A program made the translations under genes and the position numbers. The notes under the pieces were generated by a model, which made no database searches, was not told the DNA's origin, and was given only the letters and a program-made list of their open reading frames with translations. DNA of 64,000 nt, from assembly GCF_014193675.1 (NCBI RefSeq), contig NZ_BLXZ01000001.1, positions 62,001 to 126,000 on the forward strand. The letters run 5' to 3'. The DNA is from Geomonas limicola. Its GTDB lineage: Bacteria; Desulfobacterota; Desulfuromonadia; Geobacterales; Geobacteraceae. This document shows positions 1 to 64,000 of the stretch, piece by piece. Numbering within the stretch: position 1 is the first letter of the stretch; the number at the start of each line of letters is the position of its first letter.

Positions 1-1
1 C

Positions 2-2268
<2,267 letters not shown>

Positions 2269-2272
<4 letters not shown>

Positions 2273-2532
2273 CGGCTGGCCGGGCGGTAGTCCTGGAGGC
2301 GCAGCACGGTCGCTCGGTGCACCGGGTACGCAGGTGCCCGGGAGGTTGCCGGCGCGAGCCCCTTGCGCTCGGCCGCGGCAAGGACACAGGAATTCATCAG
2401 CTGATAGGTGAGGGTAAGGCAACTGCACCAGGCGCGGCAGACCGCCTCGGAAACGATCTGGTTGCGAAGCTGAGAGTCCAGGTGCGGGAAACGCTCGCGC
2501 ACCAGATGCTGAGCCAGCCAGTGGTATCTCAT
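2269..2532 (-). CDS. Small hypothetical protein, 87 aa
   Basis: An 87-residue frame starts [18 protein letters not shown] and ends convergently with the kinase, sharing 4 bp with its stop. The start at 2532 was chosen over the longer frame from 2595 because a purine-rich AAGGGGGT lies just upstream of it. It has four Cys/His-containing positions but no zinc-finger spacing, no signal peptide and no membrane helix. I do not recognise a family. It may be a genuine small gene or a chance frame. Confidence 0.45.
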
Positions 2533-2982
2533 GCCCCTACCCCCTTGAAGCTGCTGACGGACTGGGAAACGTTTGCTGTACCATACGCCTCGCAAAATGC
2601 CGCGTCAACTATACCACGCACTCTCAGCGCCACCAGGCTCCCTTCATCTAATCAGCGGGAACTCACACGGGGCACCCTATCAGTCAGTTCGGCTTCACCT
2701 TTTGACACCTTCCAGCTCTGCTCCCGCCACTGTACTGGTGATTATTCATCCCCCCTCCTTCTGACTCAATTACCAGCCCCTATGGTCGGCCAAGTTCTTT
2801 TGTCACTGTTATTTTTTTTAAGTTTTTTGAACTAAAGCCATTGCTGCCAACTTCCGATATATAGAAGAAACTCCTACACCCTCCGAACCATCCGTCCATA
2901 CGCGCACCATCCAGTTTGCTGGAGTTAATGTTAAGGCAAAGATACAGACACTGCACCACGTCTTAGGGAAAAGGAGTTACCT
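2533..2982. other. 450-bp intergenic region upstream of the chemoreceptor
   Basis: This region is AT-richer than the flanking genes, with a T-run near 2812-2825. I see no supported gene in it. Its right part carries the candidate sigma-28 promoter listed separately and the AAAAGGAGTT ribosome binding site of the chemoreceptor. Confidence 0.6.
2833..2860 (+). promoter_or_regulatory. Candidate sigma-28 (FliA) promoter
   Basis: TAAA at 2833-2836, 16 nt, then TCCGATAT at 2853-2860 resembles the flagellar sigma consensus TAAA-N15-GCCGATAA, with one extra spacer base and six of eight matches in the -10 element. It lies about 120 bp before a chemoreceptor gene, a typical sigma-28 target. The call rests on pattern and context only. 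Confidence 0.45.
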
Positions 2983-4611
2983 ATGCAATGGTTTAAAGAT
3001 CTTAAAATCGGAACGAAGCTCGTTTGCGCATTCATGTTCTTGTTGGCATTGAACGTTATGCTCGGCGTCTTCATGGTGGTCGAACTCAATAAGATCACCA
3101 GTCAGTCCGAAGATGTCGCCAGCCACCAGATTCCAGCGATGGTCGTGCTCTCGTCGCTGAGTGAAGCATTTGGGAGCTACCGTCGAGGCGAACTGCTCGC
3201 GGTGGTTTCGGAGAAGAAGGAAGACGTCGAGAAATACGTCAAAAGAAACGAGGAGGCCGTGGAAAAGATCAACAAATTCCGCGAAGCCTACGGAAAATTC
3301 GTCAACACCGACGTAGAAAGGAAAAACCTCTCCGAGTTCAACACGGCGTTGGAGCCGTTTTTGGGCGAAAGCAAGAAGATCATGGCACTTGCCCTGGAGA
3401 ACAAGGACGTCGAGGCGGGCGAACTGGTGCGTGGCACCTCGAGCAAACAGTTCAACATCGCTCTCAAGGCGCTGCAGGGATCCATGGAAGCCCAGGTACA
3501 GGAGGCTACCAAGGAAGCCAAGGCAACCGTGGCCACCAGTTCCAGTTCCCGGACCTTGATCATTGTCGCCCTCCTGGCAAGCGTCCTGGTGGGCCTCGCC
3601 GAGGCCTTTACCATCGCACGCATCATGAGTACGCCGATACACGACCTGGCGCAAAAAGCGGAGCAGATTGCTGCAGGCAACCTCGATATCGAGATAGAGC
3701 AACGCTCTCACGACGAAATTGGTCAACTGAGCGGGGCATTTTCAGTAATGACGCGGAACCTGCGCGACCTGATCGGCAGGCTGGCCGACACCTCCCTCAA
3801 GCTGGCCGCCGCCTCCCAACAGTTGAAAGCCAATGCCGAGCAGATATCGGTTGGAACGGAACAGGTCGCAGCTCAAGCCGGCACCGTGGCGGTAGCGAGC
3901 GAGGAAATGGCCGCGACCTCTTCCGACATCGCCAACAACTGCCACCTCGCTGCCGACAGCGCGCAGCAGGCCGCCAGCACCACCGAGCACGGCTTCACCG
4001 TCGTCGCCAAGACCGTGGAGGGGATGCGCAAGCGTGGCGAGGAGGCCAAGGAGAACGCCAAGAACATCGCCTCGCTGGGAGAGCGTTCCGACCAGATCGG
4101 CATGATCGTCGCCACCATCGAGGACATCGCCGACCAGACCAACCTGCTGGCCCTCAACGCGGCCATCGAAGCGGCGCGGGCCGGCGAGCAGGGCCGCGGC
4201 TTTGCCGTCGTTGCCGACGAGGTACGCGCCCTTGCCGAACGCACCACCCGGGCCACCAGGGAGATCGGCGAGATGATCCGCGCCATCCAGAACGAAACCG
4301 GTTCGGCAATCGTATCCATGGAAGCGAGTGTCCGGGGATCCGAACAAGGGGTGACCGAGGCCACCCAACTGGAGAGTGCGCTGCAAGCCATCCTGGAGCA
4401 GGTGAACAACGTCAGTACCCAGGTGAGCCAGATCGCCACCGCGGCGGAAGAGCAGACCGCCACCACCAGCGAGATCACCAGTAACATCACCCAGATCACC
4501 GAAGTGGTTCAGGACACTTCGCGCGGTGCCCAGGAATCCTCGGCAGCAGCGACCAGTCTCTCGGAGAAGGCAGACGAGTTGCAGCATTTGATCCGGCAGT
4601 TCAAACTCTAG
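2983..4611 (+). CDS. Methyl-accepting chemotaxis protein, 542 aa
   Basis: This is a transmembrane chemoreceptor that feeds CheA/CheW. A first membrane helix at about residues 12-33 is followed by a roughly 150-residue four-helix-bundle periplasmic sensor region. A second helix lies near 187-210, then a HAMP domain ([14 protein letters not shown]) and a long helical signalling domain. The highly conserved hairpin tip is present ([20 protein letters not shown] followed by [19 protein letters not shown]). There is no C-terminal pentapeptide for CheR/CheB docking; the protein ends in FKL. The start is fixed by AAAAGGAGTTACCT before ATG. The ligand is unknown. A candidate sigma-28 promoter lies upstream. 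Confidence 0.95.
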
Positions 4612-4790
4612 CCTCGGCAGTTCCCCTCTCGAAAAGGGTCTTCAGGGGACCTCGAACAAGGCCTTCAACCGGTTCCCCTCTTCCCCTGCTGGCGAGGGAC
4701 AGTGTGAGGGGGAAGGCGCCACATCATAGCCGATGGCGGCTTCCCCCCCTGCCCCATCCCGTCAAGGGAGGAGGTGGTGTGATACCACAA
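4612..4790. other. Short intergenic stretch with C-rich/G-rich imperfect repeat
   Basis: Between the chemoreceptor and the terminator lies a block (about 4670-4715) of alternating CCCCTC and GAGGG runs. Similar runs occur near 32225-32275 and 53011-53045. No gene was seen. Confidence 0.4.
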
Positions 4791-4829
4791 AAAAAGGCTC
4801 GCTCAGCATGTCTGCTGGCGAGCCTTTTT
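4791..4829. terminator. Bidirectional rho-independent terminator
   Basis: AAAAAGGCTCGC at 4791-4802 pairs perfectly with GCGAGCCTTTTT at 4818-4829 around a 15-nt loop. It has an A-run on one side and a T-run on the other, so it can stop transcripts from both the chemoreceptor and the convergent minus-strand operon that ends at 4865. Confidence 0.9.
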
Positions 4830-4864
4830 GTATTACAGGGGAAACGCGCACCAGCGGTGATCTG

Positions 4865-5407
4865 CTAGGGCTTTCTTCCCGGAGTAACCAGGTCTCCGGT
4901 ACGGCCTTTCGCCGCACCAGCTGTATCGTTTTCCGGTTCGAGCACCAGGTCGAAACGGGCCTTGCGGTCCCCTTTTCTGGGATAGTGCTGGGTGACGAGA
5001 CCCTGGTGGCCACGGACGTCGACCAGGATATGGATGTGGGAAGGACGCTGCGCGTAGCCGCCGGGATAATCGGTTTCCAGCCGGTAGCGTCCCTGGTTGT
5101 CGGAGAAAAGCGTGGCGCGATGGGCGTCGTCGTAGCTGCCGTTTCGGGCCGTCTGCCAGACCTCGATACGTGCGCCGCGAATCGGTGAGCAATCTTTGGA
5201 GGAGCGCACGGTCCCGCTCAGAAGGTACCCCGAGCCGATCTTGTTGCGCTGCGGTGCGTTGGGACGGTAGAACGGTCCGATCTCGTCCCACGGGGTCGGG
5301 GTGCAGGAACCCGCAAATACGTGCTGCGGTAAAAGCCACTCCGGCGCGGTGACGCTGAACATCACCAAGAGAAACAATAACGGCGCTCGTCGTATCGATC
5401 GGTCCAT
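4865..5407 (-). CDS. Secreted intradiol ring-cleavage dioxygenase-like protein, 180 aa
   Basis: The C-terminal two thirds match the intradiol dioxygenase fold. Likely ferric ligands are Tyr92 (VWQTARNGSY), Tyr118 (PGGY), His124 and His126 (RPSHIHILVD). Unlike the classical cytosolic enzymes it has an N-terminal signal peptide (MDRSIRRAPLLFLLVMFS...) probably cut near VFA/GSC, and it is short because the loop between Tyr118 and the His pair is reduced. The start at 5407 follows a strong AAAAGGGGGGAG. It is the last gene of the minus-strand run, 32 bp after the acetyltransferase. Family membership is clear; the substrate and even catalytic activity are unproven. Confidence 0.82.
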   Translation of the reverse strand: MDRSIRRAPLLFLLVMFSVTAPEWLLPQHVFAGSCTPTPWDEIGPFYRPNAPQRNKIGSGYLLSGTVRSSKDCSPIRGARIEVWQTARNGSYDDAHRATLFSDNQGRYRLETDYPGGYAQRPSHIHILVDVRGHQGLVTQHYPRKGDRKARFDLVLEPENDTAGAAKGRTGDLVTPGRKP

Positions 5408-5439
5408 CTCCCCCCCTTTTCGAAGTGCAGCCGTGCGCT

Positions 5440-6045
5440 TCAGTCCAGCTCTTTGATCCAATACTTCATGGGATGGTATCGCTTCTCACCGTCCAGTTCC
5501 TGCCAGGTGAAACCCGTCACGAGGTCTCCCAGAGCTGTGAACCCGGTCCGGCTCAGGAACCGCTCGATCGGGACGAAATCGTTGGGGCGTGCCAGATGGT
5601 CCACGGGGCGCTGCACGGTAGCGCAGGCGAGGTAGCGATAGTCACCGAAGGTGCGCACCGCATCCTCTACCTGCTGCAACAGGGTAAGCCCGAGACCGCG
5701 GTTGCGGTACTCCTGGTAGAAGAGCAACTCGCCCAGATAGTAGATCTCCTCGACGCGGTAGCTGGTAGTGCGTACCGGATCTTTCAACTCGGCCCCCTCA
5801 GCGGCAAGCGGGATCCCGGTGGCAGCACCGATTACGCGCCCGGCGTCCCGAACGGTCGCAACCAGCGCATCGGGTGTCGTCGCGTACTGCTCGAGGTAGT
5901 TCAGCTCGTCGGCGAGCCTGCCGTCGTAGAGGTACGGGAACTCGCGAAAAATGGTGAGCCGCAATGCCGCCAGGTCCGGAAGTATCCCGCGTACGGCTGA
6001 CCCGCTCGAAAGCGCCCTGGTGAGTTCACCGTTACGGTCGGACAT
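5440..6045 (-). CDS. GNAT-family N-acetyltransferase, 201 aa
   Basis: The acetyl-CoA binding signature R/Q-x-x-G-x-G/A is seen as YRNRGLGLTLL after a beta strand (VEEIYYLGELLFYQ), as in GNAT enzymes. The length is ordinary for a single-domain member. The ATG at 6045 was chosen because it overlaps the stop of the HIT gene by 14 nt, implying translational coupling, and because residues upstream are low-complexity read-through. The acetylated substrate cannot be inferred. It sits between the HIT protein and the secreted dioxygenase-like protein in one minus-strand run. Confidence 0.85.
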   Translation of the reverse strand: MSDRNGELTRALSSGSAVRGILPDLAALRLTIFREFPYLYDGRLADELNYLEQYATTPDALVATVRDAGRVIGAATGIPLAAEGAELKDPVRTTSYRVEEIYYLGELLFYQEYRNRGLGLTLLQQVEDAVRTFGDYRYLACATVQRPVDHLARPNDFVPIERFLSRTGFTALGDLVTGFTWQELDGEKRYHPMKYWIKELD

Positions 6046-6466
6046 GATCGCGCTCTCCCCCGTTCTGTCGCGCCGCCTGCTCCCTTTTCCAATAGGGTGC
6101 CTTCTCAGGCATGATCCAGCGCACCCCGCCACGCGGGTCCTCGGTGTCCCCGGCATAGCGCGGGATAAGGTGCAGGTGCAGGTGCATGACGGTCTGCCCG
6201 GCTGCGGCTCCGTCGTTGATCCCGAGGTTGAAGCCGTCGGGAGCACGCTCGGCAACCAGCAGTTCGCGAACCCGCCCGACCAGGTCGAAGAGGGCAGCCT
6301 GCTCCTCGGGGGTCGCGTCGAAAAAAGAGACCACGTGGCGCCGGGGCACCACGAGGGTGTGCCCTACCGTGACCGGAAAGGCATCGAGAAACGCGATGGC
6401 GTGCTCGTTTTCCACCAGGACCTTGGCAGGCTCTACCTGGCAGAAAGGACAGCTGGTCTCAGGCAT
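6032..6466 (-). CDS. HIT-family nucleotide hydrolase/transferase, 144 aa
   Basis: The histidine-triad motif HLHLHLIP carries His95, His97 and His99, and an N-terminal CPFC (Cys6, Cys9) is the zinc-type motif of many bacterial HIT proteins. The family cleaves or transfers nucleotide phosphoramidates or dinucleoside polyphosphates; the exact substrate is not evident. The start follows AGAGGATTGCGCC. The gene begins 26 bp after the jetC stop and overlaps the acetyltransferase start, so it is probably cotranscribed with the SMC complex. It occupies the place where jetD would be expected in a complete Wadjet operon. Confidence 0.92.
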   Translation of the reverse strand: MPETSCPFCQVEPAKVLVENEHAIAFLDAFPVTVGHTLVVPRRHVVSFFDATPEEQAALFDLVGRVRELLVAERAPDGFNLGINDGAAAGQTVMHLHLHLIPRYAGDTEDPRGGVRWIMPEKAPYWKREQAARQNGGERDHVRP

Positions 6467-6492
6467 GGCGCAATCCTCTCGAGAAAATGTGA

Positions 6493-9400
6493 TCAGCCGG
6501 CTGCAGCCGGGAGCGGTTCGTTCAGAAACCCGGCGGCACCGGAGGCGCGCAGGTACGGGTTATCGGAACGAAGCAGGGCTCGCATGGCGGGCTTAATGAA
6601 GATGACTTCGGTCTGCACGTTGCCGCCGTCGCGGGTCACCCAGACGATGGTATCCATCACCTCGGCCATGGTAGCGTATTTTTCGTCCGGCGCAGCAAGC
6701 AAGAGCTGCAACTGGATCTTCTTCAGGAACTCGATGCAGCTGTGGCTTGTGGCAACGCTCAGTTTCGAGAAGGCCTCGTCGAATACCGCGAGGCTCATGC
6801 CGCCGTGGCAGGTACCGTACTCTTCCTTGAGCCGGTAGGCAGCCGCCAGCGAGGCGCCGATCGCCACGTAGAACGGGGTCTGGTTCTCGCCGCCGGACCC
6901 CTTCTGGATGCGATGCTCCAGATCCGCCGTCGGGGTCCCGTCGATGTCGCACATCTCCACGTCGAAAACCAGGAAATTGCGGTAGTCCTGGAGACGCTCG
7001 GCGGCCTTGGGATCCTGCAACGCCAGGGTGATGTCCTCCAGGGCCTTGCGGTGCGGCGTCTCCGGATCGGCCGCCGGATCGAAGAGCCCTCCGACTTCGC
7101 GCGACACCGGGCTGTTGCAGGCCTTGGCGAACTCGATGATGTGTTTAAACTCCGGGTTCGGGCTGGGGCGGAACTTGTAGATCTCGCCGTGGAACGGATG
7201 CTTCTCCAGGGTCTTGTTGAGCTGGGTAACGGAGACCCGCACCGCCTCGAGCTTGCCGATCAAGCGTCCCACGAACTTGGCGCGAAAGGTGTCCTCGGCC
7301 TCCAGAAGCGCCCGGGCCGACTTTTCCCGGTACTCGGCAAGCGTGGTCTCGACCAGGTGCCGTTTTTTGCGCCGGATCGCCGCTGCGTACTCCTCGAAAC
7401 TCTCGGGCCGGGTGTCGTCCCCCTCTTCCACGGCAAAGCGCACGTAGTACTCGGTGTAGTCCCGCACCACGCGCGAGGTGTGCTCCTCGATGCCGCGCAG
7501 CGCCGACTTGATCTCCTGGTCCGCACGGCCGACCAGTGCGGCGAAATCGCCTGCATACTGCTCGCGCCAGCGGTCCAGGGTATCGGCAGCCTTGACCCGG
7601 TCCAGGAGGGGGTGAAGCCGCGTCTCGTGGAGCACCTTCTGCAGCACGTCCATCTGTGCCTCGAGGGAGGCGAGCTCATCCTCCTTCTTGCCGAACTCCC
7701 GCTCGGCGTGCCGGTGCTGCTCGTTCAGGGCAGTGAGTTCGCTCCTGAGCCCCTCAGCGGCCTGTTCCAGCCGGACGAGTTCGGTACGCAGGGCGTTTTC
7801 CCGTTCGTCCAGGGAGAGGGCCGCAAGCCGCGCCTGCAGCACACGCATCTCTTCCTGGCTCTCCTCGCGGCCACGAACCAGCTCGACCAGGGACAAAGAC
7901 GCCTCGCCGGAGTAACGGCGCAGGAAATCGTCGAGCAGGTCTTTGAGGTGCCGCAGGGTGGCTGCGCTGGTCTCCGCCGCGCCCTGCTGCCGCTCCAGCT
8001 GGTCGAGTTCGCGCTGGTAGGTGGACAGCAGCGTGTCGCGGGAACCGCGCCCCAAGATGGGCGGAATCGGCTTCAGCTCCGAAACGGTGCCTCCGGAACT
8101 CAGCATGCCGTCCGCGGTGGCGGCCCGGTCGTGCTTCAGGAGATCCTGTTCGCTCTCCACTCTCACGATGTTCCCCAGCCGGCGGTTCAAGAAGGCCCGG
8201 GCATGCACGTTGTCGGTAGCCAGGCAGTCGGCGAGGGTCCCGGCTTGCGCCGGCTTTTTCCAGCGCTCGGTCTGCGTGGTGTTGACGATGTGGCACCCCG
8301 GGAACTCGCGGCGCCCCTCGTACCGGTAGAGGTGCACCGCCTTCTTGGCCTGTTCCGGTATCACGATGAGCGCTTCCCGGATATTCCCCAGTACGCTCTC
8401 GATGCTGCCGCGCCAGGTTTCGTCCGCCACGTCCACCAGGTCGCAGAGCGGTTTGGCGTCGATGCCGTGCTGCTTGAAGAACTGGATCAGGTTACGGGTG
8501 TTGGCCTGCAACGGGGCCTTGCCGTGCTGCAGGAGCTTCACGGAATCCTTGAGTTCCTTGAGCTTCTGGGTGCAGCCACTCAACTCGGCGCACAGGGTGT
8601 TGTACCGGCTGTTCAATTCCGGCAACGCCTGGCCGGCCGCAGTTCCAAGTTCTCCCAAGACCCGGTCCGCAGCGGCAGGGTCGCTCGGCCACCGTGCCGC
8701 GGTCAGCATGCCATCGACGGGAAGCAGCCCGAGCAGGGAGTCGATGACCTTGACCAGCGGCCCCTTGAGGGAACTCTCCCGGTGCTTCTCGAAGCGCTGC
8801 AGCAACAGGCGCAACTCGGTGATCCTGGCGGTGAGGGCACGCTCGGTCTCGGCTGCCTTGTCGAAGTCGAGCTGCAGCCGGTCGCACTGGATCTGCAGGT
8901 CGTTGTTCTTCAGTTCGGCGCGTTTCTCACCCAGGAGCTCCTGCTGGCGCGCCAGGTCAGACTCCACGATTCCGCGGCGCTCGGTCATCTGCTCCAGCGA
9001 CTCCTCGAGATCGGCCAGCGCGTCGCGCAGCGGGTTGGCCCGCTCCTCCAACTGCTCGCTGCGAACCGCCAGGGAGAGGTACTCGGATAAAACCTGCTGC
9101 ACCCGCGCCTGCTCCACCTTCTCGCAAAGCAGTTCCAGCCGGGTGAGTTCGGTGACCCGCCGGCTTACCGAGTCCGCCTTGTCAGCCATGTCCCGGTAGT
9201 TTTTCAGGGCGCTCTGCAGTTCCTTGATCTGCAGGTCGTCGCGATCCAGCATGTAGCGCCGGATGAACTCGGTCGGGTCCGAAATGCGCTCCAGCTTGAA
9301 GGCGGCCTGCAGGGCCTTCAGCACGGTGCGGTCGTTGTTGGGGAGCCCCGGATGCTCGCTTAAGGTGGCGTACATGTCCTGGGTGAACTTTCCCGGTTCC

Positions 9401-9930
9401 TGGTGGAAACGGGCCGCCGGGCAGCTCTTGGCGAGGCGCTCCTTGACGCGCGCCCAGGGGAGCACCACCATGTTGTCGCCGGCGCGTTGTTCGAGGAAGA
9501 GGTCCTTGCTTCCCACCAGGCCGGGACAGACGAAGTACCCCTCGATCTTCTCGGCCATCTCGGCAAGCGAAGCGTAGATCCCCAAACCCACGCAGGTGGA
9601 CTCGCCGGTCTCCTGGTCCAGGAAATTGAGCGCCAGGTAGCAGTTGGCCTTCTCGCGCGGTTTGATCTTGGTGGCAAGCTCGGGCTTCTTGGGGTCGGAC
9701 ATGACCCCCAAAACGTACTCCCAGAGCTTTCGGGAGGACTGCTCGTTACTGCCGCGGTTCAAGACCATAAGGTGCTTGTTGGCGCCGGTGAGCACGGTCT
9801 GGATGGCGTCTAACAGCGCGGATTTCCCTGCGCCGTTGTCCCCAATGAAGGCGGTACTCCCGACGATGGGAATTTCCACCGCTTCGAGCCGGTACCACTG
9901 GATCACGATAGCCTTAGTCAACGTCTTCAT
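6493..9930 (-). CDS. jetC: SMC-like ATPase JetC/MksB, 1145 aa
   Basis: This is a MukB/SbcC-type ATPase. Walker A is GDNGAGKS (residues 30-37). Two long heptad-rich coiled-coil regions flank a hinge region around residues 480-650. The C-terminal part has the ABC signature (KGSGGENQTPFYVAIGAS) and a Walker B (SLAVFDEAFSKL). The start at 9930 follows AGGGGGTAATA and overlaps the jetB stop by 17 nt. Relatives act in chromosome condensation (MukBEF, MksBEF) or, with the JetD/MksG nuclease, in cutting of small circular plasmids (Wadjet). The motifs look intact, so an active loop-extruding ATPase is likely. The biological role is uncertain because no nuclease gene follows. Confidence 0.93.
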   Translation of the reverse strand: MKTLTKAIVIQWYRLEAVEIPIVGSTAFIGDNGAGKSALLDAIQTVLTGANKHLMVLNRGSNEQSSRKLWEYVLGVMSDPKKPELATKIKPREKANCYLALNFLDQETGESTCVGLGIYASLAEMAEKIEGYFVCPGLVGSKDLFLEQRAGDNMVVLPWARVKERLAKSCPAARFHQEPGKFTQDMYATLSEHPGLPNNDRTVLKALQAAFKLERISDPTEFIRRYMLDRDDLQIKELQSALKNYRDMADKADSVSRRVTELTRLELLCEKVEQARVQQVLSEYLSLAVRSEQLEERANPLRDALADLEESLEQMTERRGIVESDLARQQELLGEKRAELKNNDLQIQCDRLQLDFDKAAETERALTARITELRLLLQRFEKHRESSLKGPLVKVIDSLLGLLPVDGMLTAARWPSDPAAADRVLGELGTAAGQALPELNSRYNTLCAELSGCTQKLKELKDSVKLLQHGKAPLQANTRNLIQFFKQHGIDAKPLCDLVDVADETWRGSIESVLGNIREALIVIPEQAKKAVHLYRYEGRREFPGCHIVNTTQTERWKKPAQAGTLADCLATDNVHARAFLNRRLGNIVRVESEQDLLKHDRAATADGMLSSGGTVSELKPIPPILGRGSRDTLLSTYQRELDQLERQQGAAETSAATLRHLKDLLDDFLRRYSGEASLSLVELVRGREESQEEMRVLQARLAALSLDERENALRTELVRLEQAAEGLRSELTALNEQHRHAEREFGKKEDELASLEAQMDVLQKVLHETRLHPLLDRVKAADTLDRWREQYAGDFAALVGRADQEIKSALRGIEEHTSRVVRDYTEYYVRFAVEEGDDTRPESFEEYAAAIRRKKRHLVETTLAEYREKSARALLEAEDTFRAKFVGRLIGKLEAVRVSVTQLNKTLEKHPFHGEIYKFRPSPNPEFKHIIEFAKACNSPVSREVGGLFDPAADPETPHRKALEDITLALQDPKAAERLQDYRNFLVFDVEMCDIDGTPTADLEHRIQKGSGGENQTPFYVAIGASLAAAYRLKEEYGTCHGGMSLAVFDEAFSKLSVATSHSCIEFLKKIQLQLLLAAPDEKYATMAEVMDTIVWVTRDGGNVQTEVIFIKPAMRALLRSDNPYLRASGAAGFLNEPLPAAAG

Positions 9931-10546
9931 TATTACCCCCTGCCGGCTCCGCATCCTGCTCCTCGGTTTCGGGAGCCTCCAGGTAGTCCTCAAGGGCCAG
10001 GAGAAAGCCCGGCGTCACCAGGTCCCTGATCGAGGGGCGGATCCGGAAGCGGATCGCCTTGTCCTCGTCCTCGTCGATCTCCAAAAGCCCCTGCCGGGAG
10101 AAGGTGCGCAGGATCTCGCGCAGGCGCACCAGCCCGGGACGCTTGCGGCGGGTGTGGGCGACGAAGGTGTCGACCAGCACCTCGCTGTCGGTGAAGGCCT
10201 GGGAGTATTCGCCGATGCGGCATTCGCGGGCGGCCTGCTCGTAGATGACACGCAGCACCAAAAGAAACATGGAGTGCTCGGTATCGAGCCCCAGGGTGAG
10301 CTGCGACTCGCGCGGCAGGACCCCCAGATACCCGGCGGTACGGTCGCAGACCAGGTCGAGGTTAAAGGCGTCGAAGAGGTTACGGTAGTAATCCTCGGCA
10401 TCGAGAATCTGGTGAAAATGGCGCTGATCCCGGTTCTTGTCGCTGAACAGGAACTGCCGTTCCAGGGCCACGGCAGCGGCGCGCCGCAGGTCCTCACCGT
10501 TCAGGGTCTCGTCTTTATCCAGCATGCGTCGTAGTTCGTGCAGCAC
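9914..10546 (-). CDS. jetB: JetB/MksE-like protein (DUF4194), 210 aa
   Basis: This is the small winged-helix kleisin-interacting subunit (KITE-type) of JetABC/MksFEB complexes, recognised from its size, acidic C-terminal tail, central LRVIYEQA region and its place between jetA and jetC. It starts with GTG at 10546, 3 nt after the jetA stop, with AAAAGGATAG inside the jetA end as ribosome binding site. It overlaps the start of jetC. In the assembled complex it would bridge the JetA kleisin dimer and the ATPase heads. Confidence 0.85.
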   Translation of the reverse strand: MLHELRRMLDKDETLNGEDLRRAAAVALERQFLFSDKNRDQRHFHQILDAEDYYRNLFDAFNLDLVCDRTAGYLGVLPRESQLTLGLDTEHSMFLLVLRVIYEQAARECRIGEYSQAFTDSEVLVDTFVAHTRRKRPGLVRLREILRTFSRQGLLEIDEDEDKAIRFRIRPSIRDLVTPGFLLALEDYLEAPETEEQDAEPAGGNNEDVD

Positions 10547-10549
10547 GGT

Positions 10550-11977
10550 CTATCCTTTTCGTTCGACGATGAAATCGTTGCATTCCAGAAAGGGGGTATC
10601 GATGCGTCCCCCGGTTCGGCGCAGCGTGAAATGCGGCTGGTTGGCGGCAGCTTTCCCCTTCATCCCCCCGAGGAACGGGACGAAGGAGAAGGCGACCAGA
10701 TCCTCGACGGTCTCGATGCGGAACTCGCTCGCGGCCATCTCGCGACGCTCCCCGAGTTGCCGGTCCAGAAAGCCCGCCACCTTGGCCGGCGACATCACCC
10801 GGCGTTGCAGGTAATCCTGGATGAGCCGCATGCGCTCCTTCACTTCGGCTCCGACCTCCTCGGGCGGGGAGAGTTCCACGAACTGCGGCTGGCGGCGCCG
10901 TTGCGGCTTGCGCAGGCTGCGTTTGCTCAAAAGGCCCGCCGACATCCAGCGCCCCGGTGTCGGTAGGTGGGCAAGCTCCCCATCCGGCTGGTCCTGGGAG
11001 CGCTTGCCCAACTGCTCGAGGAGCTGGATACCGTGGTTGGTCAGATCCGGGACGTTGCGGTCCAGGTAGCGCACCATCTGGGCCACCCGCGATTCCAGCC
11101 GCATCCGGTACAGGTCGATGGCGTCCAGGCGGCGGTCCACCGAGCGGAACACCCGCGCGATGAAATGCAGGTCGTAGATGACCTTCTCACGGGCCTGCCC
11201 CTCGTCGAGGCTGCGGTCCTCCTGGTACACCTTGACCAGCTGGGCCATGATCGAATCGATGTGCTCGATCTGCACCAGGAGGGTGAGCACGTTGGCCCGG
11301 TGCCGAAACGGGTTGTTCTCGGCCTGCAGCGACTTGTAGTCGGATATGAGCAGGTTTTCGACGAAATCGTCGAAGAAGGTGGCCAGCGCCAGGCGGGGGT
11401 TGTGCTGGCGGGTAATCAGCTCCTGGAACCCGCGCAGACCCGAGAAGATGTTCTGCAGGTGCCGGGTGAAGTCGCGCGCCGCGCGCACCACCTCCAGAAA
11501 GGCCCGAGCGTTGGTCTCCGGCTGGTTGGCGATCGCCTCGAGCTGCAGCCTAATCGAGGCGATGGTGGAACCGTAGTTCTTCTTCTCGGCGTGGGCCACC
11601 CCTTCGAGTGCCTCCAAAAGGAGGCTCGCGTGCGGCGGCATCAAGACGTTCACATGGTAGCCGTCCTCTTCCTCTTCGAGCCAGCCGGTTGCTACCAGGC
11701 GACGGTAGACGTAGCGCGCCGCGGTGCCGGGAGCGGTGCCGAACTCCTCTTCGCCCCCCTCCCCTTCCTCGAGCACCAGCTGCAAAAGGCGCCCCTTGCG
11801 CTCCAGCAGTTCCTCTATCTCGCGCACGACCTGGCCGCGCCGTGGGAATACCGCCTCGTTGGTCAGGTCTTCGTCGGAGAAGTAGCGGAACAGGTAGAGG
11901 AGGATCTCCTCGAAGAGTTGCCGGTTCGGGCCGGCCAGCGGCTTGAATATTTCATCGGGAAGTTTGTTGAAAAGCAT
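10550..11977 (-). CDS. jetA: JetA/MksF-like kleisin (Wadjet type II style), 475 aa
   Basis: This is a predicted kleisin subunit. It has an N-terminal winged-helix region (MLFNKLPDEIFKPLAGPN), a mostly helical middle, and a C-terminal winged-helix part ending in FLECNDFIVERKG. The sequence resembles the DUF5716-type JetA of type II Wadjet loci more than the DUF3375 type; this subtype call is from memory of the family, not a search. It is the first gene of the operon, with a promoter candidate about 230 bp upstream. The ribosome binding site is weak (AGG in CACAGGTCCGTC). Confidence 0.85.
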   Translation of the reverse strand: MLFNKLPDEIFKPLAGPNRQLFEEILLYLFRYFSDEDLTNEAVFPRRGQVVREIEELLERKGRLLQLVLEEGEGGEEEFGTAPGTAARYVYRRLVATGWLEEEEDGYHVNVLMPPHASLLLEALEGVAHAEKKNYGSTIASIRLQLEAIANQPETNARAFLEVVRAARDFTRHLQNIFSGLRGFQELITRQHNPRLALATFFDDFVENLLISDYKSLQAENNPFRHRANVLTLLVQIEHIDSIMAQLVKVYQEDRSLDEGQAREKVIYDLHFIARVFRSVDRRLDAIDLYRMRLESRVAQMVRYLDRNVPDLTNHGIQLLEQLGKRSQDQPDGELAHLPTPGRWMSAGLLSKRSLRKPQRRRQPQFVELSPPEEVGAEVKERMRLIQDYLQRRVMSPAKVAGFLDRQLGERREMAASEFRIETVEDLVAFSFVPFLGGMKGKAAANQPHFTLRRTGGRIDTPFLECNDFIVERKG

Positions 11978-12318
11978 GACGGACCTGTGGCACCGGAATT
12001 TTCAGCACCCTCCCCATCCAACCCGCCGCGCTAAGCGCAGGCGACAGCTGGTGGCACGGGGGACGGCAGAGGATGGTCGTGGTAACGGGAACAGACGGAA
12101 CTGACACTTCAAAGGCGGAGAACTGCACAGAGGAGGCGGGCGTAACTGCCGGTGTTGAGCAAAAACTCCCTCCGAAAGCGGTGGGTCTGGCCACGATTAA
12201 AGACGGCTGAACATACAACAATTTCGGGCGAAGGTCAAACCAATCATGGGGATTCCGGCGCGCTGCGGGTCGACGCTGACACGCAGGAACCGGGGCAGTT
12301 CGGGGAGGTGGCGAGCGG
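11978..12318. other. 341-bp intergenic leader of the jet operon
   Basis: No supported gene. It carries the promoter candidate listed separately and therefore a long untranslated leader before jetA. I found no convincing riboswitch or attenuator in the leader. Confidence 0.5.
12210..12238 (-). promoter_or_regulatory. Candidate sigma-70 promoter of jetABC
   Basis: On the minus strand TTGACC (12238-12233), a 17-nt spacer, then TATGTT (12215-12210). The spacing is ideal, with five of six and four of six matches. It lies about 233 bp before the jetA start. Confidence 0.6.
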
Positions 12319-12813
12319 TCAGTGCTGCCTGTTTTTCTCAGGCTTTAGGACGGACAGCGCCACCACCAGGAGCAGCACCGCGGTTTGCAGCGTGGCGGCG
12401 ATGGCGCCCCAGAGCCAGCTGCGCAGGTACTGGTCCTGGTAGCCGGACAGCCAGTAGCGGGAAGGGGCGAAATTCTGCAGGCCCGGAGCCAGCCAAAGGG
12501 CCCCGAAAACGAGCAGTACGGTGGTGACGAAGCACTTCTCGGTGATCCAGCGATGCCCCCAGAACCCCCACGGCTTCCCGCGGCAGAGCAGCAATCCGGA
12601 GAGCGTGGCCAGTCCGGCTGAAGGGGTGATCAACAGGTCGTCGATCGCCTTGATGGAGCGCTGAAAAGCAAGTGCCTCGTCATGACCGTTCGGGCTGCCG
12701 GCCAGTTTCAGCAGGATCAGGATGGCAAGCCCGCCGCCGATCCAGCCGCACACCGAAACCCAATGCAGCGTCCTCATGACCATCCTGGTACGCGACTCGA
12801 TCCTTGACGGCAT
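12319..12813 (-). CDS. Predicted inner-membrane protein, 164 aa
   Basis: Four hydrophobic helices are visible (about residues 15-37, 60-80, 95-115 and 130-158), with a conserved-looking histidine in MRTLHWVSVCGW at the start of the first helix. The arrangement resembles the DUF2269/CopD-like family of small integral membrane proteins; this assignment is tentative. The start at 12813 was chosen for the GGGAGGT ribosome binding site. It has no operon partner: the jet promoter lies after its stop and acpH is divergent. Confidence 0.72.
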   Translation of the reverse strand: MPSRIESRTRMVMRTLHWVSVCGWIGGGLAILILLKLAGSPNGHDEALAFQRSIKAIDDLLITPSAGLATLSGLLLCRGKPWGFWGHRWITEKCFVTTVLLVFGALWLAPGLQNFAPSRYWLSGYQDQYLRSWLWGAIAATLQTAVLLLVVALSVLKPEKNRQH

Positions 12814-13088
12814 CTGCGCACCTCCCGTAGTTAAAGGTGTATGCAGCATCTCAAGGAGCAAACGGAGTGCCAGCGGCATTGGCCTGAAAATAACACGAAT
12901 TATCGGACAGATAACAAAGAAGCGGGACTGCGGGACGGGCTGCCGAATCCCGTGCTGCCCGAGAGTTGAACAGCCACCCTGTGCCGCATTTGGTCAGGTC
13001 GGCTCCTCGGTGGAGCCGGGATCATTACCGTTTGCACATGGCGCCAGACTGTGCAACCATGGGCCCAAATGACACGGGCGGTACGAAC

Positions 13089-13664
13089 ATGAACTACCTT
13101 TTCCACCTCTACCTCTCGGGGAGCGACCCCGAGATTCTCACCGGCAACTTCATGGGGGACTTCGTGAAGGGGCGGCTCGATGACCTCTCCCCTCCCCGCC
13201 TGCGCCTTGGGGTGCAACTGCACCGGCGCATCGACTCCTTTGCCCGTGACGCCGAGAGCTTCAACCGCAGCCGGCTGCGCATCGCGCCGCACTTTGGCCT
13301 GTACCGCGGAGTCCTCGTCGACCTCTTTTACGATCACTTTCTTGCCCTGCACTGGACACGCTACGCGGGGGACCCCCTCGAGAACTACCTTGCCCGTACC
13401 AGGCGGCTCATCGAGGTACGCCACACGCAGTTGCCCGAGCGACTGCGCGAGATCGTCCCCCTTATCTTCGAGGAGCTGCTGCCATCCTACCGTGACCCCG
13501 ACGGGGTCGGCAGGGCGCTCACCCGCATGGGGCGTCGCATCCCGCGCGAAAACCCTCTGGCTTCTGGCGGAACCGAACTGATCCGGCTTTACCCCGAGCT
13601 CGAGGGAGATTTTCACGAGTTCCTCCCGGCCGTACAACGCTTTACCGACAGTTTCCTCGCCTAA
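13089..13664 (+). CDS. acpH: Acyl carrier protein phosphodiesterase, 191 aa
   Basis: Matches the AcpH/DUF479 family from its start (MNYLFHLYLSG) through FMGDFVKG, LHRRIDSFA and DLFYDHFLALHW. These supply the Asp/His residues of an HD-like metal site. The enzyme removes the 4'-phosphopantetheine arm from acyl carrier protein. The length is normal. ATG at 13089 was chosen because homology begins there; the upstream ribosome binding site is weak (GGGCGG). It is monocistronic, divergent from the membrane protein gene. Confidence 0.88.
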   Translation: MNYLFHLYLSGSDPEILTGNFMGDFVKGRLDDLSPPRLRLGVQLHRRIDSFARDAESFNRSRLRIAPHFGLYRGVLVDLFYDHFLALHWTRYAGDPLENYLARTRRLIEVRHTQLPERLREIVPLIFEELLPSYRDPDGVGRALTRMGRRIPRENPLASGGTELIRLYPELEGDFHEFLPAVQRFTDSFLA

Positions 13665-13764
13665 TCCCCCTCTCGCTCGTGCGGGCTCCGCACTCATAGC
13701 ACCCCCATCCGTGTGGTCGCTCTACGTTATTCCATCCCGATTCCCCGATAACGCCACCAGAAAC

Positions 13765-13792
13765 TAAAGTATTTGTCCTGCTAAACCGACAA
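13765..13792 (+). promoter_or_regulatory. Possible sigma-28-like promoter before TonB receptor
   Basis: TAAA at 13765-13768, a 16-nt gap, then ACCGACAA at 13785-13792 has the same spacing as the element before the chemoreceptor. Six of eight -10 bases match. Control of a TonB receptor by a flagellar sigma factor would be unusual, so this is a weak call. Confidence 0.25.
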
Positions 13793-13848
13793 GAGACAGT
13801 GTTGAAGTACGACCCCTCCTCTGGAAATAAGCGTGCAGGAGACTCCCT

Positions 13849-15927
13849 ATGAGTGGAACGAAGGAATCTAGTGCCAGATGCTGCAAAATCCTGGCACTAG
13901 GCAAGATGCTTCCCGGTATCGCCGCACTGGTGCTCGGACTGTCCACGCCGGTTCAGGCGACCGACGGCGGAAACATGAGCGAGTTTCTGTCCATGCCCCT
14001 GGAAGACCTGATGCAGATAGAAATCACCTCGGTCTCCAAGAAATCGCAGCGTCTCTCCGACGCGGCTGCGGCGGTCTTCGTCATCACCCAGGAGGACATC
14101 AGGCGCTCGGGTGTGACCAGCATCCCCGAGGCCCTGCGCATGGCACCCGGGGTTCAGGTAGCACGCATCGACGCCAACAAGTGGGCCGTTTCCATTCGCG
14201 GTCTCAACGGGCGTTTCGCCAACAAGCTCCTGGTCCTGATGGACGGGCGCAGCCTCTACTCGCCCCTTTTCGCCGGTGTCTACTGGGAGATGCACGATAC
14301 GCCGCTGGAGGACATCGAACGCATCGAGGTGATCCGCGGGCCCGGGGCGGCACTTTGGGGGGCCAACGCGGTAAACGGGGTGATCAACATCATCACCAAG
14401 TCGTCGGAAGGGACCCAGGGAGGCTTGGTGAGCGCCGGCGGGGGGACCGAGGCGCGTGACTTCGTCACCGCACGCTACGGTTTCGGCTTTGGTAAAGATG
14501 CGCACGCCAGGTTCTTCGTGCGGCACCAGGACACCGCTTCCCAGGTCTACGGTGACGGCACCACGAGCCACGACGCCTGGCAGATGACCCGCACCGGTTT
14601 CCGCCTGGACGCCCAGCCCAGCAGTAGCGATACCCTCACGGTCTCCGGGGATTATTTCGACGGTTCCGCCGAAGAGCGCTACACCCTGTACCGGGTTCCC
14701 ACCCTGCAGGACCCCGGTTTCAGCAGCGACCAGAACGCCACCTCGAAGATGCGCGGCGGCAACCTCCTGGGGCGCTGGCAACGCACCCTGAGCGACACGA
14801 GCAACGTCTCGCTGCAGCTTTACTACGATCATTTGGAACGCAACATGATCATCCTGGGCGAGCGCCAGGATACCCTGGACCTCGATTTCCAGCACCGTTT
14901 CACCCTGTGGAACCGGCAGGACATCATCTGGGGACTCGGCTTCCGCTTCAGTAACGACGCCTTGGCCCAGTCTGCCATCATCTCGTTCAACCCGCCCACC
15001 CGCAGCACCGAACTCTACAGCGCCTTCCTGCACGACGAGATCAAACTGGTCCCGGACCGGCTCTCGCTCATCGTCGGCTCGCGTTTCGAACACAACAGCT
15101 ATACCGGCTTCGAGGTGCAGCCCAACGGCAGGCTCCTTTGGACCCCGGCCACGAACCACACCTTCTGGGGAGCCGTGTCCCGTGCGGTGCGCACCCCGGC
15201 GCGCGGCGACAGCGACATCGTCTACCGCTACCTGGTCGATCCCACCCCGCAGCTCCCGGTGCGCTACGAGATCGACGGCAACAAGTCCTTCAAATCGGAG
15301 AACCTGACCGCCTACGAACTTGGCTACCGAACCGAGCCGGTGCAGCACGTGGCCCTCGACGTGGCCCTCTTTTACAACGACTACCGCAAGCTCCGTGTCC
15401 TCAAGGTCGACCCCTGGCAGTTCGAACCCTCGGCCCAGGCCCCGACCGACATCGTGCAACCGCTCAGCCTCGCCAACCTGATGCACGGGCACACCTACGG
15501 CGTGGAGGTGGCAGCCGAGTGGTCGCCGATCATCTGGTGGCGCCTGCACGCGACCTATTCCTACCTGGTCTCCAAGATGTACCTGGAGAACCCGAGCATC
15601 GACGAGATCAACAAGCGGGATGCCGAAGGCGACAGCCCTGCGCACCAGTTCACGGTCCGCTCGGGAGTGGATCTCGGCAAAGGGGTCGAATTCGATCTCT
15701 TGCTGCGCGGCACCGACAAGTTGAGCTATATCGACCGGTTGAGCATCCCCGGGTACCTGACCCTCGACGCCCGCCTCGCCTGGCGGCCGATACCGAAACT
15801 GGAACTCTCCGTGGTGGGACAGAACCTGTTGCACGAACGCAAGCAGGAGTTCAACCCGGAATTCATCAACACCTTCCCGACGGAGGTGCAGCGCAGCGTC
15901 TACGGAAAGGTCACCTGGAAGTTCTAA
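13849..15927 (+). CDS. TonB-dependent outer membrane receptor, 692 aa
   Basis: A signal peptide (about residues 1-37) is followed by a plug domain (VFVITQEDIRRSG, WAVSIRGLNGRFANKLLVL, IERIEVIRGPGAALWGANA, GVINIITK) and a 22-strand-type barrel ending in the aromatic residue of YGKVTWKF. Such receptors import scarce ligands with TonB-ExbBD energy. The N-terminal region is closely similar to that of the receptor at 56759-58798, so they are paralogues. No transporter or ligand-specific gene lies nearby. The start follows GCAGGAGACTCCCT. Confidence 0.93.
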   Translation: MSGTKESSARCCKILALGKMLPGIAALVLGLSTPVQATDGGNMSEFLSMPLEDLMQIEITSVSKKSQRLSDAAAAVFVITQEDIRRSGVTSIPEALRMAPGVQVARIDANKWAVSIRGLNGRFANKLLVLMDGRSLYSPLFAGVYWEMHDTPLEDIERIEVIRGPGAALWGANAVNGVINIITKSSEGTQGGLVSAGGGTEARDFVTARYGFGFGKDAHARFFVRHQDTASQVYGDGTTSHDAWQMTRTGFRLDAQPSSSDTLTVSGDYFDGSAEERYTLYRVPTLQDPGFSSDQNATSKMRGGNLLGRWQRTLSDTSNVSLQLYYDHLERNMIILGERQDTLDLDFQHRFTLWNRQDIIWGLGFRFSNDALAQSAIISFNPPTRSTELYSAFLHDEIKLVPDRLSLIVGSRFEHNSYTGFEVQPNGRLLWTPATNHTFWGAVSRAVRTPARGDSDIVYRYLVDPTPQLPVRYEIDGNKSFKSENLTAYELGYRTEPVQHVALDVALFYNDYRKLRVLKVDPWQFEPSAQAPTDIVQPLSLANLMHGHTYGVEVAAEWSPIIWWRLHATYSYLVSKMYLENPSIDEINKRDAEGDSPAHQFTVRSGVDLGKGVEFDLLLRGTDKLSYIDRLSIPGYLTLDARLAWRPIPKLELSVVGQNLLHERKQEFNPEFINTFPTEVQRSVYGKVTWKF

Positions 15928-15972
15928 ATAAAAGCCCCAGGCTCCCCACGCTTCTCGGCGTCAAGAGAACGC

Positions 15973-16008
15973 AAAAAGGCCCGCGGGAAAACCCTGCGGG
16001 CCTTTTTG
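15973..16008. terminator. Bidirectional rho-independent terminator
   Basis: AAAAAGGCCCGCGGG, a short A-rich loop and CCTGCGGGCCTTTTT form a long stem between the TonB receptor and convergent tatA. A/T tracts on both sides allow use in both directions. Confidence 0.9.
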
Positions 16009-16028
16009 TGCACCGTTGTCGGAACTGG

Positions 16029-16202
16029 TTACGCCTTGGGCGCCTCGTTCACCTGCACCACGTCGTCGGTGGTGGAGGCTTTCTTGAAGTTCCTGATGCT
16101 GCTTCCCAGGGCCTGGCCCAGCTGCGGGAGTTTGGAGGGACCCACCACCACCAGGGCGATGACCAGCACGATAATCATTTCAGGCATGCCAAAACCGAAC
16201 AT
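16029..16202 (-). CDS. tatA: Twin-arginine translocase subunit TatA/E, 57 aa
   Basis: The translated sequence begins MFGFGMPEMIIVLVIALVVV, followed by the hinge and amphipathic helix GPSKLPQLGQALGSSIRN and a short polar tail, the TatA/E pattern including FG and GP near the helix junction. The ribosome binding site AAAGGAG precedes the ATG. It starts 21 bp after the fdhD-mobA stop, so the two are likely cotranscribed. The link is sensible because the nearby formate dehydrogenase alpha subunit has a twin-arginine signal. No tatC or tatB is in the window. Confidence 0.92.
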   Translation of the reverse strand: MFGFGMPEMIIVLVIALVVVGPSKLPQLGQALGSSIRNFKKASTTDDVVQVNEAPKA

Positions 16203-16223
16203 TCTTTCTTCTCCTTTAGTCTC

Positions 16224-17642
16224 TTAAGCCTCTGCGTGAGTCTTGGTCTGTGCCTCGTCAACCGGGCACAGGGGCTCGCCGGACTGGGCTTTGGTGGCGT
16301 TTCTCAGGTCGTAGTACTCCTGAGGGGTGTTGATGTTGCTGAAGGAATCGAAGGCGGGATCGAAGCGCGCCACCTCGTCGGCGGCAATCTCGCGCACCCG
16401 CAGCTTGGGGAGGATGGAGACGATGCGGCGCTGGCCGTTCTCCAGGCACTCCTCCATGACCGGCAGGCACCCCTTGCGGTAGAGGGCGTGCAGCGGTTCG
16501 AAGCCGTGGTTACTCTTGGGAAGCACCAGGTCGCACCCCATGCCCCGGTTGGCGATGTGCCTGATCAGCCAGGGATCCAGGTGCGGCATGTCGCAGGCCA
16601 CGGTGAAGACGGCGGGATTCGACGCCTGGGCGAGACCGGCATGGATACCGGCCAGGGCCCCCATCCCCTGGTAGAGGTCGGCGACCTTGCGGCAGGGGAG
16701 GAAATCGTACTGTTCGGGGGTGTTGGTCACCAGGATGACCTCCGGGAAGATCTCGGTGAGTTCCCGGTAGATGCTCTCGATGAAGCGCCCACCCTTGTGC
16801 GGCAACAGCGCCTTGTTGCTCCCCATGCGGCTCGAGGCGCCGCCGGCCAGGATCACGCCGGTCACCCCGGCTATCTTACCCTTCTCGGTCGGAACACAGA
16901 TCCCGGCGGGGTGCGAGTAGACCTTGAAACGGTCGTTTTTCACGTAGCCGATCAGGGTGATGCCGGCCTTCTCGGCCATCTGCACCGCCATGTCGGTGGG
17001 AGAGGTGCGCGAGGCGATCACCTCGATCCCCAGAAGCGAGGCCTTGCCGACCAGTTCGGTGGAAACCCGGCCGGAGGTGACCAGGATCTTGCCGGAAAGT
17101 TCGATCCCCTTCAAAAGTGCCTCGCCGGCGATGCGGTCGATGGTGTTGTGGCGGCCGATGTCCTCGGCATGCAGGATGAGGGTCTTCGAGTCGTCGCCGA
17201 TGCCGGCGGAGTGCATCCCGCCGTGGGCGCGGTACCCTTCGGCGCGCCGGGCCAGTTCGTCCATGAGTGCGAAGATGGTGGCCGGCTCATGGACACCGGG
17301 GGCGCGGTTTTTCTGGGCAACCTGCGGTAGGTTGAAGCTGATCCCGGTGCCGCAACCGGAGGTGAGTACCGGCTTGAGTTTTTCGGGGAGTTCGCCCCTG
17401 ATGGTAACGCTCGCCGCGCCGTAGTCGCTGCAGATGGAGAGCGCCAAAAAGTCATGTACGGAATTGACGAATCCCTGCAGCCGTAAGAAACCGGCCACCA
17501 GGAAACGCAGGTCGTGCGGAGAGGCGATCAGGGTAGCCATCTCGCGCCCGTTCACGTGCAGGGTCAGCGGGTATTCCTGGACCAGGTCCCCCGCTTCCGA
17601 TTCGAATACACCCTTGTTGAAATGGTAGATCGTTGTTGCCAC
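16224..17642 (-). CDS. fdhD-mobA: FdhD-MobA fusion: formate dehydrogenase sulfurtransferase and molybdenum cofactor guanylyltransferase, 472 aa
   Basis: Residues 1 to about 255 match FdhD, which passes sulfur from IscS to the Mo-bisMGD cofactor of formate dehydrogenase. Its loop is SGCGTGIS with a single Cys97; the second Cys of the E. coli CxxC pair is Gly here. Residues about 259-455 match MobA, with the nucleotide loop LAGGASSRMGSNK (265-277) and VACDMPHLDP. MobA attaches GMP to molybdopterin. A single uninterrupted frame joins the domains with no stop or frameshift signal. tatA follows after 21 bp. The fdh operon lies upstream on the same strand, separated by a terminator. Confidence 0.92.
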   Translation of the reverse strand: MATTIYHFNKGVFESEAGDLVQEYPLTLHVNGREMATLIASPHDLRFLVAGFLRLQGFVNSVHDFLALSICSDYGAASVTIRGELPEKLKPVLTSGCGTGISFNLPQVAQKNRAPGVHEPATIFALMDELARRAEGYRAHGGMHSAGIGDDSKTLILHAEDIGRHNTIDRIAGEALLKGIELSGKILVTSGRVSTELVGKASLLGIEVIASRTSPTDMAVQMAEKAGITLIGYVKNDRFKVYSHPAGICVPTEKGKIAGVTGVILAGGASSRMGSNKALLPHKGGRFIESIYRELTEIFPEVILVTNTPEQYDFLPCRKVADLYQGMGALAGIHAGLAQASNPAVFTVACDMPHLDPWLIRHIANRGMGCDLVLPKSNHGFEPLHALYRKGCLPVMEECLENGQRRIVSILPKLRVREIAADEVARFDPAFDSFSNINTPQEYYDLRNATKAQSGEPLCPVDEAQTKTHAEA

Positions 17643-17724
17643 AACTACTCCTCACTTCGTGGTTTGTGAAGCTGCCAGTCGTCCGGACCCTTAGGTCCAG
17701 ACCGTTTCCGTGCCGGAGAATCGG

Positions 17725-17792
17725 GGGGCGTGCGCGGCATCGAACCGCGGTCTCTTGAAGTTCAAGCGCTCTGCCGACTGAGCTACCTGCCC
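17725..17792 (-). pseudogene. Degenerate tRNA (tRNA-like remnant)
   Basis: Read on the minus strand this has the universal TA after the acceptor, a perfect D-arm (GCTC...GAGC with GG in the loop) and a perfect T-arm (CGCGG-TTCGATG-CCGCG). The acceptor has two internal mismatches (A-C and G-A) and is not followed by CCA. Only 17 nt lie between position 26 and the T-stem instead of at least 22, and no 5-bp anticodon stem with a 7-nt U33 loop can be drawn. A deletion in the anticodon/variable region is the simplest explanation. An undescribed tRNA-like RNA cannot be excluded. Confidence 0.6.
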
Positions 17793-17795
17793 CAT

Positions 17796-17820
17796 AAAAA
17801 GGGCGAACCGAGGTTCGCCC
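17796..17820 (-). terminator. Rho-independent terminator of the fdh operon
   Basis: On the minus strand GGGCGAACC, a short loop and GGTTCGCCC are followed by TTTTT. It lies 64 bp after the gamma-subunit stop and just before the tRNA-like element. Confidence 0.85.
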
Positions 17821-17848
17821 CGAATTGCAACGGAAAAGGATGCTACGA

Positions 17849-17874
17849 CCGGGGCGACAGTTGCATCGCCCCGG
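17849..17874 (-). repeat. GC-rich hairpin 3' of the fdh operon
   Basis: CCGGGGCGA and TCGCCCCGG pair perfectly around an 8-nt loop, 10 bp after the stop of the gamma subunit. There is no T-run directly after it, so it may stabilise the 3' end or act with the following terminator. Confidence 0.6.
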
Positions 17875-17883
17875 CTTTGTTAC

Positions 17884-19092
17884 TTAGGCTTCGTTCCCCA
17901 CGTGGCCGTGGTTATTGTCAGTCTTGTGGAAATGGTCGGGCAGCGAGTAGTCCACGGTCTCCGGATGGTGCTCGAAGATCGGGAAGTACTTGGCGATCAG
18001 CACGAAGAACAGGATGTGTGCCGCGATGATGCCGATGGTGACAACGCTCTCCAGGAAGGAGGGGTAGTACGAGGTTCCCGGAGCCTCCATCCCGAACATC
18101 GAGACGTTGAAGCGGTTCACCACCACGCCGAAGATGACCAGCCAGGCAGCGGTAGCCCTCTGGCGGCCGTTCTCGCGCACCTTCTTCTGGGCCAGCATGA
18201 GGACCGGCACCACCAGGGCGACGATCTCCAGTACGAACAGTGCGGTCAGACCCGGACGATCCCACAGTGCGCCCTCGGAGAGTGCGAACAGCGAGAAGAG
18301 GCGCAGCGCCAGGTAGAAGCTGAGCACGCAGGGGAGGATCTTCGCGAGGGTTTCCAGAAGTTCACCCTCGTCCGGCTGCCCCATGTACTTGTGGCTCATG
18401 GTCGCTTCCACGGTGATGATGGACATGCCGGCGCACATGGCGGAAACCCAGAAGAGCAGCGGCAGGAGCGGGTTGTACCAGAGCGGGTGCAGCTTGTCGA
18501 CGGCGATCAGGAAGAAGGTGCCGAGCGACGACTGGTGCAGGGTGGAGATGGAAGCGGCCAGCACGACCAGCGGCATCTCGATGGTACGCAGCAGACGCAG
18601 CGGAACGTGGTAGCCGAACTTCTCGCACACCGGCGACAGGAACTCGAGGAAGAGCACCGTGGTGTACGCCATGATGCACATGGAAACCTCGAACATCGGG
18701 GAGTGCGGGTTCCAGTACACCATGGTGTGCCAGCCGCGCTGCGGCTGACCGAGGTCCAGGAGCAGGCCGACGCAGACCAGGGAGTAACCGAGGAAACCGG
18801 TTACGATGGCCGGACGAACCAGCGGCTCCAGCTTCTTGATGTGGAAGCAGTGCACGATGGCCCCGAGGGTGAACGCCCCGGCCGCGAGAGGTACCGCGGT
18901 CACGACGTCGAAGGAGATCCAGAGCCCCCAGGGGAAGGTATCGTTCAGGTTGGTGGTGACACCGAGCCCGAAGATGAAACGGATGGCCGAGGCAAGAGCC
19001 GCAGCGCCAACCAGGAAAATAAGGAACTTCACGAAGTTGTGATAGCCCTTCACTTCATCAACTACAACCTGAGTAATCTTGGCAGCGGTCAT
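17884..19092 (-). CDS. Formate dehydrogenase gamma subunit, HybB/NrfD-like membrane protein, 402 aa
   Basis: About nine to ten hydrophobic helices (for example PWGLWISFDVVTAVPLAAGA, and two near 235-300) identify the NrfD/PsrC/HybB family of quinone-reactive membrane subunits, which carry no heme. This replaces the cytochrome b subunit (FdnI) of the E. coli enzyme. It follows the beta gene by 4 bp. The protein would pass electrons from the iron-sulfur beta subunit to the quinone pool, or the reverse. The C-terminus is soluble and His-rich (HHPETVDY, HFHKTDNNHGHVG). Confidence 0.9.
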   Translation of the reverse strand: MTAAKITQVVVDEVKGYHNFVKFLIFLVGAAALASAIRFIFGLGVTTNLNDTFPWGLWISFDVVTAVPLAAGAFTLGAIVHCFHIKKLEPLVRPAIVTGFLGYSLVCVGLLLDLGQPQRGWHTMVYWNPHSPMFEVSMCIMAYTTVLFLEFLSPVCEKFGYHVPLRLLRTIEMPLVVLAASISTLHQSSLGTFFLIAVDKLHPLWYNPLLPLLFWVSAMCAGMSIITVEATMSHKYMGQPDEGELLETLAKILPCVLSFYLALRLFSLFALSEGALWDRPGLTALFVLEIVALVVPVLMLAQKKVRENGRQRATAAWLVIFGVVVNRFNVSMFGMEAPGTSYYPSFLESVVTIGIIAAHILFFVLIAKYFPIFEHHPETVDYSLPDHFHKTDNNHGHVGNEA

Positions 19093-19096
19093 TTAG

Positions 19097-19933
19097 CTAT
19101 CCCTCCTTCGGCGCGGAGCCGGATTTTCTCATCTCTTCTTCCTTGGCGATGCGCTCTTTCCGGTGGGTGAACCAGGAGAGCAGGGACAGCGAGCTGCCCA
19201 CGGTCAGGAAGATACCCGGGACCAGCCTGAGGGCTTGCCAGGTATAAGACGGAAGCGGACGCTTGGTGACGTGTTTGAAGCCCAGCTCGTCGAAGGGGAG
19301 CGCGGTCAGGTAGATGACCGAGGTACCGCCCGCCTCTTCGGCGCCGTAGAGCTTCTTCAGGTACTTCTCGGGACGTGCGGCGATGCGCTTCTCCGCCTCT
19401 TTGATCATCTCCTCACGGGGACCGTAGGTGATGGCCGAGACGCAGGTGGTGGCGCAGGCAGGTTTCTTCCCTTCCTTGACGCGGGAGTAGCAGCCGGTGC
19501 ACTTCCTTACCAGCGGGAACGCCTTGCTCCACTCGTACTTGGGCACCCCGAACGGGCAGGCGACCATGCAGAAACGGCAGCCGATGCAGCGTTTGGCGTC
19601 ATAGGTGACCGGGCCTTCCTTGGTCTTCACGAAGGCGCCAACCGGGCAGACCGAGGCACAGGCCGGCTCGTTGCAGTGCATGCACATCTCTTTGTAGAAG
19701 GCGAACTCGTTCTGTCCGTTCTTCTCGTAGTCGCGGAACTTGATGCGGGTGAAGGTGTACTCCGACATCAAGGGCGGGTTCTGGTACCCCTCGCCGGTGA
19801 AGAACTTGGTCTTCTCGGCGTCCAGCTGGTTCCACTGCTTGCAGGCAACCTGGCAGCCGCGGCAGCCGGTGCACTTGGTCATATCGATCAAGAACGCCTT
19901 GTTCTTGCCGAAGTCTTTGTTTTCGCTGCTCAT
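19097..19933 (-). CDS. Formate dehydrogenase beta subunit (four [4Fe-4S] ferredoxin-like), 278 aa
   Basis: Four cysteine clusters are visible: CTGCRGCQVACKQ, CMHCNEPACASVCPVG, CIGCRFCMVACPFG and a split CTGCYSR...CATTC. They form the electron wire between the molybdenum site and the membrane subunit. A C-terminal hydrophobic segment (about 232-255) resembles the single anchor helix of FdnH. Its ATG overlaps the alpha-subunit stop by 4 bp (ATGA), so translation is coupled. There is no signal peptide; export would be as a complex with the Tat-dependent alpha subunit, as in FDH-N. Confidence 0.95.
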   Translation of the reverse strand: MSSENKDFGKNKAFLIDMTKCTGCRGCQVACKQWNQLDAEKTKFFTGEGYQNPPLMSEYTFTRIKFRDYEKNGQNEFAFYKEMCMHCNEPACASVCPVGAFVKTKEGPVTYDAKRCIGCRFCMVACPFGVPKYEWSKAFPLVRKCTGCYSRVKEGKKPACATTCVSAITYGPREEMIKEAEKRIAARPEKYLKKLYGAEEAGGTSVIYLTALPFDELGFKHVTKRPLPSYTWQALRLVPGIFLTVGSSLSLLSWFTHRKERIAKEEEMRKSGSAPKEG

Positions 19934-22900
19934 GCGCGTTTACCCCCTTTCTCGATGTTGCAGAGGAATGCCTTGAACTCGGGGATGCTCGTGTTTGCGC
20001 AGCCAACCGACGGCGTCAGTACGTTACCGGAGTCCCCGGTTGCCGCACCGGCGTAGCCGAAGTGCCAGGGGAGACCGACCTGTTCGATCTGTTTGCCCTG
20101 TACGTTGAAGGGCTTGAGGCGCGAGGTCACCAGTGCCACGCACTCGATGGAGCCACGCTGCGAGGTTACCTTCACCATGTCGCCGTTCTTGATCCCTTTG
20201 GCGCGGCCGAGGGTCTCGGAGATCTCGACGAACATGTCGGGCACGAGCTCGGTGAGCCAGGGGAGCGAACGGGTCATGGCGCCGGCCTGCCAGTGCTCGG
20301 TCATGCGGTAGGTGGTACCGATGAACGGGAACTTGGCGGCGTCGGGCACGATGTCTTTCGGTACCTTGACGGCCGGGTTGTTCTGAACCTTGGAGAGCAG
20401 GTTGGTCGCCGGGCTCTCGATCGGCTCGTAGTGCTCGGGGAACGGACCGTCCTTCATGTCCAGTGCGTAGAGACGGCCAAAGCCTTCCGGCACCATGATG
20501 AAGGGGTTTTTCCCTTCCTTGGCGTCGTTCATCGGCGGCCAGGGACCGTCGGGCACGTCGCCTTTCCATTTTTTCTCGAGCCCGTCCCAGGCGATGACGG
20601 CACGCTTCGGGTTGAACGGGGTACCGTCCGGGGTGACCGAGGCGCGGTTGTAGATGATGCGGCGGTTGACCGGCCAGCACCAGGACCATTTCGGGAACAT
20701 GCCCAGGCCGTTGGGTGCGTCAGTCTTGTCGCGGCGAGCCATCAGGTTGCCGTCTTTGGTGTAGGAACCGCAGTAGATCCAGCAGCCGGACACGGTGGAA
20801 CCGTCGTCCTGGAGGTACTTGAACATCGGGACCTGGTCGCCCGCCTTGAACTCGAGCGTCTTGTCCTTGTCGACGATGGTCATGTCCTTGGTGAAGTAGC
20901 CGTTGATCTCCTTGGCTACCATGTGCACTTCCGGCTCCTCGCCGTGGCCGTAGTTCCAGGAGAGCTTGGTGATCGGCTCCGGGAAGGCACCGCCCTTGGC
21001 GTAGAGGTCCTTCATCTTCTTGGCGAAGGCGTTGATGATCCAGAGGTCGCTCTTCGCGTTGCCGCAGGGCTCAACCGCCTTGTAGCGCCACTGTGCCCAG
21101 CGGCCCGAGTTGGAGATGGAACCTTCCTTCTCGACGGAGGACGCTGCCGGCAGCATGAAGACTTCGGTCTGGATGTCCTTCGGGTTCACCCCCGGACGTT
21201 TCCAGAAGATGGAGGTTTCGGTCTCCCAGAGGTCGACGGTGACGAGCCACTTCAGTTTCCCGAGCGCGTCGCGAGTCTTCAGCGAGTCCGGACCGCCCAC
21301 CGCGGGGTTCTGACCCATGCAGACGAGACCTTCCAGCTTGCCGGCGCCCATGCCTTCCATGAGTTTCATGAAGGAGTAGTTGCCGCTTCTCTTCGGGAGG
21401 TAGTCGTAGCAGAAGCCGTTTTCCGGGGTGGCGTTTTCGCCGTACCAGGCCTTCAGAAGCGACACGGTGTACTTCGGGGTGTTGCCCCACCAGTTGGCTG
21501 CCTTGGGATCCTTGGTCTTCGGGGTCCACTTCTCCAGGTAGGCCTTGAGGTCGACGTTGTCGAACTCGGGGGACTTCAGGTAGCCCGGCAGGAGGTGGAA
21601 CAAGAGACCGTAGTCGGAGGAACCCTGTACGTTACTCTCACCCCTGAGGGCGTTAACGCCGCCGCCGGCGATGCCGATGTTGCCCAAGAGGAGCTGCAGC
21701 ATGGCAACGGCACGCACGTTCTGGGTACCGTGGGTGGACTGGGTGATCCCCATCGCGTAGAGGATGGTGCCGGCCTTGTCGGGGCGCCCGGTGGAGCAGA
21801 ACGCCTTGGCGACGGCCAGGTAGTCTTCCTTCTTGGTCCCGGTGATGGCGCAGACCTTGTCCACGTCGTAACGGGAGTAGTGCTTCTTCAGCTGCTGGTA
21901 GACGCAGCGCGGATCCTTCAGCGACTTGTCGCGCTTCGGGTTACCGGCGCCGTCCACGGCGTAGGCCCAGGCCTTGGCGTCGTAGGTCTTCTCCTGATCG
22001 TCGAACGCGCAGAACATACCCTCTTCGAAGTCGAACTTCTCGTTGACGATGAAGGAGGCGTTGGTGTACTCGCGCACGTACTCTTCGTGGATCAGGTTGT
22101 TCTGGATCGCGTAGTTGATCATCCCGCCCAAGTAGGCGATGTCGGTGCCGGGACGGATCTGCGCGTAGTAATCGGCTTTGGATGCGGTTCTGGTGTAACG
22201 GGGATCGACGGCGATCAGCTTGCCGCCTTGATCCATGGCTGCCTCGATCCACTTCATCGAGATAGGGTGGTTTTCTGCAGGGTTGCAACCGATTGCCAGG
22301 ATGGCATCGGCGTTTTTCAGGTCAATCCAGTGGTTGGTCATTGCCCCACGACCGAACGAAGCCGCCAGACCGGCGACTGTAGCGGAGTGTCATATTCGGG
22401 CTTGGTGTTCGAGGTTCGCCACACCCATGGCGCGACCGAACTTGGACCAGAGGTAGCACTCCTCGTTGTCCAGACCGGCGCCGCCCAGGAATGCCATCCC
22501 CTCGGTACGGTTTACTACGTACTCTTTGTTGTCCTTCTTGTTGACTTCCTTCGCCTTGAAGGTCTTGTCGCGGGTCTCTTTCATGCGCTGTGCGATCTTG
22601 TCCAGCGCCCACTCCCAGGACTTCTCTTCAAACTTGTCGCTGCCCGGTGCGCGGTACATCACCTTCTGCAGACGACGATCGTTGTTGGCCACCTGGAACA
22701 GCGCGCTCCCCTTGGAGCACAGGGCCCCCTGGTTGATCGGGTGTTCGGTGTCCCCTTCGATGTTGACCACCTTGCCGTTCTTGGTGGAAACGACCAGGCC
22801 GCAGCCCACCGCGCAGAACGGACAAATGGTGGTGGAGCTTTTCAGCCCCTTGGTGCGCATCTCTGACGAGTCGGCACTTGCCTCCGCCTTCCCGCCGGAC

Positions 22901-22959
22901 AGAGCCAGCGCCGCAGCAGCCGCTCCTCCCTGCAAAAACTTCCTTCGTGAAACAGCCAT
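19930..22959 (-). CDS. Formate dehydrogenase alpha subunit, selenoprotein, 1009 aa with in-frame UGA at codon 190
   Basis: This is the catalytic molybdenum or tungsten bis-MGD subunit of an FDH-N-like enzyme. A twin-arginine signal (SRRKFLQGG) leads to a [4Fe-4S] site with Cys46, Cys49, Cys53 and Cys81. The frame is interrupted only by TGA at 22392-22390. The flanking residues (EHQARI before, HSATVAGLAASFGRGAMTNH after) match the selenocysteine site of FdnG-type enzymes, and the total length (1009) is close to the 1015 residues of E. coli FdnG. A SECIS hairpin follows the UGA. Simple gene finding would split it in two at this codon. It is first in an alpha-beta-gamma operon. Confidence 0.96.
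22361..22392 (-). promoter_or_regulatory. Bacterial SECIS element with Sec UGA codon
   Basis: On the mRNA, UGA is followed by 12 nt and then a perfect 6-bp stem GUCGCC/GGCGGC (one G-U pair) closing the loop GGUCU. The same GGUCU apical sequence is bound by SelB in E. coli fdhF. Position, stem and loop all fit the bacterial selenocysteine insertion signal. Confidence 0.92.
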
Positions 22960-23012
22960 GTTTTAAACTCCCTTTCCATACAAAAAAATTAGGCAACCGC
23001 CATCACGATTCG

Positions 23013-23037
23013 GACAACGTATACAGTTGTCGTGCCA
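23013..23037 (-). promoter_or_regulatory. Candidate sigma-54 promoter and overlapping inverted repeat before fdh
   Basis: On the minus strand TGGCAC (23037-23032), GACAA, then CTGTA (23026-23022) has a perfect -24 element and correct spacing. The -12 element is degenerate (GT instead of the key GC). An inverted repeat GACAAC-N7-GTTGTC (23013-23031) overlaps it and could be a regulator site. The neighbouring divergent NtrC-type activator makes sigma-54 control plausible. Confidence 0.45.
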
Positions 23038-23232
23038 GACAATTTTTTCTTTAGCAAAAAAAATTGTATACGGATAAACGTTTGAAATGATAGTATTGTC
23101 CGGCTGAAAGATTAGAAACCGACAAAATTAGTCCAGGCTCACAACTGCGCAGTTTTGTCACGACCTGTAACATAATGACCTAGTCAAATTTGCCTAGGCC
23201 CAGTAATAGCGGGACAACGAGGTACCGAGACG

Positions 23233-24600
23233 ATGGCACAGGAAAAGATTCTCATCTGCGACGACGAGCAGGGAATACTGACCTATCTGAAAAAACTTCT
23301 CCAGTCGCAGGGCTACCTGGTGGAAACCTTTCTCGGAGGGCGCGAACTTTTGCACCGGATCGAGGAAGGAGAAGCTGGCGACGCCGACCTTCTCTTGCAG
23401 GACGTACGCATGCCGGACATGGACGGCATCTCGGTTCTCAAGAAGGTAAAACGCCTGCGCCAGGAATTGCCGGTCGTCATCATGACCGCCTTTGGCACCA
23501 TCGACGCCGCTGTGGAGACCATCAAGCTCGGCGCCTACGACTACGTCACCAAGCCCTTCCCCAAGGAAAAGATCCTGAGCGTCATCAAAAACGCCCTGGA
23601 AAAAGAGCAGCTCATCCAGGAGAACCGGGCCCTGAAAAAGGAGCTCGGCAAGCCGATTCTCCAGGAATCCATCATCTTCAGAAGCTCCGTGTTCCGGGAG
23701 ACCTTCGAACTGACGGTGCAGGTGGCGGCCAGCGAGGCGAACATCCTGGTGCTCGGCGAGTCGGGTACCGGCAAGGAACTGATCGCCGGCGCAATCCACT
23801 ACAACAGCCCGAGAAAAGAGCGGCGTTTCCTCTCCATCAACTGCGCGGCCCTCACCGAAACGCTTCTGGAGAGCCAGCTCTTCGGTCACGTACGCGGCGC
23901 CTTCACCGGCGCCATCTCGACCCAGAAGGGACTTCTCGAGGAGGCCGATGGCGGGACGCTCTTCATGGACGAGATCGGCGACATGAGCCTCCCCATCCAG
24001 GCGAAGCTTTTGCGGGTGATCCAGGAACGCGACTTTATCCCGGTGGGCGCCACCCGCCCCAAGAGCGCCAACATCCGTTTCGTGGCGGCGACCAACAAGA
24101 ACCTGGAGCGCGAGGTGGCCGAGGGACGTTTCCGCGAGGACCTCTACTACCGCTTGAACGTCATCAATATCCCGCTCCCCCCCTTGCGCGACCGCAAGGA
24201 CGACATCGAACCGTTGGCCCTGCACTTTTTAAAGAAGTACAGCCTGCGCATGAAAAAAGCTGTGACCGGCGTCACTCCGGAGGCACTGGCCCTCTTGATC
24301 GGCTACGACTGGCCCGGCAACATCCGCGAGCTTGAGAACGTCATGGAGCGGGCGGTCATCCTCGCCAAGAACGAGCTGGTCACCCCCAAGGAGCTCCCGA
24401 TCTGGCGCAACAAGCTGCCGGAGATCCCGGTCAAGCGCGATGTCGAGCTGGTGTCGCTTGAGAACATCGAACGCGAGCACATCGAGCGCACCCTGGCCAA
24501 TACCGGGTACCACAAGAGCCGCTCCGCCGAGATCCTCGGCATCTCGCGCAAGACCCTGGACCGCAAGATAGCTGAGTACTCCCTGCACATTCCGGCATGA
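23233..24600 (+). CDS. Sigma-54-dependent NtrC-family response regulator, 455 aa
   Basis: A receiver domain carries phospho-acceptor Asp57 (LLLQDVRMPDMDG) and the conserved Lys in VTKPF. The AAA+ domain has Walker A GESGTGKE (175-182) and the sigma-54 contact loop GAFTGA (222-227), followed by FMDEIGDM. A C-terminal Fis-type helix-turn-helix ends the protein (SRSAEILGISRKTLDRKI). It is divergent from the fdh operon and overlaps its kinase gene by 4 bp. The likely role, inferred from position, is activation of sigma-54 promoters of the formate dehydrogenase and Mo-cofactor genes. Confidence 0.95.
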   Translation: MAQEKILICDDEQGILTYLKKLLQSQGYLVETFLGGRELLHRIEEGEAGDADLLLQDVRMPDMDGISVLKKVKRLRQELPVVIMTAFGTIDAAVETIKLGAYDYVTKPFPKEKILSVIKNALEKEQLIQENRALKKELGKPILQESIIFRSSVFRETFELTVQVAASEANILVLGESGTGKELIAGAIHYNSPRKERRFLSINCAALTETLLESQLFGHVRGAFTGAISTQKGLLEEADGGTLFMDEIGDMSLPIQAKLLRVIQERDFIPVGATRPKSANIRFVAATNKNLEREVAEGRFREDLYYRLNVINIPLPPLRDRKDDIEPLALHFLKKYSLRMKKAVTGVTPEALALLIGYDWPGNIRELENVMERAVILAKNELVTPKELPIWRNKLPEIPVKRDVELVSLENIEREHIERTLANTGYHKSRSAEILGISRKTLDRKIAEYSLHIPA

Positions 24601-26585
24601 ACCCACGCAAGCTCCGCTTCCCGATCAAGACCAAGCTCACCATCGCCACCTTGATTCCGCTCGGTGTCGCCATCCTCATCTGCTGGATGGCCGGCGTCTT
24701 CATCCTGAGCGCCAAGGTGGCCACCCAGGCCCAGGAGAAGGTCCGCTACGACCTGAACGTGGCCCGGGAAGCCTATCAAAACGAGCTCACCCGCCTCTAC
24801 GACGTCGTCAAGTTCACCGCAGCCTTCGGCAAGACCGGCGAAACCGTGGTTTCCGGCAACCGCGAAGCCGTCTCAGATATCCTTACTCCGGTTCGTACCA
24901 ACGAACACCTCGATATCCTGGGAGCGGTGGATGCCTCGGGCAAGGTGATCTACCGTACCACCAACCCTGGGTTGGCCGGTGACGACAAGAGCCGTAACCA
25001 GTTCATAGCGCGGGCCCTCAGGGGGGAGATCGTAAGCGGCACCACCGTGCTCCCCGCCGCCGAGCTGGCGCTTGAGGGGGAAACCCTCTTGCACCAGGCG
25101 AAGGTACCGGTGCCGGCATCGGCCAAGCATGAGCCGCCATCCAGCGCCCCCAGCGCCGGGATGTTCCTCTTCGTTGCCGCACCGGTGCGCGACCGGGCCG
25201 GCAACGTACTGGGCGCGCTCTACGGCGGGATCCTGCTCAACAACAGCCGCCCCTTTGTGGACAAGATCAAATCCGTGGTCTACGAGGGAGCCCGGTTGCA
25301 CGGCACCGACATCGGCACCACCACGCTCTACCTGGGTGACCAGATGATCGCCACCACCCTCCCCCTGCACAGCGGCGAGCGGTTGGCCGGGATGAAACTG
25401 ACCCGCCAGGTGAACGGCAAGGTGCTTTTGGCCAAGACCCGCTGGGTGGGGCGCACCTACGTCGGCAACGACTGGTACTTAAGCGCCTACGAGCCGATCC
25501 TCTCCCTGCAAGGGGTGCCCATCGGCGCGCTGGCGGTCGGGATGCTGGAGAGCCAGTACTCGGCGGTAAAGATCGACATGGCGGTGCTCTTGAGCTTCGT
25601 CCTTTTGGTGAGCTGCCTGGTGGGGGTTTCCATGGCGGGGTTTCTCGGCAAGAAGCTCGCCCATCCTATTAAGGAGTTGGAGCTTCTGACCCGCCGGGTG
25701 GCGGCCGGGGAGCGCAACGTGCAAAGCCACATCGAGTCGCGCGACGAGATCGGCGACCTTGCCGAGCGTTTCAACGACATGAGCCGCTCGCTCGCCGAGC
25801 GCGAAGATAACATCATCGAGTTGAACCGCAACCTGGAAGAGAAGGTGAAGCTGCGCACCGCCGAACTGGAAGAGAACAACCGGCTTTTGGTGCAGACCCG
25901 GGAGGAACTCCTGCGGGTGGAGAAGCTCGCGGCGATCGGGGAGTTGGCGGCGGGGGTGGCCCACGAGATCAACAACCCCATGGCTATCATTCGCGGCAAC
26001 GTGGAACTTTTGCAGCTCACCGTCCCCGAAGATGCCGACAACCGCGAAGAGGTGGACACCATCTTCCAGCAGGTAAAACGTGTCGAGCGCATCGTCTCGA
26101 ACCTGCAGAAGTTTGCCCGCAAGCAGAAACGTGAGAACGCACCGGTGCACCTAAACGAGCTGTTGCACGAGATCGTGGCCCAGATCAGGCACCAGGTGCC
26201 GCTTGACGGTATCAAGGTGGTGGAGCACTACTCGCGGGCGGTAGAGGTGGTGGAGGGAGACGGCGACCAGTTGCGCCAGGTATTCACCAACCTGGTCTTG
26301 AACGGGATCCAGGCCATGCCGGAAGGTGGGGTCTTGAGCCTGAAGACCAATCCGGTGCAGGATACCGAACTCTACGAGGTACAGGTCGCAGACACCGGCG
26401 TGGGGATCCAGCCCGAAAACCTGAACCAGGTGTTCAACCCGTTTTTCACCACCAAGCCGAGCGGCACCGGGTTAGGGCTATCCGTCTCTTACGGCATCGT
26501 GCGCGAGCACGGCGGCACCATCGACATCCAGAGTATCCCGGGCAGCGGCACCACTTTCAGCGTGGTCCTGCCGCGCGAGGCCTAA
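24597..26585 (+). CDS. Membrane sensor histidine kinase, 662 aa
   Basis: Two membrane helices (about 13-35 and 327-350) enclose a roughly 290-residue extracytoplasmic Cache-type sensor region. A HAMP linker follows, then the HisKA box with His456 (GVAHEINNPM) and an HATPase domain (ADTGVGI, FFTTKPSGTGLGLS). The NtrB/ZraS-like H-box goes with NtrC-type regulators. The start codon overlaps the regulator stop (ATGA), so the two form a cognate pair. The signal is unknown; formate, molybdate or a related anion are guesses from context only. Confidence 0.93.
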   Translation: MNPRKLRFPIKTKLTIATLIPLGVAILICWMAGVFILSAKVATQAQEKVRYDLNVAREAYQNELTRLYDVVKFTAAFGKTGETVVSGNREAVSDILTPVRTNEHLDILGAVDASGKVIYRTTNPGLAGDDKSRNQFIARALRGEIVSGTTVLPAAELALEGETLLHQAKVPVPASAKHEPPSSAPSAGMFLFVAAPVRDRAGNVLGALYGGILLNNSRPFVDKIKSVVYEGARLHGTDIGTTTLYLGDQMIATTLPLHSGERLAGMKLTRQVNGKVLLAKTRWVGRTYVGNDWYLSAYEPILSLQGVPIGALAVGMLESQYSAVKIDMAVLLSFVLLVSCLVGVSMAGFLGKKLAHPIKELELLTRRVAAGERNVQSHIESRDEIGDLAERFNDMSRSLAEREDNIIELNRNLEEKVKLRTAELEENNRLLVQTREELLRVEKLAAIGELAAGVAHEINNPMAIIRGNVELLQLTVPEDADNREEVDTIFQQVKRVERIVSNLQKFARKQKRENAPVHLNELLHEIVAQIRHQVPLDGIKVVEHYSRAVEVVEGDGDQLRQVFTNLVLNGIQAMPEGGVLSLKTNPVQDTELYEVQVADTGVGIQPENLNQVFNPFFTTKPSGTGLGLSVSYGIVREHGGTIDIQSIPGSGTTFSVVLPREA

Positions 26586-26618
26586 GAGACTTAGACACTA
26601 CCTTGAGTCTAAAAGCAT

Positions 26619-26827
26619 GACCACAGAGGATCGCAGAGGGAAAGGTGAGGAACACAGGGGGAGAACCGACGTCAAAAGCAACAGCTTGGGGTTAAGACTT
26701 TAAACCCGATGCTGTTCTTGCTTTTCCTCTGTGTTCCCCCGAGCGCCTCTGTGGTTAACGCCTTACTGCTTTTTCCGTTTTGTTTCCCCTGTGTTCCTCG
26801 CAGTTTCCTCTGTGTACCCCTGTGGTC
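26619..26827. repeat. Intergenic CCTCTGTG-type repeat array with inverted arms
   Basis: The left arm (26620-26672) has CCACAGAGGATCGCAGAGGG and GGAACACAGGGGG. The right side has the complementary sense twice: CCTCTGTGTTCCCCC with CCTCTGTGGTT (26726-26756), and CCCCTGTGTTCCTCGCAG with CCTCTGTGTACCCCTGTGG (26785-26825). The arms could fold into a long imperfect hairpin. No gene is present. Confidence 0.75.
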
Positions 26828-26848
26828 AAGCTTTTGCCTTTAGCTCAC

Positions 26849-26883
26849 AAAAAAAACGGGCGACCCTAGGGGGTCGCCCGTTT
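26849..26883 (-). terminator. Rho-independent terminator after MOSC gene
   Basis: On the minus strand ACGGGCGACCC, a short loop, GGGTCGCCCGT and then eight T residues. It lies 27 bp beyond the stop of the MOSC gene. Confidence 0.92.
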
Positions 26884-26909
26884 CAGTTTCACTCCTTGAT
26901 GCCTCGTGC

Positions 26910-27341
26910 TCAGAGCAGCACGATCTCGTCACCCGGACGCACCACGCCGCCGGTCAACACCTTGGCGAAGATCCCCTCTTTCGGCATCACGCAGTCGCCG
27001 GCCTGGTAGAAGATGGCGCAGCGGGTGTGGCACTCTTTGCCGATCTGGGTTACCTCGAGAAGCGTCTCGCCCATGGTGAAGCGTGACCCGATGGGGAGGC
27101 TCACCAGGTCGACCCCTTCGGTGGTGATGTTCTCGGCGAAATCCCCCTCCCCTACCGAAAGCCCGAGCGCCTGCATCTTGGCGATGCTCTCCATGGCGAG
27201 CAGGCTCACCTGGCGGTGCCAGTCACCGGCGTGCGCATCCCCGACGATGCCGTGTTCCTCGCGCAAGGTCACCTCGGCAGCCGGCGTTTTCCGCTCTCCC
27301 TTATTCAAACTGACGTTCACCGCCAGCACCTTTCCCTTCAT
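26910..27341 (-). CDS. MOSC-domain protein, 143 aa
   Basis: A stand-alone MOSC (Moco sulfurase C-terminal) domain. The conserved Cys lies in IGKECHTRCAIF, with GIVGDAHAG and the C-terminal GGVVRPGDEI. Members bind sulfurated molybdenum cofactor or act in sulfur transfer and related metal-sulfur chemistry. It lies 60 bp after moaA on the same strand and is probably cotranscribed with it, supporting a role in cofactor metabolism. The exact reaction is unknown. Confidence 0.88.
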   Translation of the reverse strand: MKGKVLAVNVSLNKGERKTPAAEVTLREEHGIVGDAHAGDWHRQVSLLAMESIAKMQALGLSVGEGDFAENITTEGVDLVSLPIGSRFTMGETLLEVTQIGKECHTRCAIFYQAGDCVMPKEGIFAKVLTGGVVRPGDEIVLL

Positions 27342-27401
27342 ACAGCTACCTCCCTTGCATCTCGTTGACTATCGTTCCTGGTGGATACTACGCAGTCCAG
27401 C

Positions 27402-28382
27402 TCAACCGCCGACTCGTGACATGGCAAACGGGGTGGCCTCCGCCCCTTCCTCGGTCAGCTGATGTCTTCCGGGCTTGGCGGCAACAATGGCCTGCAGTTC
27501 TTTCCTCAAAAGTGCATCGTCACCGGTAGCCAATACCGGCCGCAGGTCGACGCCGTTTCCGGCGAAGAGGCAGCTCTGGGCAATGCCCGAGGCGGTCACC
27601 CGCAACCGGTTGCAGCCGTCGCAAAAATGCCCGGTCATGGCGGTGATGATGCCCAGCGAACCCGCGGCACCAGCCACCCGGAAGTTTTTGGACGGACCGG
27701 AACGCTCGGAGCTGGGGGCGTCTTCAATCTGGTATTCGGCGGCAATCCGCTCCCGGATTTCCGCCCCCGGAACGCAGAGGTCGCGCCAGTCGGCGTCACC
27801 ACTGGTCGGCATGTACTCGATGAAACGGACCGCGTAGGGACGCGTCAGGGTAAGCTTCACGAAATCGAGGATCTCGTGATCATTGATCCCGCGCATCACG
27901 ACCACGTTGATCTTGTGGGGCGGGAACCCGACCCGCTCCGCTTCATCGATCCCCTCGAGAACCTGGGCAAGCCCGGCACCGCGGGTTATTTTGCTGAACG
28001 TTTCCGCCTGCAGGGAGTCAAGACTGATGTTGAGCCGTTGCACGCCGGCATCGCGCAGCCCCTGAGCCATCTGTTTCAGCAACAGTCCGTTGGTGGTCAG
28101 CACCAGTTCCTTCAGCCCTTCCAGCGCCGCAAGCTGCTGTAAAAAACTGAGGATCCCCTTACGGACCAGGGGCTCGCCACCAGTCACCCGGATCTTCTCA
28201 ATCCCCGCTGAAACAGCCTCACGGGCGATCCTCAGCAGGTCCTCGTAGCTCAGGACCTCGCAGTGCGAAAGTTTCTCCACGCCCCCTTCGGGCATGCAGT
28301 AGCTGCAACGCATGTTGCAGCGGTCGGTGACGGAGAGCCGCAGGTAGTTGATCCGTCTTCCGTAGGTGTCGATGAGTCCCAT
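27402..28382 (-). CDS. moaA: GTP 3',8-cyclase MoaA, 326 aa
   Basis: This radical SAM enzyme makes the first step of molybdopterin synthesis from GTP. The N-terminal cluster Cys22, Cys26, Cys29 (RCNMRCSYC) binds S-adenosylmethionine. The C-terminal cluster lies in CDGCNRLRVT and the following SCLF. The C-terminal Gly-Gly (SRVGG) needed for radical formation is present. The ATG at 28382 is chosen because homology begins there (MGLIDTYGRRINYLRLS); the ribosome binding site is weak. A MOSC gene follows on the same strand, and moeA-moaC-mog run divergently. Confidence 0.95.
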   Translation of the reverse strand: MGLIDTYGRRINYLRLSVTDRCNMRCSYCMPEGGVEKLSHCEVLSYEDLLRIAREAVSAGIEKIRVTGGEPLVRKGILSFLQQLAALEGLKELVLTTNGLLLKQMAQGLRDAGVQRLNISLDSLQAETFSKITRGAGLAQVLEGIDEAERVGFPPHKINVVVMRGINDHEILDFVKLTLTRPYAVRFIEYMPTSGDADWRDLCVPGAEIRERIAAEYQIEDAPSSERSGPSKNFRVAGAAGSLGIITAMTGHFCDGCNRLRVTASGIAQSCLFAGNGVDLRPVLATGDDALLRKELQAIVAAKPGRHQLTEEGAEATPFAMSRVGG

Positions 28383-28708
28383 ACACATCCATCCCGCGCC
28401 AACCTCGCTGTCAGCGACTGGCACTAGCATTTCGCAGGCTTGGTTAAAGAGATCTCTGCCAGCCTGACCAAAAAAGATACTCTGTTTGTCAAAATGATAC
28501 AACCCACTGTTTCCGAGAGTCCCGAGAGACAGGTGTGGCTCGGAACTAGCTGTTTTTAAGTGGTTTCAGTACTATTAGAGCCGGAAGGGCTGCACAAGTT
28601 TAAGCCGAAATAATTTTCTATTTAGGGACAAATATGCTATGGCTTTGCAGATAGTAGGATGAAGTACCGGATCTTTACAGAGCTGCCAACAAGGACGCGA
28701 AGCTCACG
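28383..28708. other. Divergent promoter region of moaA and moeA
   Basis: A 326-bp gene-free region. On the minus strand TTGTAT (28502-28497), 17 nt and TATCTT (28479-28474) is a moderate sigma-70 promoter candidate for moaA. I found no Moco-riboswitch-like fold and no clear promoter for moeA. Confidence 0.4.
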
Positions 28709-29914
28709 ATGACAACGTTAGAAGAAGCCACCAAGATCATCCTGGCAAGGGTCGGCACGACCGGCTGTGAACGGGTACCGCTCCTCGATGCGCAGGGGCG
28801 TATCCTTGCCGAGGACCTCACCGCCCCCTACGATCTGCCTGGTTGGGACACCTCGGCCATGGATGGCTTTACAGTGCGCAGCTGCGACTGCCACGCCGGA
28901 GTGAACCTCCCGGTGCGCAGTTTTATCCCCGCAGGGACGACAGCTCCGGCACCGCTGGAAGCCAGCACGGCAGGCCGCATCATGACCGGTGCCCCTATCC
29001 CCCCGGGAGCCGATGCAGTGGTTCCCTTCGAGGAGGCCCAGGAAGACGGCGACACGGTGAGCTTCCCCGCGGCGGTCCGCAAGGGGAGCCATATCCGCTT
29101 CCAAGGATCCGAGATTGCCGGTGGCGCCACCATCCTGCGCCGCGGCACCTTGATCGGCGCCCACCAGGTAAGCCTGCTCGCCTCCTGCTCGAAGGCGGTG
29201 GTTCCCGTGTACCGCAAACCGCGGGTAGCGATCCTGTGCACCGGCGACGAACTCGTCGAACTCGGTACTGCACCGGGCACCGGACAGGTCGTCAACAGTA
29301 ACGCCTTCGCCCTGGCCGCTGCGGTAAGAGAGGCGGGTGCCGTACCGGAAATACTCGGCATCGCCCGCGACACCCGGGATCAGCACCTGGCGCTCCTCAC
29401 CCAGGGGCTCGGGGCCGATCTGCTCATCACATCGGCAGGTGTTTGCGGCGGTGATCGAGACCTGGTGCGTGGCGCACTGAGCGACCTGGGCGTCGAGCCG
29501 CTCTTTTGGATAGTCGCCATCAGGCCGGGCGGCCCGAGCGCCTGCGGTATCAAGGGGAACACCCCGGTCTTTTCTCTGCCGGGGACTCCTTCCGCCACCA
29601 TGATCGCTTTCGAACTCCTGGTCCGGCCGACACTCCTTAAAATGCTGGGGCACCGGACCCTCTTTCGGCGCAGGTTTCCGGCGACCCTGAACGTCCCGAT
29701 GCGCAACAGACCGGGCGCCCTTGGGGTGGAAGCCGTCCAGGCACGTTTTGTTGCAGGTAGGCTCGTGATCGAAAAGGCCCGCACCCGCGGCGGCCACAAC
29801 GCACCCTTTACCCCGAACGCACTGGTCCTGCTCGCACAGGAACGCAGTGACTTTGCACCGGGGGACCAGGTTGAGACACTTTTTCTCGACCCGTCCCTCG
29901 CCATGGAGGAATAA
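28709..29914 (+). CDS. moeA: Molybdopterin molybdenumtransferase MoeA, 401 aa
   Basis: MoeA inserts molybdate into adenylated molybdopterin. Visible landmarks are the start SAMDGFTVRS, MTGAPIPPGADAVVPFE, the MoCF-binding fold region ILCTGDELVELG with NSNAFALAAAV, SAGVCGGDRDLV and LPGTPSATMIAFELLVRP, then the C-terminal beta domain. The length is normal. moaC begins 3 bp after its stop, so the genes form an operon with mog. It shares the divergent region with moaA. Confidence 0.95.
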   Translation: MTTLEEATKIILARVGTTGCERVPLLDAQGRILAEDLTAPYDLPGWDTSAMDGFTVRSCDCHAGVNLPVRSFIPAGTTAPAPLEASTAGRIMTGAPIPPGADAVVPFEEAQEDGDTVSFPAAVRKGSHIRFQGSEIAGGATILRRGTLIGAHQVSLLASCSKAVVPVYRKPRVAILCTGDELVELGTAPGTGQVVNSNAFALAAAVREAGAVPEILGIARDTRDQHLALLTQGLGADLLITSAGVCGGDRDLVRGALSDLGVEPLFWIVAIRPGGPSACGIKGNTPVFSLPGTPSATMIAFELLVRPTLLKMLGHRTLFRRRFPATLNVPMRNRPGALGVEAVQARFVAGRLVIEKARTRGGHNAPFTPNALVLLAQERSDFAPGDQVETLFLDPSLAMEE

Positions 29915-29917
29915 CCG

Positions 29918-30397
29918 ATGTCCTTTAACCACTTCGATGCCAGCGGCAACGCGATCATGGTGGATGTGAGCCAGAAAAACCCGACCATGCGCACCGCTAT
30001 AGCCGGCGCCGTCTTGACCCTCAAACCGGAAACCGTGCATGCCATCGTGGAAGGAAAGGTCGCCAAGGGCGACGTGCTCGGCGTGGCACGCCTGGCCGGC
30101 ATTGCGGGGGCCAAGCGGACCCCCGACCTGATTCCCCTTTCCCATCCCCTGGCCCTGCACCACGTTGCCGTCGATTTCCAGGTTGATGCGTCTCAGGGTC
30201 GTATCGAGATCCGTGCGACCGTGCGCGCCTTCGAGCGCACCGGCGTGGAGATGGAAGCGATGACCGCCGCCACGGTCGCGGCGCTCACCGTGTACGACAT
30301 GTGCAAGGGGAGCGACAAGGGTATCGTCATCTCCGACATCGCCCTCATCTTCAAGGAAGGCGGCAAGAGTGGCACCTTCCAGCGCACCGCGCCGTAA
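29918..30397 (+). CDS. moaC: Cyclic pyranopterin monophosphate synthase MoaC, 159 aa
   Basis: MoaC converts the MoaA product to cPMP. Conserved pieces are MVDVSQKNPTMRTAIA, AGIAGAKRTPDLIPLSHPL, TGVEMEAMTAATVAALTVYD and MCKGSDKG. It lies between moeA and mog, with its start 3 bp after the moeA stop. The length is typical of the family. Confidence 0.96.
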   Translation: MSFNHFDASGNAIMVDVSQKNPTMRTAIAGAVLTLKPETVHAIVEGKVAKGDVLGVARLAGIAGAKRTPDLIPLSHPLALHHVAVDFQVDASQGRIEIRATVRAFERTGVEMEAMTAATVAALTVYDMCKGSDKGIVISDIALIFKEGGKSGTFQRTAP

Positions 30398-30465
30398 CAG
30401 CGCAGGCACGAGTGCCGGTTTCTGACGCCTGGCCCTTCGGTGCCTGACCCCGTAAGGAGATTTCT

Positions 30466-30957
30466 ATGAAAGCCGCAATTTTGACGCTGAGCGACCGCTG
30501 CTCCACCGGAGAGCGTGCCGACGGCAGTGGACCGGCGCTCAGAGCCTGGCTCGAAGAGCGCGGGGTGCAGGTCACCCACACCGAGGTGATTCCCGACGAG
30601 GGAGCACTCATCTCCCAGCGCCTCGCCGAGTGGGCGGACAGCGGCAACTACGACCTGATCCTCACCACAGGTGGCACCGGGGTCTCCCCGCGCGACGTCA
30701 CACCTGAGGCGACCGAACGGATAGTCGACCGTCTGCTGCCGGGGTTTGGCGAGGTAATGCGCATGGAGAGCCTGAAGAAGACCCCCAACGCCATGATCTC
30801 CCGCGCCGTCGCCGGCATCCGCAAACAGGCCCTGATCGTCAACCTCCCCGGCAGCCCCAAGGGCGCCACCGAATGCATCTCGTTCGTCTGGCCGGCAATT
30901 CCTCACGCCGTCGCGAAGATGCAGGGAGATCCCGAGGAGTGCGGCACACCATCCTGA
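30466..30957 (+). CDS. mog: Molybdopterin adenylyltransferase MogA/MoaB, 163 aa
   Basis: MogA activates molybdopterin by adenylation before MoeA inserts the metal. The MoCF-binding fold shows LTLSDRCSTGERADGSGP, TTGGTGVSPRDVTPEAT and LPGSPKGATECI. The start follows AAGGAGATTTCT. It is 68 bp after moaC and probably cotranscribed. MogA and MoaB are close homologues; the Mog name is chosen for the presence of MoeA in the operon. Confidence 0.92.
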   Translation: MKAAILTLSDRCSTGERADGSGPALRAWLEERGVQVTHTEVIPDEGALISQRLAEWADSGNYDLILTTGGTGVSPRDVTPEATERIVDRLLPGFGEVMRMESLKKTPNAMISRAVAGIRKQALIVNLPGSPKGATECISFVWPAIPHAVAKMQGDPEECGTPS

Positions 30958-30970
30958 TGAGGGTTTTCTA

Positions 30971-30999
30971 TTGACCTACCCCCTTAGCTGAGATATAAA
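30971..30999 (+). promoter_or_regulatory. Sigma-70 promoter of pta
   Basis: TTGACC (30971-30976), a 17-nt spacer and TATAAA (30994-30999), with five of six matches in each element. It is 37 bp before the pta start codon, which has AAAAGGGAGGA as ribosome binding site. Confidence 0.8.
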
Positions 31000-31036
31000 C
31001 CTAACGCAGTTTTAAACTTGAAAAGGGAGGACATTC

Positions 31037-32038
31037 ATGCCCCTGGTGAAGCTAATTAAAGAGAAGGCGCGTACTCATCTGAAGACTATCGTGTTACCGG
31101 AGAGCTACGACGAGCGGATGCTCTTTGCCGCACAGAATATTGTCGAACAGGGTTTGGCTAAAATCGTACTCCTGGGCAACCCTGAAAAGCTCAAGGCCGA
31201 GGCAGCGGGAAAAGGGATCAACCTGACCGGCGTCGAGATCCTGGAGCCGTCGAGCGCACCGAAGCTGAACCGTTACGTCGAGCTGCTGGTGGAGCTGCGC
31301 AAGTCGAAGGGGCTTACCCCGCAGGAGGCGCGGGATCTGCTGATTGCTCCCGACAACCTCTACTTTGCCGGCATGATGGTCCGCGAAGGGGATGCCGACG
31401 GCGAGGTGGCGGGTGCCACCGGCACCACTGGCGACGTTTTGCGTGCCGCCTTCCAGACCGTGGGCCCCGCTCCCGGCATCAAGACCGTCTCCTCCTTCTT
31501 CCTGATGGCAACCAAGACGCCGACCTTCGGCCAGGAAGGGGTCATCCTCTTCGCCGACTGCGCGGTCAACCCGAACCCGGACGCGCAGGCACTGGCCGAG
31601 ATCGCCATCGCCACGGCGCGCAACTGCAAGGCGTTCCTCGACGTCCCGGCCCGCGTCGCCATGCTCTCCTTCTCCACCAAGGGAAGCGCAAAGCACCCGG
31701 ACGCCGACAAGGTCCTCAAGGCGCTGGAGATCGCCCGCGCCATGGATCCGGAACTGAGCATCGACGGCGAACTGCAGGCAGACGCCGCCATCATTCCCGC
31801 CGTCGGCGAAAAGAAGGCTCCCGGCTCCAACGTGGCGGGCCGTGCCAACGTCCTGGTCTTCCCGACCCTGGACGCCGGCAACATCGCCTACAAACTGGTG
31901 GAGCGCATCGCCGGGGCCAAGGCCATCGGCCCGGTCATCCAGGGTCTCGCGAAACCGGTAAACGACCTCTCGCGCGGCTGCTCGATCCAGGACATCATCG
32001 ACGTCACCGCTATCACCGCCGTTCAGGCACAAGGCTAG
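31037..32038 (+). CDS. pta: Phosphate acetyltransferase, 333 aa
   Basis: This is the short, catalytic-domain-only form of the enzyme that interconverts acetyl-CoA and acetyl phosphate. Landmarks are IVLPESYDERML, VAGATGTTGDVLRAAFQ, FADCAVNPNPDAQALAEIA and VAMLSFSTKGSAKHPD, ending near VNDLSRGCSIQDIID. It pairs with acetate kinase for acetate activation or ATP formation. In this locus pta and ackA face each other and each has its own promoter candidate. Confidence 0.96.
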   Translation: MPLVKLIKEKARTHLKTIVLPESYDERMLFAAQNIVEQGLAKIVLLGNPEKLKAEAAGKGINLTGVEILEPSSAPKLNRYVELLVELRKSKGLTPQEARDLLIAPDNLYFAGMMVREGDADGEVAGATGTTGDVLRAAFQTVGPAPGIKTVSSFFLMATKTPTFGQEGVILFADCAVNPNPDAQALAEIAIATARNCKAFLDVPARVAMLSFSTKGSAKHPDADKVLKALEIARAMDPELSIDGELQADAAIIPAVGEKKAPGSNVAGRANVLVFPTLDAGNIAYKLVERIAGAKAIGPVIQGLAKPVNDLSRGCSIQDIIDVTAITAVQAQG

Positions 32039-32401
32039 GGAATCCTTTAGCCACAGGCAAGGTAAAGAGCAACGAAAACTTCCCTGTAGTTCGGTTCGGC
32101 CTCTTTCGTTAACGATGGAGGCCGAACCTGTTCTTAGGCCTCTAGTTAAAGCCTGGGTTTGGTTTCTGTGGGGCTTCTGTGGGGTACGCGGGACGTGTCG
32201 AGAAGGTCCCCAACCGGCTCCTGCTGCCGGCCGCACGTTCCCCACTCTGGCAAAGGGGGGACAGGGGGGATTTGCCTTGCGTCGAAGATGGATGATTCGC
32301 CCACGAGCATTGGACACAAAAAGGCCGGCAGGTTTCCCTGTCGGCCTTTTTCATGTATGAGTTCTTAGTCTACAGTTTTCCGCTGGGGGTGGGAACCCGG
32401 C
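32039..32401. other. Intergenic region between convergent pta and ackA
   Basis: No gene. It holds an inverted element in which GGCCGAAC/GTTCGGCC arms lie about 32095-32127, a G-run block (about 32225-32275) and the terminator at 32318-32351. Confidence 0.6.
32318..32351. terminator. Bidirectional terminator between pta and ackA
   Basis: AAAAAGGCCGGCAGG, TTTC and CCTGTCGGCCTTTTT form a near-perfect stem with A/T tracts on both sides, suited to stop both convergent genes. Confidence 0.9.
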
Positions 32402-33667
32402 TTATTTCCTCACGAAATCCGGTTTGGAAAAACTGTATTCAAAATGCATGTGATCGGTGTAACTTCCGTCCAGAATCGCCGCAACGTCCTCGGTGAAGAC
32501 CAGCTCCTCGTCAGTCGGAATGACGTACACCTTGACCGGAGAATCGTCCGTGGTGATCAGGCTCTCGCGCTTGCGGGTCATGGCAGCGGCGTTACGCTCG
32601 CGGTCCAGGTGGATGCCCAGGTGCTCGAGCCCCTCGATCGCCTTGGCGCGGATCGGAGCACCCATCTCCCCTACCCCCGCGGTGAAAATAACCGCATCGA
32701 GGCGCCCAACTACCGCGAGGTAGGTCCCGATGTACTTCTTCAGGCGATAGGCCTCGATGTCCAGCGCCAGGGCACAGAGTTTGTCGCCGCCCTGGGCATG
32801 TTCGATGACGTCGCGGCGGTCGGTGAAGCGGCCGGTGATGCCGATAACCCCGCTCTTTTTGTTGAGGATGCTGTCGATCTCCTTGGCGGAGAGGTTGTCC
32901 TTCTGCATCATGAAGGCAGGGATCGCGGGATCGATATCACCGCAGCGGGTCCCCATCATCGCACCTTCCAGCGGCGTGAGCCCCATGCTGGTATCCACGG
33001 AGACGCCATTTTTGATGGCACAGTGGGAGACACCGTTACCGATGTGCATGGTGATCAGGTTGCACTCCCGGGCCGACTTCCCCAGGATGGCGGCAGCGCG
33101 CTTGGAGACGTAGAGGTGGGAGGTGCCGTGGAAACCGTAGCGGCGCACACCGTACTTCTCGTACCACTCGTAGGGGAGCGGGTACAGGTAGGCATGTTCA
33201 GGCATGGTCTGGTGGAAGGCCGTATCGAAGATGGCGACCTGCGGAACACCCGGCAAGACGGCCATGGCACCTTCAATCCCCGCGATATTAGGGGGATTGT
33301 GCAGCGGGGCCAGGTGCTGCACATCAGTGACCGCCTCGAGCACGTCGTCGTTGATCAGCACCGATTTGGTAAAGCGCTCGCCACCATGCACCACACGGTG
33401 ACCGACTGCGGCAATCTGCTTGATATCTGTGAGCACCCCGTGCTCGGGGGAGGTCAGGGTCCGCAGAATAAGATCGACAGCGGTCTTGTGGTCCGGGCAG
33501 TCGGAGTTCTCGCGGTAGGTCTCGCGCCCAGGGACCTCGTGGAGGATGAACGAATCGCCGATTACGACACGCTCCACCATCCCCTTGGCAACGACAACCT
33601 TCTTCGACCAGTCGAACAACTGGTATTTTACCGAAGAACTTCCGCAGTTAAGCGCCAGAATATCCAT
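32402..33667 (-). CDS. ackA: Acetate kinase, 421 aa
   Basis: The N-terminal MDILALNCGSSSVKYQLFD, AVGHRVVHGGERF, AIFDTAFHQTMPEHAYLYP, RYGFHGTSHLYV, NLITMHIGNGVSHCAI and FTAGVGEMGAPIR are the ASKHA-fold kinase signatures of AckA. It converts acetate and ATP to acetyl phosphate and ADP, reversibly. The length is about 20 residues more than the usual 400, with a short C-terminal extension (HMHFEYSFSKPDFVRK). It is divergent from the ferredoxin gene and convergent with pta. Confidence 0.96.
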   Translation of the reverse strand: MDILALNCGSSSVKYQLFDWSKKVVVAKGMVERVVIGDSFILHEVPGRETYRENSDCPDHKTAVDLILRTLTSPEHGVLTDIKQIAAVGHRVVHGGERFTKSVLINDDVLEAVTDVQHLAPLHNPPNIAGIEGAMAVLPGVPQVAIFDTAFHQTMPEHAYLYPLPYEWYEKYGVRRYGFHGTSHLYVSKRAAAILGKSARECNLITMHIGNGVSHCAIKNGVSVDTSMGLTPLEGAMMGTRCGDIDPAIPAFMMQKDNLSAKEIDSILNKKSGVIGITGRFTDRRDVIEHAQGGDKLCALALDIEAYRLKKYIGTYLAVVGRLDAVIFTAGVGEMGAPIRAKAIEGLEHLGIHLDRERNAAAMTRKRESLITTDDSPVKVYVIPTDEELVFTEDVAAILDGSYTDHMHFEYSFSKPDFVRK

Positions 33668-33761
33668 CGATCAGCGACCCTCCTCGGGATTGGGTAATCG
33701 GTTCAGACATCGCGACCCGATCAGGTCACGGCTGGCCGACATCAAAATAAAACCTCTTTTT

Positions 33762-33790
33762 ATAATAGCGTAGTATGGCTTGCAGTTCAA
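33762..33790 (-). promoter_or_regulatory. Sigma-70 promoter candidate of ackA
   Basis: On the minus strand TTGAAC (33790-33785), 17 nt and TATTAT (33767-33762), about 95 bp before the ackA start. The spacing is ideal. Confidence 0.65.
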
Positions 33791-33804
33791 GAATTTTCTG
33801 GTGT

Positions 33805-33833
33805 TTGCCGAGCCCCATTTGCACCAGCATTAT
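33805..33833 (+). promoter_or_regulatory. Sigma-70 promoter candidate of the ferredoxin gene
   Basis: TTGCCG (33805-33810), 17 nt and CATTAT (33828-33833), about 72 bp before the ferredoxin start. Four of six bases match in each element. Confidence 0.4.
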
Positions 33834-33905
33834 TGGTGGACTTTTTCTCCGGGCTGTGCTAGTTTTTCCGGAAAATTAGGAAACTACCTGAAGGAGGTGA
33901 ATACT

Positions 33906-34076
33906 TTGGCACATACCATTTCTGACGAGTGCATCAACTGCGGCGCATGCGACGATTCCTGCCCGGTGAACGCAATCAGTGAAGCTGGCGACAAGCGCGC
34001 TATCGCTGCAGACACCTGCATCGACTGCGGTGCATGCGTCGATACCTGCCCGGTGTCCGCTATCAGCGCAGCCTAA
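33906..34076 (+). CDS. 2[4Fe-4S] ferredoxin, 56 aa
   Basis: Two CxxCxxCxxxCP clusters (CINCGACDDSCP and CIDCGACVDTCP) define a small bacterial-type ferredoxin for low-potential electron transfer. The start is TTG at 33906 rather than an upstream ATG, because a near-perfect GGAGGTG (33893-33899) lies 6 nt before it and the residues MAHTISDEC match the usual N-terminus. It is flanked by its own terminator and is probably monocistronic. Confidence 0.95.
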   Translation: MAHTISDECINCGACDDSCPVNAISEAGDKRAIAADTCIDCGACVDTCPVSAISAA

Positions 34077-34102
34077 GGAACACGTTTCATGCAGCACCCC
34101 TA

Positions 34103-34134
34103 AACCTGCACGGGTTCACCTGTGCAGGTTTTTT
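34103..34134 (+). terminator. Terminator of the ferredoxin gene
   Basis: AACCTGCAC, a short loop and GTGCAGGTT followed by TTTT, 27 bp after the ferredoxin stop. Confidence 0.88.
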
Positions 34135-34150
34135 CGCGCCCAGAAAAAGG

Positions 34151-34182
34151 AAAAGGCCGGCAAAAGCGCCGGCCCTTTTTTG
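34151..34182. terminator. Terminator of the hpt/zinc-ribbon operon
   Basis: GGCCGGC, an AAAAGC loop and GCCGGCC are flanked by AAAA on the left and TTTTTT on the right. It lies 22 bp beyond the stop of the minus-strand zinc-ribbon gene and can act on both strands. Confidence 0.8.
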
Positions 34183-34203
34183 TTGCAGAGCTGCCAGTGG
34201 CCG

Positions 34204-36081
34204 TTACTTTCCGGCTACCGTCGAGCCGATGACCTCAACGCCGAAGTCGGCGGCGTCCTTGGGGACGTTCGGGATGGCAACCACGAAGTTGATCCCCTTG
34301 CCGGGCTGGACCCCGAGATTGGACAGGGAGTCACCGAACTGGTTGTTCATGATCGACTCGATCTTGCTCATCGGCAGGGAGCTCAGCTGCTCCGGGGTGA
34401 TCCGGTTACCGCAATAGGCGGTCTTCTGCACCAGGACCGTCCCCTTCTTGTCGTAGATGTTCACTCGGACGTGGATCGAGGCACGTGCCTTGCGGAATGA
34501 ATTCACCGCCTCACCGGTCACCACGAAGAGTTCGCCGGCTTCCTTGTTCTGCGAGAAGGAGGCCTGCTGATTCCGGATGGTGATGCGCCCTTCCTCGGGG
34601 GTCTCCATTCCGAACCATTTCGCCACAAACCCCAGGCCTACCTTATCGAAGGCAGCGGGACCGCTCTGCAGCAGGTAGAGCCCCGCCCCGCTCAGGACGA
34701 CGATCACCAAAACGGAGATGGCAACCACCGAGACGGCCAGCACCGAACGACCTTTGCGCCGTGAGGCGATAGAGAGCGGCGGCAGCCCGTCGTCCTCGAA
34801 GTCGTCGTCCGAGATCTTGGTCGGCAACGGCCCGAGTTCGAACTCTTCCTCTGGCGTAGTGCCCTTTTCCTTGGCTGCAGCGGCGCCGAAGAGAAACGGG
34901 GAGGACGTACCGACGTCCCTGGGCTCGGAGGGAGCGACGGTCGCACCGGTCACGCTAGCCGCGGCAAGATCCGCCGCGGCAGCAGGAATAGCAGTTTCGG
35001 CAGCAGGCGGTGCCAGGGGCTCGTTCGTAAAGGTGAAATCACCGAACCCGTCGCTGCTCGCCGAACTGCCGGATACTGCCGGTCCGGATTGCGGAGCATC
35101 GTTGAAAGAAAACGGCGCAGGTTCCTGATCGGCAGTCGACGTGGAGGGAGCCGAGGCGGTCTCGGGTTCCGAGATACTGGTCGACCGGGCCGGTTCCTCA
35201 TCGAAGCTGAAGTCGCCGAAATCGAACTCCTCCTTCGCAGGAGGTGCCACCGTCTGGGGCTGGTCAGGTTCATCAGAGAAGCTGAACTCACCGAAGTCCA
35301 TCTCTTCTTTAGGTGCCGGAGCCTGTTCCGGGGCCGGGGCGCTGGTAGCCTCATCGAACGAGAATTCGCCGAAGTCCAGCTCCTGAGCCTTGGCCGCCGG
35401 TGCCGGTTCGCTCTCTATCGGTTCGCTGGAAAACTCGAATTCGCCGAAGTCGAGGGCCGGCGCCGCAGGTTCCGCAGCAGGCTGCGGCTCGGGTTCGGTC
35501 GAAAAAGAAAATTCGCCAAAGTCGAGTTCACCTCCGGCCTGGGGTGCTGCGGCTTCCTGCACCGAAGGTGGCGTGTCGTCGAAGGATAACTCGCCGTAGT
35601 CGAGACCGGTGGCGGCGGGACTTGCCGTCTCCGGCGCTGCAGAGGTGGCAGGAAGCTCGAAATCGCCGAAAGAGTAGTCCGTGTCCTGGGTCGATGCATC
35701 GGATTGGGCCGCAGCGTCGGAGGGTTCGCTCGGGAATTCAAATGCTGCAAACTCCTCGGTCGGCGTGGCCTGCGGGGTCTCCGGTTCGGCGGCGACGGCA
35801 GGAGCCTCCTTGGCGCCGGCGGACTCGAGAGCTGCCTCGAAACCGAAACCTTCGGGTTCCGGCGCCGGGGTGGGAGTGACCTGTTCGGAGCTCTGCGCTG
35901 CAACCGGTGGAGCCCCCAAACCCGAAAGGATCGCATCGAACTCGGATTCTTCCTGCTTTACTTCAGCTCCGGCCAGAAAGACATGACGGCATTTCGAGCA
36001 GCGCACCTTCACGCCGCCCGGCTTGAGTTTCGAATCATCCAGCCGGAATTTGGTGTGGCACTGGTCGCATTGAAGAATCAT
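34204..36081 (-). CDS. Zinc-ribbon membrane protein with DFGEFSF repeats and C-terminal DUF3426-like domain, 625 aa
   Basis: The N-terminus is an MJ0042-type zinc ribbon with Cys5, Cys8, Cys28 and Cys31. Residues about 50-440 are a Pro/Ala/Glu-rich, probably disordered linker. It holds at least eight imperfect copies of a short aromatic-acidic motif: FGDFEL, YGELSFDD, FGEFSFSTEP, FGEFEFSSEP, FGEFSFDEA, FGEFSFSDEP, FGDFSFDEEP and FGDFTFTNEP. One membrane helix lies at about 446-470, followed by a 154-residue C-terminal domain like DUF3426, probably periplasmic. The gene overlaps the hpt stop by 4 bp. The function is unknown; the repeat array suggests a multivalent cytoplasmic docking region. 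Confidence 0.85.
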   Translation of the reverse strand: MILQCDQCHTKFRLDDSKLKPGGVKVRCSKCRHVFLAGAEVKQEESEFDAILSGLGAPPVAAQSSEQVTPTPAPEPEGFGFEAALESAGAKEAPAVAAEPETPQATPTEEFAAFEFPSEPSDAAAQSDASTQDTDYSFGDFELPATSAAPETASPAATGLDYGELSFDDTPPSVQEAAAPQAGGELDFGEFSFSTEPEPQPAAEPAAPALDFGEFEFSSEPIESEPAPAAKAQELDFGEFSFDEATSAPAPEQAPAPKEEMDFGEFSFSDEPDQPQTVAPPAKEEFDFGDFSFDEEPARSTSISEPETASAPSTSTADQEPAPFSFNDAPQSGPAVSGSSASSDGFGDFTFTNEPLAPPAAETAIPAAAADLAAASVTGATVAPSEPRDVGTSSPFLFGAAAAKEKGTTPEEEFELGPLPTKISDDDFEDDGLPPLSIASRRKGRSVLAVSVVAISVLVIVVLSGAGLYLLQSGPAAFDKVGLGFVAKWFGMETPEEGRITIRNQQASFSQNKEAGELFVVTGEAVNSFRKARASIHVRVNIYDKKGTVLVQKTAYCGNRITPEQLSSLPMSKIESIMNNQFGDSLSNLGVQPGKGINFVVAIPNVPKDAADFGVEVIGSTVAGK

Positions 36082-36641
36082 GCATCTCCTCCAGGGGGAG
36101 TTTGGATAATTTCATAGATGGCGGAGAGTTCGCGCATCCGCTCGTCCAGGTCCAGACCGTAACCGACCAGGAACCCGCCGGGGCAGTCGATCCCTACGAA
36201 ATCCGGGGTGATCTCGGCGAGGCGACGCTCGTTTTTATCGATGAGGGTGCAGACCTTGAGAGATTTGGCACCGCGCTCTTTGAGGAGATCGAGGAGGTAC
36301 GTCAGGGTGAGACCGGTGTCGACGATATCTTCCACGACCAGGACGTGCCGGCCGTCCACGCTCTGCTCCAGGTCCTTCTTGACGCGCACGGTACCGGTGG
36401 TCTCGGTGCCGGCGTAGCTGGAGAGCTTCACGAAGTCCATCTCCACCGGGATGCGCAGGGCACGTACCAGGTCGGCTGCGAAGAAAACTGCTCCATTAAG
36501 AACTACAACAACCAGAACTCTCTCGCCGGCGTACGCAGTACTGATTTCCTGCCCCAGTCTCTGTATTTCCGCTGCGATCCGTTCCTTCGAATACACTTCC
36601 TGCAGGTTAAAGCCCTGTTCCAACCAGTAAGCACGTTCCAT
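36078..36641 (-). CDS. hpt: Hypoxanthine phosphoribosyltransferase, 187 aa
   Basis: The PRPP-binding motif VLVVEDIVDTGLTL, VVVLNGAVFFAADLVR near the N-terminus, and DFVGIDCPGGFLVGYGLDLDE at the C-terminus identify a type I purine phosphoribosyltransferase. It salvages hypoxanthine (and probably guanine) with PRPP. The length is typical. It is the first gene of a two-gene operon with the zinc-ribbon protein, with ATGA overlap. Confidence 0.95.
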   Translation of the reverse strand: MERAYWLEQGFNLQEVYSKERIAAEIQRLGQEISTAYAGERVLVVVVLNGAVFFAADLVRALRIPVEMDFVKLSSYAGTETTGTVRVKKDLEQSVDGRHVLVVEDIVDTGLTLTYLLDLLKERGAKSLKVCTLIDKNERRLAEITPDFVGIDCPGGFLVGYGLDLDERMRELSAIYEIIQTPPGGDA

Positions 36642-36714
36642 TAATTTTCTCCCAATTTCGTATAGCAGATACCATTTGCAGTGTCAAATCATTCTGGTCT
36701 CAGTGGCATCTTTG

Positions 36715-36723
36715 TGCTATAAA
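36715..36723 (+). promoter_or_regulatory. Extended -10 promoter candidate of the DUF1573 gene
   Basis: TGCTATAAA fits an extended -10 element (TGnTATAAT), 43 bp before the start codon. No good -35 is seen at 17 nt. Confidence 0.45.
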
Positions 36724-36766
36724 TACCCCAAATCAAAAGTACACGCAATAATTTAGGGGTTCAAAG

Positions 36767-37456
36767 ATGAAAAACAGCCTGTACGCCGCGTTACTGACCA
36801 ACCTGCTACTTGCCGCGACGGCCTTTGCCGCACCCGAACTGACAGTAACCGAGCCCACCTACAACTTCGGCAGCATTACCCAGGGAAAGAAGGTACAGCA
36901 CAACTTCGTAATACGGAACAGTGGTGACGCCCCGTTGCACATCAAGGAGGTGAACGTCTCCTGTGGCTGCACAGCCGCCAAGCCCTCGGCCTCGCAGATC
37001 GCTCCAGGCAAATCAGCCGAGATCCAGGTCGTCTTCGACTCGACCAGCTTCTCCGGTAAAGTACAGAAATCCGTGGCCGTCATAAGTAACGCCGGCAAGG
37101 CTCCCAACTACGTGCTCAACATGGAGGGGACCATCCTGGAGCCGCTGCAGTACGCCCCGCGTCAGGTGAACCTGGGCGCCCTGAAGGCAGGCGGCAGCAA
37201 ACAGGCGACCGTCAGTATCACCAACCGCGACAATCAGGCGGTCCGGATCCTCTCGGTCACCCTCACCTCGAACACGCTGCAGCTCAAGACCAGCATGAAA
37301 AAGAGCGAGCTGAAACCGGGCGAAACCGGTGCGATCGAACTCACCTTCACCCCGCGCCCCGATGCGAAGGTGATGAGCGGCTACCTGCACATCAGCACCG
37401 ATTCGGCCCAAAAGAAAGAGCTGACCATTCCGGTGTACGCCTCGGTCGCCAAGTAG
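36767..37456 (+). CDS. Exported DUF1573 protein, 229 aa
   Basis: A signal peptide (residues 1-21, cleaved before APELTV) is followed by two immunoglobulin-like beta domains. The first carries the DUF1573 pattern YNFGSITQGKKVQHNFVIRN and VSCGCTAAKPS. The second has a similar layout (VNLGALKAGGSKQATVSITN). It is a periplasmic or surface protein of unknown function. It is divergent from hpt and followed by tRNA-Arg after about 120 bp. Confidence 0.88.
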   Translation: MKNSLYAALLTNLLLAATAFAAPELTVTEPTYNFGSITQGKKVQHNFVIRNSGDAPLHIKEVNVSCGCTAAKPSASQIAPGKSAEIQVVFDSTSFSGKVQKSVAVISNAGKAPNYVLNMEGTILEPLQYAPRQVNLGALKAGGSKQATVSITNRDNQAVRILSVTLTSNTLQLKTSMKKSELKPGETGAIELTFTPRPDAKVMSGYLHISTDSAQKKELTIPVYASVAK

Positions 37457-37536
37457 GCCGTTCCCTCCCCTCGCGTTCGCGGAACCGGTCAAAATGCCCT
37501 GATCGTGGCAGTCGCGCAGAAAGTTGTAATTAAATC

Positions 37537-37565
37537 TTGAGTTGCCGGGAAAAGTGGTGTAAAAG
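37537..37565 (+). promoter_or_regulatory. Promoter of tRNA-Arg
   Basis: TTGAGT (37537-37542), 17 nt and TAAAAG (37560-37565), 13 bp before the tRNA 5' end. Confidence 0.65.
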
Positions 37566-37578
37566 ATGTCTTTCACTA

Positions 37579-37655
37579 GGGCGGGTAGCTCAGTTGGATA
37601 GAGTACTGGCCTCCGAAGCCAGGGGTCATGGGTTCGAATCCCATCTCGCCCACCA
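37579..37655 (+). tRNA. tRNA-Arg (anticodon CCG)
   Basis: A complete cloverleaf: acceptor GGGCGGG/CTCGCCC with one G-U pair, D-arm with GG, anticodon arm CTGGC-CTCCGAA-GCCAG with CCG at 34-36, T-arm with TTCGAAT, and encoded CCA (37653-37655). It reads CGG codons. Confidence 0.97.
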
Positions 37656-37686
37656 TCTGCTTCCAGTTAGCAGAGCTGAAGAACAC

Positions 37687-37750
37687 AACTCCGAATCATG
37701 AGTGCCCGGCTAAGGCGACCATGGTTCGGAGTTTTTGTTTTTTTCAGGAC
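37687..37750 (+). terminator. Terminator after tRNA-Arg
   Basis: AACTCCGAA (37687-37695) pairs with TTCGGAGTT (37735-37743) followed by TTTTGTTTTTTTC, with a long loop that contains a smaller inner pairing. Confidence 0.7.
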
Positions 37751-38028
37751 AGCTTATTCACGCGCCGCGGGCTGCATGGCTGATACCAAGGCGCTACGGC
37801 GACGGCAAAAGGAAGAGCCGATTCCCCGGCTCTCGACCTTGTACCTGAAAGCTCCCTCAGTTCGCTTTTGCCAGTGGAATCATTTAACGGCCGGCAGGGC
37901 GTCAGTCTCTGAGGGTCTGAAGAGGCTCGCGTCACCTGAAAGTAACCCGCTTGTTCTGGAACCGTGATCACACCAGGGTACGCTGGTCATGGTCCGAATG
38001 GCATTTTTTGCAGGAAATGAGGTAGGAC
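37751..38028. other. Gene-free stretch before the DUF2062 gene
   Basis: No supported gene. A CxxCH-containing frame on the minus strand near 37968-38030 is too short to call. Confidence 0.4.
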
Positions 38029-38496
38029 ATGGCCGGGATCTTCCCTCGCCTCGCGCTGGTAACGAAAGAGAAGATTGCCAAGGTGTTCTCGAGCGGGCTC
38101 ACCCCGCATAAACTATCGCAAACCCTCTGCCTGGGTGTCGCCGTTGGGGTGCTGCCGCTCATTTGGGGAACCTCGCTCATCTGTGCCGGATTGGCAGCCC
38201 TATTGCGACTGAACCAGGCCGCTATCCAGGCGGTAAACTACTGCTGCTATCCGTTACAGTTCGCGCTGTTTCTGCCGCTGTGCCGCTTGGGCGAACGAAT
38301 CTTACCCTGGGGGCCTACGCTTAGTCGTGAGGTGCTCGATGCAGCAGTGCACGGCAAGATCGGCACCTCGGCGAGGCTCCTCTTTTGGGGAACCCTGCAC
38401 GGCCTGCTGGCCTGGCTGGTCACCGTCCTGCCACTAGCGCTCCTCGTCCAGGTACCCTTGCGCCACCTGCTGGCACGCCGTCAGCCGACCGACTAA
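38029..38496 (+). CDS. DUF2062 membrane protein, 155 aa
   Basis: The pattern SGLTPHKLSQTLCLGVAVGV at the start and two or three hydrophobic helices (about 40-60, 70-90, 115-140) fit the DUF2062 family of small inner-membrane proteins of unknown function. There is no clear ribosome binding site, but the family match starts near the chosen ATG. It is monocistronic. Confidence 0.8.
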   Translation: MAGIFPRLALVTKEKIAKVFSSGLTPHKLSQTLCLGVAVGVLPLIWGTSLICAGLAALLRLNQAAIQAVNYCCYPLQFALFLPLCRLGERILPWGPTLSREVLDAAVHGKIGTSARLLFWGTLHGLLAWLVTVLPLALLVQVPLRHLLARRQPTD

Positions 38497-38603
38497 ACGG
38501 CACCGTTCATCCCCTTCCCACGGTCGATCTGCACCCAAAACCCGCAGATGTAGCACTTGACGCAGTGAACCGCTCCAGTCTCCACCAGGACCAGGTGCTT
38601 CAT
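38493..38603 (-). CDS. Possible small zinc-ribbon protein or remnant, 36 aa
   Basis: From ATG at 38603 the frame encodes MKHLVLVETGAVHCVKCYIC and 16 more residues. Directly upstream in the same frame lies NITCPKCKAKVG after a stop, so a CPKC...CVKCYIC ribbon pair is readable but has no standard start codon for its full length. It is either a truncated gene or a short ribbon with a non-standard start. It shares 4 bp with the DUF2062 stop. Confidence 0.3.
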   Translation of the reverse strand: MKHLVLVETGAVHCVKCYICGFWVQIDRGKGMNGAV

Positions 38604-38959
38604 GATACCGACCTTTGCTTTGCACTTCGGGCACGTAATGTTCTGAACTCCCCGGGCCAGTTATGGCCCTCCCTACCCCGCCTCGTCAGTCACTAACCAT
38701 CCCTGCCGAATTTCACTCGCAACACCGGGGTGGCACCAAAACCAGCCCCTTTGTCTCAGCCGCTCACAAATCGCACACCCGGGTTCTCCCTGGCCAACGA
38801 CAGCTATTGATTTGGTTGATCCCTGCCTCCTGACCACTCTCCCACCTTACCCGTGTCAGTCCGCCAAGAAGGCCTAGATCTTATCGGTATTGACATGAAA
38901 GTTCATCCTGACAGCGGTTACCCGGCTTACGCCGGTATAGAGAAAGATGACCACCCAGA
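38604..38959. other. Gene-poor intergenic stretch
   Basis: I see no supported gene, RNA or terminator here beyond the upstream part of the small zinc-ribbon frame. Confidence 0.4.
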
Positions 38960-39055
38960 TCAGCTGCTCCCGACCACCACGGCCTGCAGTTCGGTAATGG
39001 TTGCCGGTAGGTTGTCCCAGGATGTGCCTAAGAGCGGTTCCTGTTCTCGCGACAT
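38960..39055 (-). CDS. Candidate 31-aa peptide with strong Shine-Dalgarno
   Basis: A minus-strand ATG is preceded by AAGGAGGTCTCC, a near-perfect ribosome binding site. It encodes 31 residues beginning MSREQEPLLGTSWDNLPATI and ending VVVGSS. The composition is soluble, acidic then hydrophobic, with no signal peptide. No modification enzyme or transporter gene is adjacent. It may be a genuine small protein, a leader peptide or the remnant of a longer gene. Confidence 0.35.
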   Translation of the reverse strand: MSREQEPLLGTSWDNLPATITELQAVVVGSS

Positions 39056-39504
39056 GGAGACCTCCTTCGCGGTCCTTGCTGCGACCGCAGCTCCTATGTA
39101 CCGGAACAATATGGAGATCAGGTGAATTCTGGGTAAAAGAATGGTGACCGGAACAGGATGAACAGGGATAAAGGTGCACCGAGGAAAGCCTTTACCGGGT
39201 CGTGGCAAAGCTTACGGTGGACAACAATAGAATGTGTGATATCCAATGATGGGTAATTTTCTTCGTTACCAACACACCTCATTAGTCGTTTTCTTGATGG
39301 ACTGTGGGGCCCGGCATTCGACTCGGGCTCCCTCCCCTCAGTAACAAAGCAAAAAAAAGTTTAAGAAAACACCCGGGCAATCCGATCAGTTACCAAGTGA
39401 AAGGTTTCCCAGGCGACGCCCGCCACGTCCAAACCGCAGCGGGTACCGCAACCAGGAGACGCTTCACTGCGCTGAACTGCCATCGCACAAAAGGAGAAAA
39501 CTTC
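39056..39504. other. 449-bp region upstream of the 135-aa unknown
   Basis: AT-richer than the flanks. No gene was seen. A stretch at 39374-39436 has slight similarity to a GEMM riboswitch but lacks the core (see rejected items). Confidence 0.4.
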
Positions 39505-39912
39505 ATGAGCACACGAAATCCCAGTTGGCCGGCGCTTCCGAATGCACAGGTAGACGTGATATCCCACACCGTGGTTTCCGAGGACAACCTGAGGGAGATC
39601 CAGGGGGTAACCGCGAGCGAACAGCATGCCATGATCGATCTCGGCGACACCATGAGTGTGGTCTTCTTCAACAACTCCGCGCTGGGCTGCGCCGGCACTG
39701 TCACCATCTGGCACAACAAGCACCAGGCTGCCGTGAAAACCTACTCTTCCAGCATCACCGGAGAATGGCTGGACGCCGACAACCTGGTGGTGACCGACGA
39801 AGAAGACGAAGGGTGGACAGTAAACGGCGAACTGATCACCGGATGCCTCGCCATGGACCTCAACGGCAGACAGGGCATCTACAGCTGCGGCGAGTTCTAT
39901 CGCAGTAACTAA
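39505..39912 (+). CDS. Hypothetical protein, 135 aa
   Basis: The start at 39505 follows AAAAGGAGAAAACTTC, a strong ribosome binding site. The protein (MSTRNPSWPALPNAQVDV...) is acidic and has no signal peptide or membrane helix. Alternating hydrophobic residues (MSVVFFNNSALGCAGTVTIW, AAVKTYSSSITGEW) suggest an all-beta fold. I do not recognise a family. Codon use is like that of the neighbours. A GC-rich hairpin (CGGCGGAAG/CTTCCGCCG, 39935-39977) follows the stop without a T-run. Confidence 0.75.
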   Translation: MSTRNPSWPALPNAQVDVISHTVVSEDNLREIQGVTASEQHAMIDLGDTMSVVFFNNSALGCAGTVTIWHNKHQAAVKTYSSSITGEWLDADNLVVTDEEDEGWTVNGELITGCLAMDLNGRQGIYSCGEFYRSN

Positions 39913-40342
39913 ACGCTTCGCTGTGTTTAGCTGACCGGCGGAAGGGGCCACTTCGTGGTTCAGGTACTCTTCCGCCGCGTCCGTGACCGCTCGCAGTTAC
40001 AGCAACACAATCTCAATCCCCCGTGACGAGATCCGCGTCCTCCCCACCCGCATCAGCCAGGCACCTTTCCGGGGGCCACCCCCATGCCGCAGTGCCTCCC
40101 TTAGTGTTACAGTTCTGAATCCTCAAAGATATCAATTGTTACAGTTGTGTGAACTTTCTGGAAAAACCCAGGAATGTCTTGCATAATATTTCCGTTTAGT
40201 TAGAGTGGAGTTTATTCAAAACAATGGAAATGTGATTTGTAAAGTTTCTTATATACAGCAGGTTGAAACAAGCTATTTACAGAAACAGTCGCGCTTGAAT
40301 CTTTGAGTGCCATCCAAGGCCAGAGAAGGAGGTTTGACAAAA
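39913..40342. other. 430-bp region upstream of the helix-hairpin-helix gene
   Basis: No gene. It holds the hairpin after the previous gene and two direct copies of TGTTACAGTT at 40105-40114 and 40137-40146, 32 bp apart (about three helical turns), which could be a regulator site. The right part is AT-rich. Confidence 0.45.
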
Positions 40343-40870
40343 ATGGAACAAACGGCAGCCGATTTACAACAACTGAAGGGGGTAGGTAGCATCCTGGTTC
40401 AACGCCTGAAAGAGGCAGGGCTTGACGGTTTCAGCAAAATCGCCGAGGCCGATGCAGCAGAATTGCGCAAGATCAAGGGGCTCAACCCCAGAACTATCTC
40501 GTCCATTCAGGCCCAGGCGAAAGAGTTGGCAGCACAGGCCGGTTCCGACCGTCAGGCAGCCATCGATGCGCTGGTCAAGCGACTTGGCGAGGTAAAGGAA
40601 CAGGTGCAGGCCCTGGCACAGGCAACCCGGGATCGTTTTGGAGCGGAACTTACCGGCAAGCACGGCAAGAAGATGAGTTCCGACCTGGTATCCATCGAAG
40701 ACACCCTCGCAAAACTCAACCTCTCGGGCAAAAAGGGGGCCAAGCGCGCCGGCAAGGCACTGAACAAGGTACAGAAGCGGGTCTCCGGACTGGCAGAGGA
40801 CGCCAGCCTGAAGAAGGTGCGCAAAACGCTCAAACGGGCCCGGAAAACGGTGCGCAAAGCTGTAGAGTGA
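40343..40870 (+). CDS. Helix-hairpin-helix protein with lysine-rich tail, 175 aa
   Basis: Residues about 5-60 form tandem helix-hairpin-helix units (LKGVGSILVQRLKEAGLDGF, LRKIKGLNPRTISSI), a non-specific DNA-binding module. The middle is helical, and the C-terminal 45 residues are strongly basic (KKGAKRAGKALNKVQKR, KKVRKTLKRARKTVRKAVE), like a histone H1 or HU tail. The start follows GGAGGTTTGACAAAA. It may be a nucleoid-associated protein. No partner gene is adjacent. Confidence 0.8.
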   Translation: MEQTAADLQQLKGVGSILVQRLKEAGLDGFSKIAEADAAELRKIKGLNPRTISSIQAQAKELAAQAGSDRQAAIDALVKRLGEVKEQVQALAQATRDRFGAELTGKHGKKMSSDLVSIEDTLAKLNLSGKKGAKRAGKALNKVQKRVSGLAEDASLKKVRKTLKRARKTVRKAVE

Positions 40871-41005
40871 TACGGGGGGAAAATGGTGAGACTGGTAGCC
40901 TGACCGCGACCTGCAGGCAGCAACGCAAGCAGCACTGCCTGGCTCCGGGACCTGGAACATCAAGCACAGCCCCCAGCGCGAAGCGAATCGAGACGTAATG
41001 ACTTC
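40871..41005. other. Short intergenic stretch after the HhH gene
   Basis: Nothing recognised. A weak GGCC/GGCC hairpin with TTTTTTT follows at 41008-41032 and could end the helix-hairpin-helix transcript. Confidence 0.35.
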
Positions 41006-41095
41006 TTAGGCCTGAGAGAGCGGCCTTTTTTTGCTCTTGAGCGCGCGCTTCTTGCGCAGCTCAGCCTGGGCGATCATCTCCTGGTGCAACCCCAC
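41006..41095 (-). CDS. Candidate 29-aa basic peptide
   Basis: A GTG at 41095 follows GGAAGGGGAGGGGTGA, a very purine-rich ribosome binding site. The frame gives 29 residues with a basic helix (IAQAELRKKRALKSKKRPLS). It is in the same reading frame as the 40-aa frame just upstream, separated by TAG and TGA. Two micro-genes and one broken gene are both possible. Confidence 0.3.
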   Translation of the reverse strand: MGLHQEMIAQAELRKKRALKSKKRPLSQA

Positions 41096-41122
41096 TCACC
41101 CCTCCCCTTCCGCCGGCTGCCG

Positions 41123-41245
41123 CTACCGGTAACGCCCCTCGGAAATCATCTCCCAGGCGAAGCGCGTCTCGCTGTCGTGGCACTCCAGGATCGCGCGCAG
41201 CTCCTCGGCGATTTCGGGTGCCGTTACCGGGCAGAGCAATTCCAT
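41123..41245 (-). CDS. Candidate 40-aa peptide or 5' part of a broken gene
   Basis: The frame begins MELLCPVTAPEIAEELRAIL and ends EMISEGRYR at TAG. The composition looks protein-like. Downstream in the same frame, after TAG and TGA, lies the 29-aa basic frame. The ribosome binding site is weak. Confidence 0.3.
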   Translation of the reverse strand: MELLCPVTAPEIAEELRAILECHDSETRFAWEMISEGRYR

Positions 41246-41667
41246 CCGAATCCCAATGTTCCTCCATCACGGTGTACTGTCATAGCTGAAGCTGCTGAGA
41301 CTAGATTCTGCTTCCTGCCATCCAACTCATCATAATTTCAACTAGATGTAACAGTCTCCAAGCATTACATTTTGCTTACCATTAGTAAATATCAATGTCG
41401 CTCGATACTTTCGCCCACTGTCTGTGCCAGTAGCACCCACTCACGTGGCTGTGGAGATTTCCACTGCTCCTGTGGAAAACTTACAGATTCCTGTGTAATA
41501 CTTCTCACAATGTCAGTAAACACTTAGCATCTGGCAATCTGCACAAGAAATAGTCACGGGCAACGCCAGATTTTTGGCGAAATCGTCGAGGCATCCAAGC
41601 GTGCCTCCCAAGTCGGCAAAGCAGGCCCGAAGCGCGTCCTGCACTCCCCGTACTCACAGAGCAAACG
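41246..41667. other. Gene-free AT-rich stretch
   Basis: About 420 bp without a supported gene. It contains several TGTGGA-like repeats (41450-41510) of no clear meaning. Confidence 0.4.
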
Positions 41668-41699
41668 AAAAAGGCCTGGCCAGCTCACGCTGCCAGGCC
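41668..41699 (-). terminator. Terminator of pstS
   Basis: On the minus strand GGCCTGGC, a loop and GCCAGGCC are followed by TTTTTC, 24 bp beyond the pstS stop. Confidence 0.88.
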
Positions 41700-41722
41700 C
41701 CCGTGTTTCCGGCTCGTATCGG

Positions 41723-42751
41723 TTACTTGATGGTCTTGATGGTTTTCTCCACCATCTTGGCAACGCTCTCGGGAAGCGGCGCGTAGAGCATGGGGGAAGC
41801 CATCTTCTGCCCCTTGTGCAGGCTCCAGTTCAGGAACTCGACAAGCTTCTTCCCTTTGGACGGATCCTTAGCGTGCTCATACACCAGGAGCCAGGTGAAA
41901 CCAACGATCGGGTAGGCATCCTTGCCCGGCTGGTTCACCAGGGAGATGCGGTAATCGGCAGGCATGTGCTTTACTGCGGCAGCGGCAGCCGCCGAGGTGG
42001 AGTGGATGGAGGGTTCCACGAAGTGTCCCGCCTTGTTCTTCAGCGAGGCGTAGGGGAGCTTGTTCTCGAAGGCGTAGGCGAGTTCCACGTAGCCCAGCGA
42101 GTACGGGGTGGTCTTCACCTGGCCGGCGACACCTTCGTTACCCTTGCCACCCAGACCGACCGGCCACTTGACCGAGGCGCCCTTGCCGACCTTCTGGGAC
42201 CACTCCGCATTTACGCCGGTGAGGTAGTCGGTGAAGATGCTGGTGGTTCCTGACCCGTCAGAGCGGTGCACCACGATGATCGGCTTGGCAGGAAGTTTTA
42301 TGCCCGGGTTGTCGTCGGCGATCTTGGGATCGTTCCACATGGTGATCTTGCCCAGGAAGATGTTGGCCACGTCCTCGGAGTTGAGCTTCAGGCCGCTGGG
42401 GATACCCGGCAGGTTGTAGGTCACCACCACCGCGCCCATAACGGTCGGGATATGGATCAGTTTGCCTGGGGCCGCCTTAAGTTCTTCGTCGGAGAGGAAC
42501 TTGTCGGAGGCGCCGAAGTCGACGGTCTGCGCGGTAATCTGCTTGATCCCCCCGCCGGAACCGATCGACTGGTAGTTGAATTTCACGCTGGGATCGACCT
42601 TGGCGTACTCGCTGAACCATTTGGAGTACAGCGGATACGGGAAGGTTGCCCCGGCACCGTTGATCAGGGTTTCGGCCGATGCCGTACCGGCGGGGACGCC
42701 GACTGCTACCAGCGCCAAGGCGACCGCAACTCTTCTTAAGGATTGAAACAT
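41723..42751 (-). CDS. pstS: Phosphate ABC transporter substrate-binding protein PstS, 342 aa
   Basis: A Sec signal peptide (ending ASA/ETL) is followed by the PstS pattern LINGAGATFPYPLYSKWFSE, YQSIGSGGGIKQI, FGASDKFLSDEEL and RSDGSGTTSIFTDYL, which build the phosphate pocket. It delivers periplasmic phosphate to PstCAB, which is not in this window; the gene is closed by a terminator and is monocistronic here. The start follows CAGGAGGGCAAA. A possible Pho box lies upstream. Confidence 0.95.
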   Translation of the reverse strand: MFQSLRRVAVALALVAVGVPAGTASAETLINGAGATFPYPLYSKWFSEYAKVDPSVKFNYQSIGSGGGIKQITAQTVDFGASDKFLSDEELKAAPGKLIHIPTVMGAVVVTYNLPGIPSGLKLNSEDVANIFLGKITMWNDPKIADDNPGIKLPAKPIIVVHRSDGSGTTSIFTDYLTGVNAEWSQKVGKGASVKWPVGLGGKGNEGVAGQVKTTPYSLGYVELAYAFENKLPYASLKNKAGHFVEPSIHSTSAAAAAAVKHMPADYRISLVNQPGKDAYPIVGFTWLLVYEHAKDPSKGKKLVEFLNWSLHKGQKMASPMLYAPLPESVAKMVEKTIKTIK

Positions 42752-42782
42752 TTTGCCCTCCTGTTGTGTTCGTTTTTTCGGG

Positions 42783-42817
42783 AGTATAGGCCTGCGATTG
42801 TGAAGATCCGGTTACAG
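42783..42817 (-). promoter_or_regulatory. Candidate Pho box and -10 of pstS
   Basis: On the minus strand an 18-bp stretch CTGTAACCGGATCTTCAC (42817-42800) resembles the PhoB box (10 of 18 matches), and TATACT (42788-42783) follows 11 bp later, the spacing expected of Pho promoters without a -35. The match is moderate. Confidence 0.42.
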
Positions 42818-42934
42818 GAGGAGCAAGATATGGTGAAAATTGCGGTTCAGCGTGGGGGGGGAAGCCCATACCGGAGCCACACGGCGAGGGCAACGGGCCA
42901 CCAGCACCAACAGGGGGGACAATGCTTTCGGAAC

Positions 42935-42968
42935 AAAAAAACCCGGGTCACGAATGACCCGGGTTTTC
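42935..42968. terminator. Bidirectional terminator-like hairpin
   Basis: AAAAAAACCCGGGTCA and TGACCCGGGTTTT form a 10-bp-plus stem. It lies between the cysN stop and the pstS promoter and can end the cys transcript. Confidence 0.85.
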
Positions 42969-43052
42969 TATTTACTTCACACATTCTATAGGCGGAGCCG
43001 CCCCCCAGCACGCTGGCGCGAGAAACATCGAGGTCCAGGCAGCAATGAGCTG

Positions 43053-44717
43053 CTAGATGCCGGTTCCGGTATCCGAATCAACCTTGTCTTGCGGAAGGTT
43101 CCCGCGCTTGAAGAGCAACACGCTGATCCCTTCGAGGGTGCGGTCGAACTCGAAGGCCAGGTTGTGCTCGTAGGCAAGCAGTGCCACCGCCGGCAACTGC
43201 CCGAGGTCGCGCAACCGGAAGAGCACCCGGTTCCCCTTCTCCAGGTGTGCTAGGAGGGTGATCGGGGCTTCCAGGATGAAGGTGCCGTATTCAGCAGTCA
43301 GATCGACCACGTTGAGGCTCGTGGCGCTGAGTTCGCTCAGGCTGATGCGTCGGGTCCAGGCACTGCCGGTCTCCGGCTCAAGCTCGGCAAGCTGTGCCTT
43401 GTGGGACTCCAGTTCCACAGCCTCGGATACCATGCCGGCCGCCACCGTGGCGTTACTGAACCGGTCGATGAGGATGAAGCTGCCGGTGTCGCGGTTCTCG
43501 CGGTACGGGTCGAACGGTACAGGACGGTCCAACTCCAGCCGCACCAGGGCTATCTCGTTCAGCCCCAGGGTAGTCACCTGTTTCTGCTCCAGGGTGTTCA
43601 CATCGACCGCGTACGGCACGTCGGTCACCCTGCCGGGGGTGATCCCGGTGGCGCTCTTCACCAGGTAGAGTTGCCCGGGACGCAGCGGCTCATCGTGCAG
43701 CCAGACCAGGTGCGCCTCGGGGTGCCGGGTGAAAAGCGGCGCCGCCTCGGGAACGGTGAGCATGTCGCCACGACTGATGTCGATCTCGTCCTTGAGGGTA
43801 AGGGTTACCGCCTGCCCGGCCACGGCCTCGTCGAGGTCGCCGTTCATGGTGACCACGCGGTCGACCCGGCTCACCAGCCCCGAAGAGGAGACCCGAATCT
43901 CGTCGCCAGGGCGCACGGTGCCGGCGGCAATGGTGCCGCAGAAACCGCGAAAATCGAGGTTGGGGCGGTTCACCCACTGCACCGGCATCCGGAAGGGTTG
44001 CCCGGCCCGGTCGTCCTCGACCTGGACCGTTTCCAGAAACTGCAGCAGGGTAGGCCCGCTGTACCAGGGGGTGTTGACGCTCTTCTCGATGATGTTGTCG
44101 CCGTTCAACGCCGAGATGGGGAGAGCGGTAATCGATGAGAAACCGAGCGGTTCGGCGAACTCGCGGTAGTCGTCTTCGATACGCCTGAACTTCTCGGCGT
44201 CGAAATCGATGAGGTCCATCTTGTTGATGGCCAGGACGATGTGCCGGATCCCCACCAGGGATACCAGGAAGCTGTGCCGGCGAGTCTGGGTCAAGAGCCC
44301 CTTGCGGGCGTCCACCAGGATGACGGCGACCTTGGCGGTAGAGGCACCGGTCACCATGTTGCGGGTGTACTGCTCGTGCCCCGGGGTATCGGCCACGATG
44401 AACTTGCGCCGGTCGGTGGAGAAGAACCGGTAGGCGACGTCGATGGTGATCCCCTGTTCGCGCTCGGCCTGCAACCCGTCCAAGAGGAGCGCATAGTCGA
44501 TGGCGCCCCCCTGGGTCCCCACCTTCTTGCTGTCCGCCTCCAGGGCCGCCAACTGGTCCTCGAAGACCATCTTGGAGTCCCACAAGAGTCGCCCGATCAG
44601 GGTGCTCTTGCCGTCGTCCACGCTGCCGCAGGTGATGAATCGTAACAGGGACTTCTCTTCCTGGCTCTTCAGGTAGGCGAGGATGTCTTTCTCGATGAGT
44701 TCGGATTGATGTGCCAT
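43053..44717 (-). CDS. cysN: Sulfate adenylyltransferase subunit 1 CysN with C-terminal extension, 554 aa
   Basis: A translation-factor-type GTPase that drives ATP sulfurylase. G1 is GSVDDGKST, G3 ADTPGHEQY and G4 INKMDLID, followed by two beta-barrel domains. The usual CysN is about 475 residues. Here about 80-100 more follow the third domain (from about residue 455, ISLSELSATSLNVVDLT to the end). This tail is not an APS kinase (no second P-loop); I do not recognise it. The start overlaps the cysD stop by 1 nt (TAATG). Confidence 0.93.
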   Translation of the reverse strand: MAHQSELIEKDILAYLKSQEEKSLLRFITCGSVDDGKSTLIGRLLWDSKMVFEDQLAALEADSKKVGTQGGAIDYALLLDGLQAEREQGITIDVAYRFFSTDRRKFIVADTPGHEQYTRNMVTGASTAKVAVILVDARKGLLTQTRRHSFLVSLVGIRHIVLAINKMDLIDFDAEKFRRIEDDYREFAEPLGFSSITALPISALNGDNIIEKSVNTPWYSGPTLLQFLETVQVEDDRAGQPFRMPVQWVNRPNLDFRGFCGTIAAGTVRPGDEIRVSSSGLVSRVDRVVTMNGDLDEAVAGQAVTLTLKDEIDISRGDMLTVPEAAPLFTRHPEAHLVWLHDEPLRPGQLYLVKSATGITPGRVTDVPYAVDVNTLEQKQVTTLGLNEIALVRLELDRPVPFDPYRENRDTGSFILIDRFSNATVAAGMVSEAVELESHKAQLAELEPETGSAWTRRISLSELSATSLNVVDLTAEYGTFILEAPITLLAHLEKGNRVLFRLRDLGQLPAVALLAYEHNLAFEFDRTLEGISVLLFKRGNLPQDKVDSDTGTGI

Positions 44718-45622
44718 TAGAAGTACCCTTCCTGTTTTTTCTTCTCCATGGAGCCCGCCTGGTCATGGTCGATAAGGCGCCCCTGCCGCTCGGAGGTGCG
44801 GGTCAAGAGCATCTCCTGGATGATCTGCGGCAGCGTGTCGGCCTCGGACTCGACCGCACCGGTGAGCGGGTAGCAGCCCAGGGTGCGGAAGCGCACCGAT
44901 TTGTGCTGGACCACCTCGCCGGGTTTCAGTTCCAGCCGGTCGTCGTCCACCATGATGAGCATGCCGTCGCGCTCCACCACCGGGCGCACCGCCGCGTAGT
45001 AGAGCGGTACGATGGGGATGTTCTCCAGGTGAATATACTGCCAGATGTCCAGTTCGGTCCAGTTGGAGAGCGGGAAAACGCGGATACTCTCGCCGGGCTT
45101 GACCCGGGTGTTGTAGAGGCTCCAAAGTTCCGGGCGCTGGTTCTTCGGGTCCCAGCGGTGGTTTGCGCTCCGAAAAGAGAAGATGCGCTCTTTGGCGCGG
45201 GATTTCTCCTCGTCGCGGCGGGCACCGCCGAAGGCCGCGTCGAACTTGTAGCGGTCCAGTGCCTGCTTGAGTCCCTCGGTCTTCATGACGTCGGTGTACA
45301 GGGCCGAACCGTGGGTGAAGGGGGAAACACCACGGGCCACGCCTTCTTCGTTGACGTGCACGATGAGCTTGAAGCCCGACTCCTCCACCATCCGGTCGCG
45401 GAACTGGATCATCTCGCGGAATTTCCAGGTGGTGTCGACGTGCAAAAGCGGGAAAGGTGCCGGCGCGGGATAGAAGGCCTTGCGTGCCAGGTGCAGCATG
45501 ACCGCGGAGTCCTTGCCGATGGAGTAGAGCATCACCGGGTTGTCGAATTCGGCCACCACCTCGCGGATGATGTGGATACTTTCTGCTTCGAGTTGCTGCA
45601 GATGGGTCAGGTTACTGGTCAT
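44717..45622 (-). CDS. cysD: Sulfate adenylyltransferase subunit 2 CysD, 301 aa
   Basis: The PP-loop pyrophosphatase-type subunit that forms adenosine 5'-phosphosulfate from ATP and sulfate. Motifs include [51 protein letters not shown] and [15 protein letters not shown]. The length is normal. It is coupled to cysN by a 1-nt overlap. cysH lies 164 bp upstream on the same strand. Confidence 0.96.
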
Positions 45623-45786
45623 GTCTCGATTCTCGTAGAAGGTGGAGGTTTGATTTCGTTGTCGTCGAATAGATCAGTATACGCAGTAAGGTTGTCACTG
45701 CCAGTGGGCTGCCTGATGTTAGCGATCCCGCCGCTCCCCTGTTTCAGGGACCGTCAGCGCTCAAGTAGCGCGGCAACTGATGGGAA

Positions 45787-46479
45787 CTATCTTCTGTGCA
45801 GGCCACACTCTTTGTGTTCCGGATTTTCCCACCACCAGCGTCCCGAACGGGCGTCTTCGCCGGGCTTGACTGCGCGGGTACAGGGTGCACAACCGATGGA
45901 GCGGTAACCCTCCTTGAAGAGCCGGTTCTGGGGCAGTCGGCGCTCCTTGGCGAAGGCCAGCAGCTCTGCCTCGGTCCAGTCCAGCAAGGGGTTAAGTTTC
46001 AGGATCCCGCCGTTTAGCTGATCGATCTCGATTGACTTCAGGTCCCCGCGGGTAACACCGTGTTCCCGGCGCATCCCGGTAACCCACCCCTTGAGATCCT
46101 TAAGGGCACGCCCCAGGGGCTCCACTTTGCGGATGTGGCAACATTCGTGGCGGTTTTCCAGGGACTCACGGAAAGAGAACAGACCTTTTTCCCGTTCCAG
46201 CTTTTCTACGGCCTCGTGGCAGGGAAAGTACCAGTCGATCTTGATCCGGTAGCGCTCGGTCAAGGCATCGGCTACCTCGTAGGTTTCCTCGTTAAGCCTA
46301 CCAGTATCCAAGGCGAACACCCCGACATCGAGCCCCAGTTCATGGACCAGTTCAATGATGGCGACGTCTTCCAGGGAAAAAGAGCAGGCGAGTTTCACGG
46401 GCCCATCGGCAGCGGCCACGCCGGTCTTCAGGATGTCTTGCGCGGAGGCGTTTGCAGGGACTACGGGAATAACTTTCAT
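45787..46479 (-). CDS. cysH: Adenylyl-sulfate (APS) reductase CysH, 230 aa
   Basis: The PAPS reductase fold has SFSLEDVAII in place of the PP-loop. Cys113-Cys114 and Cys197-x-x-Cys200 are the four ligands of the [4Fe-4S] cluster that mark APS-specific enzymes, and catalytic Cys225 lies in KECGLH. It reduces APS to sulfite. That fits the absence of an APS kinase near cysDN. A strong promoter candidate precedes it. Confidence 0.94.
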   Translation of the reverse strand: MKVIPVVPANASAQDILKTGVAAADGPVKLACSFSLEDVAIIELVHELGLDVGVFALDTGRLNEETYEVADALTERYRIKIDWYFPCHEAVEKLEREKGLFSFRESLENRHECCHIRKVEPLGRALKDLKGWVTGMRREHGVTRGDLKSIEIDQLNGGILKLNPLLDWTEAELLAFAKERRLPQNRLFKEGYRSIGCAPCTRAVKPGEDARSGRWWWENPEHKECGLHRR

Positions 46480-46540
46480 GGAGAGATCCTTTCACGGTTT
46501 TACCTGCGCACCCGGTGCGCCATCGTCTTCTGGCATGACG

Positions 46541-46568
46541 TATATAATACTGCAAGCTATTCAGTCAA
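46541..46568 (-). promoter_or_regulatory. Sigma-70 promoter of cysH
   Basis: On the minus strand TTGACT (46568-46563), 16 nt and TATATA (46546-46541), about 62 bp before the cysH start codon. Confidence 0.65.
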
Positions 46569-46934
46569 GAAAAATATACTTAATTGTCACACATACTGGT
46601 TGTTGTTTATACTGCGGCCATTACCACAGCGCTCAAGGAGGGTATTCACCGGGCAGAGCAAGCTGCTTCGAGGTGGGAGCACTCTGGCAACAACATAAGT
46701 ATCGGCAGGCGAGGAGCAGATATGAGCAATCGCCCTGTCGACACGCTTTTCTCCAGTGTCATTGAGAGCCGGCAACCTTTGGCACGCACCATCTTGCGGA
46801 AGTTACGAGGTATAAGGAGAGACCTAAGCTGGCTGGCAACCAGCTGGTGTATTGTGAGGAACAACGAGGTTGGCTGGGGCTTCTGGCAGATTCCTCGAAA
46901 CGCAACTGCGCCCGAGGAGTCGCCCTGGTTGGAA
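46569..46934. other. 366-bp region between cysH promoter and methyltransferase
   Basis: No confident gene. A plus-strand frame with ATG at 46723 and AGGAG before it could encode a protein, but it runs on antisense through the methyltransferase and dehydrogenase genes, which argues against it. Confidence 0.4.
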
Positions 46935-47480
46935 TCAATGGCTCAAGACTTGGTAGAGAACCGCGACCGCGTGACGACGGTAGTAGTGACACACGTGCCG
47001 GAAACCATAAGGCGCCAGCAGGTCGTTCAATTCGCCATGACTGTAGCTCTTGATGCAGTGCGCACATTTCTGTCCGTTTTCGCAGGTTCCGTGGCAATCC
47101 TCCAGTTGGTTTCGGCAACTTACCTCGACCAGCAGGTACCCCTCGGGACGCAGGTTCAGCACGATGTTCTTCAGGTAGCTGCTCTTTTCGCTGCCGTCAG
47201 GGATGATGTTGAGCACGTAGTTGGAGATGACCAGGTCGACACCCAACTTGCTCTCCCCCAACTCGTTGTTGGCCAATACCCCGGCCAGTTGTCTGCGCCC
47301 CGCCATTGCCATGATCCGCTCCACCTGCACCGGGAGGTCCGCTGCGTACACCTCGAACCCCTCCTCGGCCAGGTATTGAGAATTGCGCAAGGTGCCGGCG
47401 CCGTAATCCAGCACCGAGCGCAGATGTTGGTGTTTGAAAAACCTCAGGTATTTAGTGATACTGACTGCCGCGGGTGCCAT
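46935..47480 (-). CDS. SAM-dependent methyltransferase-like protein, 181 aa
   Basis: Motif I is VLDYGAGTLRNSQYL, motif II VYAADLP, and motif IV DLVISNYVLNIIP, as in class I methyltransferases. An unusual insert between the last strands holds four Cys and two His (CRNQLEDCHGTCENGQKC, CIKSYSHGE), which could bind a metal. The substrate is unknown. It lies 113 bp after the dehydrogenase gene on the same strand. Confidence 0.78.
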   Translation of the reverse strand: MAPAAVSITKYLRFFKHQHLRSVLDYGAGTLRNSQYLAEEGFEVYAADLPVQVERIMAMAGRRQLAGVLANNELGESKLGVDLVISNYVLNIIPDGSEKSSYLKNIVLNLRPEGYLLVEVSCRNQLEDCHGTCENGQKCAHCIKSYSHGELNDLLAPYGFRHVCHYYRRHAVAVLYQVLSH

Positions 47481-47593
47481 GGTATGCCTCTATCTAAACC
47501 GGTTCGGGAAATTTATGAGCTTTTACTAATGCTAACTCATTTTCACGTTGGCTGTCGATATGGCCATGGCTCCGAAACCTGCGTCCACCCTGA

Positions 47594-48601
47594 TCAGCAC
47601 CGGCGACCGCGACAGCAGGCAAGAGCTGCAGCGGCCAAACCGGCTCCGATGAGTGCCGCACCCCAGTACTTACACTCCGCCATCCAAACCTCGCAACTTG
47701 CCGGGTGCGCGCGGGAGTCGAAGCTGCCGTGGGCGCCGAAGGGGCCGGGGACGCTCTGCCAGAGGTTGTCCGGGCGGTTTGGGTCCTCCGGCTCATCGGT
47801 CTGCTGTGAGGCGTAACCGGTGCGAGCCAGGTAGCGGTCCAGCCAGCCGGCGATGAACTTGTTCCCCCACATTGCCTGCAGCGTCGGGAAGCCGACGTAA
47901 AGTTCGCGCCGGTCGTGCCGTGCCGCCCAAACGATGGCGTCTGCGGCGACTTCGGGCTGAAAGATCGGAGGCACCGGCTGCGGTTTCCTGGGGAGCCGCG
48001 ACTTCACCCAGGCGAACTGCGGAGTGTTGAGCGCCGGTAACTGGACCATGGTGAGGCGCACCTGGGAGCGGTCGTGAATCAGTTCGCAACGCAGCGAATC
48101 GGTGAAGCCGCGCAGGGCGTGCTTGGCGCCGCAGTATGCCGACTGGAGCGGGATGCTGCGTTCCGACAGCGCCGAGCCCACCTGGATGATGATTCCGCGG
48201 TTGCGCGGCAGCATCCTTCTCAGGGCGGCACAAGTACCGTACACCGCACCGAGATAGGTGACCTCGGTGACCCGCCGGTACTCTTCGTGTTCCATCTCCT
48301 TGACCGGGGAAAAGACCGAGACCATGGCGTTGTTCACCCAGACCTCGATCGGCCCCAGCCCCGCCTCGATGCGCTCGGCAGCCGCCTCGACCTGCTGGGC
48401 GTCCGCGACGTCGATCGCGATCCCCAAGGCGCGCACCCCGGCACCCTCGAGCCCGGCACAGGCCTTATCCAACCGTTCCTGGTTGCGCGCCAGAAGCGCC
48501 ACGCTGGCACCTGCACGGGCAAAAGCACGCGCCGTGGCTCGCCCTACCCCTGCCGAGGCTCCCGTTACCACCACCACTTTCCCCTGCAGATTCTCGCTCA
48601 T
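47594..48601 (-). CDS. Short-chain dehydrogenase/reductase with C-terminal membrane anchor, 335 aa
   Basis: The nucleotide-binding motif TGASAGVG, VNNAM, catalytic Ser near QVGSALSERS and the YCGAK Tyr-Lys pair define a classical SDR. The C-terminus adds about 70 residues ending in a hydrophobic helix (WGAALIGAGLAAAALACC), suggesting membrane anchoring. The substrate is unknown. It starts 42 bp after the FAD/Fe-S gene and is probably cotranscribed with it and the dehydratase-like gene. Confidence 0.9.
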   Translation of the reverse strand: MSENLQGKVVVVTGASAGVGRATARAFARAGASVALLARNQERLDKACAGLEGAGVRALGIAIDVADAQQVEAAAERIEAGLGPIEVWVNNAMVSVFSPVKEMEHEEYRRVTEVTYLGAVYGTCAALRRMLPRNRGIIIQVGSALSERSIPLQSAYCGAKHALRGFTDSLRCELIHDRSQVRLTMVQLPALNTPQFAWVKSRLPRKPQPVPPIFQPEVAADAIVWAARHDRRELYVGFPTLQAMWGNKFIAGWLDRYLARTGYASQQTDEPEDPNRPDNLWQSVPGPFGAHGSFDSRAHPASCEVWMAECKYWGAALIGAGLAAAALACCRGRRC

Positions 48602-48643
48602 GATCTCCCCCGAGTGCGGGCCCCCCTGCCCCGCCTGATGTGC

Positions 48644-51544
48644 TTATTTCCCGTTCCAGGCCAGCCTGACCAGCTCCGCGCTGTGCAGCACCTGCCGGTT
48701 GGTCGCCTGGGTTATCTGGGTCCGGCAGCTGAAACCGTCGGCAACCAGGTAGGTCTCAGGCTCCGCCTTGCGCACCGCCGGCAAAAGCGCCTCTTCGGCG
48801 ATATCCTGCGACATGCGGTACTTGTGCTTCTCGAACCCGAAGGACCCCGCCATGCCGCAGCACCCGGTCTGCGGTTCGACAACCTGGAGCCCCATGGCTG
48901 CCAAAAGCTTGTGGGTACTCTCCCCCTTGAGGACCGCCTTTTGGTGGCAGTGGCTCTGCAGGACGACGTGCCCGGAAAGCTTTGGCGGCTGGTGTCCCTC
49001 CCGCATCAGGAACTCGCTGAACAGGAAGCCGTGCTTGGTCACCCGCTCTCCGTCCAGGTGGTGCGGCATCAGGTTGGGGAGCTCCTCGCGGAACACGGCA
49101 ACCTCGCTCGGTTCCAGGAACACGACCGGAATGCCGCGACGCACGAAGGGGCTTAAAAGCTCGATGCTCTTCACGATCTGCCGCTTGGCAAAGTCGAGCA
49201 TGCCGTAGTCGATAGGAGGGCGCACGGCCGGGGGACGCGGCGTCAGCACGGCTACCTGGTGTCCCAGCCGTTGCAGGGCTTCAAGTGCCGCTTTAAGGGC
49301 GTCGGGGTAAAAGCAGTCGTTGAAGACATCTGGATAGAGCAGCACCGTGGGATCCTGCTGTTCGGCTGCCTGCCTGCCGGCGGCGGACTTGGTGAACGGC
49401 TCACCGGCGAAACGGGGCATCTGTCGCTCTGCAGCAATCCCCCCCATGAGCTTCACCAGGTCGCGCACCCCCGGGGTCTGAAAGAGGAAGTTCGCCAGGG
49501 CGGGAAGCCGTGAGCCGAGGTCCCCCCAGATGCCGAAGAGTCCCATGGAATAGGCCGGCAGTGGGCGCAGGCGCCCCTCGTAGTAATGGGACAGGAACTC
49601 GGCCTTGTAGGTCGCCATGTCCACGTTGACCGGGCACTCCTTCTTGCACCCCTTGCAGGAAAGGCAGTACTCCAGGGCCTCGAGCACCTCCTTACTGTGC
49701 CAGCGGTCGGTGAGGAAATCACCGCGGAACATCTCGAAGATGAGCCGGGCGCGCCCGCGGGTACTGTGCTTTTCCTCCCGACTGGCCAGGAAACTCGGAC
49801 ACATGAAGGCGTCATGGGTGCGTCGGCAGGTGCCGACCCCGACACAGCGTAAGGATGCGGCGGTGAAACTTCCGGCATCGCCGGGAAAGTGGAAGTGGGT
49901 TTGGGCCTGCCAGGGGTTGTACTCGGTCCCCAGGCGCAGGTTCTGGTCCGGCAGGTAGGGATCGATCACTTTTCCGGGGTTCATCTTCCACTCTGGATCC
50001 CACAGCGTCTTGAAATCCCTCATGGCCTGCATCAGTTCGTCGCCATACATCTTGTCCAGGAAAATGGCCTTGGACTGCCCGTCACCGTGTTCCGCGGAAA
50101 AGGAACCGCCATAGCGCACCACGAGGTCGGAGGCTTGGTCTAGGAACCGGTTGAAGTTGTCGATCCCCTCCCGGGTCACCAGGTCGAAGGTGATACGGCA
50201 ATGGATGCAGCCGTCCCCGAAGTGGCCGTAGAGGGCGGCAGTGAGGCCGTGCGCCTCGAGCAGTTTTTTGAATTCACGCAGGTAGCCCCCCAGCTTTTCA
50301 GGTGCGATGGCTGCATCCTCCCAGCCGGGCCAGCTCAGGGGGAGACCGGGGACGTTGGCCGTGGCCCCCAGCCCCTGTTCGCGCAGTTCCCAGATCTGCT
50401 TCTCCTCTTCCTGGTTGTCGTAGAGTTTCATCGAGGGGGGATCGGGGAGTTTGCGCAGGGCCTCCATGGCGCGCCGGGCCATCAGGTCGGACTCCTCGCG
50501 GTCCTTGCCGCCAAACTCCACGATGAGCCAGCCGTGCCCGGCCGGGAGCAGGCTCAGGTCCTCGACGTGCAACGACTTGGTTCGGATGAAGTTGACCAAA
50601 AGGGCGTCGATCCCTTCCAGCGCCACCGGCTTGAACTTGAGGATATCGGTCACGTGGTCGGCTGCGCTGAAGACGTCGGGATAGCCGAGCAGCAGGATGC
50701 TGCGCCCCGGCGGGCTGTGCACCAGGCGAAGCTTCGCCTCGAGGATGGTGATGCAGGTGCCTTCGGTGCCAACCAGGGCCGCGGCGACATTGAAGCCGTT
50801 CTCCGGCAGCAACTCGTCCAGGTTGTAGCCGGAGACCCGGCGCGGGATGCGGGGATAGCGGGTGCGGATCAGGTCGGCATAACGGTCGCGGATCTGGCGC
50901 AGCCCCTGGTAGATCTCGCCGCGCCGTCCTCCCGCCTTGATGATCGCCTCGAGTTCGCGCTCCGAGGTCGGCCCCACCGTCATCTGGACCCCGTCGTAGG
51001 TAACCACTTCCAGCTCCAGTACGTTGTCCACGGTACGGCCGGCCATCACCGAGTGGGCGCCGCAGGAGTTGTTGCCGAGCATGCCCCCCAGCGTGTTGTG
51101 GTTGTGGGTGGCGGGGTCCGGCCCGAAGGTGAGATGGTAGCGCTCAGCCTGGTTGCGCAGGTCGTCCAAGATGGTGCCGGGCTCTACCCGGGCAAAGCTC
51201 TGCTGCTGGTCGATCTCGAGCACGCGGTTCAGGTACTTCGAGTGATCGATGAGTACCGCAGCGTTGCAGGTCTGGCCGCACAGTCCGGTACCACCGCCGC
51301 GTGAGACCACCGGGGCGCCGTGGCGCTGGCAGATCTCCAGCGTCTTGACCACCGCGTCCTTGCTGCGCGGCAACACCACACCAACCGGGATCTGCCGGTA
51401 GTTGGAGGCGTCGGTGGCGTAGAGGGCCCGGCTCCCCGCGTCGAAGCGCACCTCGCCATCAACCGACTGTTTCAATTCCGCCTCGAGGGCACCGGGGTTC
51501 AGTTTATCCTCCACATACCGACGTTGTTCCAGGTGGTTCGACAT
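48644..51544 (-). CDS. FAD- and Fe-S-binding 2-hydroxyacid dehydrogenase-like protein (YdiJ-like), 966 aa
   Basis: The N-terminal half is an FAD-linked oxidase of the PCMH type (VSRGGGTGLCGQTCNAAVL, MLGNNSCGAHSV) with its C-terminal cap. The second half has two iron-sulfur motifs (CVGVGTCRRTHDAFMCP and CLSCKGCKKECPVN) and CCG-type domains (HCHQKAVLKG, GCCGMAGSFG). This GlcD-GlcF-like fusion includes D-lactate and D-2-hydroxyglutarate dehydrogenases. The substrate is not decided by sequence. It starts 2 bp after the dehydratase-like gene. Confidence 0.92.
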   Translation of the reverse strand: MSNHLEQRRYVEDKLNPGALEAELKQSVDGEVRFDAGSRALYATDASNYRQIPVGVVLPRSKDAVVKTLEICQRHGAPVVSRGGGTGLCGQTCNAAVLIDHSKYLNRVLEIDQQQSFARVEPGTILDDLRNQAERYHLTFGPDPATHNHNTLGGMLGNNSCGAHSVMAGRTVDNVLELEVVTYDGVQMTVGPTSERELEAIIKAGGRRGEIYQGLRQIRDRYADLIRTRYPRIPRRVSGYNLDELLPENGFNVAAALVGTEGTCITILEAKLRLVHSPPGRSILLLGYPDVFSAADHVTDILKFKPVALEGIDALLVNFIRTKSLHVEDLSLLPAGHGWLIVEFGGKDREESDLMARRAMEALRKLPDPPSMKLYDNQEEEKQIWELREQGLGATANVPGLPLSWPGWEDAAIAPEKLGGYLREFKKLLEAHGLTAALYGHFGDGCIHCRITFDLVTREGIDNFNRFLDQASDLVVRYGGSFSAEHGDGQSKAIFLDKMYGDELMQAMRDFKTLWDPEWKMNPGKVIDPYLPDQNLRLGTEYNPWQAQTHFHFPGDAGSFTAASLRCVGVGTCRRTHDAFMCPSFLASREEKHSTRGRARLIFEMFRGDFLTDRWHSKEVLEALEYCLSCKGCKKECPVNVDMATYKAEFLSHYYEGRLRPLPAYSMGLFGIWGDLGSRLPALANFLFQTPGVRDLVKLMGGIAAERQMPRFAGEPFTKSAAGRQAAEQQDPTVLLYPDVFNDCFYPDALKAALEALQRLGHQVAVLTPRPPAVRPPIDYGMLDFAKRQIVKSIELLSPFVRRGIPVVFLEPSEVAVFREELPNLMPHHLDGERVTKHGFLFSEFLMREGHQPPKLSGHVVLQSHCHQKAVLKGESTHKLLAAMGLQVVEPQTGCCGMAGSFGFEKHKYRMSQDIAEEALLPAVRKAEPETYLVADGFSCRTQITQATNRQVLHSAELVRLAWNGK

Positions 51545-51546
51545 GA

Positions 51547-52656
51547 TTACCTCCAGCAGGAGTTCTGGATTTCGTAGCGGCGGGCAACGTCCTCGCGCAG
51601 GGCGAGCCCAAGTCCGGGGCGGTGGCGATCGGGGGCGAGCACCCCGGCCACTGGTTCGCGGGTTCCCTCAAACAGGTGCTGTTCGATCCGGACGTGGTCG
51701 TGGAAATACTCGAGGTGGCGCGCCGGTACGACTGCACAGCAAAGTGGCAGGTGCAGGGACGGGGCGCAGTGCGAGGAAAGAGGCAGTCGGTAGGCGGAGC
51801 ACAGGGCGGCCACCTGGAGGAAACCGGTGATGCCGCAACGGGTGGCATCGGCCTGCACCACGTCGACGGCACCCGCCTGCAAGAGCCGGTGGTAGTAGTC
51901 GAGTTCGAAGCCGTACTCGCCGGAGGCGATTTCCATGCCGGGCGGCATGCGCTTTCTCAGCTGGCACAGACCGGCGAAATCCTGGTGCTGAACCGGTTCC
52001 TCGAACCAGGTGACACCGAGGGCCGCGTAGCGCTCGGCGAGTCCCAGCGCCTGTTGTACCGCATAGCCGCCGTTGGCATCGACGTAAAGTTCGGTCCCCT
52101 CCCCTATTGCCTGCCGCGCCTGGACCACCCGCTCGGAATCCGCCTCTGGGTGCCGCCCCACCTTCATTTTGACCCGCAGGATCCCCTGTCCCGCCCATCC
52201 CCCTAGCTGCCGCTGGAGTTCGTCGATGGTGTATGAGGTAAAACCGCCGCTGCCATAGACGGGGATCGCGTCACGCGCCGCCCCGAGCAGGTCCAGCAGC
52301 GACAGTCCTAACAGCTTCGCCTTCAGGTCCCACAACGCGGCATCGAGTGCGGAGACCGCCAGCATCCCGATTCCCGAGGCTCCGAGGTTGCGCAGGGCGG
52401 CGATCATCAGGTTCCAGCAGGAAACGGTGTCGAGCGGGCTTCTCCCCTCCAGCACCGGGGCGAGGCTTTCCATGATCAGAGCCCCCGCCGCCGGCGTGGC
52501 GTAGCTGTAGCCCAGTCCGCGTTCCCCCGCGGAGAGAATCTGCACCACCAGCAGCGTGGTCGCCGACCAGCGGTAGGTCCCATCGGACTCCGGCGTTTCG
52601 GTAGGGATTTTGAAAACCCGAACCTCTACTCTTTCAACTGCTGCTTGAAGTTTCAT
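51547..52656 (-). CDS. Mandelate racemase/muconate-lactonizing-family (enolase superfamily) protein, 369 aa
   Basis: All catalytic positions are present: Lys163-x-Lys165 (RVKMKVG), metal ligands Asp193 (DANGGY), Glu219 (WFEEPV) and Glu247 (ASGEYG), then Asp270 and His296 (SSHCAPS), and Glu316. The Lys-x-Lys and His/Asp dyad place it in the mandelate-racemase subgroup, mostly acid-sugar dehydratases. The start at 52656 was chosen by homology and AAAGGGTG. It heads an operon with the FAD/Fe-S and SDR genes, suggesting oxidation of a sugar acid or hydroxyacid. Confidence 0.92.
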   Translation of the reverse strand: MKLQAAVERVEVRVFKIPTETPESDGTYRWSATTLLVVQILSAGERGLGYSYATPAAGALIMESLAPVLEGRSPLDTVSCWNLMIAALRNLGASGIGMLAVSALDAALWDLKAKLLGLSLLDLLGAARDAIPVYGSGGFTSYTIDELQRQLGGWAGQGILRVKMKVGRHPEADSERVVQARQAIGEGTELYVDANGGYAVQQALGLAERYAALGVTWFEEPVQHQDFAGLCQLRKRMPPGMEIASGEYGFELDYYHRLLQAGAVDVVQADATRCGITGFLQVAALCSAYRLPLSSHCAPSLHLPLCCAVVPARHLEYFHDHVRIEQHLFEGTREPVAGVLAPDRHRPGLGLALREDVARRYEIQNSCWR

Positions 52657-52753
52657 CTGGCAACACCCTTTCTGGCTTTCACTGAAAAAAAACACCCCAA
52701 GTCTTGCCAGGTAACGAGCACCAAGCGCTGCTGGCTGTTAGTTGGCTGGCAGG

Positions 52754-52770
52754 GCTGTCTCCGAGACAGC
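52754..52770. repeat. Perfect inverted repeat in the leader of the dehydratase operon
   Basis: GCTGTCT-CCG-AGACAGC, a 7-bp stem with a 3-nt loop, lies in the untranslated leader about 100 bp before the start codon. Confidence 0.6.
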
Positions 52771-52793
52771 ACGCGATGTTTTATTGGTATTTT

Positions 52794-52833
52794 TTAACCG
52801 TTAACAGTCTAGGTGGAGAGCAAGGGTTGTCAA
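52794..52833 (-). promoter_or_regulatory. Promoter and operator candidate of the dehydratase operon
   Basis: On the minus strand TTGACA (52833-52828, perfect), 16 nt and TAGACT (52811-52806). Directly after the -10 lies the inverted repeat TTAAC-C-GTTAA (52794-52804), at the transcription start, where a repressor could bind. No regulator gene is adjacent. Confidence 0.6.
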
Positions 52834-53157
52834 CATGCCGAGGCGCACGTGACCCTGGAAAGGGAGGGAGATGAGTTACTAAAGTGGGGAAAGACGGAGA
52901 GCTGGGAGTGGTGGAGCGCTGCCCCGGGCCAAAGGTCCTTCAGGGGATTTTAGGGGGACACCGTGCAGGCGTGGCAGGAAACTAGCGGAGGGGCGAATGA
53001 TCATTCGCCCACCCTCTCCCGACAGGAGAGGCGACCAAAGGCCGAAGACAGTGTGTCGGGTGGGCACTTGCTTATGTGTCGCGCCTGCCCGCGCGCTGTG
53101 CCCATGATTATGCGCCCCTACCTGTCCGGTATCCCGGAGATTCCTCCGAGGAACCAG
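52834..53157. other. Intergenic region with 20-bp perfect palindrome
   Basis: No supported gene. The palindrome is listed separately. A block of CCCTCTCC...GGAGAGG (53012-53031) follows it. Confidence 0.55.
52991..53010. repeat. 20-bp perfect palindrome
   Basis: GGGCGAATGATCATTCGCCC is perfectly self-complementary with no spacer. Half of it (GATGATTCGCCCAC) recurs near 32290-32303, so it may belong to a dispersed intergenic repeat family. Confidence 0.8.
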
Positions 53158-55287
53158 CTAAAACCGGTAGGTGGCGCGGACCCCGGCACTGATCCCTTCC
53201 TGGGGAATGGAGCTGACCGGCAGGTGCTCGTTGCCGCCAGGCTGCGAGTAGGTCGTATCAAAGATATTTCGCAGCGAAAGTGACAGGTCGAGCCCTTTCA
53301 GCGCCAGGTCCTTGACCAGGAGGGTCAGGTTGCCGAGCAGGTACGGGGCAACGCTGGCGCCGGGGCTGAGGGTCCCCAGGCGCGAGGTGTACTGGAGTTC
53401 CCCTGAAAGAACGACCTTGCGGGCCAGGAATTCGCGAGCAAGACGCAGTTTCATCAGGTGGTGCGGCGAGTTGGGCGGGTGGGTGGTGCTCCCTTCGTAG
53501 AGCAGCGAGTTCTGGTAGGTATAGCCGAACCCGCCGGACCAATTCTCCCAGGCACCCGAGACCTCGGTCTCGATGCCGCGGCTGCGCATGGTGCCGGCGT
53601 TTTTCAGGCGAAAGAAGCCGTCCCCGTCGATGTAGGTGGTGATGAGCCCCTGGTAGTCATACTGGAACCCGGTGACGGTCGCCCGCCAGGGACCGTCAAG
53701 CTGCAGGTCGGCCACCAGTTCGTTGCTGTACATCACCTCTTCCCTCAGGTCCGGGTTGGCACGATAGGGGTCGGCGGAGTAGTAGCGTTCGTAGGCGTTG
53801 GGAGCCCGGAAAGATCTTCCGAACAGGTATTTGAGGGCGAGTTCGGAAGTCGGCAGCCAGACCACGGCCGCCTTGGGGCTCCAGGAATCGAGTCCCTGGC
53901 TCAACCGGTCGTAGCGCAGACTCCCGGTCAGGATCAGGGACTGGAAAGGACGATGCTCGTCCTGCACGAAAAGGCCGACCTCTTCGACGGTCCGGTCGTC
54001 GTGGAAACCTTTGGAATCCCCCTGCTCGACGCGCAGGCTGTGCCGGTAATCAACCCCGGCGGCGAGGATGTGGTTCGCCGGGAGCACCAGGTTCCCCACC
54101 ACCTCGGCACCGAGGGTTGTGGAATGGGAATGGTCGTAATCGATCGAGACCGGGCGATAGGAGTAGGTACCACTGTAGTTGTAGCCGTTCAGGTAAGCGC
54201 GTAATTTGAGCACACCCGCGGGAGACTCGACGGCATGATAGGAGAGGTCGCCGAAAAAGCGGTCATCCGACGTGCGCGAGGCGTTGTCGTTGAAGGTGGT
54301 GCCCCAGGCACCGGTGGGTATCCCTTTCAGGTTGTGCAGGTAGCCCCCCAACAGGGAGAACTTCGCGCTGTTGAACTTCAAGAACGCGCTGGCGCTGCGG
54401 GCGAAGTCACTGTCGTGCGCCACGCCATGGTTGGTAGCCGGGGTGTCGAAGGCAGGGAAATAGAGATCCTGACCCGGTGCGCCGTAAAAGGACCCGGAAA
54501 CCAGCAGACCGCCGCCCCCACGGGAGACCGGCCCTCCAGCCGTGGCCCGTGCGGAAAAGGCCCCGGTTGTGTCACCGGCGAGTTCGGTCTCGGTCTTCAG
54601 TACCCCCGGAGGAATCCTCGTGATGACGTTGATAACCAGCAAGAAGGCATTGTTCCCGTAGACCGCCTGGCTCGGGCCGCGAACGATCTCGACCCGCTCC
54701 ACCAGCCGCAAATCGAGCGGGAAGTCGAAACCGATGGGCGCCTGGTGGTAGACCTCGTCGTTCAGGCGGACCCCGTCGATCATGATGAGCACCCGGGTGT
54801 TGTAGTCGCTGGGCACGCTGAAACCCCGGTAGCCGAGGTAGCGGTAGTTGTGGTCGTCGGTGACGTAGAGACCGGCCACCCCTTTCAAGAGGTCGGAGAG
54901 CAGCCGGTAGTCGTGGTGCCGGATCTCTTCGGCATCGACCACGGTGACCTGCGCCGGTGCCTCGTGGGCGTCCTGCTCGTAGCGCGAGACGCCGTACACC
55001 TTGAGCACCTTTACCTTCAGGAGTTCATCCAGCCCCAATTCGCTCAGTTCATCGACCCCGCCTTCGGCGGCCAAGGCTCGCGGAGCCGCAAGCAGGAGAA
55101 CATAGAGTAGACAGCAACAAAGAACCCCCAGCAGGCGGCACGTCGACAAGGTTCCTGCGCTCCGGCCGTCCGAACTGCGGAGGCCCGCGACAGCTGAGGA
55201 GCCGGCGCGCGTCATCTCGCCCGATAGGCTGGGTGGCAGTTTCGCAGGCTCGGGAGGTGCAAGAGCAGAATAATCACTGGTGACCAT
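53158..55287 (-). CDS. TonB-dependent outer membrane receptor, 709 aa
   Basis: A long basic N-terminal region with a hydrophobic segment (about 50-73, ending ALA/AEGG) precedes the plug domain (VTVVDAEEIRHHDYRLLSDL, YRGFSVPSDYNTRVLIMIDG, LVERVEIVRGPSQAVYG) and a barrel ending in ATYRF. It is more distant from the other two receptors. The ATG at 55287 overlaps the YfiR stop by 14 nt and uses AAGGAAAGTCT as ribosome binding site; a later ATG (residue 25) would give a more usual signal peptide. The ligand is unknown. Confidence 0.9.
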   Translation of the reverse strand: MVTSDYSALAPPEPAKLPPSLSGEMTRAGSSAVAGLRSSDGRSAGTLSTCRLLGVLCCCLLYVLLLAAPRALAAEGGVDELSELGLDELLKVKVLKVYGVSRYEQDAHEAPAQVTVVDAEEIRHHDYRLLSDLLKGVAGLYVTDDHNYRYLGYRGFSVPSDYNTRVLIMIDGVRLNDEVYHQAPIGFDFPLDLRLVERVEIVRGPSQAVYGNNAFLLVINVITRIPPGVLKTETELAGDTTGAFSARATAGGPVSRGGGGLLVSGSFYGAPGQDLYFPAFDTPATNHGVAHDSDFARSASAFLKFNSAKFSLLGGYLHNLKGIPTGAWGTTFNDNASRTSDDRFFGDLSYHAVESPAGVLKLRAYLNGYNYSGTYSYRPVSIDYDHSHSTTLGAEVVGNLVLPANHILAAGVDYRHSLRVEQGDSKGFHDDRTVEEVGLFVQDEHRPFQSLILTGSLRYDRLSQGLDSWSPKAAVVWLPTSELALKYLFGRSFRAPNAYERYYSADPYRANPDLREEVMYSNELVADLQLDGPWRATVTGFQYDYQGLITTYIDGDGFFRLKNAGTMRSRGIETEVSGAWENWSGGFGYTYQNSLLYEGSTTHPPNSPHHLMKLRLAREFLARKVVLSGELQYTSRLGTLSPGASVAPYLLGNLTLLVKDLALKGLDLSLSLRNIFDTTYSQPGGNEHLPVSSIPQEGISAGVRATYRF

Positions 55288-55822
55288 AGACTTTCCTTGC
55301 CATTTTCAGCAGCTGCGCGCTCACCTTCAGCCGGCAACGCTGCGTTTCGTTGAGATTGACCTCGAAGGCGATCTTGCCGTTCTCCTGGTAAAGCGCCAGC
55401 ATCCCGCCGCGCCTGCAGAAGTCTTCGCGGTCGGAAATGGTCAGGATGGGAAGATCGCCAAGGGCACTAAGGATGCCGTCGAATCTGCCGAGTTCGGAGC
55501 GGGAGACGAAGAGGATCTGGCACTGCGCGGCTTCCTCGGGGGAGCTGACCTGGCGGAACACGATGGGGTGGCCCTGGACCAACCTTCCGGTCAGCCCGCT
55601 GAGGCTGCGATCCAGCGGGGTGCGCCCCAGGGTGGCAATGCAAAACTCCGAGCGGTGCAGGGAGCCGGGAGGCCACTCGAGGTACTTGGTGAAGTTGTAG
55701 ATAAAGGCCGCCTTCAGGCTGTACTCGCCCGAAGAGGTCTCGGCACCGCCTCCGGAAGGAAGGGAAACAAGCAACAGGGTAACGATGCAGGTTACCCAAA
55801 AGAGCACCGACCGGGTCGCCAT
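55274..55822 (-). CDS. YfiR-family (DUF4154) periplasmic protein, 182 aa
   Basis: The signal peptide starts at MATRSVLFWVTCIVTLLLVS, and the body has the YfiR pattern EYSLKAAFIYNFTKYLEWP, FCIATLGRTPL, VFRQVSSPEEAAQCQILFVS, LTISDREDFCRRGGMLALY and KIAFEVNLNETQRCRLKVS. YfiR proteins repress membrane diguanylate cyclases such as YfiN in Pseudomonas. The start was set at residue 87 of a longer frame, because that gives the family length and has AGGA 5 nt upstream. It is the downstream one of two YfiR paralogues. Confidence 0.88.
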   Translation of the reverse strand: MATRSVLFWVTCIVTLLLVSLPSGGGAETSSGEYSLKAAFIYNFTKYLEWPPGSLHRSEFCIATLGRTPLDRSLSGLTGRLVQGHPIVFRQVSSPEEAAQCQILFVSRSELGRFDGILSALGDLPILTISDREDFCRRGGMLALYQENGKIAFEVNLNETQRCRLKVSAQLLKMARKVYGHQ

Positions 55823-56180
55823 TGATCCTGCGGACGCTATGTAAGATTTCCTGGTTGCCAACATCACCTTCCGGGCGTGGTGCGTCATACCTGTCGGTTC
55901 GTCTCTGCAGGGGAGGATAAAAGAGGCGCGAGGCACCATGTGGGATCTCGCAGGCTCATTCCAGCTCATCGACAGATAGCGGGGTTTTATGAAGCTCTCT
56001 CCAAAGCTGTCCGCCGGGAGAGCGGCGCTGTCGGAGGTCGTCTCGTGCGGATTCGGATGATACTCAAAAAACGGAGGCAAGTGGGCTTCGATATACCTGA
56101 GAAGGGGGAGGCGAATCCACTACACCATCAGGCGAACCGGCAGGCTCCCGCCCCCCCCAGCGGCATTGGAAGGGAGCCGT
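55823..56180. other. 358-bp gap between the two yfiR-like genes
   Basis: The frame of the downstream yfiR-like gene stays open here for 86 codons on the minus strand, but the sequence does not look like a YfiR part. No promoter or terminator was recognised with confidence. Confidence 0.4.
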
Positions 56181-56771
56181 TCAGAGACGACCGTAGATCC
56201 TGCGTGCCAGTTTGAGGAGCTGCGAACTGGCCTTGAGACGGGCGCGCTGGGTCTCGCGCAGGTTGACGTCAAAAACGATCCTGCCGCTATCCTGGTCAAG
56301 GCAAAGCATCCCGCCACGCCGGCAAAAATCCTCCCGGTCCGCGACAGTGAGCACCGGCTGGTCCCTGAGCAGGTCGAGAATGCCGTCTACCCTGGCAAGT
56401 TCGGAACGCGAGAGGAAGACCACCTGGCACTGCGCTGCCTCCTCTGGGGAATTCAACCGGCGAAACAAGATGTTGCGTCCCTGTACGCTGCGCCCGGCCA
56501 GGGAGGACAGGGGCTGGTCAAGCGGCGAACGCCCGAGCGTTCCGATGCAGAATTCGCTCTTTCCCTTGAAGGCGCTTTCCGGCCACTCGACGAACTTGGA
56601 GAAGTTGTAGATGAAGGCGGCCTTCAGGGCGAACTCACCCGAGGCGGTTTCACTCCCCCCGTCATGCGGTAGCCCCACCAACAAAAGCAGCAGCGCCAGA
56701 GAGAAAGCGCGTTGGCAGTGCCGGGAGCTGCAAAGGGCACCCCAGATGCGCAGGGTTCCTAGAAGTCCCAC
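56181..56771 (-). CDS. YfiR-family (DUF4154) periplasmic protein, 196 aa
   Basis: A close paralogue of the protein at 55274-55822: FALKAAFIYNFSKFVEWPES, FCIGTLGRSPLDQPLSSLAG, LNSPEEAAQCQVVFLSRSEL, VADREDFCRRGGMLCL, RIVFDVNLRETQRARLKAS. It has a signal peptide (about residues 1-40). The start overlaps the 3' end of the upstream TonB receptor gene by 13 nt, so translation is probably coupled. A periplasmic signalling role is inferred; no diguanylate cyclase is adjacent. Confidence 0.9.
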   Translation of the reverse strand: MGLLGTLRIWGALCSSRHCQRAFSLALLLLLVGLPHDGGSETASGEFALKAAFIYNFSKFVEWPESAFKGKSEFCIGTLGRSPLDQPLSSLAGRSVQGRNILFRRLNSPEEAAQCQVVFLSRSELARVDGILDLLRDQPVLTVADREDFCRRGGMLCLDQDSGRIVFDVNLRETQRARLKASSQLLKLARRIYGRL

Positions 56772-58798
56772 GTCACCTTACCGTACAGGCTCCTCGCCAT
56801 CTCGTGCCTGGCCAGGGTCTGGTCGGTCACCGTTTCCAGGTGGCGGCGCTCCAGCAGGTTCTGCCCCACCAGTGCCAGTTCCCAGCCGGGGGCGGGGCGC
56901 CAGGCAAGGCGTGCGTCAAGGGTCAGGTAGGCGGGGATCCGCACGTTCTCCTGCTGCAGCTGGTAATAGTTCCCCCCGACGTAACGCCCCCAAAGATCCA
57001 GGTCCACCCACTTCCCGAGGCTCATCAAGGAGCGCAAGGTGGCCTGGTGCTCCGGGGAGGCTTTGCTCCCTGGGTTCCCCTGGGGCGCTTCCCCGAAAAC
57101 CCGCAGCAACGCGTAGCCCCCCTTGAGCTTCCACCAATCCTGGGGCTGCCACTGCAGCGAGACTTCCCCGCCGGTACTGTCGATGCTACCGAGGTTCACG
57201 AAGTTGTCGGGAAGCAGTTGCTGGTTTCCCGAGGTGACCACGGCGCCAAACCTGTTGCCGACGATGTTGTGGTAGCGGTTGAAAAAGGTGGAGAGATCGA
57301 GTGAAACGGCGTGATTGAGGTCGCTTCGGAATCCGGCCTCGTAGGAGATGACGGTTTCCGAGACGAGCCCGCGGTTGCCGGTGAGTACCAGCAAGGTGGG
57401 GACGCCGGCCGGCGGGGTCGGCGGGATCAGGCCGACGCCGATCCGGATATCGTTTTCGCCGCGGGTCGGGGTACGCACCGAACGCGTTACCGACGCCCAT
57501 AAGCTCATCCCCTTGCGCGGGGTCCAGGATAGTTTGGCCGAGGGTGCGAACTCCCACCCGGTGAACTCGTTGTGCTCGACCTTGCTTCCCAGCATAAGCC
57601 GCAGGGTCTCGGGGAGCAGGCTGATCTCGTCCTGGACAAAGAGGTTCACGTGCGAGAGTCCGCGGCTGTCAGGAACGAGGTAAAAAAAAGGGCTGCCGGG
57701 CGAGCTATCCTGCAGGTACCGGTAGCCTACCCCCCAGGTCAGTTCGTGGCGTCCCCCGAGGTTCACGTTGTGCTGCAGGTCGAGGTCGACCGTGTTGCGG
57801 GTCTCCTGAACCAGGGGGATGTCGCGTTGGGTGCGGTCGTAGTAAAGCTGCAGCGACCACTTCGAGGTGGGCGCCTGGAGCCAGTCGAGCCGGCCGATCA
57901 GGTTCGCGCCAAAAACGCTGGCGGCATAGGTAGGGTTACTGAAATAAGGGGACGCATAGGCAGGGATCACGTAACTGTGATCGGAGTTCCCGCCGTAGAC
58001 ATCGCCTTGAAAGGTGAAATCAAGACCGTCGCGCAGGGCGCTGTCGACCCTGAAGCCCCCCCTGGTGATCTCGAGAGTGTCCGGACTTGGCAGGTTGATC
58101 GCATCGGTACTGCCCCGGTCGACGTGCTTCAGGTAGAGCCGGTAGCTCGACTGTTCACCGAGCTCGGCTCCGTAGCGGACCCCCAGCGTCCCGCGCTCAC
58201 GGCTTCCCACCAGCCCCAAAACCAGCCCGCCCTGGGTGTCGCGCGCGCTCTTGGTGATGATGTTGATCACCCCGTTCACGGCATTGGCACCCCACATGGT
58301 GCTGCCCGGCCCGCGGATCACCTCGATACGCTCGATGTTCTCCAGCAGGGTGTCCTGCACGTCCCAAAAGACGCCGCCGTAGAGCGGGGTATAGACGGTA
58401 CGCCCATCGATCATCACCAGGAGCTTGTTGGCGAAGATGCCGTTGAAGCCGCGCACCGAAACCGCCCAGTCGTTGCCGTCCATGCTGGCAACCTGGACTC
58501 CCGGGACCATGCGCAACAGATCCGGAATGGTGGTGGCGCCCGAGTGCCGGATATCTTCCTGGGTAATCACGAAGACCGCCGAGGCTACCTCGGAGAGCGC
58601 CTGGGTCTTGCGGGAGGCGGAGACCACGGGGACGTCCAGCAGGCGTTCCAGGGGCAGATCCAGGACATCGGGCCCTTCAGCTGCCTGCAACGGAGCGGGT
58701 CCGAGGGAAACCGTCAATGCCAGGGACACTAAGACGATGGCGACCATTTGCAGCACGGCCACCCCCGGTTTTCTACTCTGAATGCTCATAGTACGCAT
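56759..58798 (-). CDS. TonB-dependent outer membrane receptor, 679 aa
   Basis: A signal peptide (about residues 1-40, ending LQA/AEG) leads to a plug domain (VFVITQEDIRHSGATTIPDL, WAVSVRGFNGIFANKLLVMI, IERIEVIRGPGSTMWGANAV, NGVINIITK) and a barrel ending YGKVTWDF. The plug is very like that of the receptor at 13849-15927. It is first in the run TonB receptor, yfiR, yfiR, TonB receptor. The ribosome binding site is AGAAGGGGG. Confidence 0.93.
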   Translation of the reverse strand: MRTMSIQSRKPGVAVLQMVAIVLVSLALTVSLGPAPLQAAEGPDVLDLPLERLLDVPVVSASRKTQALSEVASAVFVITQEDIRHSGATTIPDLLRMVPGVQVASMDGNDWAVSVRGFNGIFANKLLVMIDGRTVYTPLYGGVFWDVQDTLLENIERIEVIRGPGSTMWGANAVNGVINIITKSARDTQGGLVLGLVGSRERGTLGVRYGAELGEQSSYRLYLKHVDRGSTDAINLPSPDTLEITRGGFRVDSALRDGLDFTFQGDVYGGNSDHSYVIPAYASPYFSNPTYAASVFGANLIGRLDWLQAPTSKWSLQLYYDRTQRDIPLVQETRNTVDLDLQHNVNLGGRHELTWGVGYRYLQDSSPGSPFFYLVPDSRGLSHVNLFVQDEISLLPETLRLMLGSKVEHNEFTGWEFAPSAKLSWTPRKGMSLWASVTRSVRTPTRGENDIRIGVGLIPPTPPAGVPTLLVLTGNRGLVSETVISYEAGFRSDLNHAVSLDLSTFFNRYHNIVGNRFGAVVTSGNQQLLPDNFVNLGSIDSTGGEVSLQWQPQDWWKLKGGYALLRVFGEAPQGNPGSKASPEHQATLRSLMSLGKWVDLDLWGRYVGGNYYQLQQENVRIPAYLTLDARLAWRPAPGWELALVGQNLLERRHLETVTDQTLARHEMARSLYGKVTWDF

Positions 58799-58969
58799 GT
58801 TCGCTACTCTGCCCCCTTCTCATTCACCGTGACAAAGACAGTCGGCATTGCATTGAAGATACCGATACCCGTGGACCAAGCCATCGCAAATTACCACAGG
58901 ATGCGCAGTGAGAAAACGTTTTTGTGAGACTTTGCCTACATACATAGCGGCAGGCACTGATGAGATGGC

Positions 58970-58998
58970 AAAAAAAAAGCCCTGAAGGAGCCAGGGCT
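58970..58998 (-). terminator. Terminator of the efflux operon
   Basis: On the minus strand GCCCTGG, a loop and CAGGGC are followed by nine T residues, 18 bp beyond the stop of the emrB-like gene. Confidence 0.9.
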
Positions 58999-59016
58999 TG
59001 GCTGAGCCAATCTGGA

Positions 59017-60609
59017 TCAGTGGGCAGCTCCTGCGGGGCCCTTGCCGCGTACCCTTTTCAGGAAAAAAACGCCAATGATGCATAAAAAGCAGAGAAAGGA
59101 GAGCAGCCGGAAGTTTTCCACGTAGGCAAGCAGGGTCGCCTGGCGCTGCAGCTGGTTCTGCAACGCCCCCTGCGCCATGCGCGCCGCATCGGCCTGATCG
59201 AAATGCCCCTGCAGCATCCGTTGCAGCGCTTGGGTACTCCCGCTGAACAGGAAGTGTCCTGAGGTGAGCCGCTGGGTCAACTCGGACTGGTGCACCTGTG
59301 CTGCCCGGGAAAGCATCGTGGTCACCATCGAGATTCCCACGCTCCCGCCGACGTTGCGCATCAGGTTGAAGATGCCGCTGGCATTGCCCATCTCCTCCCG
59401 CGGCAGGGTCCCCAGCGTGACCGTGGAGAGCGGCACGAAGAGCATGCTGAGCCCGACGCCGGTCAGGATGCTGGGCCAGATGATGCTCCAGACCGAGATC
59501 TCCAGGTTGATACCGGCGAACTGCCAGAGCGAGAAGCCGACCAGGAGGAACCCCGTGCCGATGAGTTTCCGATTGTCCACCCTCCCGGTGAGAAAACCGA
59601 CCAGCGGCATGGTGAGAAAGGCCCCCAGGCCGCGCGGGCTCACCGCGATACCGCTTTGCAGCGCCGGATACCCCATGAGGGTCTGCAGAAACAACGGCAA
59701 CATGGTGATCGCGCTGTAAAGGGCCGTGCCAACCATGAAGATGATCACCGTTCCCACGGCAAAGTTGCGGTCCGAAAACACCCGCAGGTTCACGATGGGC
59801 TCGGGAATCTTCAGCTGCCGGTAGATGAAGGCGGCAAGCGCGACGCCGGAGAGAGCCGCAAACCAGCTGAGCCACGGGGCGGCGAACCAGTCCACCTCCT
59901 GGCCGCGGTCCAGGATGATCTGCAGGGTTCCCAGGGAGAGCGCCATCAGGCCGAAGCCGATCACGTCGATTTTGCCAGGGCGGGCCGCCCGCAGGTAGGG
60001 AGGGTCCTCGACAAAGAGGTTGGTCATGAAGACGGCCAGGACGCCAACCGGGATGTTGATATAAAAGGCCCAGCGCCAGGAGTAGTGGTCGGTGAACCAC
60101 CCCCCGAGGGTGGGGCCCAGGATGGGGGAGACCACCACACCGATGGCAAAGGCGGCCATGGCCATGCCGCGTTTCTCGGGGGGAAAGCTCTCCATGATGA
60201 TGGCCTGGGATAGCGGCTGGAGTGCGCCGCCCCCCGCCCCCTGGATGATGCGCGCCAGGATCAGCATGGCCAGGCTTCCGGAAATGCCGCAGATGAACGA
60301 GGAGATGGTGAAGAGGATGATGCAGGTGATGAGGAAGCGCTTGCGGCCGAAGTAACGGGCAAACCAGCCGCTGGCGGGGAGCACGATGGCATTGGAGACC
60401 AGGTAGCTGGTGAGTACCCAGGTGGCCTCGTCGGTGGTCGCCGAGAGACTCCCGGCGATGTGCGGCAGGGCGACCGAGACAATGGTGGTGTCGAGCACCT
60501 CCATGAAAGTGGCGAGCATTACCGCGGCAGTGATCACCCAGGGGTTACTCTTGGGCTGCCATTGGGAGGTATCCTCGCGCGGCAGCGACCGGCGGTCCGG
60601 ATCGCTCAT
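59017..60609 (-). CDS. DHA2-family (EmrB-like) drug efflux transporter, 530 aa
   Basis: Fourteen hydrophobic helices, with the DHA2 signatures LDTTIVSVALPHIAG, WVLTSYLVSNAIVLPASGW, GRKRFL and FAIGVVVSPILGPTLGGWF (antiporter motif C region). It exchanges protons for toxic hydrophobic compounds and works with an EmrA-type adaptor and a TolC-type channel. The start overlaps the adaptor stop by 4 bp. It is the last gene of the operon. Confidence 0.94.
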   Translation of the reverse strand: MSDPDRRSLPREDTSQWQPKSNPWVITAAVMLATFMEVLDTTIVSVALPHIAGSLSATTDEATWVLTSYLVSNAIVLPASGWFARYFGRKRFLITCIILFTISSFICGISGSLAMLILARIIQGAGGGALQPLSQAIIMESFPPEKRGMAMAAFAIGVVVSPILGPTLGGWFTDHYSWRWAFYINIPVGVLAVFMTNLFVEDPPYLRAARPGKIDVIGFGLMALSLGTLQIILDRGQEVDWFAAPWLSWFAALSGVALAAFIYRQLKIPEPIVNLRVFSDRNFAVGTVIIFMVGTALYSAITMLPLFLQTLMGYPALQSGIAVSPRGLGAFLTMPLVGFLTGRVDNRKLIGTGFLLVGFSLWQFAGINLEISVWSIIWPSILTGVGLSMLFVPLSTVTLGTLPREEMGNASGIFNLMRNVGGSVGISMVTTMLSRAAQVHQSELTQRLTSGHFLFSGSTQALQRMLQGHFDQADAARMAQGALQNQLQRQATLLAYVENFRLLSFLCFLCIIGVFFLKRVRGKGPAGAAH

Positions 60610-61976
60610 TGGACCCGCACCTTGGGAACCACCGACATCCCCGGCCGCAGCAGGTGTTCGGGGTCCTGCCCCCTGTTGAACCGGATGCGCACCGGGATGC
60701 GCTGCACAACCTTCACGTAGTTTCCGGTGGCGTTTTCCGGGGGAAACAGGCTGAAGCGGGCACCGCTCGCTGCCCCGATGGTCTCGACGTAACCGTCGTA
60801 GCTGCGGTCGTAGGCGTCCACCGAGATCCTCACACGCTGGCCGGGCCTGATCTGGCGCAGCTGGTCCTCCTTGAAGTTGGCGGTGACCCAGATGTCCTGC
60901 ACCGGAACCAGGAAGAGGAGGTTCTGCCCCGGCATCACGTTTTGCCCGGGCTCCACGGATTTGCGTCCGGTGATGCCGTCAACCGGCGCTGCAACCTTGG
61001 TGTACTGCAGGTTCAACTCGGCCTGCCTCAGCGCGGTACGCGCCCGCTCGAGGGCGGCCTCGGCAGACGCCGACCGGCTCCGCGCCACCCGTACCTGCTG
61101 GGGGGCGGTCTGTGCGGTCCTCAGTTCCGCCTCCGCCTGGGCCAGTTGCCCGCGCGCCTGGGTCACCTGTTGGGCGGCGGCGCGCATGGTGGCGTCGGCC
61201 GCAGCTACGCTCGCCGCTGCCGACGCCGCCGCGGCGCGAGCCTGGTCGTACTGCTGCTGCGAGATGATGTCCCTGGCAGCCAGCGGGGCGTAGCGGCGCA
61301 GGTCGCTCTGGTACTTCTGGTTCTGGGCACGGGCCTCGTCGACCCGGGCGCGCGCCGCCGCATGCTGCCTGCCGGCGGCGACGATTCCGGCCCGGGCATT
61401 GGCGACCCGGGCCCGGGCGGTGGCAACCTGGTTCGAGGTGTCCACCGAGGTGATGGGTACCCCGATCCGGGCTCCTTCCGCAGCGGCGGTCGCCTCGGCG
61501 AGTTCGGCACGGGCACGCGCCAAGGCGACCTGGTAATCGGTGGGATCGATTTCCACCAGTACGCTCCCGGCACGCACGAACTGGTTGTCCTCGAAACGTA
61601 CCTTGATCACCTGCCCCGTCACCCGGGCACTCACCTGGTTTACGTGTCCGTCGATCTGCGCGTCGTCGGTGCTCTCCCAGAGCGAGGAGTACCACCAGAA
61701 CAATAGGGCGACGGCGAGAACGGTGAGGCCAAGGGCAACCTGGACCTTGCGCGAACCGAAGGTCCTTTTCAGACGGCTCTTCGAACCGTCCCACTTCCCT
61801 TTCTTCGGCTGTTCTTCCTCGTGCCTGGAGGCTTCCTCCCCCTCCCCTGCATCCTTCTCCAGGCGCGGTTCCTTGCGACGCTCACCGGGTAGCGGGCGCG
61901 GCTCGTCGGCCCCGATTCCGGCCCGTTCGGGCGACGCTTGAGCGGCGTCTTTGCGCGGTTCCTCGTCCATCATCAC
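60606..61976 (-). CDS. EmrA/HlyD-type membrane fusion protein, 456 aa
   Basis: A charged cytoplasmic N-terminus of about 80 residues (longer than in E. coli EmrA) leads to one membrane helix (VQVALGLTVLAVALLFWWY). The biotinyl-lipoyl-like halves (DGHVNQVSARVTGQVIKVRF and APVDGITGRKSVEPGQNVMP) flank a long alanine-rich coiled-coil hairpin. It spans the periplasm between the transporter and the TolC-type protein. It overlaps both neighbours by 4 bp. Confidence 0.94.
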   Translation of the reverse strand: MMMDEEPRKDAAQASPERAGIGADEPRPLPGERRKEPRLEKDAGEGEEASRHEEEQPKKGKWDGSKSRLKRTFGSRKVQVALGLTVLAVALLFWWYSSLWESTDDAQIDGHVNQVSARVTGQVIKVRFEDNQFVRAGSVLVEIDPTDYQVALARARAELAEATAAAEGARIGVPITSVDTSNQVATARARVANARAGIVAAGRQHAAARARVDEARAQNQKYQSDLRRYAPLAARDIISQQQYDQARAAAASAAASVAAADATMRAAAQQVTQARGQLAQAEAELRTAQTAPQQVRVARSRSASAEAALERARTALRQAELNLQYTKVAAPVDGITGRKSVEPGQNVMPGQNLLFLVPVQDIWVTANFKEDQLRQIRPGQRVRISVDAYDRSYDGYVETIGAASGARFSLFPPENATGNYVKVVQRIPVRIRFNRGQDPEHLLRPGMSVVPKVRVQ

Positions 61977-63394
61977 CTCCCTGGGGAATGGCCGGCAAAT
62001 GAGGCAATCCCGATGGCACGGGCCAGCATGAGCTTGGCCAGGTTGAGCCGGTACTGGCTGTCCACCACCCCTTCCTGCGCCGCGGCAACTGACTGCTGGG
62101 CCTGCACCACTTCGAGGTTGTCGTTGAGCCCCGCCCGGAAACGCTCCTCCGCCTGCCAGAGGTTGGTCTCGGCCAACTCCACGGTCTGGCGCGCCACCGA
62201 TACTTCGAGTCGCGCGGCACCCAGGTCGAGCAGCGCGCTTCTGATTTCGTACTCGATGCGTCCCCGCAGATCGGCAAGTTCTGCCTCACGCTGCCGCACC
62301 TGGGCCTCGGCCCGCACCACGTCGCCGTGGATGCGCCCCCCCTCGAAGATGGGAATGCTGAGGCTCCCGGTGATCTGGTAGGTGGCTTCGAGCTGGGAGA
62401 GGGTCCTGCCGATCTCCCCGTAGTCGGCATTGAGCACGAGGCTCGGCATCCGCTGGGTCCGGGCCGCACGCACCCCGGCATGAGCCGATTCCAGCTCCGA
62501 GCGGGCAGCGCGGTAATCCGCCCGGGCCGCCAGAGCCTGCTCCAGATGCTGCCCCAGGGTACCGGTGGTCATGGGCAGAAACGGTTCCCGGTCGACCAGC
62601 GCCACCTCTTGCGCCAGCGGGAGCCCGATCAGCCGCAAAAGGCTCAGTTTCTGTTTGGCGAACTCGTTTTCCACCACGATGAGCTGCTGGCTTCGGGTCA
62701 GCCACTCGACCCGGGCCCGTACCTCGTCGATGCCGGGGGTGACCCCGGCGCGGTGCATCTCAACGGCGTGCTCGAGCATGGTCTGTGCGGTAGCGAGTTG
62801 GGCCCGCACCGTCTCGATGCGCGCCTGTCCTGCCAACGCCTGCAGATAACCGGCACCCACCGTGAGCACCACCAGGTCTTTGGCGTCCTGTTCTGAGAAC
62901 TCAGCGGCACTCACCCGATGGGCGGCGGCCCGTTCCCGCTCGATCGCCGAGAGGTCGAAGATCCGCTGGCTCAACGAGACCCGGGCATCGTAATAATTGA
63001 ACGGTCCGACGACGGTAGGGGCTCCGGGGAGGGTGATCCCGGTGCTGGCCAGGCTTTCCTTGAGGTGGTGCGCCGAGGCGCTGCCGGAGAGGTTGGGGAG
63101 CAGTTGCGCGAGGGCGACCCAGCGCTCTCCCCGCGCCGAGGTTACCACCTCCCTGTTGAGCAACAGCCCCAGGTTGTTGGCGAGGCCAAGCTCTACGGCC
63201 CGTCCCAGCGAAAGCGGAAGTACGTCGCTAACCGGCGTGGCACCGGGCACGCTTCCCTGGAAGGCACTGCTCGGTACGAGGTTGGTGGTTGACGGGCTGG
63301 CGGGTTCCTGGGCTGAGAGCGCGGGGGGCTGAGCCAGCAGCCAGAGGAGCAGGCCCGCTCCCCCCACAAGCTTGGCGCCCGCTGCGGCTGTCAT
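61973..63394 (-). CDS. TolC-family outer membrane efflux protein, 473 aa
   Basis: A signal peptide (about residues 1-29) and two repeats of the outer-membrane-efflux helical domain (LGRAVELGLANNLGLLLNRE; LEQALAARADYRAARSELES) indicate a TolC-like trimeric channel. ATG at 63394 was chosen because of AAGGAG just before it, the overlap of 4 bp with the FNT gene, and the signal peptide. It couples to the EmrA/EmrB-like genes downstream. Confidence 0.93.
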   Translation of the reverse strand: MTAAAGAKLVGGAGLLLWLLAQPPALSAQEPASPSTTNLVPSSAFQGSVPGATPVSDVLPLSLGRAVELGLANNLGLLLNREVVTSARGERWVALAQLLPNLSGSASAHHLKESLASTGITLPGAPTVVGPFNYYDARVSLSQRIFDLSAIERERAAAHRVSAAEFSEQDAKDLVVLTVGAGYLQALAGQARIETVRAQLATAQTMLEHAVEMHRAGVTPGIDEVRARVEWLTRSQQLIVVENEFAKQKLSLLRLIGLPLAQEVALVDREPFLPMTTGTLGQHLEQALAARADYRAARSELESAHAGVRAARTQRMPSLVLNADYGEIGRTLSQLEATYQITGSLSIPIFEGGRIHGDVVRAEAQVRQREAELADLRGRIEYEIRSALLDLGAARLEVSVARQTVELAETNLWQAEERFRAGLNDNLEVVQAQQSVAAAQEGVVDSQYRLNLAKLMLARAIGIASFAGHSPGR

Positions 63395-64000
63395 TTGCGC
63401 TCCTTTCCTGCCACCACCTGTGCGTGGTTCAGCGCAGCCACCAGGGAAACCCCGCCCACGATGTTGCCCAAGAGCGTGGGAAGCAGGAACGTAAGCAGAA
63501 AATCCGCAAAACCCAGCAGGCCATTCACCACCAGGTACAGGGTTTCCACGGAACCGGCGATGACATGGCTGAACCCGCCAAGGGCAACGACGTAGGTGAT
63601 GATGACGATGATGCCGACCTTGGAGCCTTCCGCCGAGGGCAGCAGCCAGACCATGAGTGCGATGAGCCATCCCGAGAAGATCGCCATCAGGAAGTGTGTC
63701 AGCGGGGTGGGAACCATGGCCTCCCGGCCGATGTCCTGAAAGGCCTGCAGTACCTCGGATTTGAAGAGCGGAGCACGCAGCCCAAGCGTGAAACAGTACG
63801 CCCCCACCAGGTTTGCCGTGAGTACGATACTCCACAGGCGCAGGACATTTACCAGGGTGCCCAGGTTGCGCCGGTACAAAAGCGGCAGCACCACCGTCAG
63901 GGTGTTCTCGGTGAAGAGCTGCTGCCGCCCCAGGATGACGATGAGAAAGCCGAGAGAGTAACCGAGCTTGGCAAGGAGCGGGCGCCAGCCTGCGTCGGGG
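63391..64000 (-). CDS. Formate/nitrite transporter (FNT) family channel, C-terminal part (start outside window)
   Basis: The frame is open to the window edge. The residues GRQQLFTENTLT and the four following hydrophobic helices, with SHVIAGSVETLYLVVNG near the end, match the FNT family, most like the YfdC branch. FNT proteins are pentameric anion channels (formate, nitrite, hydrosulfide). It overlaps the TolC-like gene by 4 bp (ATGA) and seems to be upstream in the same operon. The substrate is unknown. Confidence 0.85.
   Translation of the reverse strand, partial: PDAGWRPLLAKLGYSLGFLIVILGRQQLFTENTLTVVLPLLYRRNLGTLVNVLRLWSIVLTANLVGAYCFTLGLRAPLFKSEVLQAFQDIGREAMVPTPLTHFLMAIFSGWLIALMVWLLPSAEGSKVGIIVIITYVVALGGFSHVIAGSVETLYLVVNGLLGFADFLLTFLLPTLLGNIVGGVSLVAALNHAQVVAGKERK

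Follow-up and report, generated by a model that had tools for sequence, protein, structure and literature searches.

What could be the role of a locus in which two genes encoding YfiR-type periplasmic proteins lie between two TonB-dependent receptor genes? The 64,000-nt stretch of the Geomonas limicola genome analysed here (hereafter, the window) contains such a block, for which a preliminary description had proposed a receptor-linked signalling module.

Organization of the block

The four genes lie on the minus strand in the order receptor A (56759..58798, 679 aa), YfiR-A (56181..56771, 196 aa), YfiR-B (55274..55864, 196 aa when read from an ATG) and receptor B (53158..55287, 709 aa), and all four frames are open. 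The block is flanked by an efflux-type MFS gene, located beyond a terminator-like hairpin, and by an enolase-superfamily gene (Pfam). Coordinates, strand and Pfam domains agree with the reported adjacency of two YfiR paralogues on one strand with a TonB receptor on each side. The term "mirror-image", also used for the block, is accurate for gene order but not as a duplication of the whole, as only yfiR is doubled, the receptors differ and all genes are on the same strand. We also rejected an inverted duplication of a receptor-yfiR pair, given that receptors A and B did not arise from one another by duplication, while the YfiR proteins are sisters in the tree.

Both receptors consist of a plug and a barrel (Pfam; intact in receptor A), but they belong to unlike subfamilies. 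Receptor A, of the TOL_0244-like subfamily, matches NCBIfam model NF053590 (TOL_0244-family receptor) with 613.5 bits over positions 2-604, i.e., with full model coverage although below the cut-off of 645, while receptor B scores only 104 bits. A third receptor, located outside the block (13849-15927), reaches 692.9 bits. Receptors A and B can be aligned over just 146 aa in the plug region (34% identity).

YfiR-A and YfiR-B are 65% identical over 169 aa and match PF13689 (DUF4154, Pfam) with 153 and 143.5 bits, respectively. Against NF053591 (TOL_0243-family YfiR-like protein; cut-off 125 bits), YfiR-A passes with 128.7 bits and YfiR-B is slightly short with 121.4 bits; both are short of the cut-off of NF053586, the model of YfiR proper (54 and 50.9 bits vs 85 bits). 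YfiR-A starts at a GTG within the receptor A gene. For YfiR-B, the mechanical ORF starts at a TTG at 56080 and encodes 268 aa, which is probably too long, the likely true start being the ATG at 55864: this codon is preceded by a GGAAGG motif conserved in the sister species, Geomonas silvestris, whose YfiR-B ORF has a GTG start at most 2 nt from the corresponding place. With this start, yfiR-A and yfiR-B are separated by a gap of 316 nt (55865..56180, minus strand) showing conserved patches in an alignment with locus L097. In the YfiR tree, the proteins form a four-row YfiR-A/B clade (support 100/98) comprising two orthologue pairs (100/92 and 100/91), and the yfiR duplication is therefore older than the G. 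silvestris split.

Two gene overlaps had been reported, and both are correct: the receptor A stop and the yfiR-A start share 13 nt (56759..56771), and the yfiR-B stop and the receptor B start share 14 nt (55274..55287), with an AAGGA Shine-Dalgarno sequence, all on the minus strand and read directly from the sequence. The preliminary description had deduced that translation of each YfiR is tied to one receptor. Such a tie is supported for receptor B and yfiR-B, as 26 nt around the receptor B start inside yfiR-B, including the Shine-Dalgarno sequence, are identical in G. silvestris, while receptor B codons 1-45 show only 29% protein identity (dN/dS 0.65). A 13-nt receptor/yfiR overlap, as between receptor A and yfiR-A, recurs, as frames are called, in 6 of 64 pairs from named genomes, as well as in locus L072. 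The weak conservation of codons 1-45 could have pointed to a receptor B start downstream of 55287, which we rejected because both species share the frame, the 709-aa length and the identical start region.

The hairpin (58977..58999, minus strand), found by a terminator scan 3' of the upstream efflux gene, has the longest T-run of the nine terminator-like sites detected in the window (6.0 expected), and the corresponding site of G. silvestris can also be read as a hairpin with a T-run. The block probably begins its own transcription unit. Within the block, the conserved patches make a second promoter in the 316-nt gap possible, in which case the block might consist of two units rather than one operon; a scan of this gap found no match to the sigma-70 consensus.

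Recurrence of the receptor-YfiR-CHASE8 cassette

One account of the block would be chance adjacency, i.e., two ordinary uptake receptors next to functionally unlinked YfiR genes. We surveyed YfiR genes in the family, in named genomes and in a sample drawn evenly across the phylum, using our own profiles built from the family (and those profiles alone for the phylum sample). A TonB receptor gene on the same strand and no more than 400 nt away accompanies 35 of 41 family, 64 of 83 named-genome and 28 of 30 phylum-sampled YfiR genes, and a CHASE8 gene is as near to 31 of 41, 72 of 83 and 28 of 30, respectively; these counts derive from all frames of at least 90 aa, some of which extend too far 5', so that large negative distances are artefacts. 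Pfam confirmed CHASE8 in 75/75 sensor N-termini and a plug in 62/64 receptor N-termini. The pairing suspected from the sequence is thus recurrent in other genomes. Moreover, the NCBIfam receptor and YfiR-like families take their names from TOL_0244 and TOL_0243, respectively, the tags of two neighbouring loci, and the kinase family is named "YfiR-like protein-associated". Against this background, chance adjacency is highly improbable.

The usual third gene of the cassette codes for a CHASE8 sensor of the inner membrane, which in most cases is a hybrid kinase and at times a GGDEF cyclase. In 15 of 18 congeners, the YfiR gene is followed by one for a CHASE8 protein that also matches GGDEF (27-33 bits, own GGDEF profile). 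Among 48 family genomes, CHASE8 exceeds the cut-off in all 31 with DUF4154 and in one of the 17 without it (Fisher test, 8e-12, with no correction for ancestry). The YfiR relatives in the tree carry the labels of 12 phyla, 11 of which include at least one locus with the complete side-by-side cassette, although most of these labels come from metagenome bins and individual ones may be wrong. Variants also exist: several receptor-YfiR pairs precede a single kinase in L113 and L110, and in L072 a second receptor gene stands between YfiR and the CHASE8 kinase (receptor - YfiR - receptor - kinase). Sensor-less receptor-YfiR loci are found in four family genomes (G. limicola, G024, G006 and G027), all of which have CHASE8 elsewhere.

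The block is a variant of a known but poorly studied receptor-YfiR-sensor cassette, for which NCBIfam already names a trio (NF053590, NF053591 and NF053592, the YfiR-associated sensor kinase). YfiR-A passes NF053591, receptor A spans the NF053590 model, and the receptor-first order and the overlap are as in relatives. Unlike the trio, the block has no kinase, carries two YfiR genes and an extra receptor of another subfamily, and its YfiR-B and receptor A score slightly below the curated cut-offs. A full-text literature search, in which subscription journals were thinly covered, found no study of the receptor-YfiR-CHASE8 cassette as a signalling system; the available portion of an article describing a PAH-sensing cyclase (PMC8547461) turned out to be unrelated.

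TonB receptors are coupled to signalling in FecA/FpvA-type transducers. Unlike these, receptors A and B have no listed N-terminal signalling domain (plug and barrel families only in Pfam, no STN domain), and the block is flanked by an MFS transporter gene and an enolase-superfamily gene rather than by a FecR-like or sigma-factor gene. No N-terminal signalling domain was detected in any of the 64 surveyed receptor N-termini either (Pfam, E <= 0.001).

Conservation and loss in Geomonas silvestris

The full four-gene block was observed only in G. limicola among the surveyed genomes. G. silvestris, the sole relative with the locus, keeps YfiR-B and receptor B; the only alignable stretch left of its receptor A corresponds to residues 97-209, and in its YfiR-A the original start is gone, together with some 20 residues of the N-terminus, the frame continuing from the plug remnant. 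No tandem DUF4154 pair was found in the other 17 congeners examined. These losses would fit a relic in decay, which would have lost its own CHASE8 kinase from an order such as that of L072 and whose other genes would now be vanishing one by one, with transport perhaps kept and no signal. We nevertheless consider this scenario unlikely. Selection is retained on the YfiR-A core, YfiR-B and receptor B, with dN/dS values vs G. silvestris of 0.12-0.18 (0.13 for the YfiR-A core; 0.18 for receptor B, and 0.117 for its mature part). The four frames are open in G. limicola, and the receptor B start and overlap are kept base for base in G. silvestris. Finally, YfiR-A and YfiR-B cluster with receptor-first modules and not with the L072 clade, albeit with modest support (86/75).

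The low value of the YfiR-A core is found even though the near-invariant asparagine 170 (N in 118/123 YfiR proteins) is changed in G. silvestris. The loss of a disulfide cysteine was discarded as proof of YfiR-A decay in this species, as position 150 is a cysteine in just 16/123 YfiR proteins.

Possible partners and function

The preliminary description noted that the block has no diguanylate cyclase partner, which is true, and envisaged an orphan YfiN-like cyclase elsewhere in the genome. We rejected that candidate: none of the three CHASE8 frames of the G. limicola genome coincides with any of its 29 GGDEF matches. A CHASE8 kinase (NF053592) is also absent between the efflux and enolase-like genes. 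The two strong CHASE8 frames are hybrid kinases. One belongs to a complete module about 51 kb from the block (L005:6802-9273); its gene spans the left edge of the window, with its first 200 nt outside and its 3' part at 1..2272 on the plus strand (Pfam PF17152 CHASE8, 59.3 bits, plus HAMP). The other, on contig C10, has its own YfiR and no receptor, and scores 197.1 against NF053592 (cut-off 194) in the genome search but 191 as a single protein.

Since the cassette normally ends in a CHASE8 sensor and a complete module lies beside, and partly in, the window, an offshoot without a kinase is a better reading of the block than a receptor-YfiR system complete in itself. Of the proposed signalling module, the receptor-YfiR link is indeed widespread. 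We thus favour, at about even chances, a doubled, sensor-less cassette providing extra inputs that act in trans on the CHASE8 kinases of the genome. At the outer membrane, receptors A and B would each recognize a ligand of their own and alter the amount of free periplasmic YfiR made together with them, probably by retaining or releasing YfiR where the plug faces the periplasm. The two similar YfiR proteins would act in trans by docking on the CHASE8 domains of both hybrid kinases (that of the complete module being a candidate partner, as well as that of the C10 pair) and thereby lower or raise kinase activity. In favour of this reading are the survey counts, the co-occurrence of CHASE8 with DUF4154, the presence of CHASE8 in all four genomes with sensor-less loci, the loci in which several pairs precede a single kinase, the order of L072, and the low dN/dS values. 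Against it, both kinases already have their own YfiR adjacent, the YfiR-A/B branch of the YfiR tree is long (0.61), and the full block is confined to G. limicola among the surveyed genomes, with receptor A and YfiR-A truncated in G. silvestris.

The block may be compared with YfiBNR of P. aeruginosa and E. coli. Its YfiR proteins share the DUF4154 family with that system, the YfiR-A model (AlphaFold2, pLDDT 90.1) matches P. aeruginosa YfiR with a Z of 18.8, and the usual partner in the cassette bears CHASE8, a domain also matched in the E. coli control. Unlike YfiBNR, the outer-membrane partner is a TonB receptor rather than the OmpA-like lipoprotein YfiB, none of which was found in the block or its immediate neighbours, and G. 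limicola yields no CHASE8-GGDEF protein.

The next solved folds matched by the YfiR-A model are substrate-binding proteins, namely 3lkv (Z 13.9), 3lft and 6hni, raising the alternative that YfiR-type proteins are one-lobed relatives of the latter taking ligand from the receptor, the block serving capture or transport with signalling secondary. The PF04392 protein of L205 matches the same three structures by sequence. In addition, a PF04392 substrate-binding ORF is present in 21 of 22 loci read, beside a receptor in 21/21 and directly beside a kinase in 8/21; these loci comprise C9 and C7 of this genome (Pfam-checked) and 20 congener picks from 57-83-bit matches, stronger ordinary-looking matches being left out. 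Conversely, the two-lobed fold is matched by YfiR in one lobe only (PMC4655355), the part of that article available to us describes P. aeruginosa YfiR as a repressor sequestered by YfiB, and the genes flanking the block include no inner-membrane importer gene but the efflux-type MFS and enolase-superfamily genes. A carrier function is thus quite unlikely.

A broader proposal, tentative and rather doubtful, is that receptor, periplasmic adaptor and CHASE8 sensor form a relay of general use from the outer to the inner membrane, with either a one-lobed (YfiR) or a complete (PF04392) substrate-binding protein as adaptor. YfiBNR would then be derived, with YfiB replacing the receptor, and receptor-adaptor pairs would multiply without sensors and feed a shared kinase, such that a single kinase would read several ligands. 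As it combines receptor-YfiR pairs that lack a sensor, a YfiR-kinase pair that lacks a receptor and one complete module, the G. limicola genome is a natural test bed for such mix-and-match, and is suited to asking whether a TonB receptor was the ancestral partner of YfiR.

Regarding ligands, the best Foldseek matches of the receptor A model (AlphaFold2, pLDDT 84.2) are PirA, Cir, PfeA and BtuB, ranked too close together for the fold to decide between them. In the accessible part of a proteomic study of Thalassolituus oleivorans (PMC6304351), the receptor TOL_0244 is sevenfold up on C28 alkane as compared with Tween 80.

The receptor-YfiR-CHASE8 cassette

The pairing of TonB receptors with YfiR (Pfam DUF4154), which the preliminary description had expected to recur, was found in all three surveys that we conducted, and these are concordant. 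Genes were recognised by profiles built from family members and counted as adjacent when they lay on one strand, less than 400 nt apart. In the family survey, DUF4154 is present in 31 of the 48 genomes (43 genes), and we read 41 of these genes (39 from other genomes and two of the four G. limicola copies, the two of the window being excluded). A TonB receptor is adjacent to 35 of the 41 and a CHASE8 protein to 31, with six more having CHASE8 within 3.5 kb; the sensors comprise 21 kinases, 15 GGDEF proteins and one protein with CHASE8 only, four genes having none. The named-genome survey covers the best 80 loci from at least 558 confirmed relatives, a set biased towards close relatives, with 83 YfiR genes: 64 adjoin a receptor (upstream in 62), 72 a CHASE8 gene (54 kinases, 8 GGDEF proteins, 10 cut or other) and 56 both. 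At two loci of this survey (L106 and L116), the CHASE8 gene adjoins YfiR on the opposite strand. Finally, among 198 genomes drawn evenly from the phylum, 25 carry DUF4154, G. limicola included. The 32 matches outside G. limicola gave 30 loci (one match was below the cut-off and one lacked a 90-aa YfiR frame), of which 26 have receptor and CHASE8, two CHASE8 alone and two the receptor alone, as judged from the family-built profiles on which this sample rests.

Pfam verification covered the named and family sequences. CHASE8 was recovered in all 75 sensor N-termini (72 named and three of G. limicola's family). Of the 64 receptor N-termini (61 named, after removal of one duplicate entry, and three of the G. 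limicola genome), 62 gave a plug and none a signalling domain. As NCBIfam 20.0 already has families for the receptor, the YfiR-like protein and the YfiR-associated kinase, this kind of cassette is already catalogued. A search of open-licence full texts, to which subscription journals mostly do not belong, yielded no functional study of the cassette.

A doubled block without a sensor

The G. limicola block is a new variant of this cassette, both doubled and sensor-less. The minus strand carries all four of its genes, which run receptor A (56759-58798), yfiR-A (56181-56771), yfiR-B (55274-55864) and receptor B (53158-55287), and the sequence bears out the claimed overlaps of 13 nt (receptor A/yfiR-A) and 14 nt (yfiR-B/receptor B). 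The ATG at 55864 is most likely the start of YfiR-B, giving 196 aa, the same length as YfiR-A, and leaving 316 nt between yfiR-A and yfiR-B. A scan detected a terminator-like hairpin 3' of the efflux gene that precedes the block, and a hairpin with a T-run is readable at the matching place in the sister species Geomonas silvestris, so that the block probably opens its own transcription unit. The 316-nt gap contains conserved patches and no sigma-70 match was found in it; the block may form a single unit or two.

The block had been described as a mirror image, which holds for its symmetrical gene order. An inverted repeat of a receptor-yfiR pair is ruled out: yfiR was duplicated, whereas the two receptors match over 146 aa of the plug only (34% identity). 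With the receptor of another module, receptor A shares 45% identity over 657 aa. YfiR-A and YfiR-B share 65% identity over 169 aa, against 41-44% with the other two YfiRs of the genome. In a tree of 123 YfiRs, they form one clade (100/98) with their two G. silvestris orthologues, within which each groups with its own orthologue, so that the duplication predates the split between the two species.

Besides G. limicola, G. silvestris, assigned to the same genus, is alone among the 48 family genomes in having tandem yfiR genes. Both YfiR-B and receptor B are complete there. Receptor A is a remnant, alignable over residues 97-209, and YfiR-A no longer has a start of its own, its frame continuing from the plug remnant. 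Between the two species, dN/dS is 0.165 for YfiR-B and 0.13 for the core of YfiR-A; mature receptor B gives 0.12 and the receptor A remnant 0.14, with 0.11-0.12 for the flanking genes. These sequence comparisons indicate purifying selection on the block genes through most of the time since the species split; G. silvestris seems to have lost receptor A recently.

The preliminary description had noted the lack of a diguanylate cyclase partner, and the block indeed has no sensor gene. Sensor-less receptor-YfiR loci were also seen in the family (L070, L100), in named records (L172, L174) and in the phylum sample (L231); at L070, the receptor is preceded by an 820-aa frame that shows a weak 70-residue likeness to the kinase N-terminus. 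Two further loci (L107, L232) have no sensor either, but are cut by contig ends. Multiple receptors occur as well: two receptor-YfiR pairs precede one kinase at L113 and L110, and L072 reads receptor, YfiR, receptor, kinase, with a 13-nt overlap as in the block and the first receptor cut by a contig end.

More widely, one CHASE8 kinase lies beside several receptors or receptor-YfiR pairs at L113 (3052-10859), L110 (5952-16143), L210, L215 and L237, while L107 (1101-6019, contig cut) has several without a CHASE8 kinase.

Sensors elsewhere in the genome

All four family genomes with sensor-less loci (G. limicola, G. silvestris, G006 and G027) carry a CHASE8 protein elsewhere. Across the 48 family genomes, CHASE8 is present in all 31 with DUF4154 and exceeds the cut-off in one of the 17 without it, a co-occurrence inflated by shared ancestry. 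G. limicola has four DUF4154 copies. About 51 kb left of the block lies a complete module, consisting of a REC-PAS-GGDEF-EAL gene, a receptor, YfiR and a CHASE8-HAMP hybrid kinase whose gene spans window position 1. Another contig (C10) carries YfiR and a CHASE8 hybrid kinase with no receptor. An orphan YfiN-like cyclase, which had been thought worth seeking, did not emerge, as none of the three CHASE8 frames of the genome has a GGDEF match; in 15 of 18 congeners, a CHASE8-GGDEF protein follows YfiR. A third TonB receptor of the TOL_0244 family (13849-15927, plus strand; NF053590, 692.9 bits, over the cut-off) has neither a YfiR nor a CHASE8 gene as a neighbour. Given this uneven spread, sharing among the receptors, adaptors and sensors of G. 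limicola appears plausible.

In mechanically called frames, the REC-PAS-GGDEF-EAL gene (L005, 1970-4117) and the receptor of the complete module share 41 nt, a hint that this receiver protein may carry the output of the kinase to c-di-GMP. On C10, a 251-aa exported-looking protein with no Pfam family (L006, 6974-7729) lies ahead of the YfiR-kinase pair, at the usual place of the receptor.

YfiR as an adaptor

The predicted structure of YfiR-A (pLDDT 90.1) matches P. aeruginosa YfiR (Z 18.8, 2.3 Å over 145 residues), followed by the substrate-binding proteins 3lkv (Z 13.9), 3lft and 6hni; the YfiB-YfiR structure paper likewise relates YfiR to 3LFT and 3LKV, and reports the sequestration of YfiR by YfiB (PMC4655355). 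The receptor A model is an ordinary TonB-dependent transporter (pLDDT 84.2). By analogy with YfiB, we infer that the receptor may set the amount of YfiR free to act on CHASE8. Alternatively, YfiR could be a one-lobed relative of substrate-binding proteins that takes imported ligand from the receptor, a model kept alive by PF04392 substrate-binding proteins that adjoin TonB receptors in Geomonas. On contigs C9 (L204, 2380-7463) and C7 (L205, 2377-6694), a TonB receptor and a HAMP kinase flank such a protein, an arrangement that parallels receptor-YfiR-CHASE8 but uses a different adaptor. In the C9 kinase, the CHASE8 match is weak (24.6 bits for the protein, with a cut-off of 27, and 28.9 in another search); Pfam finds none in the C7 kinase. 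We read these two loci and 20 more, chosen from the weaker PF04392 matches (57-83 bits) in 19 Geomonas genomes. Apart from L270, all have a PF04392-type ORF (21 of 22), and in this chosen subset a receptor is adjacent in 21 of 21 and a kinase directly beside in 8 of 21, which supports a general receptor-adaptor-sensor plan.
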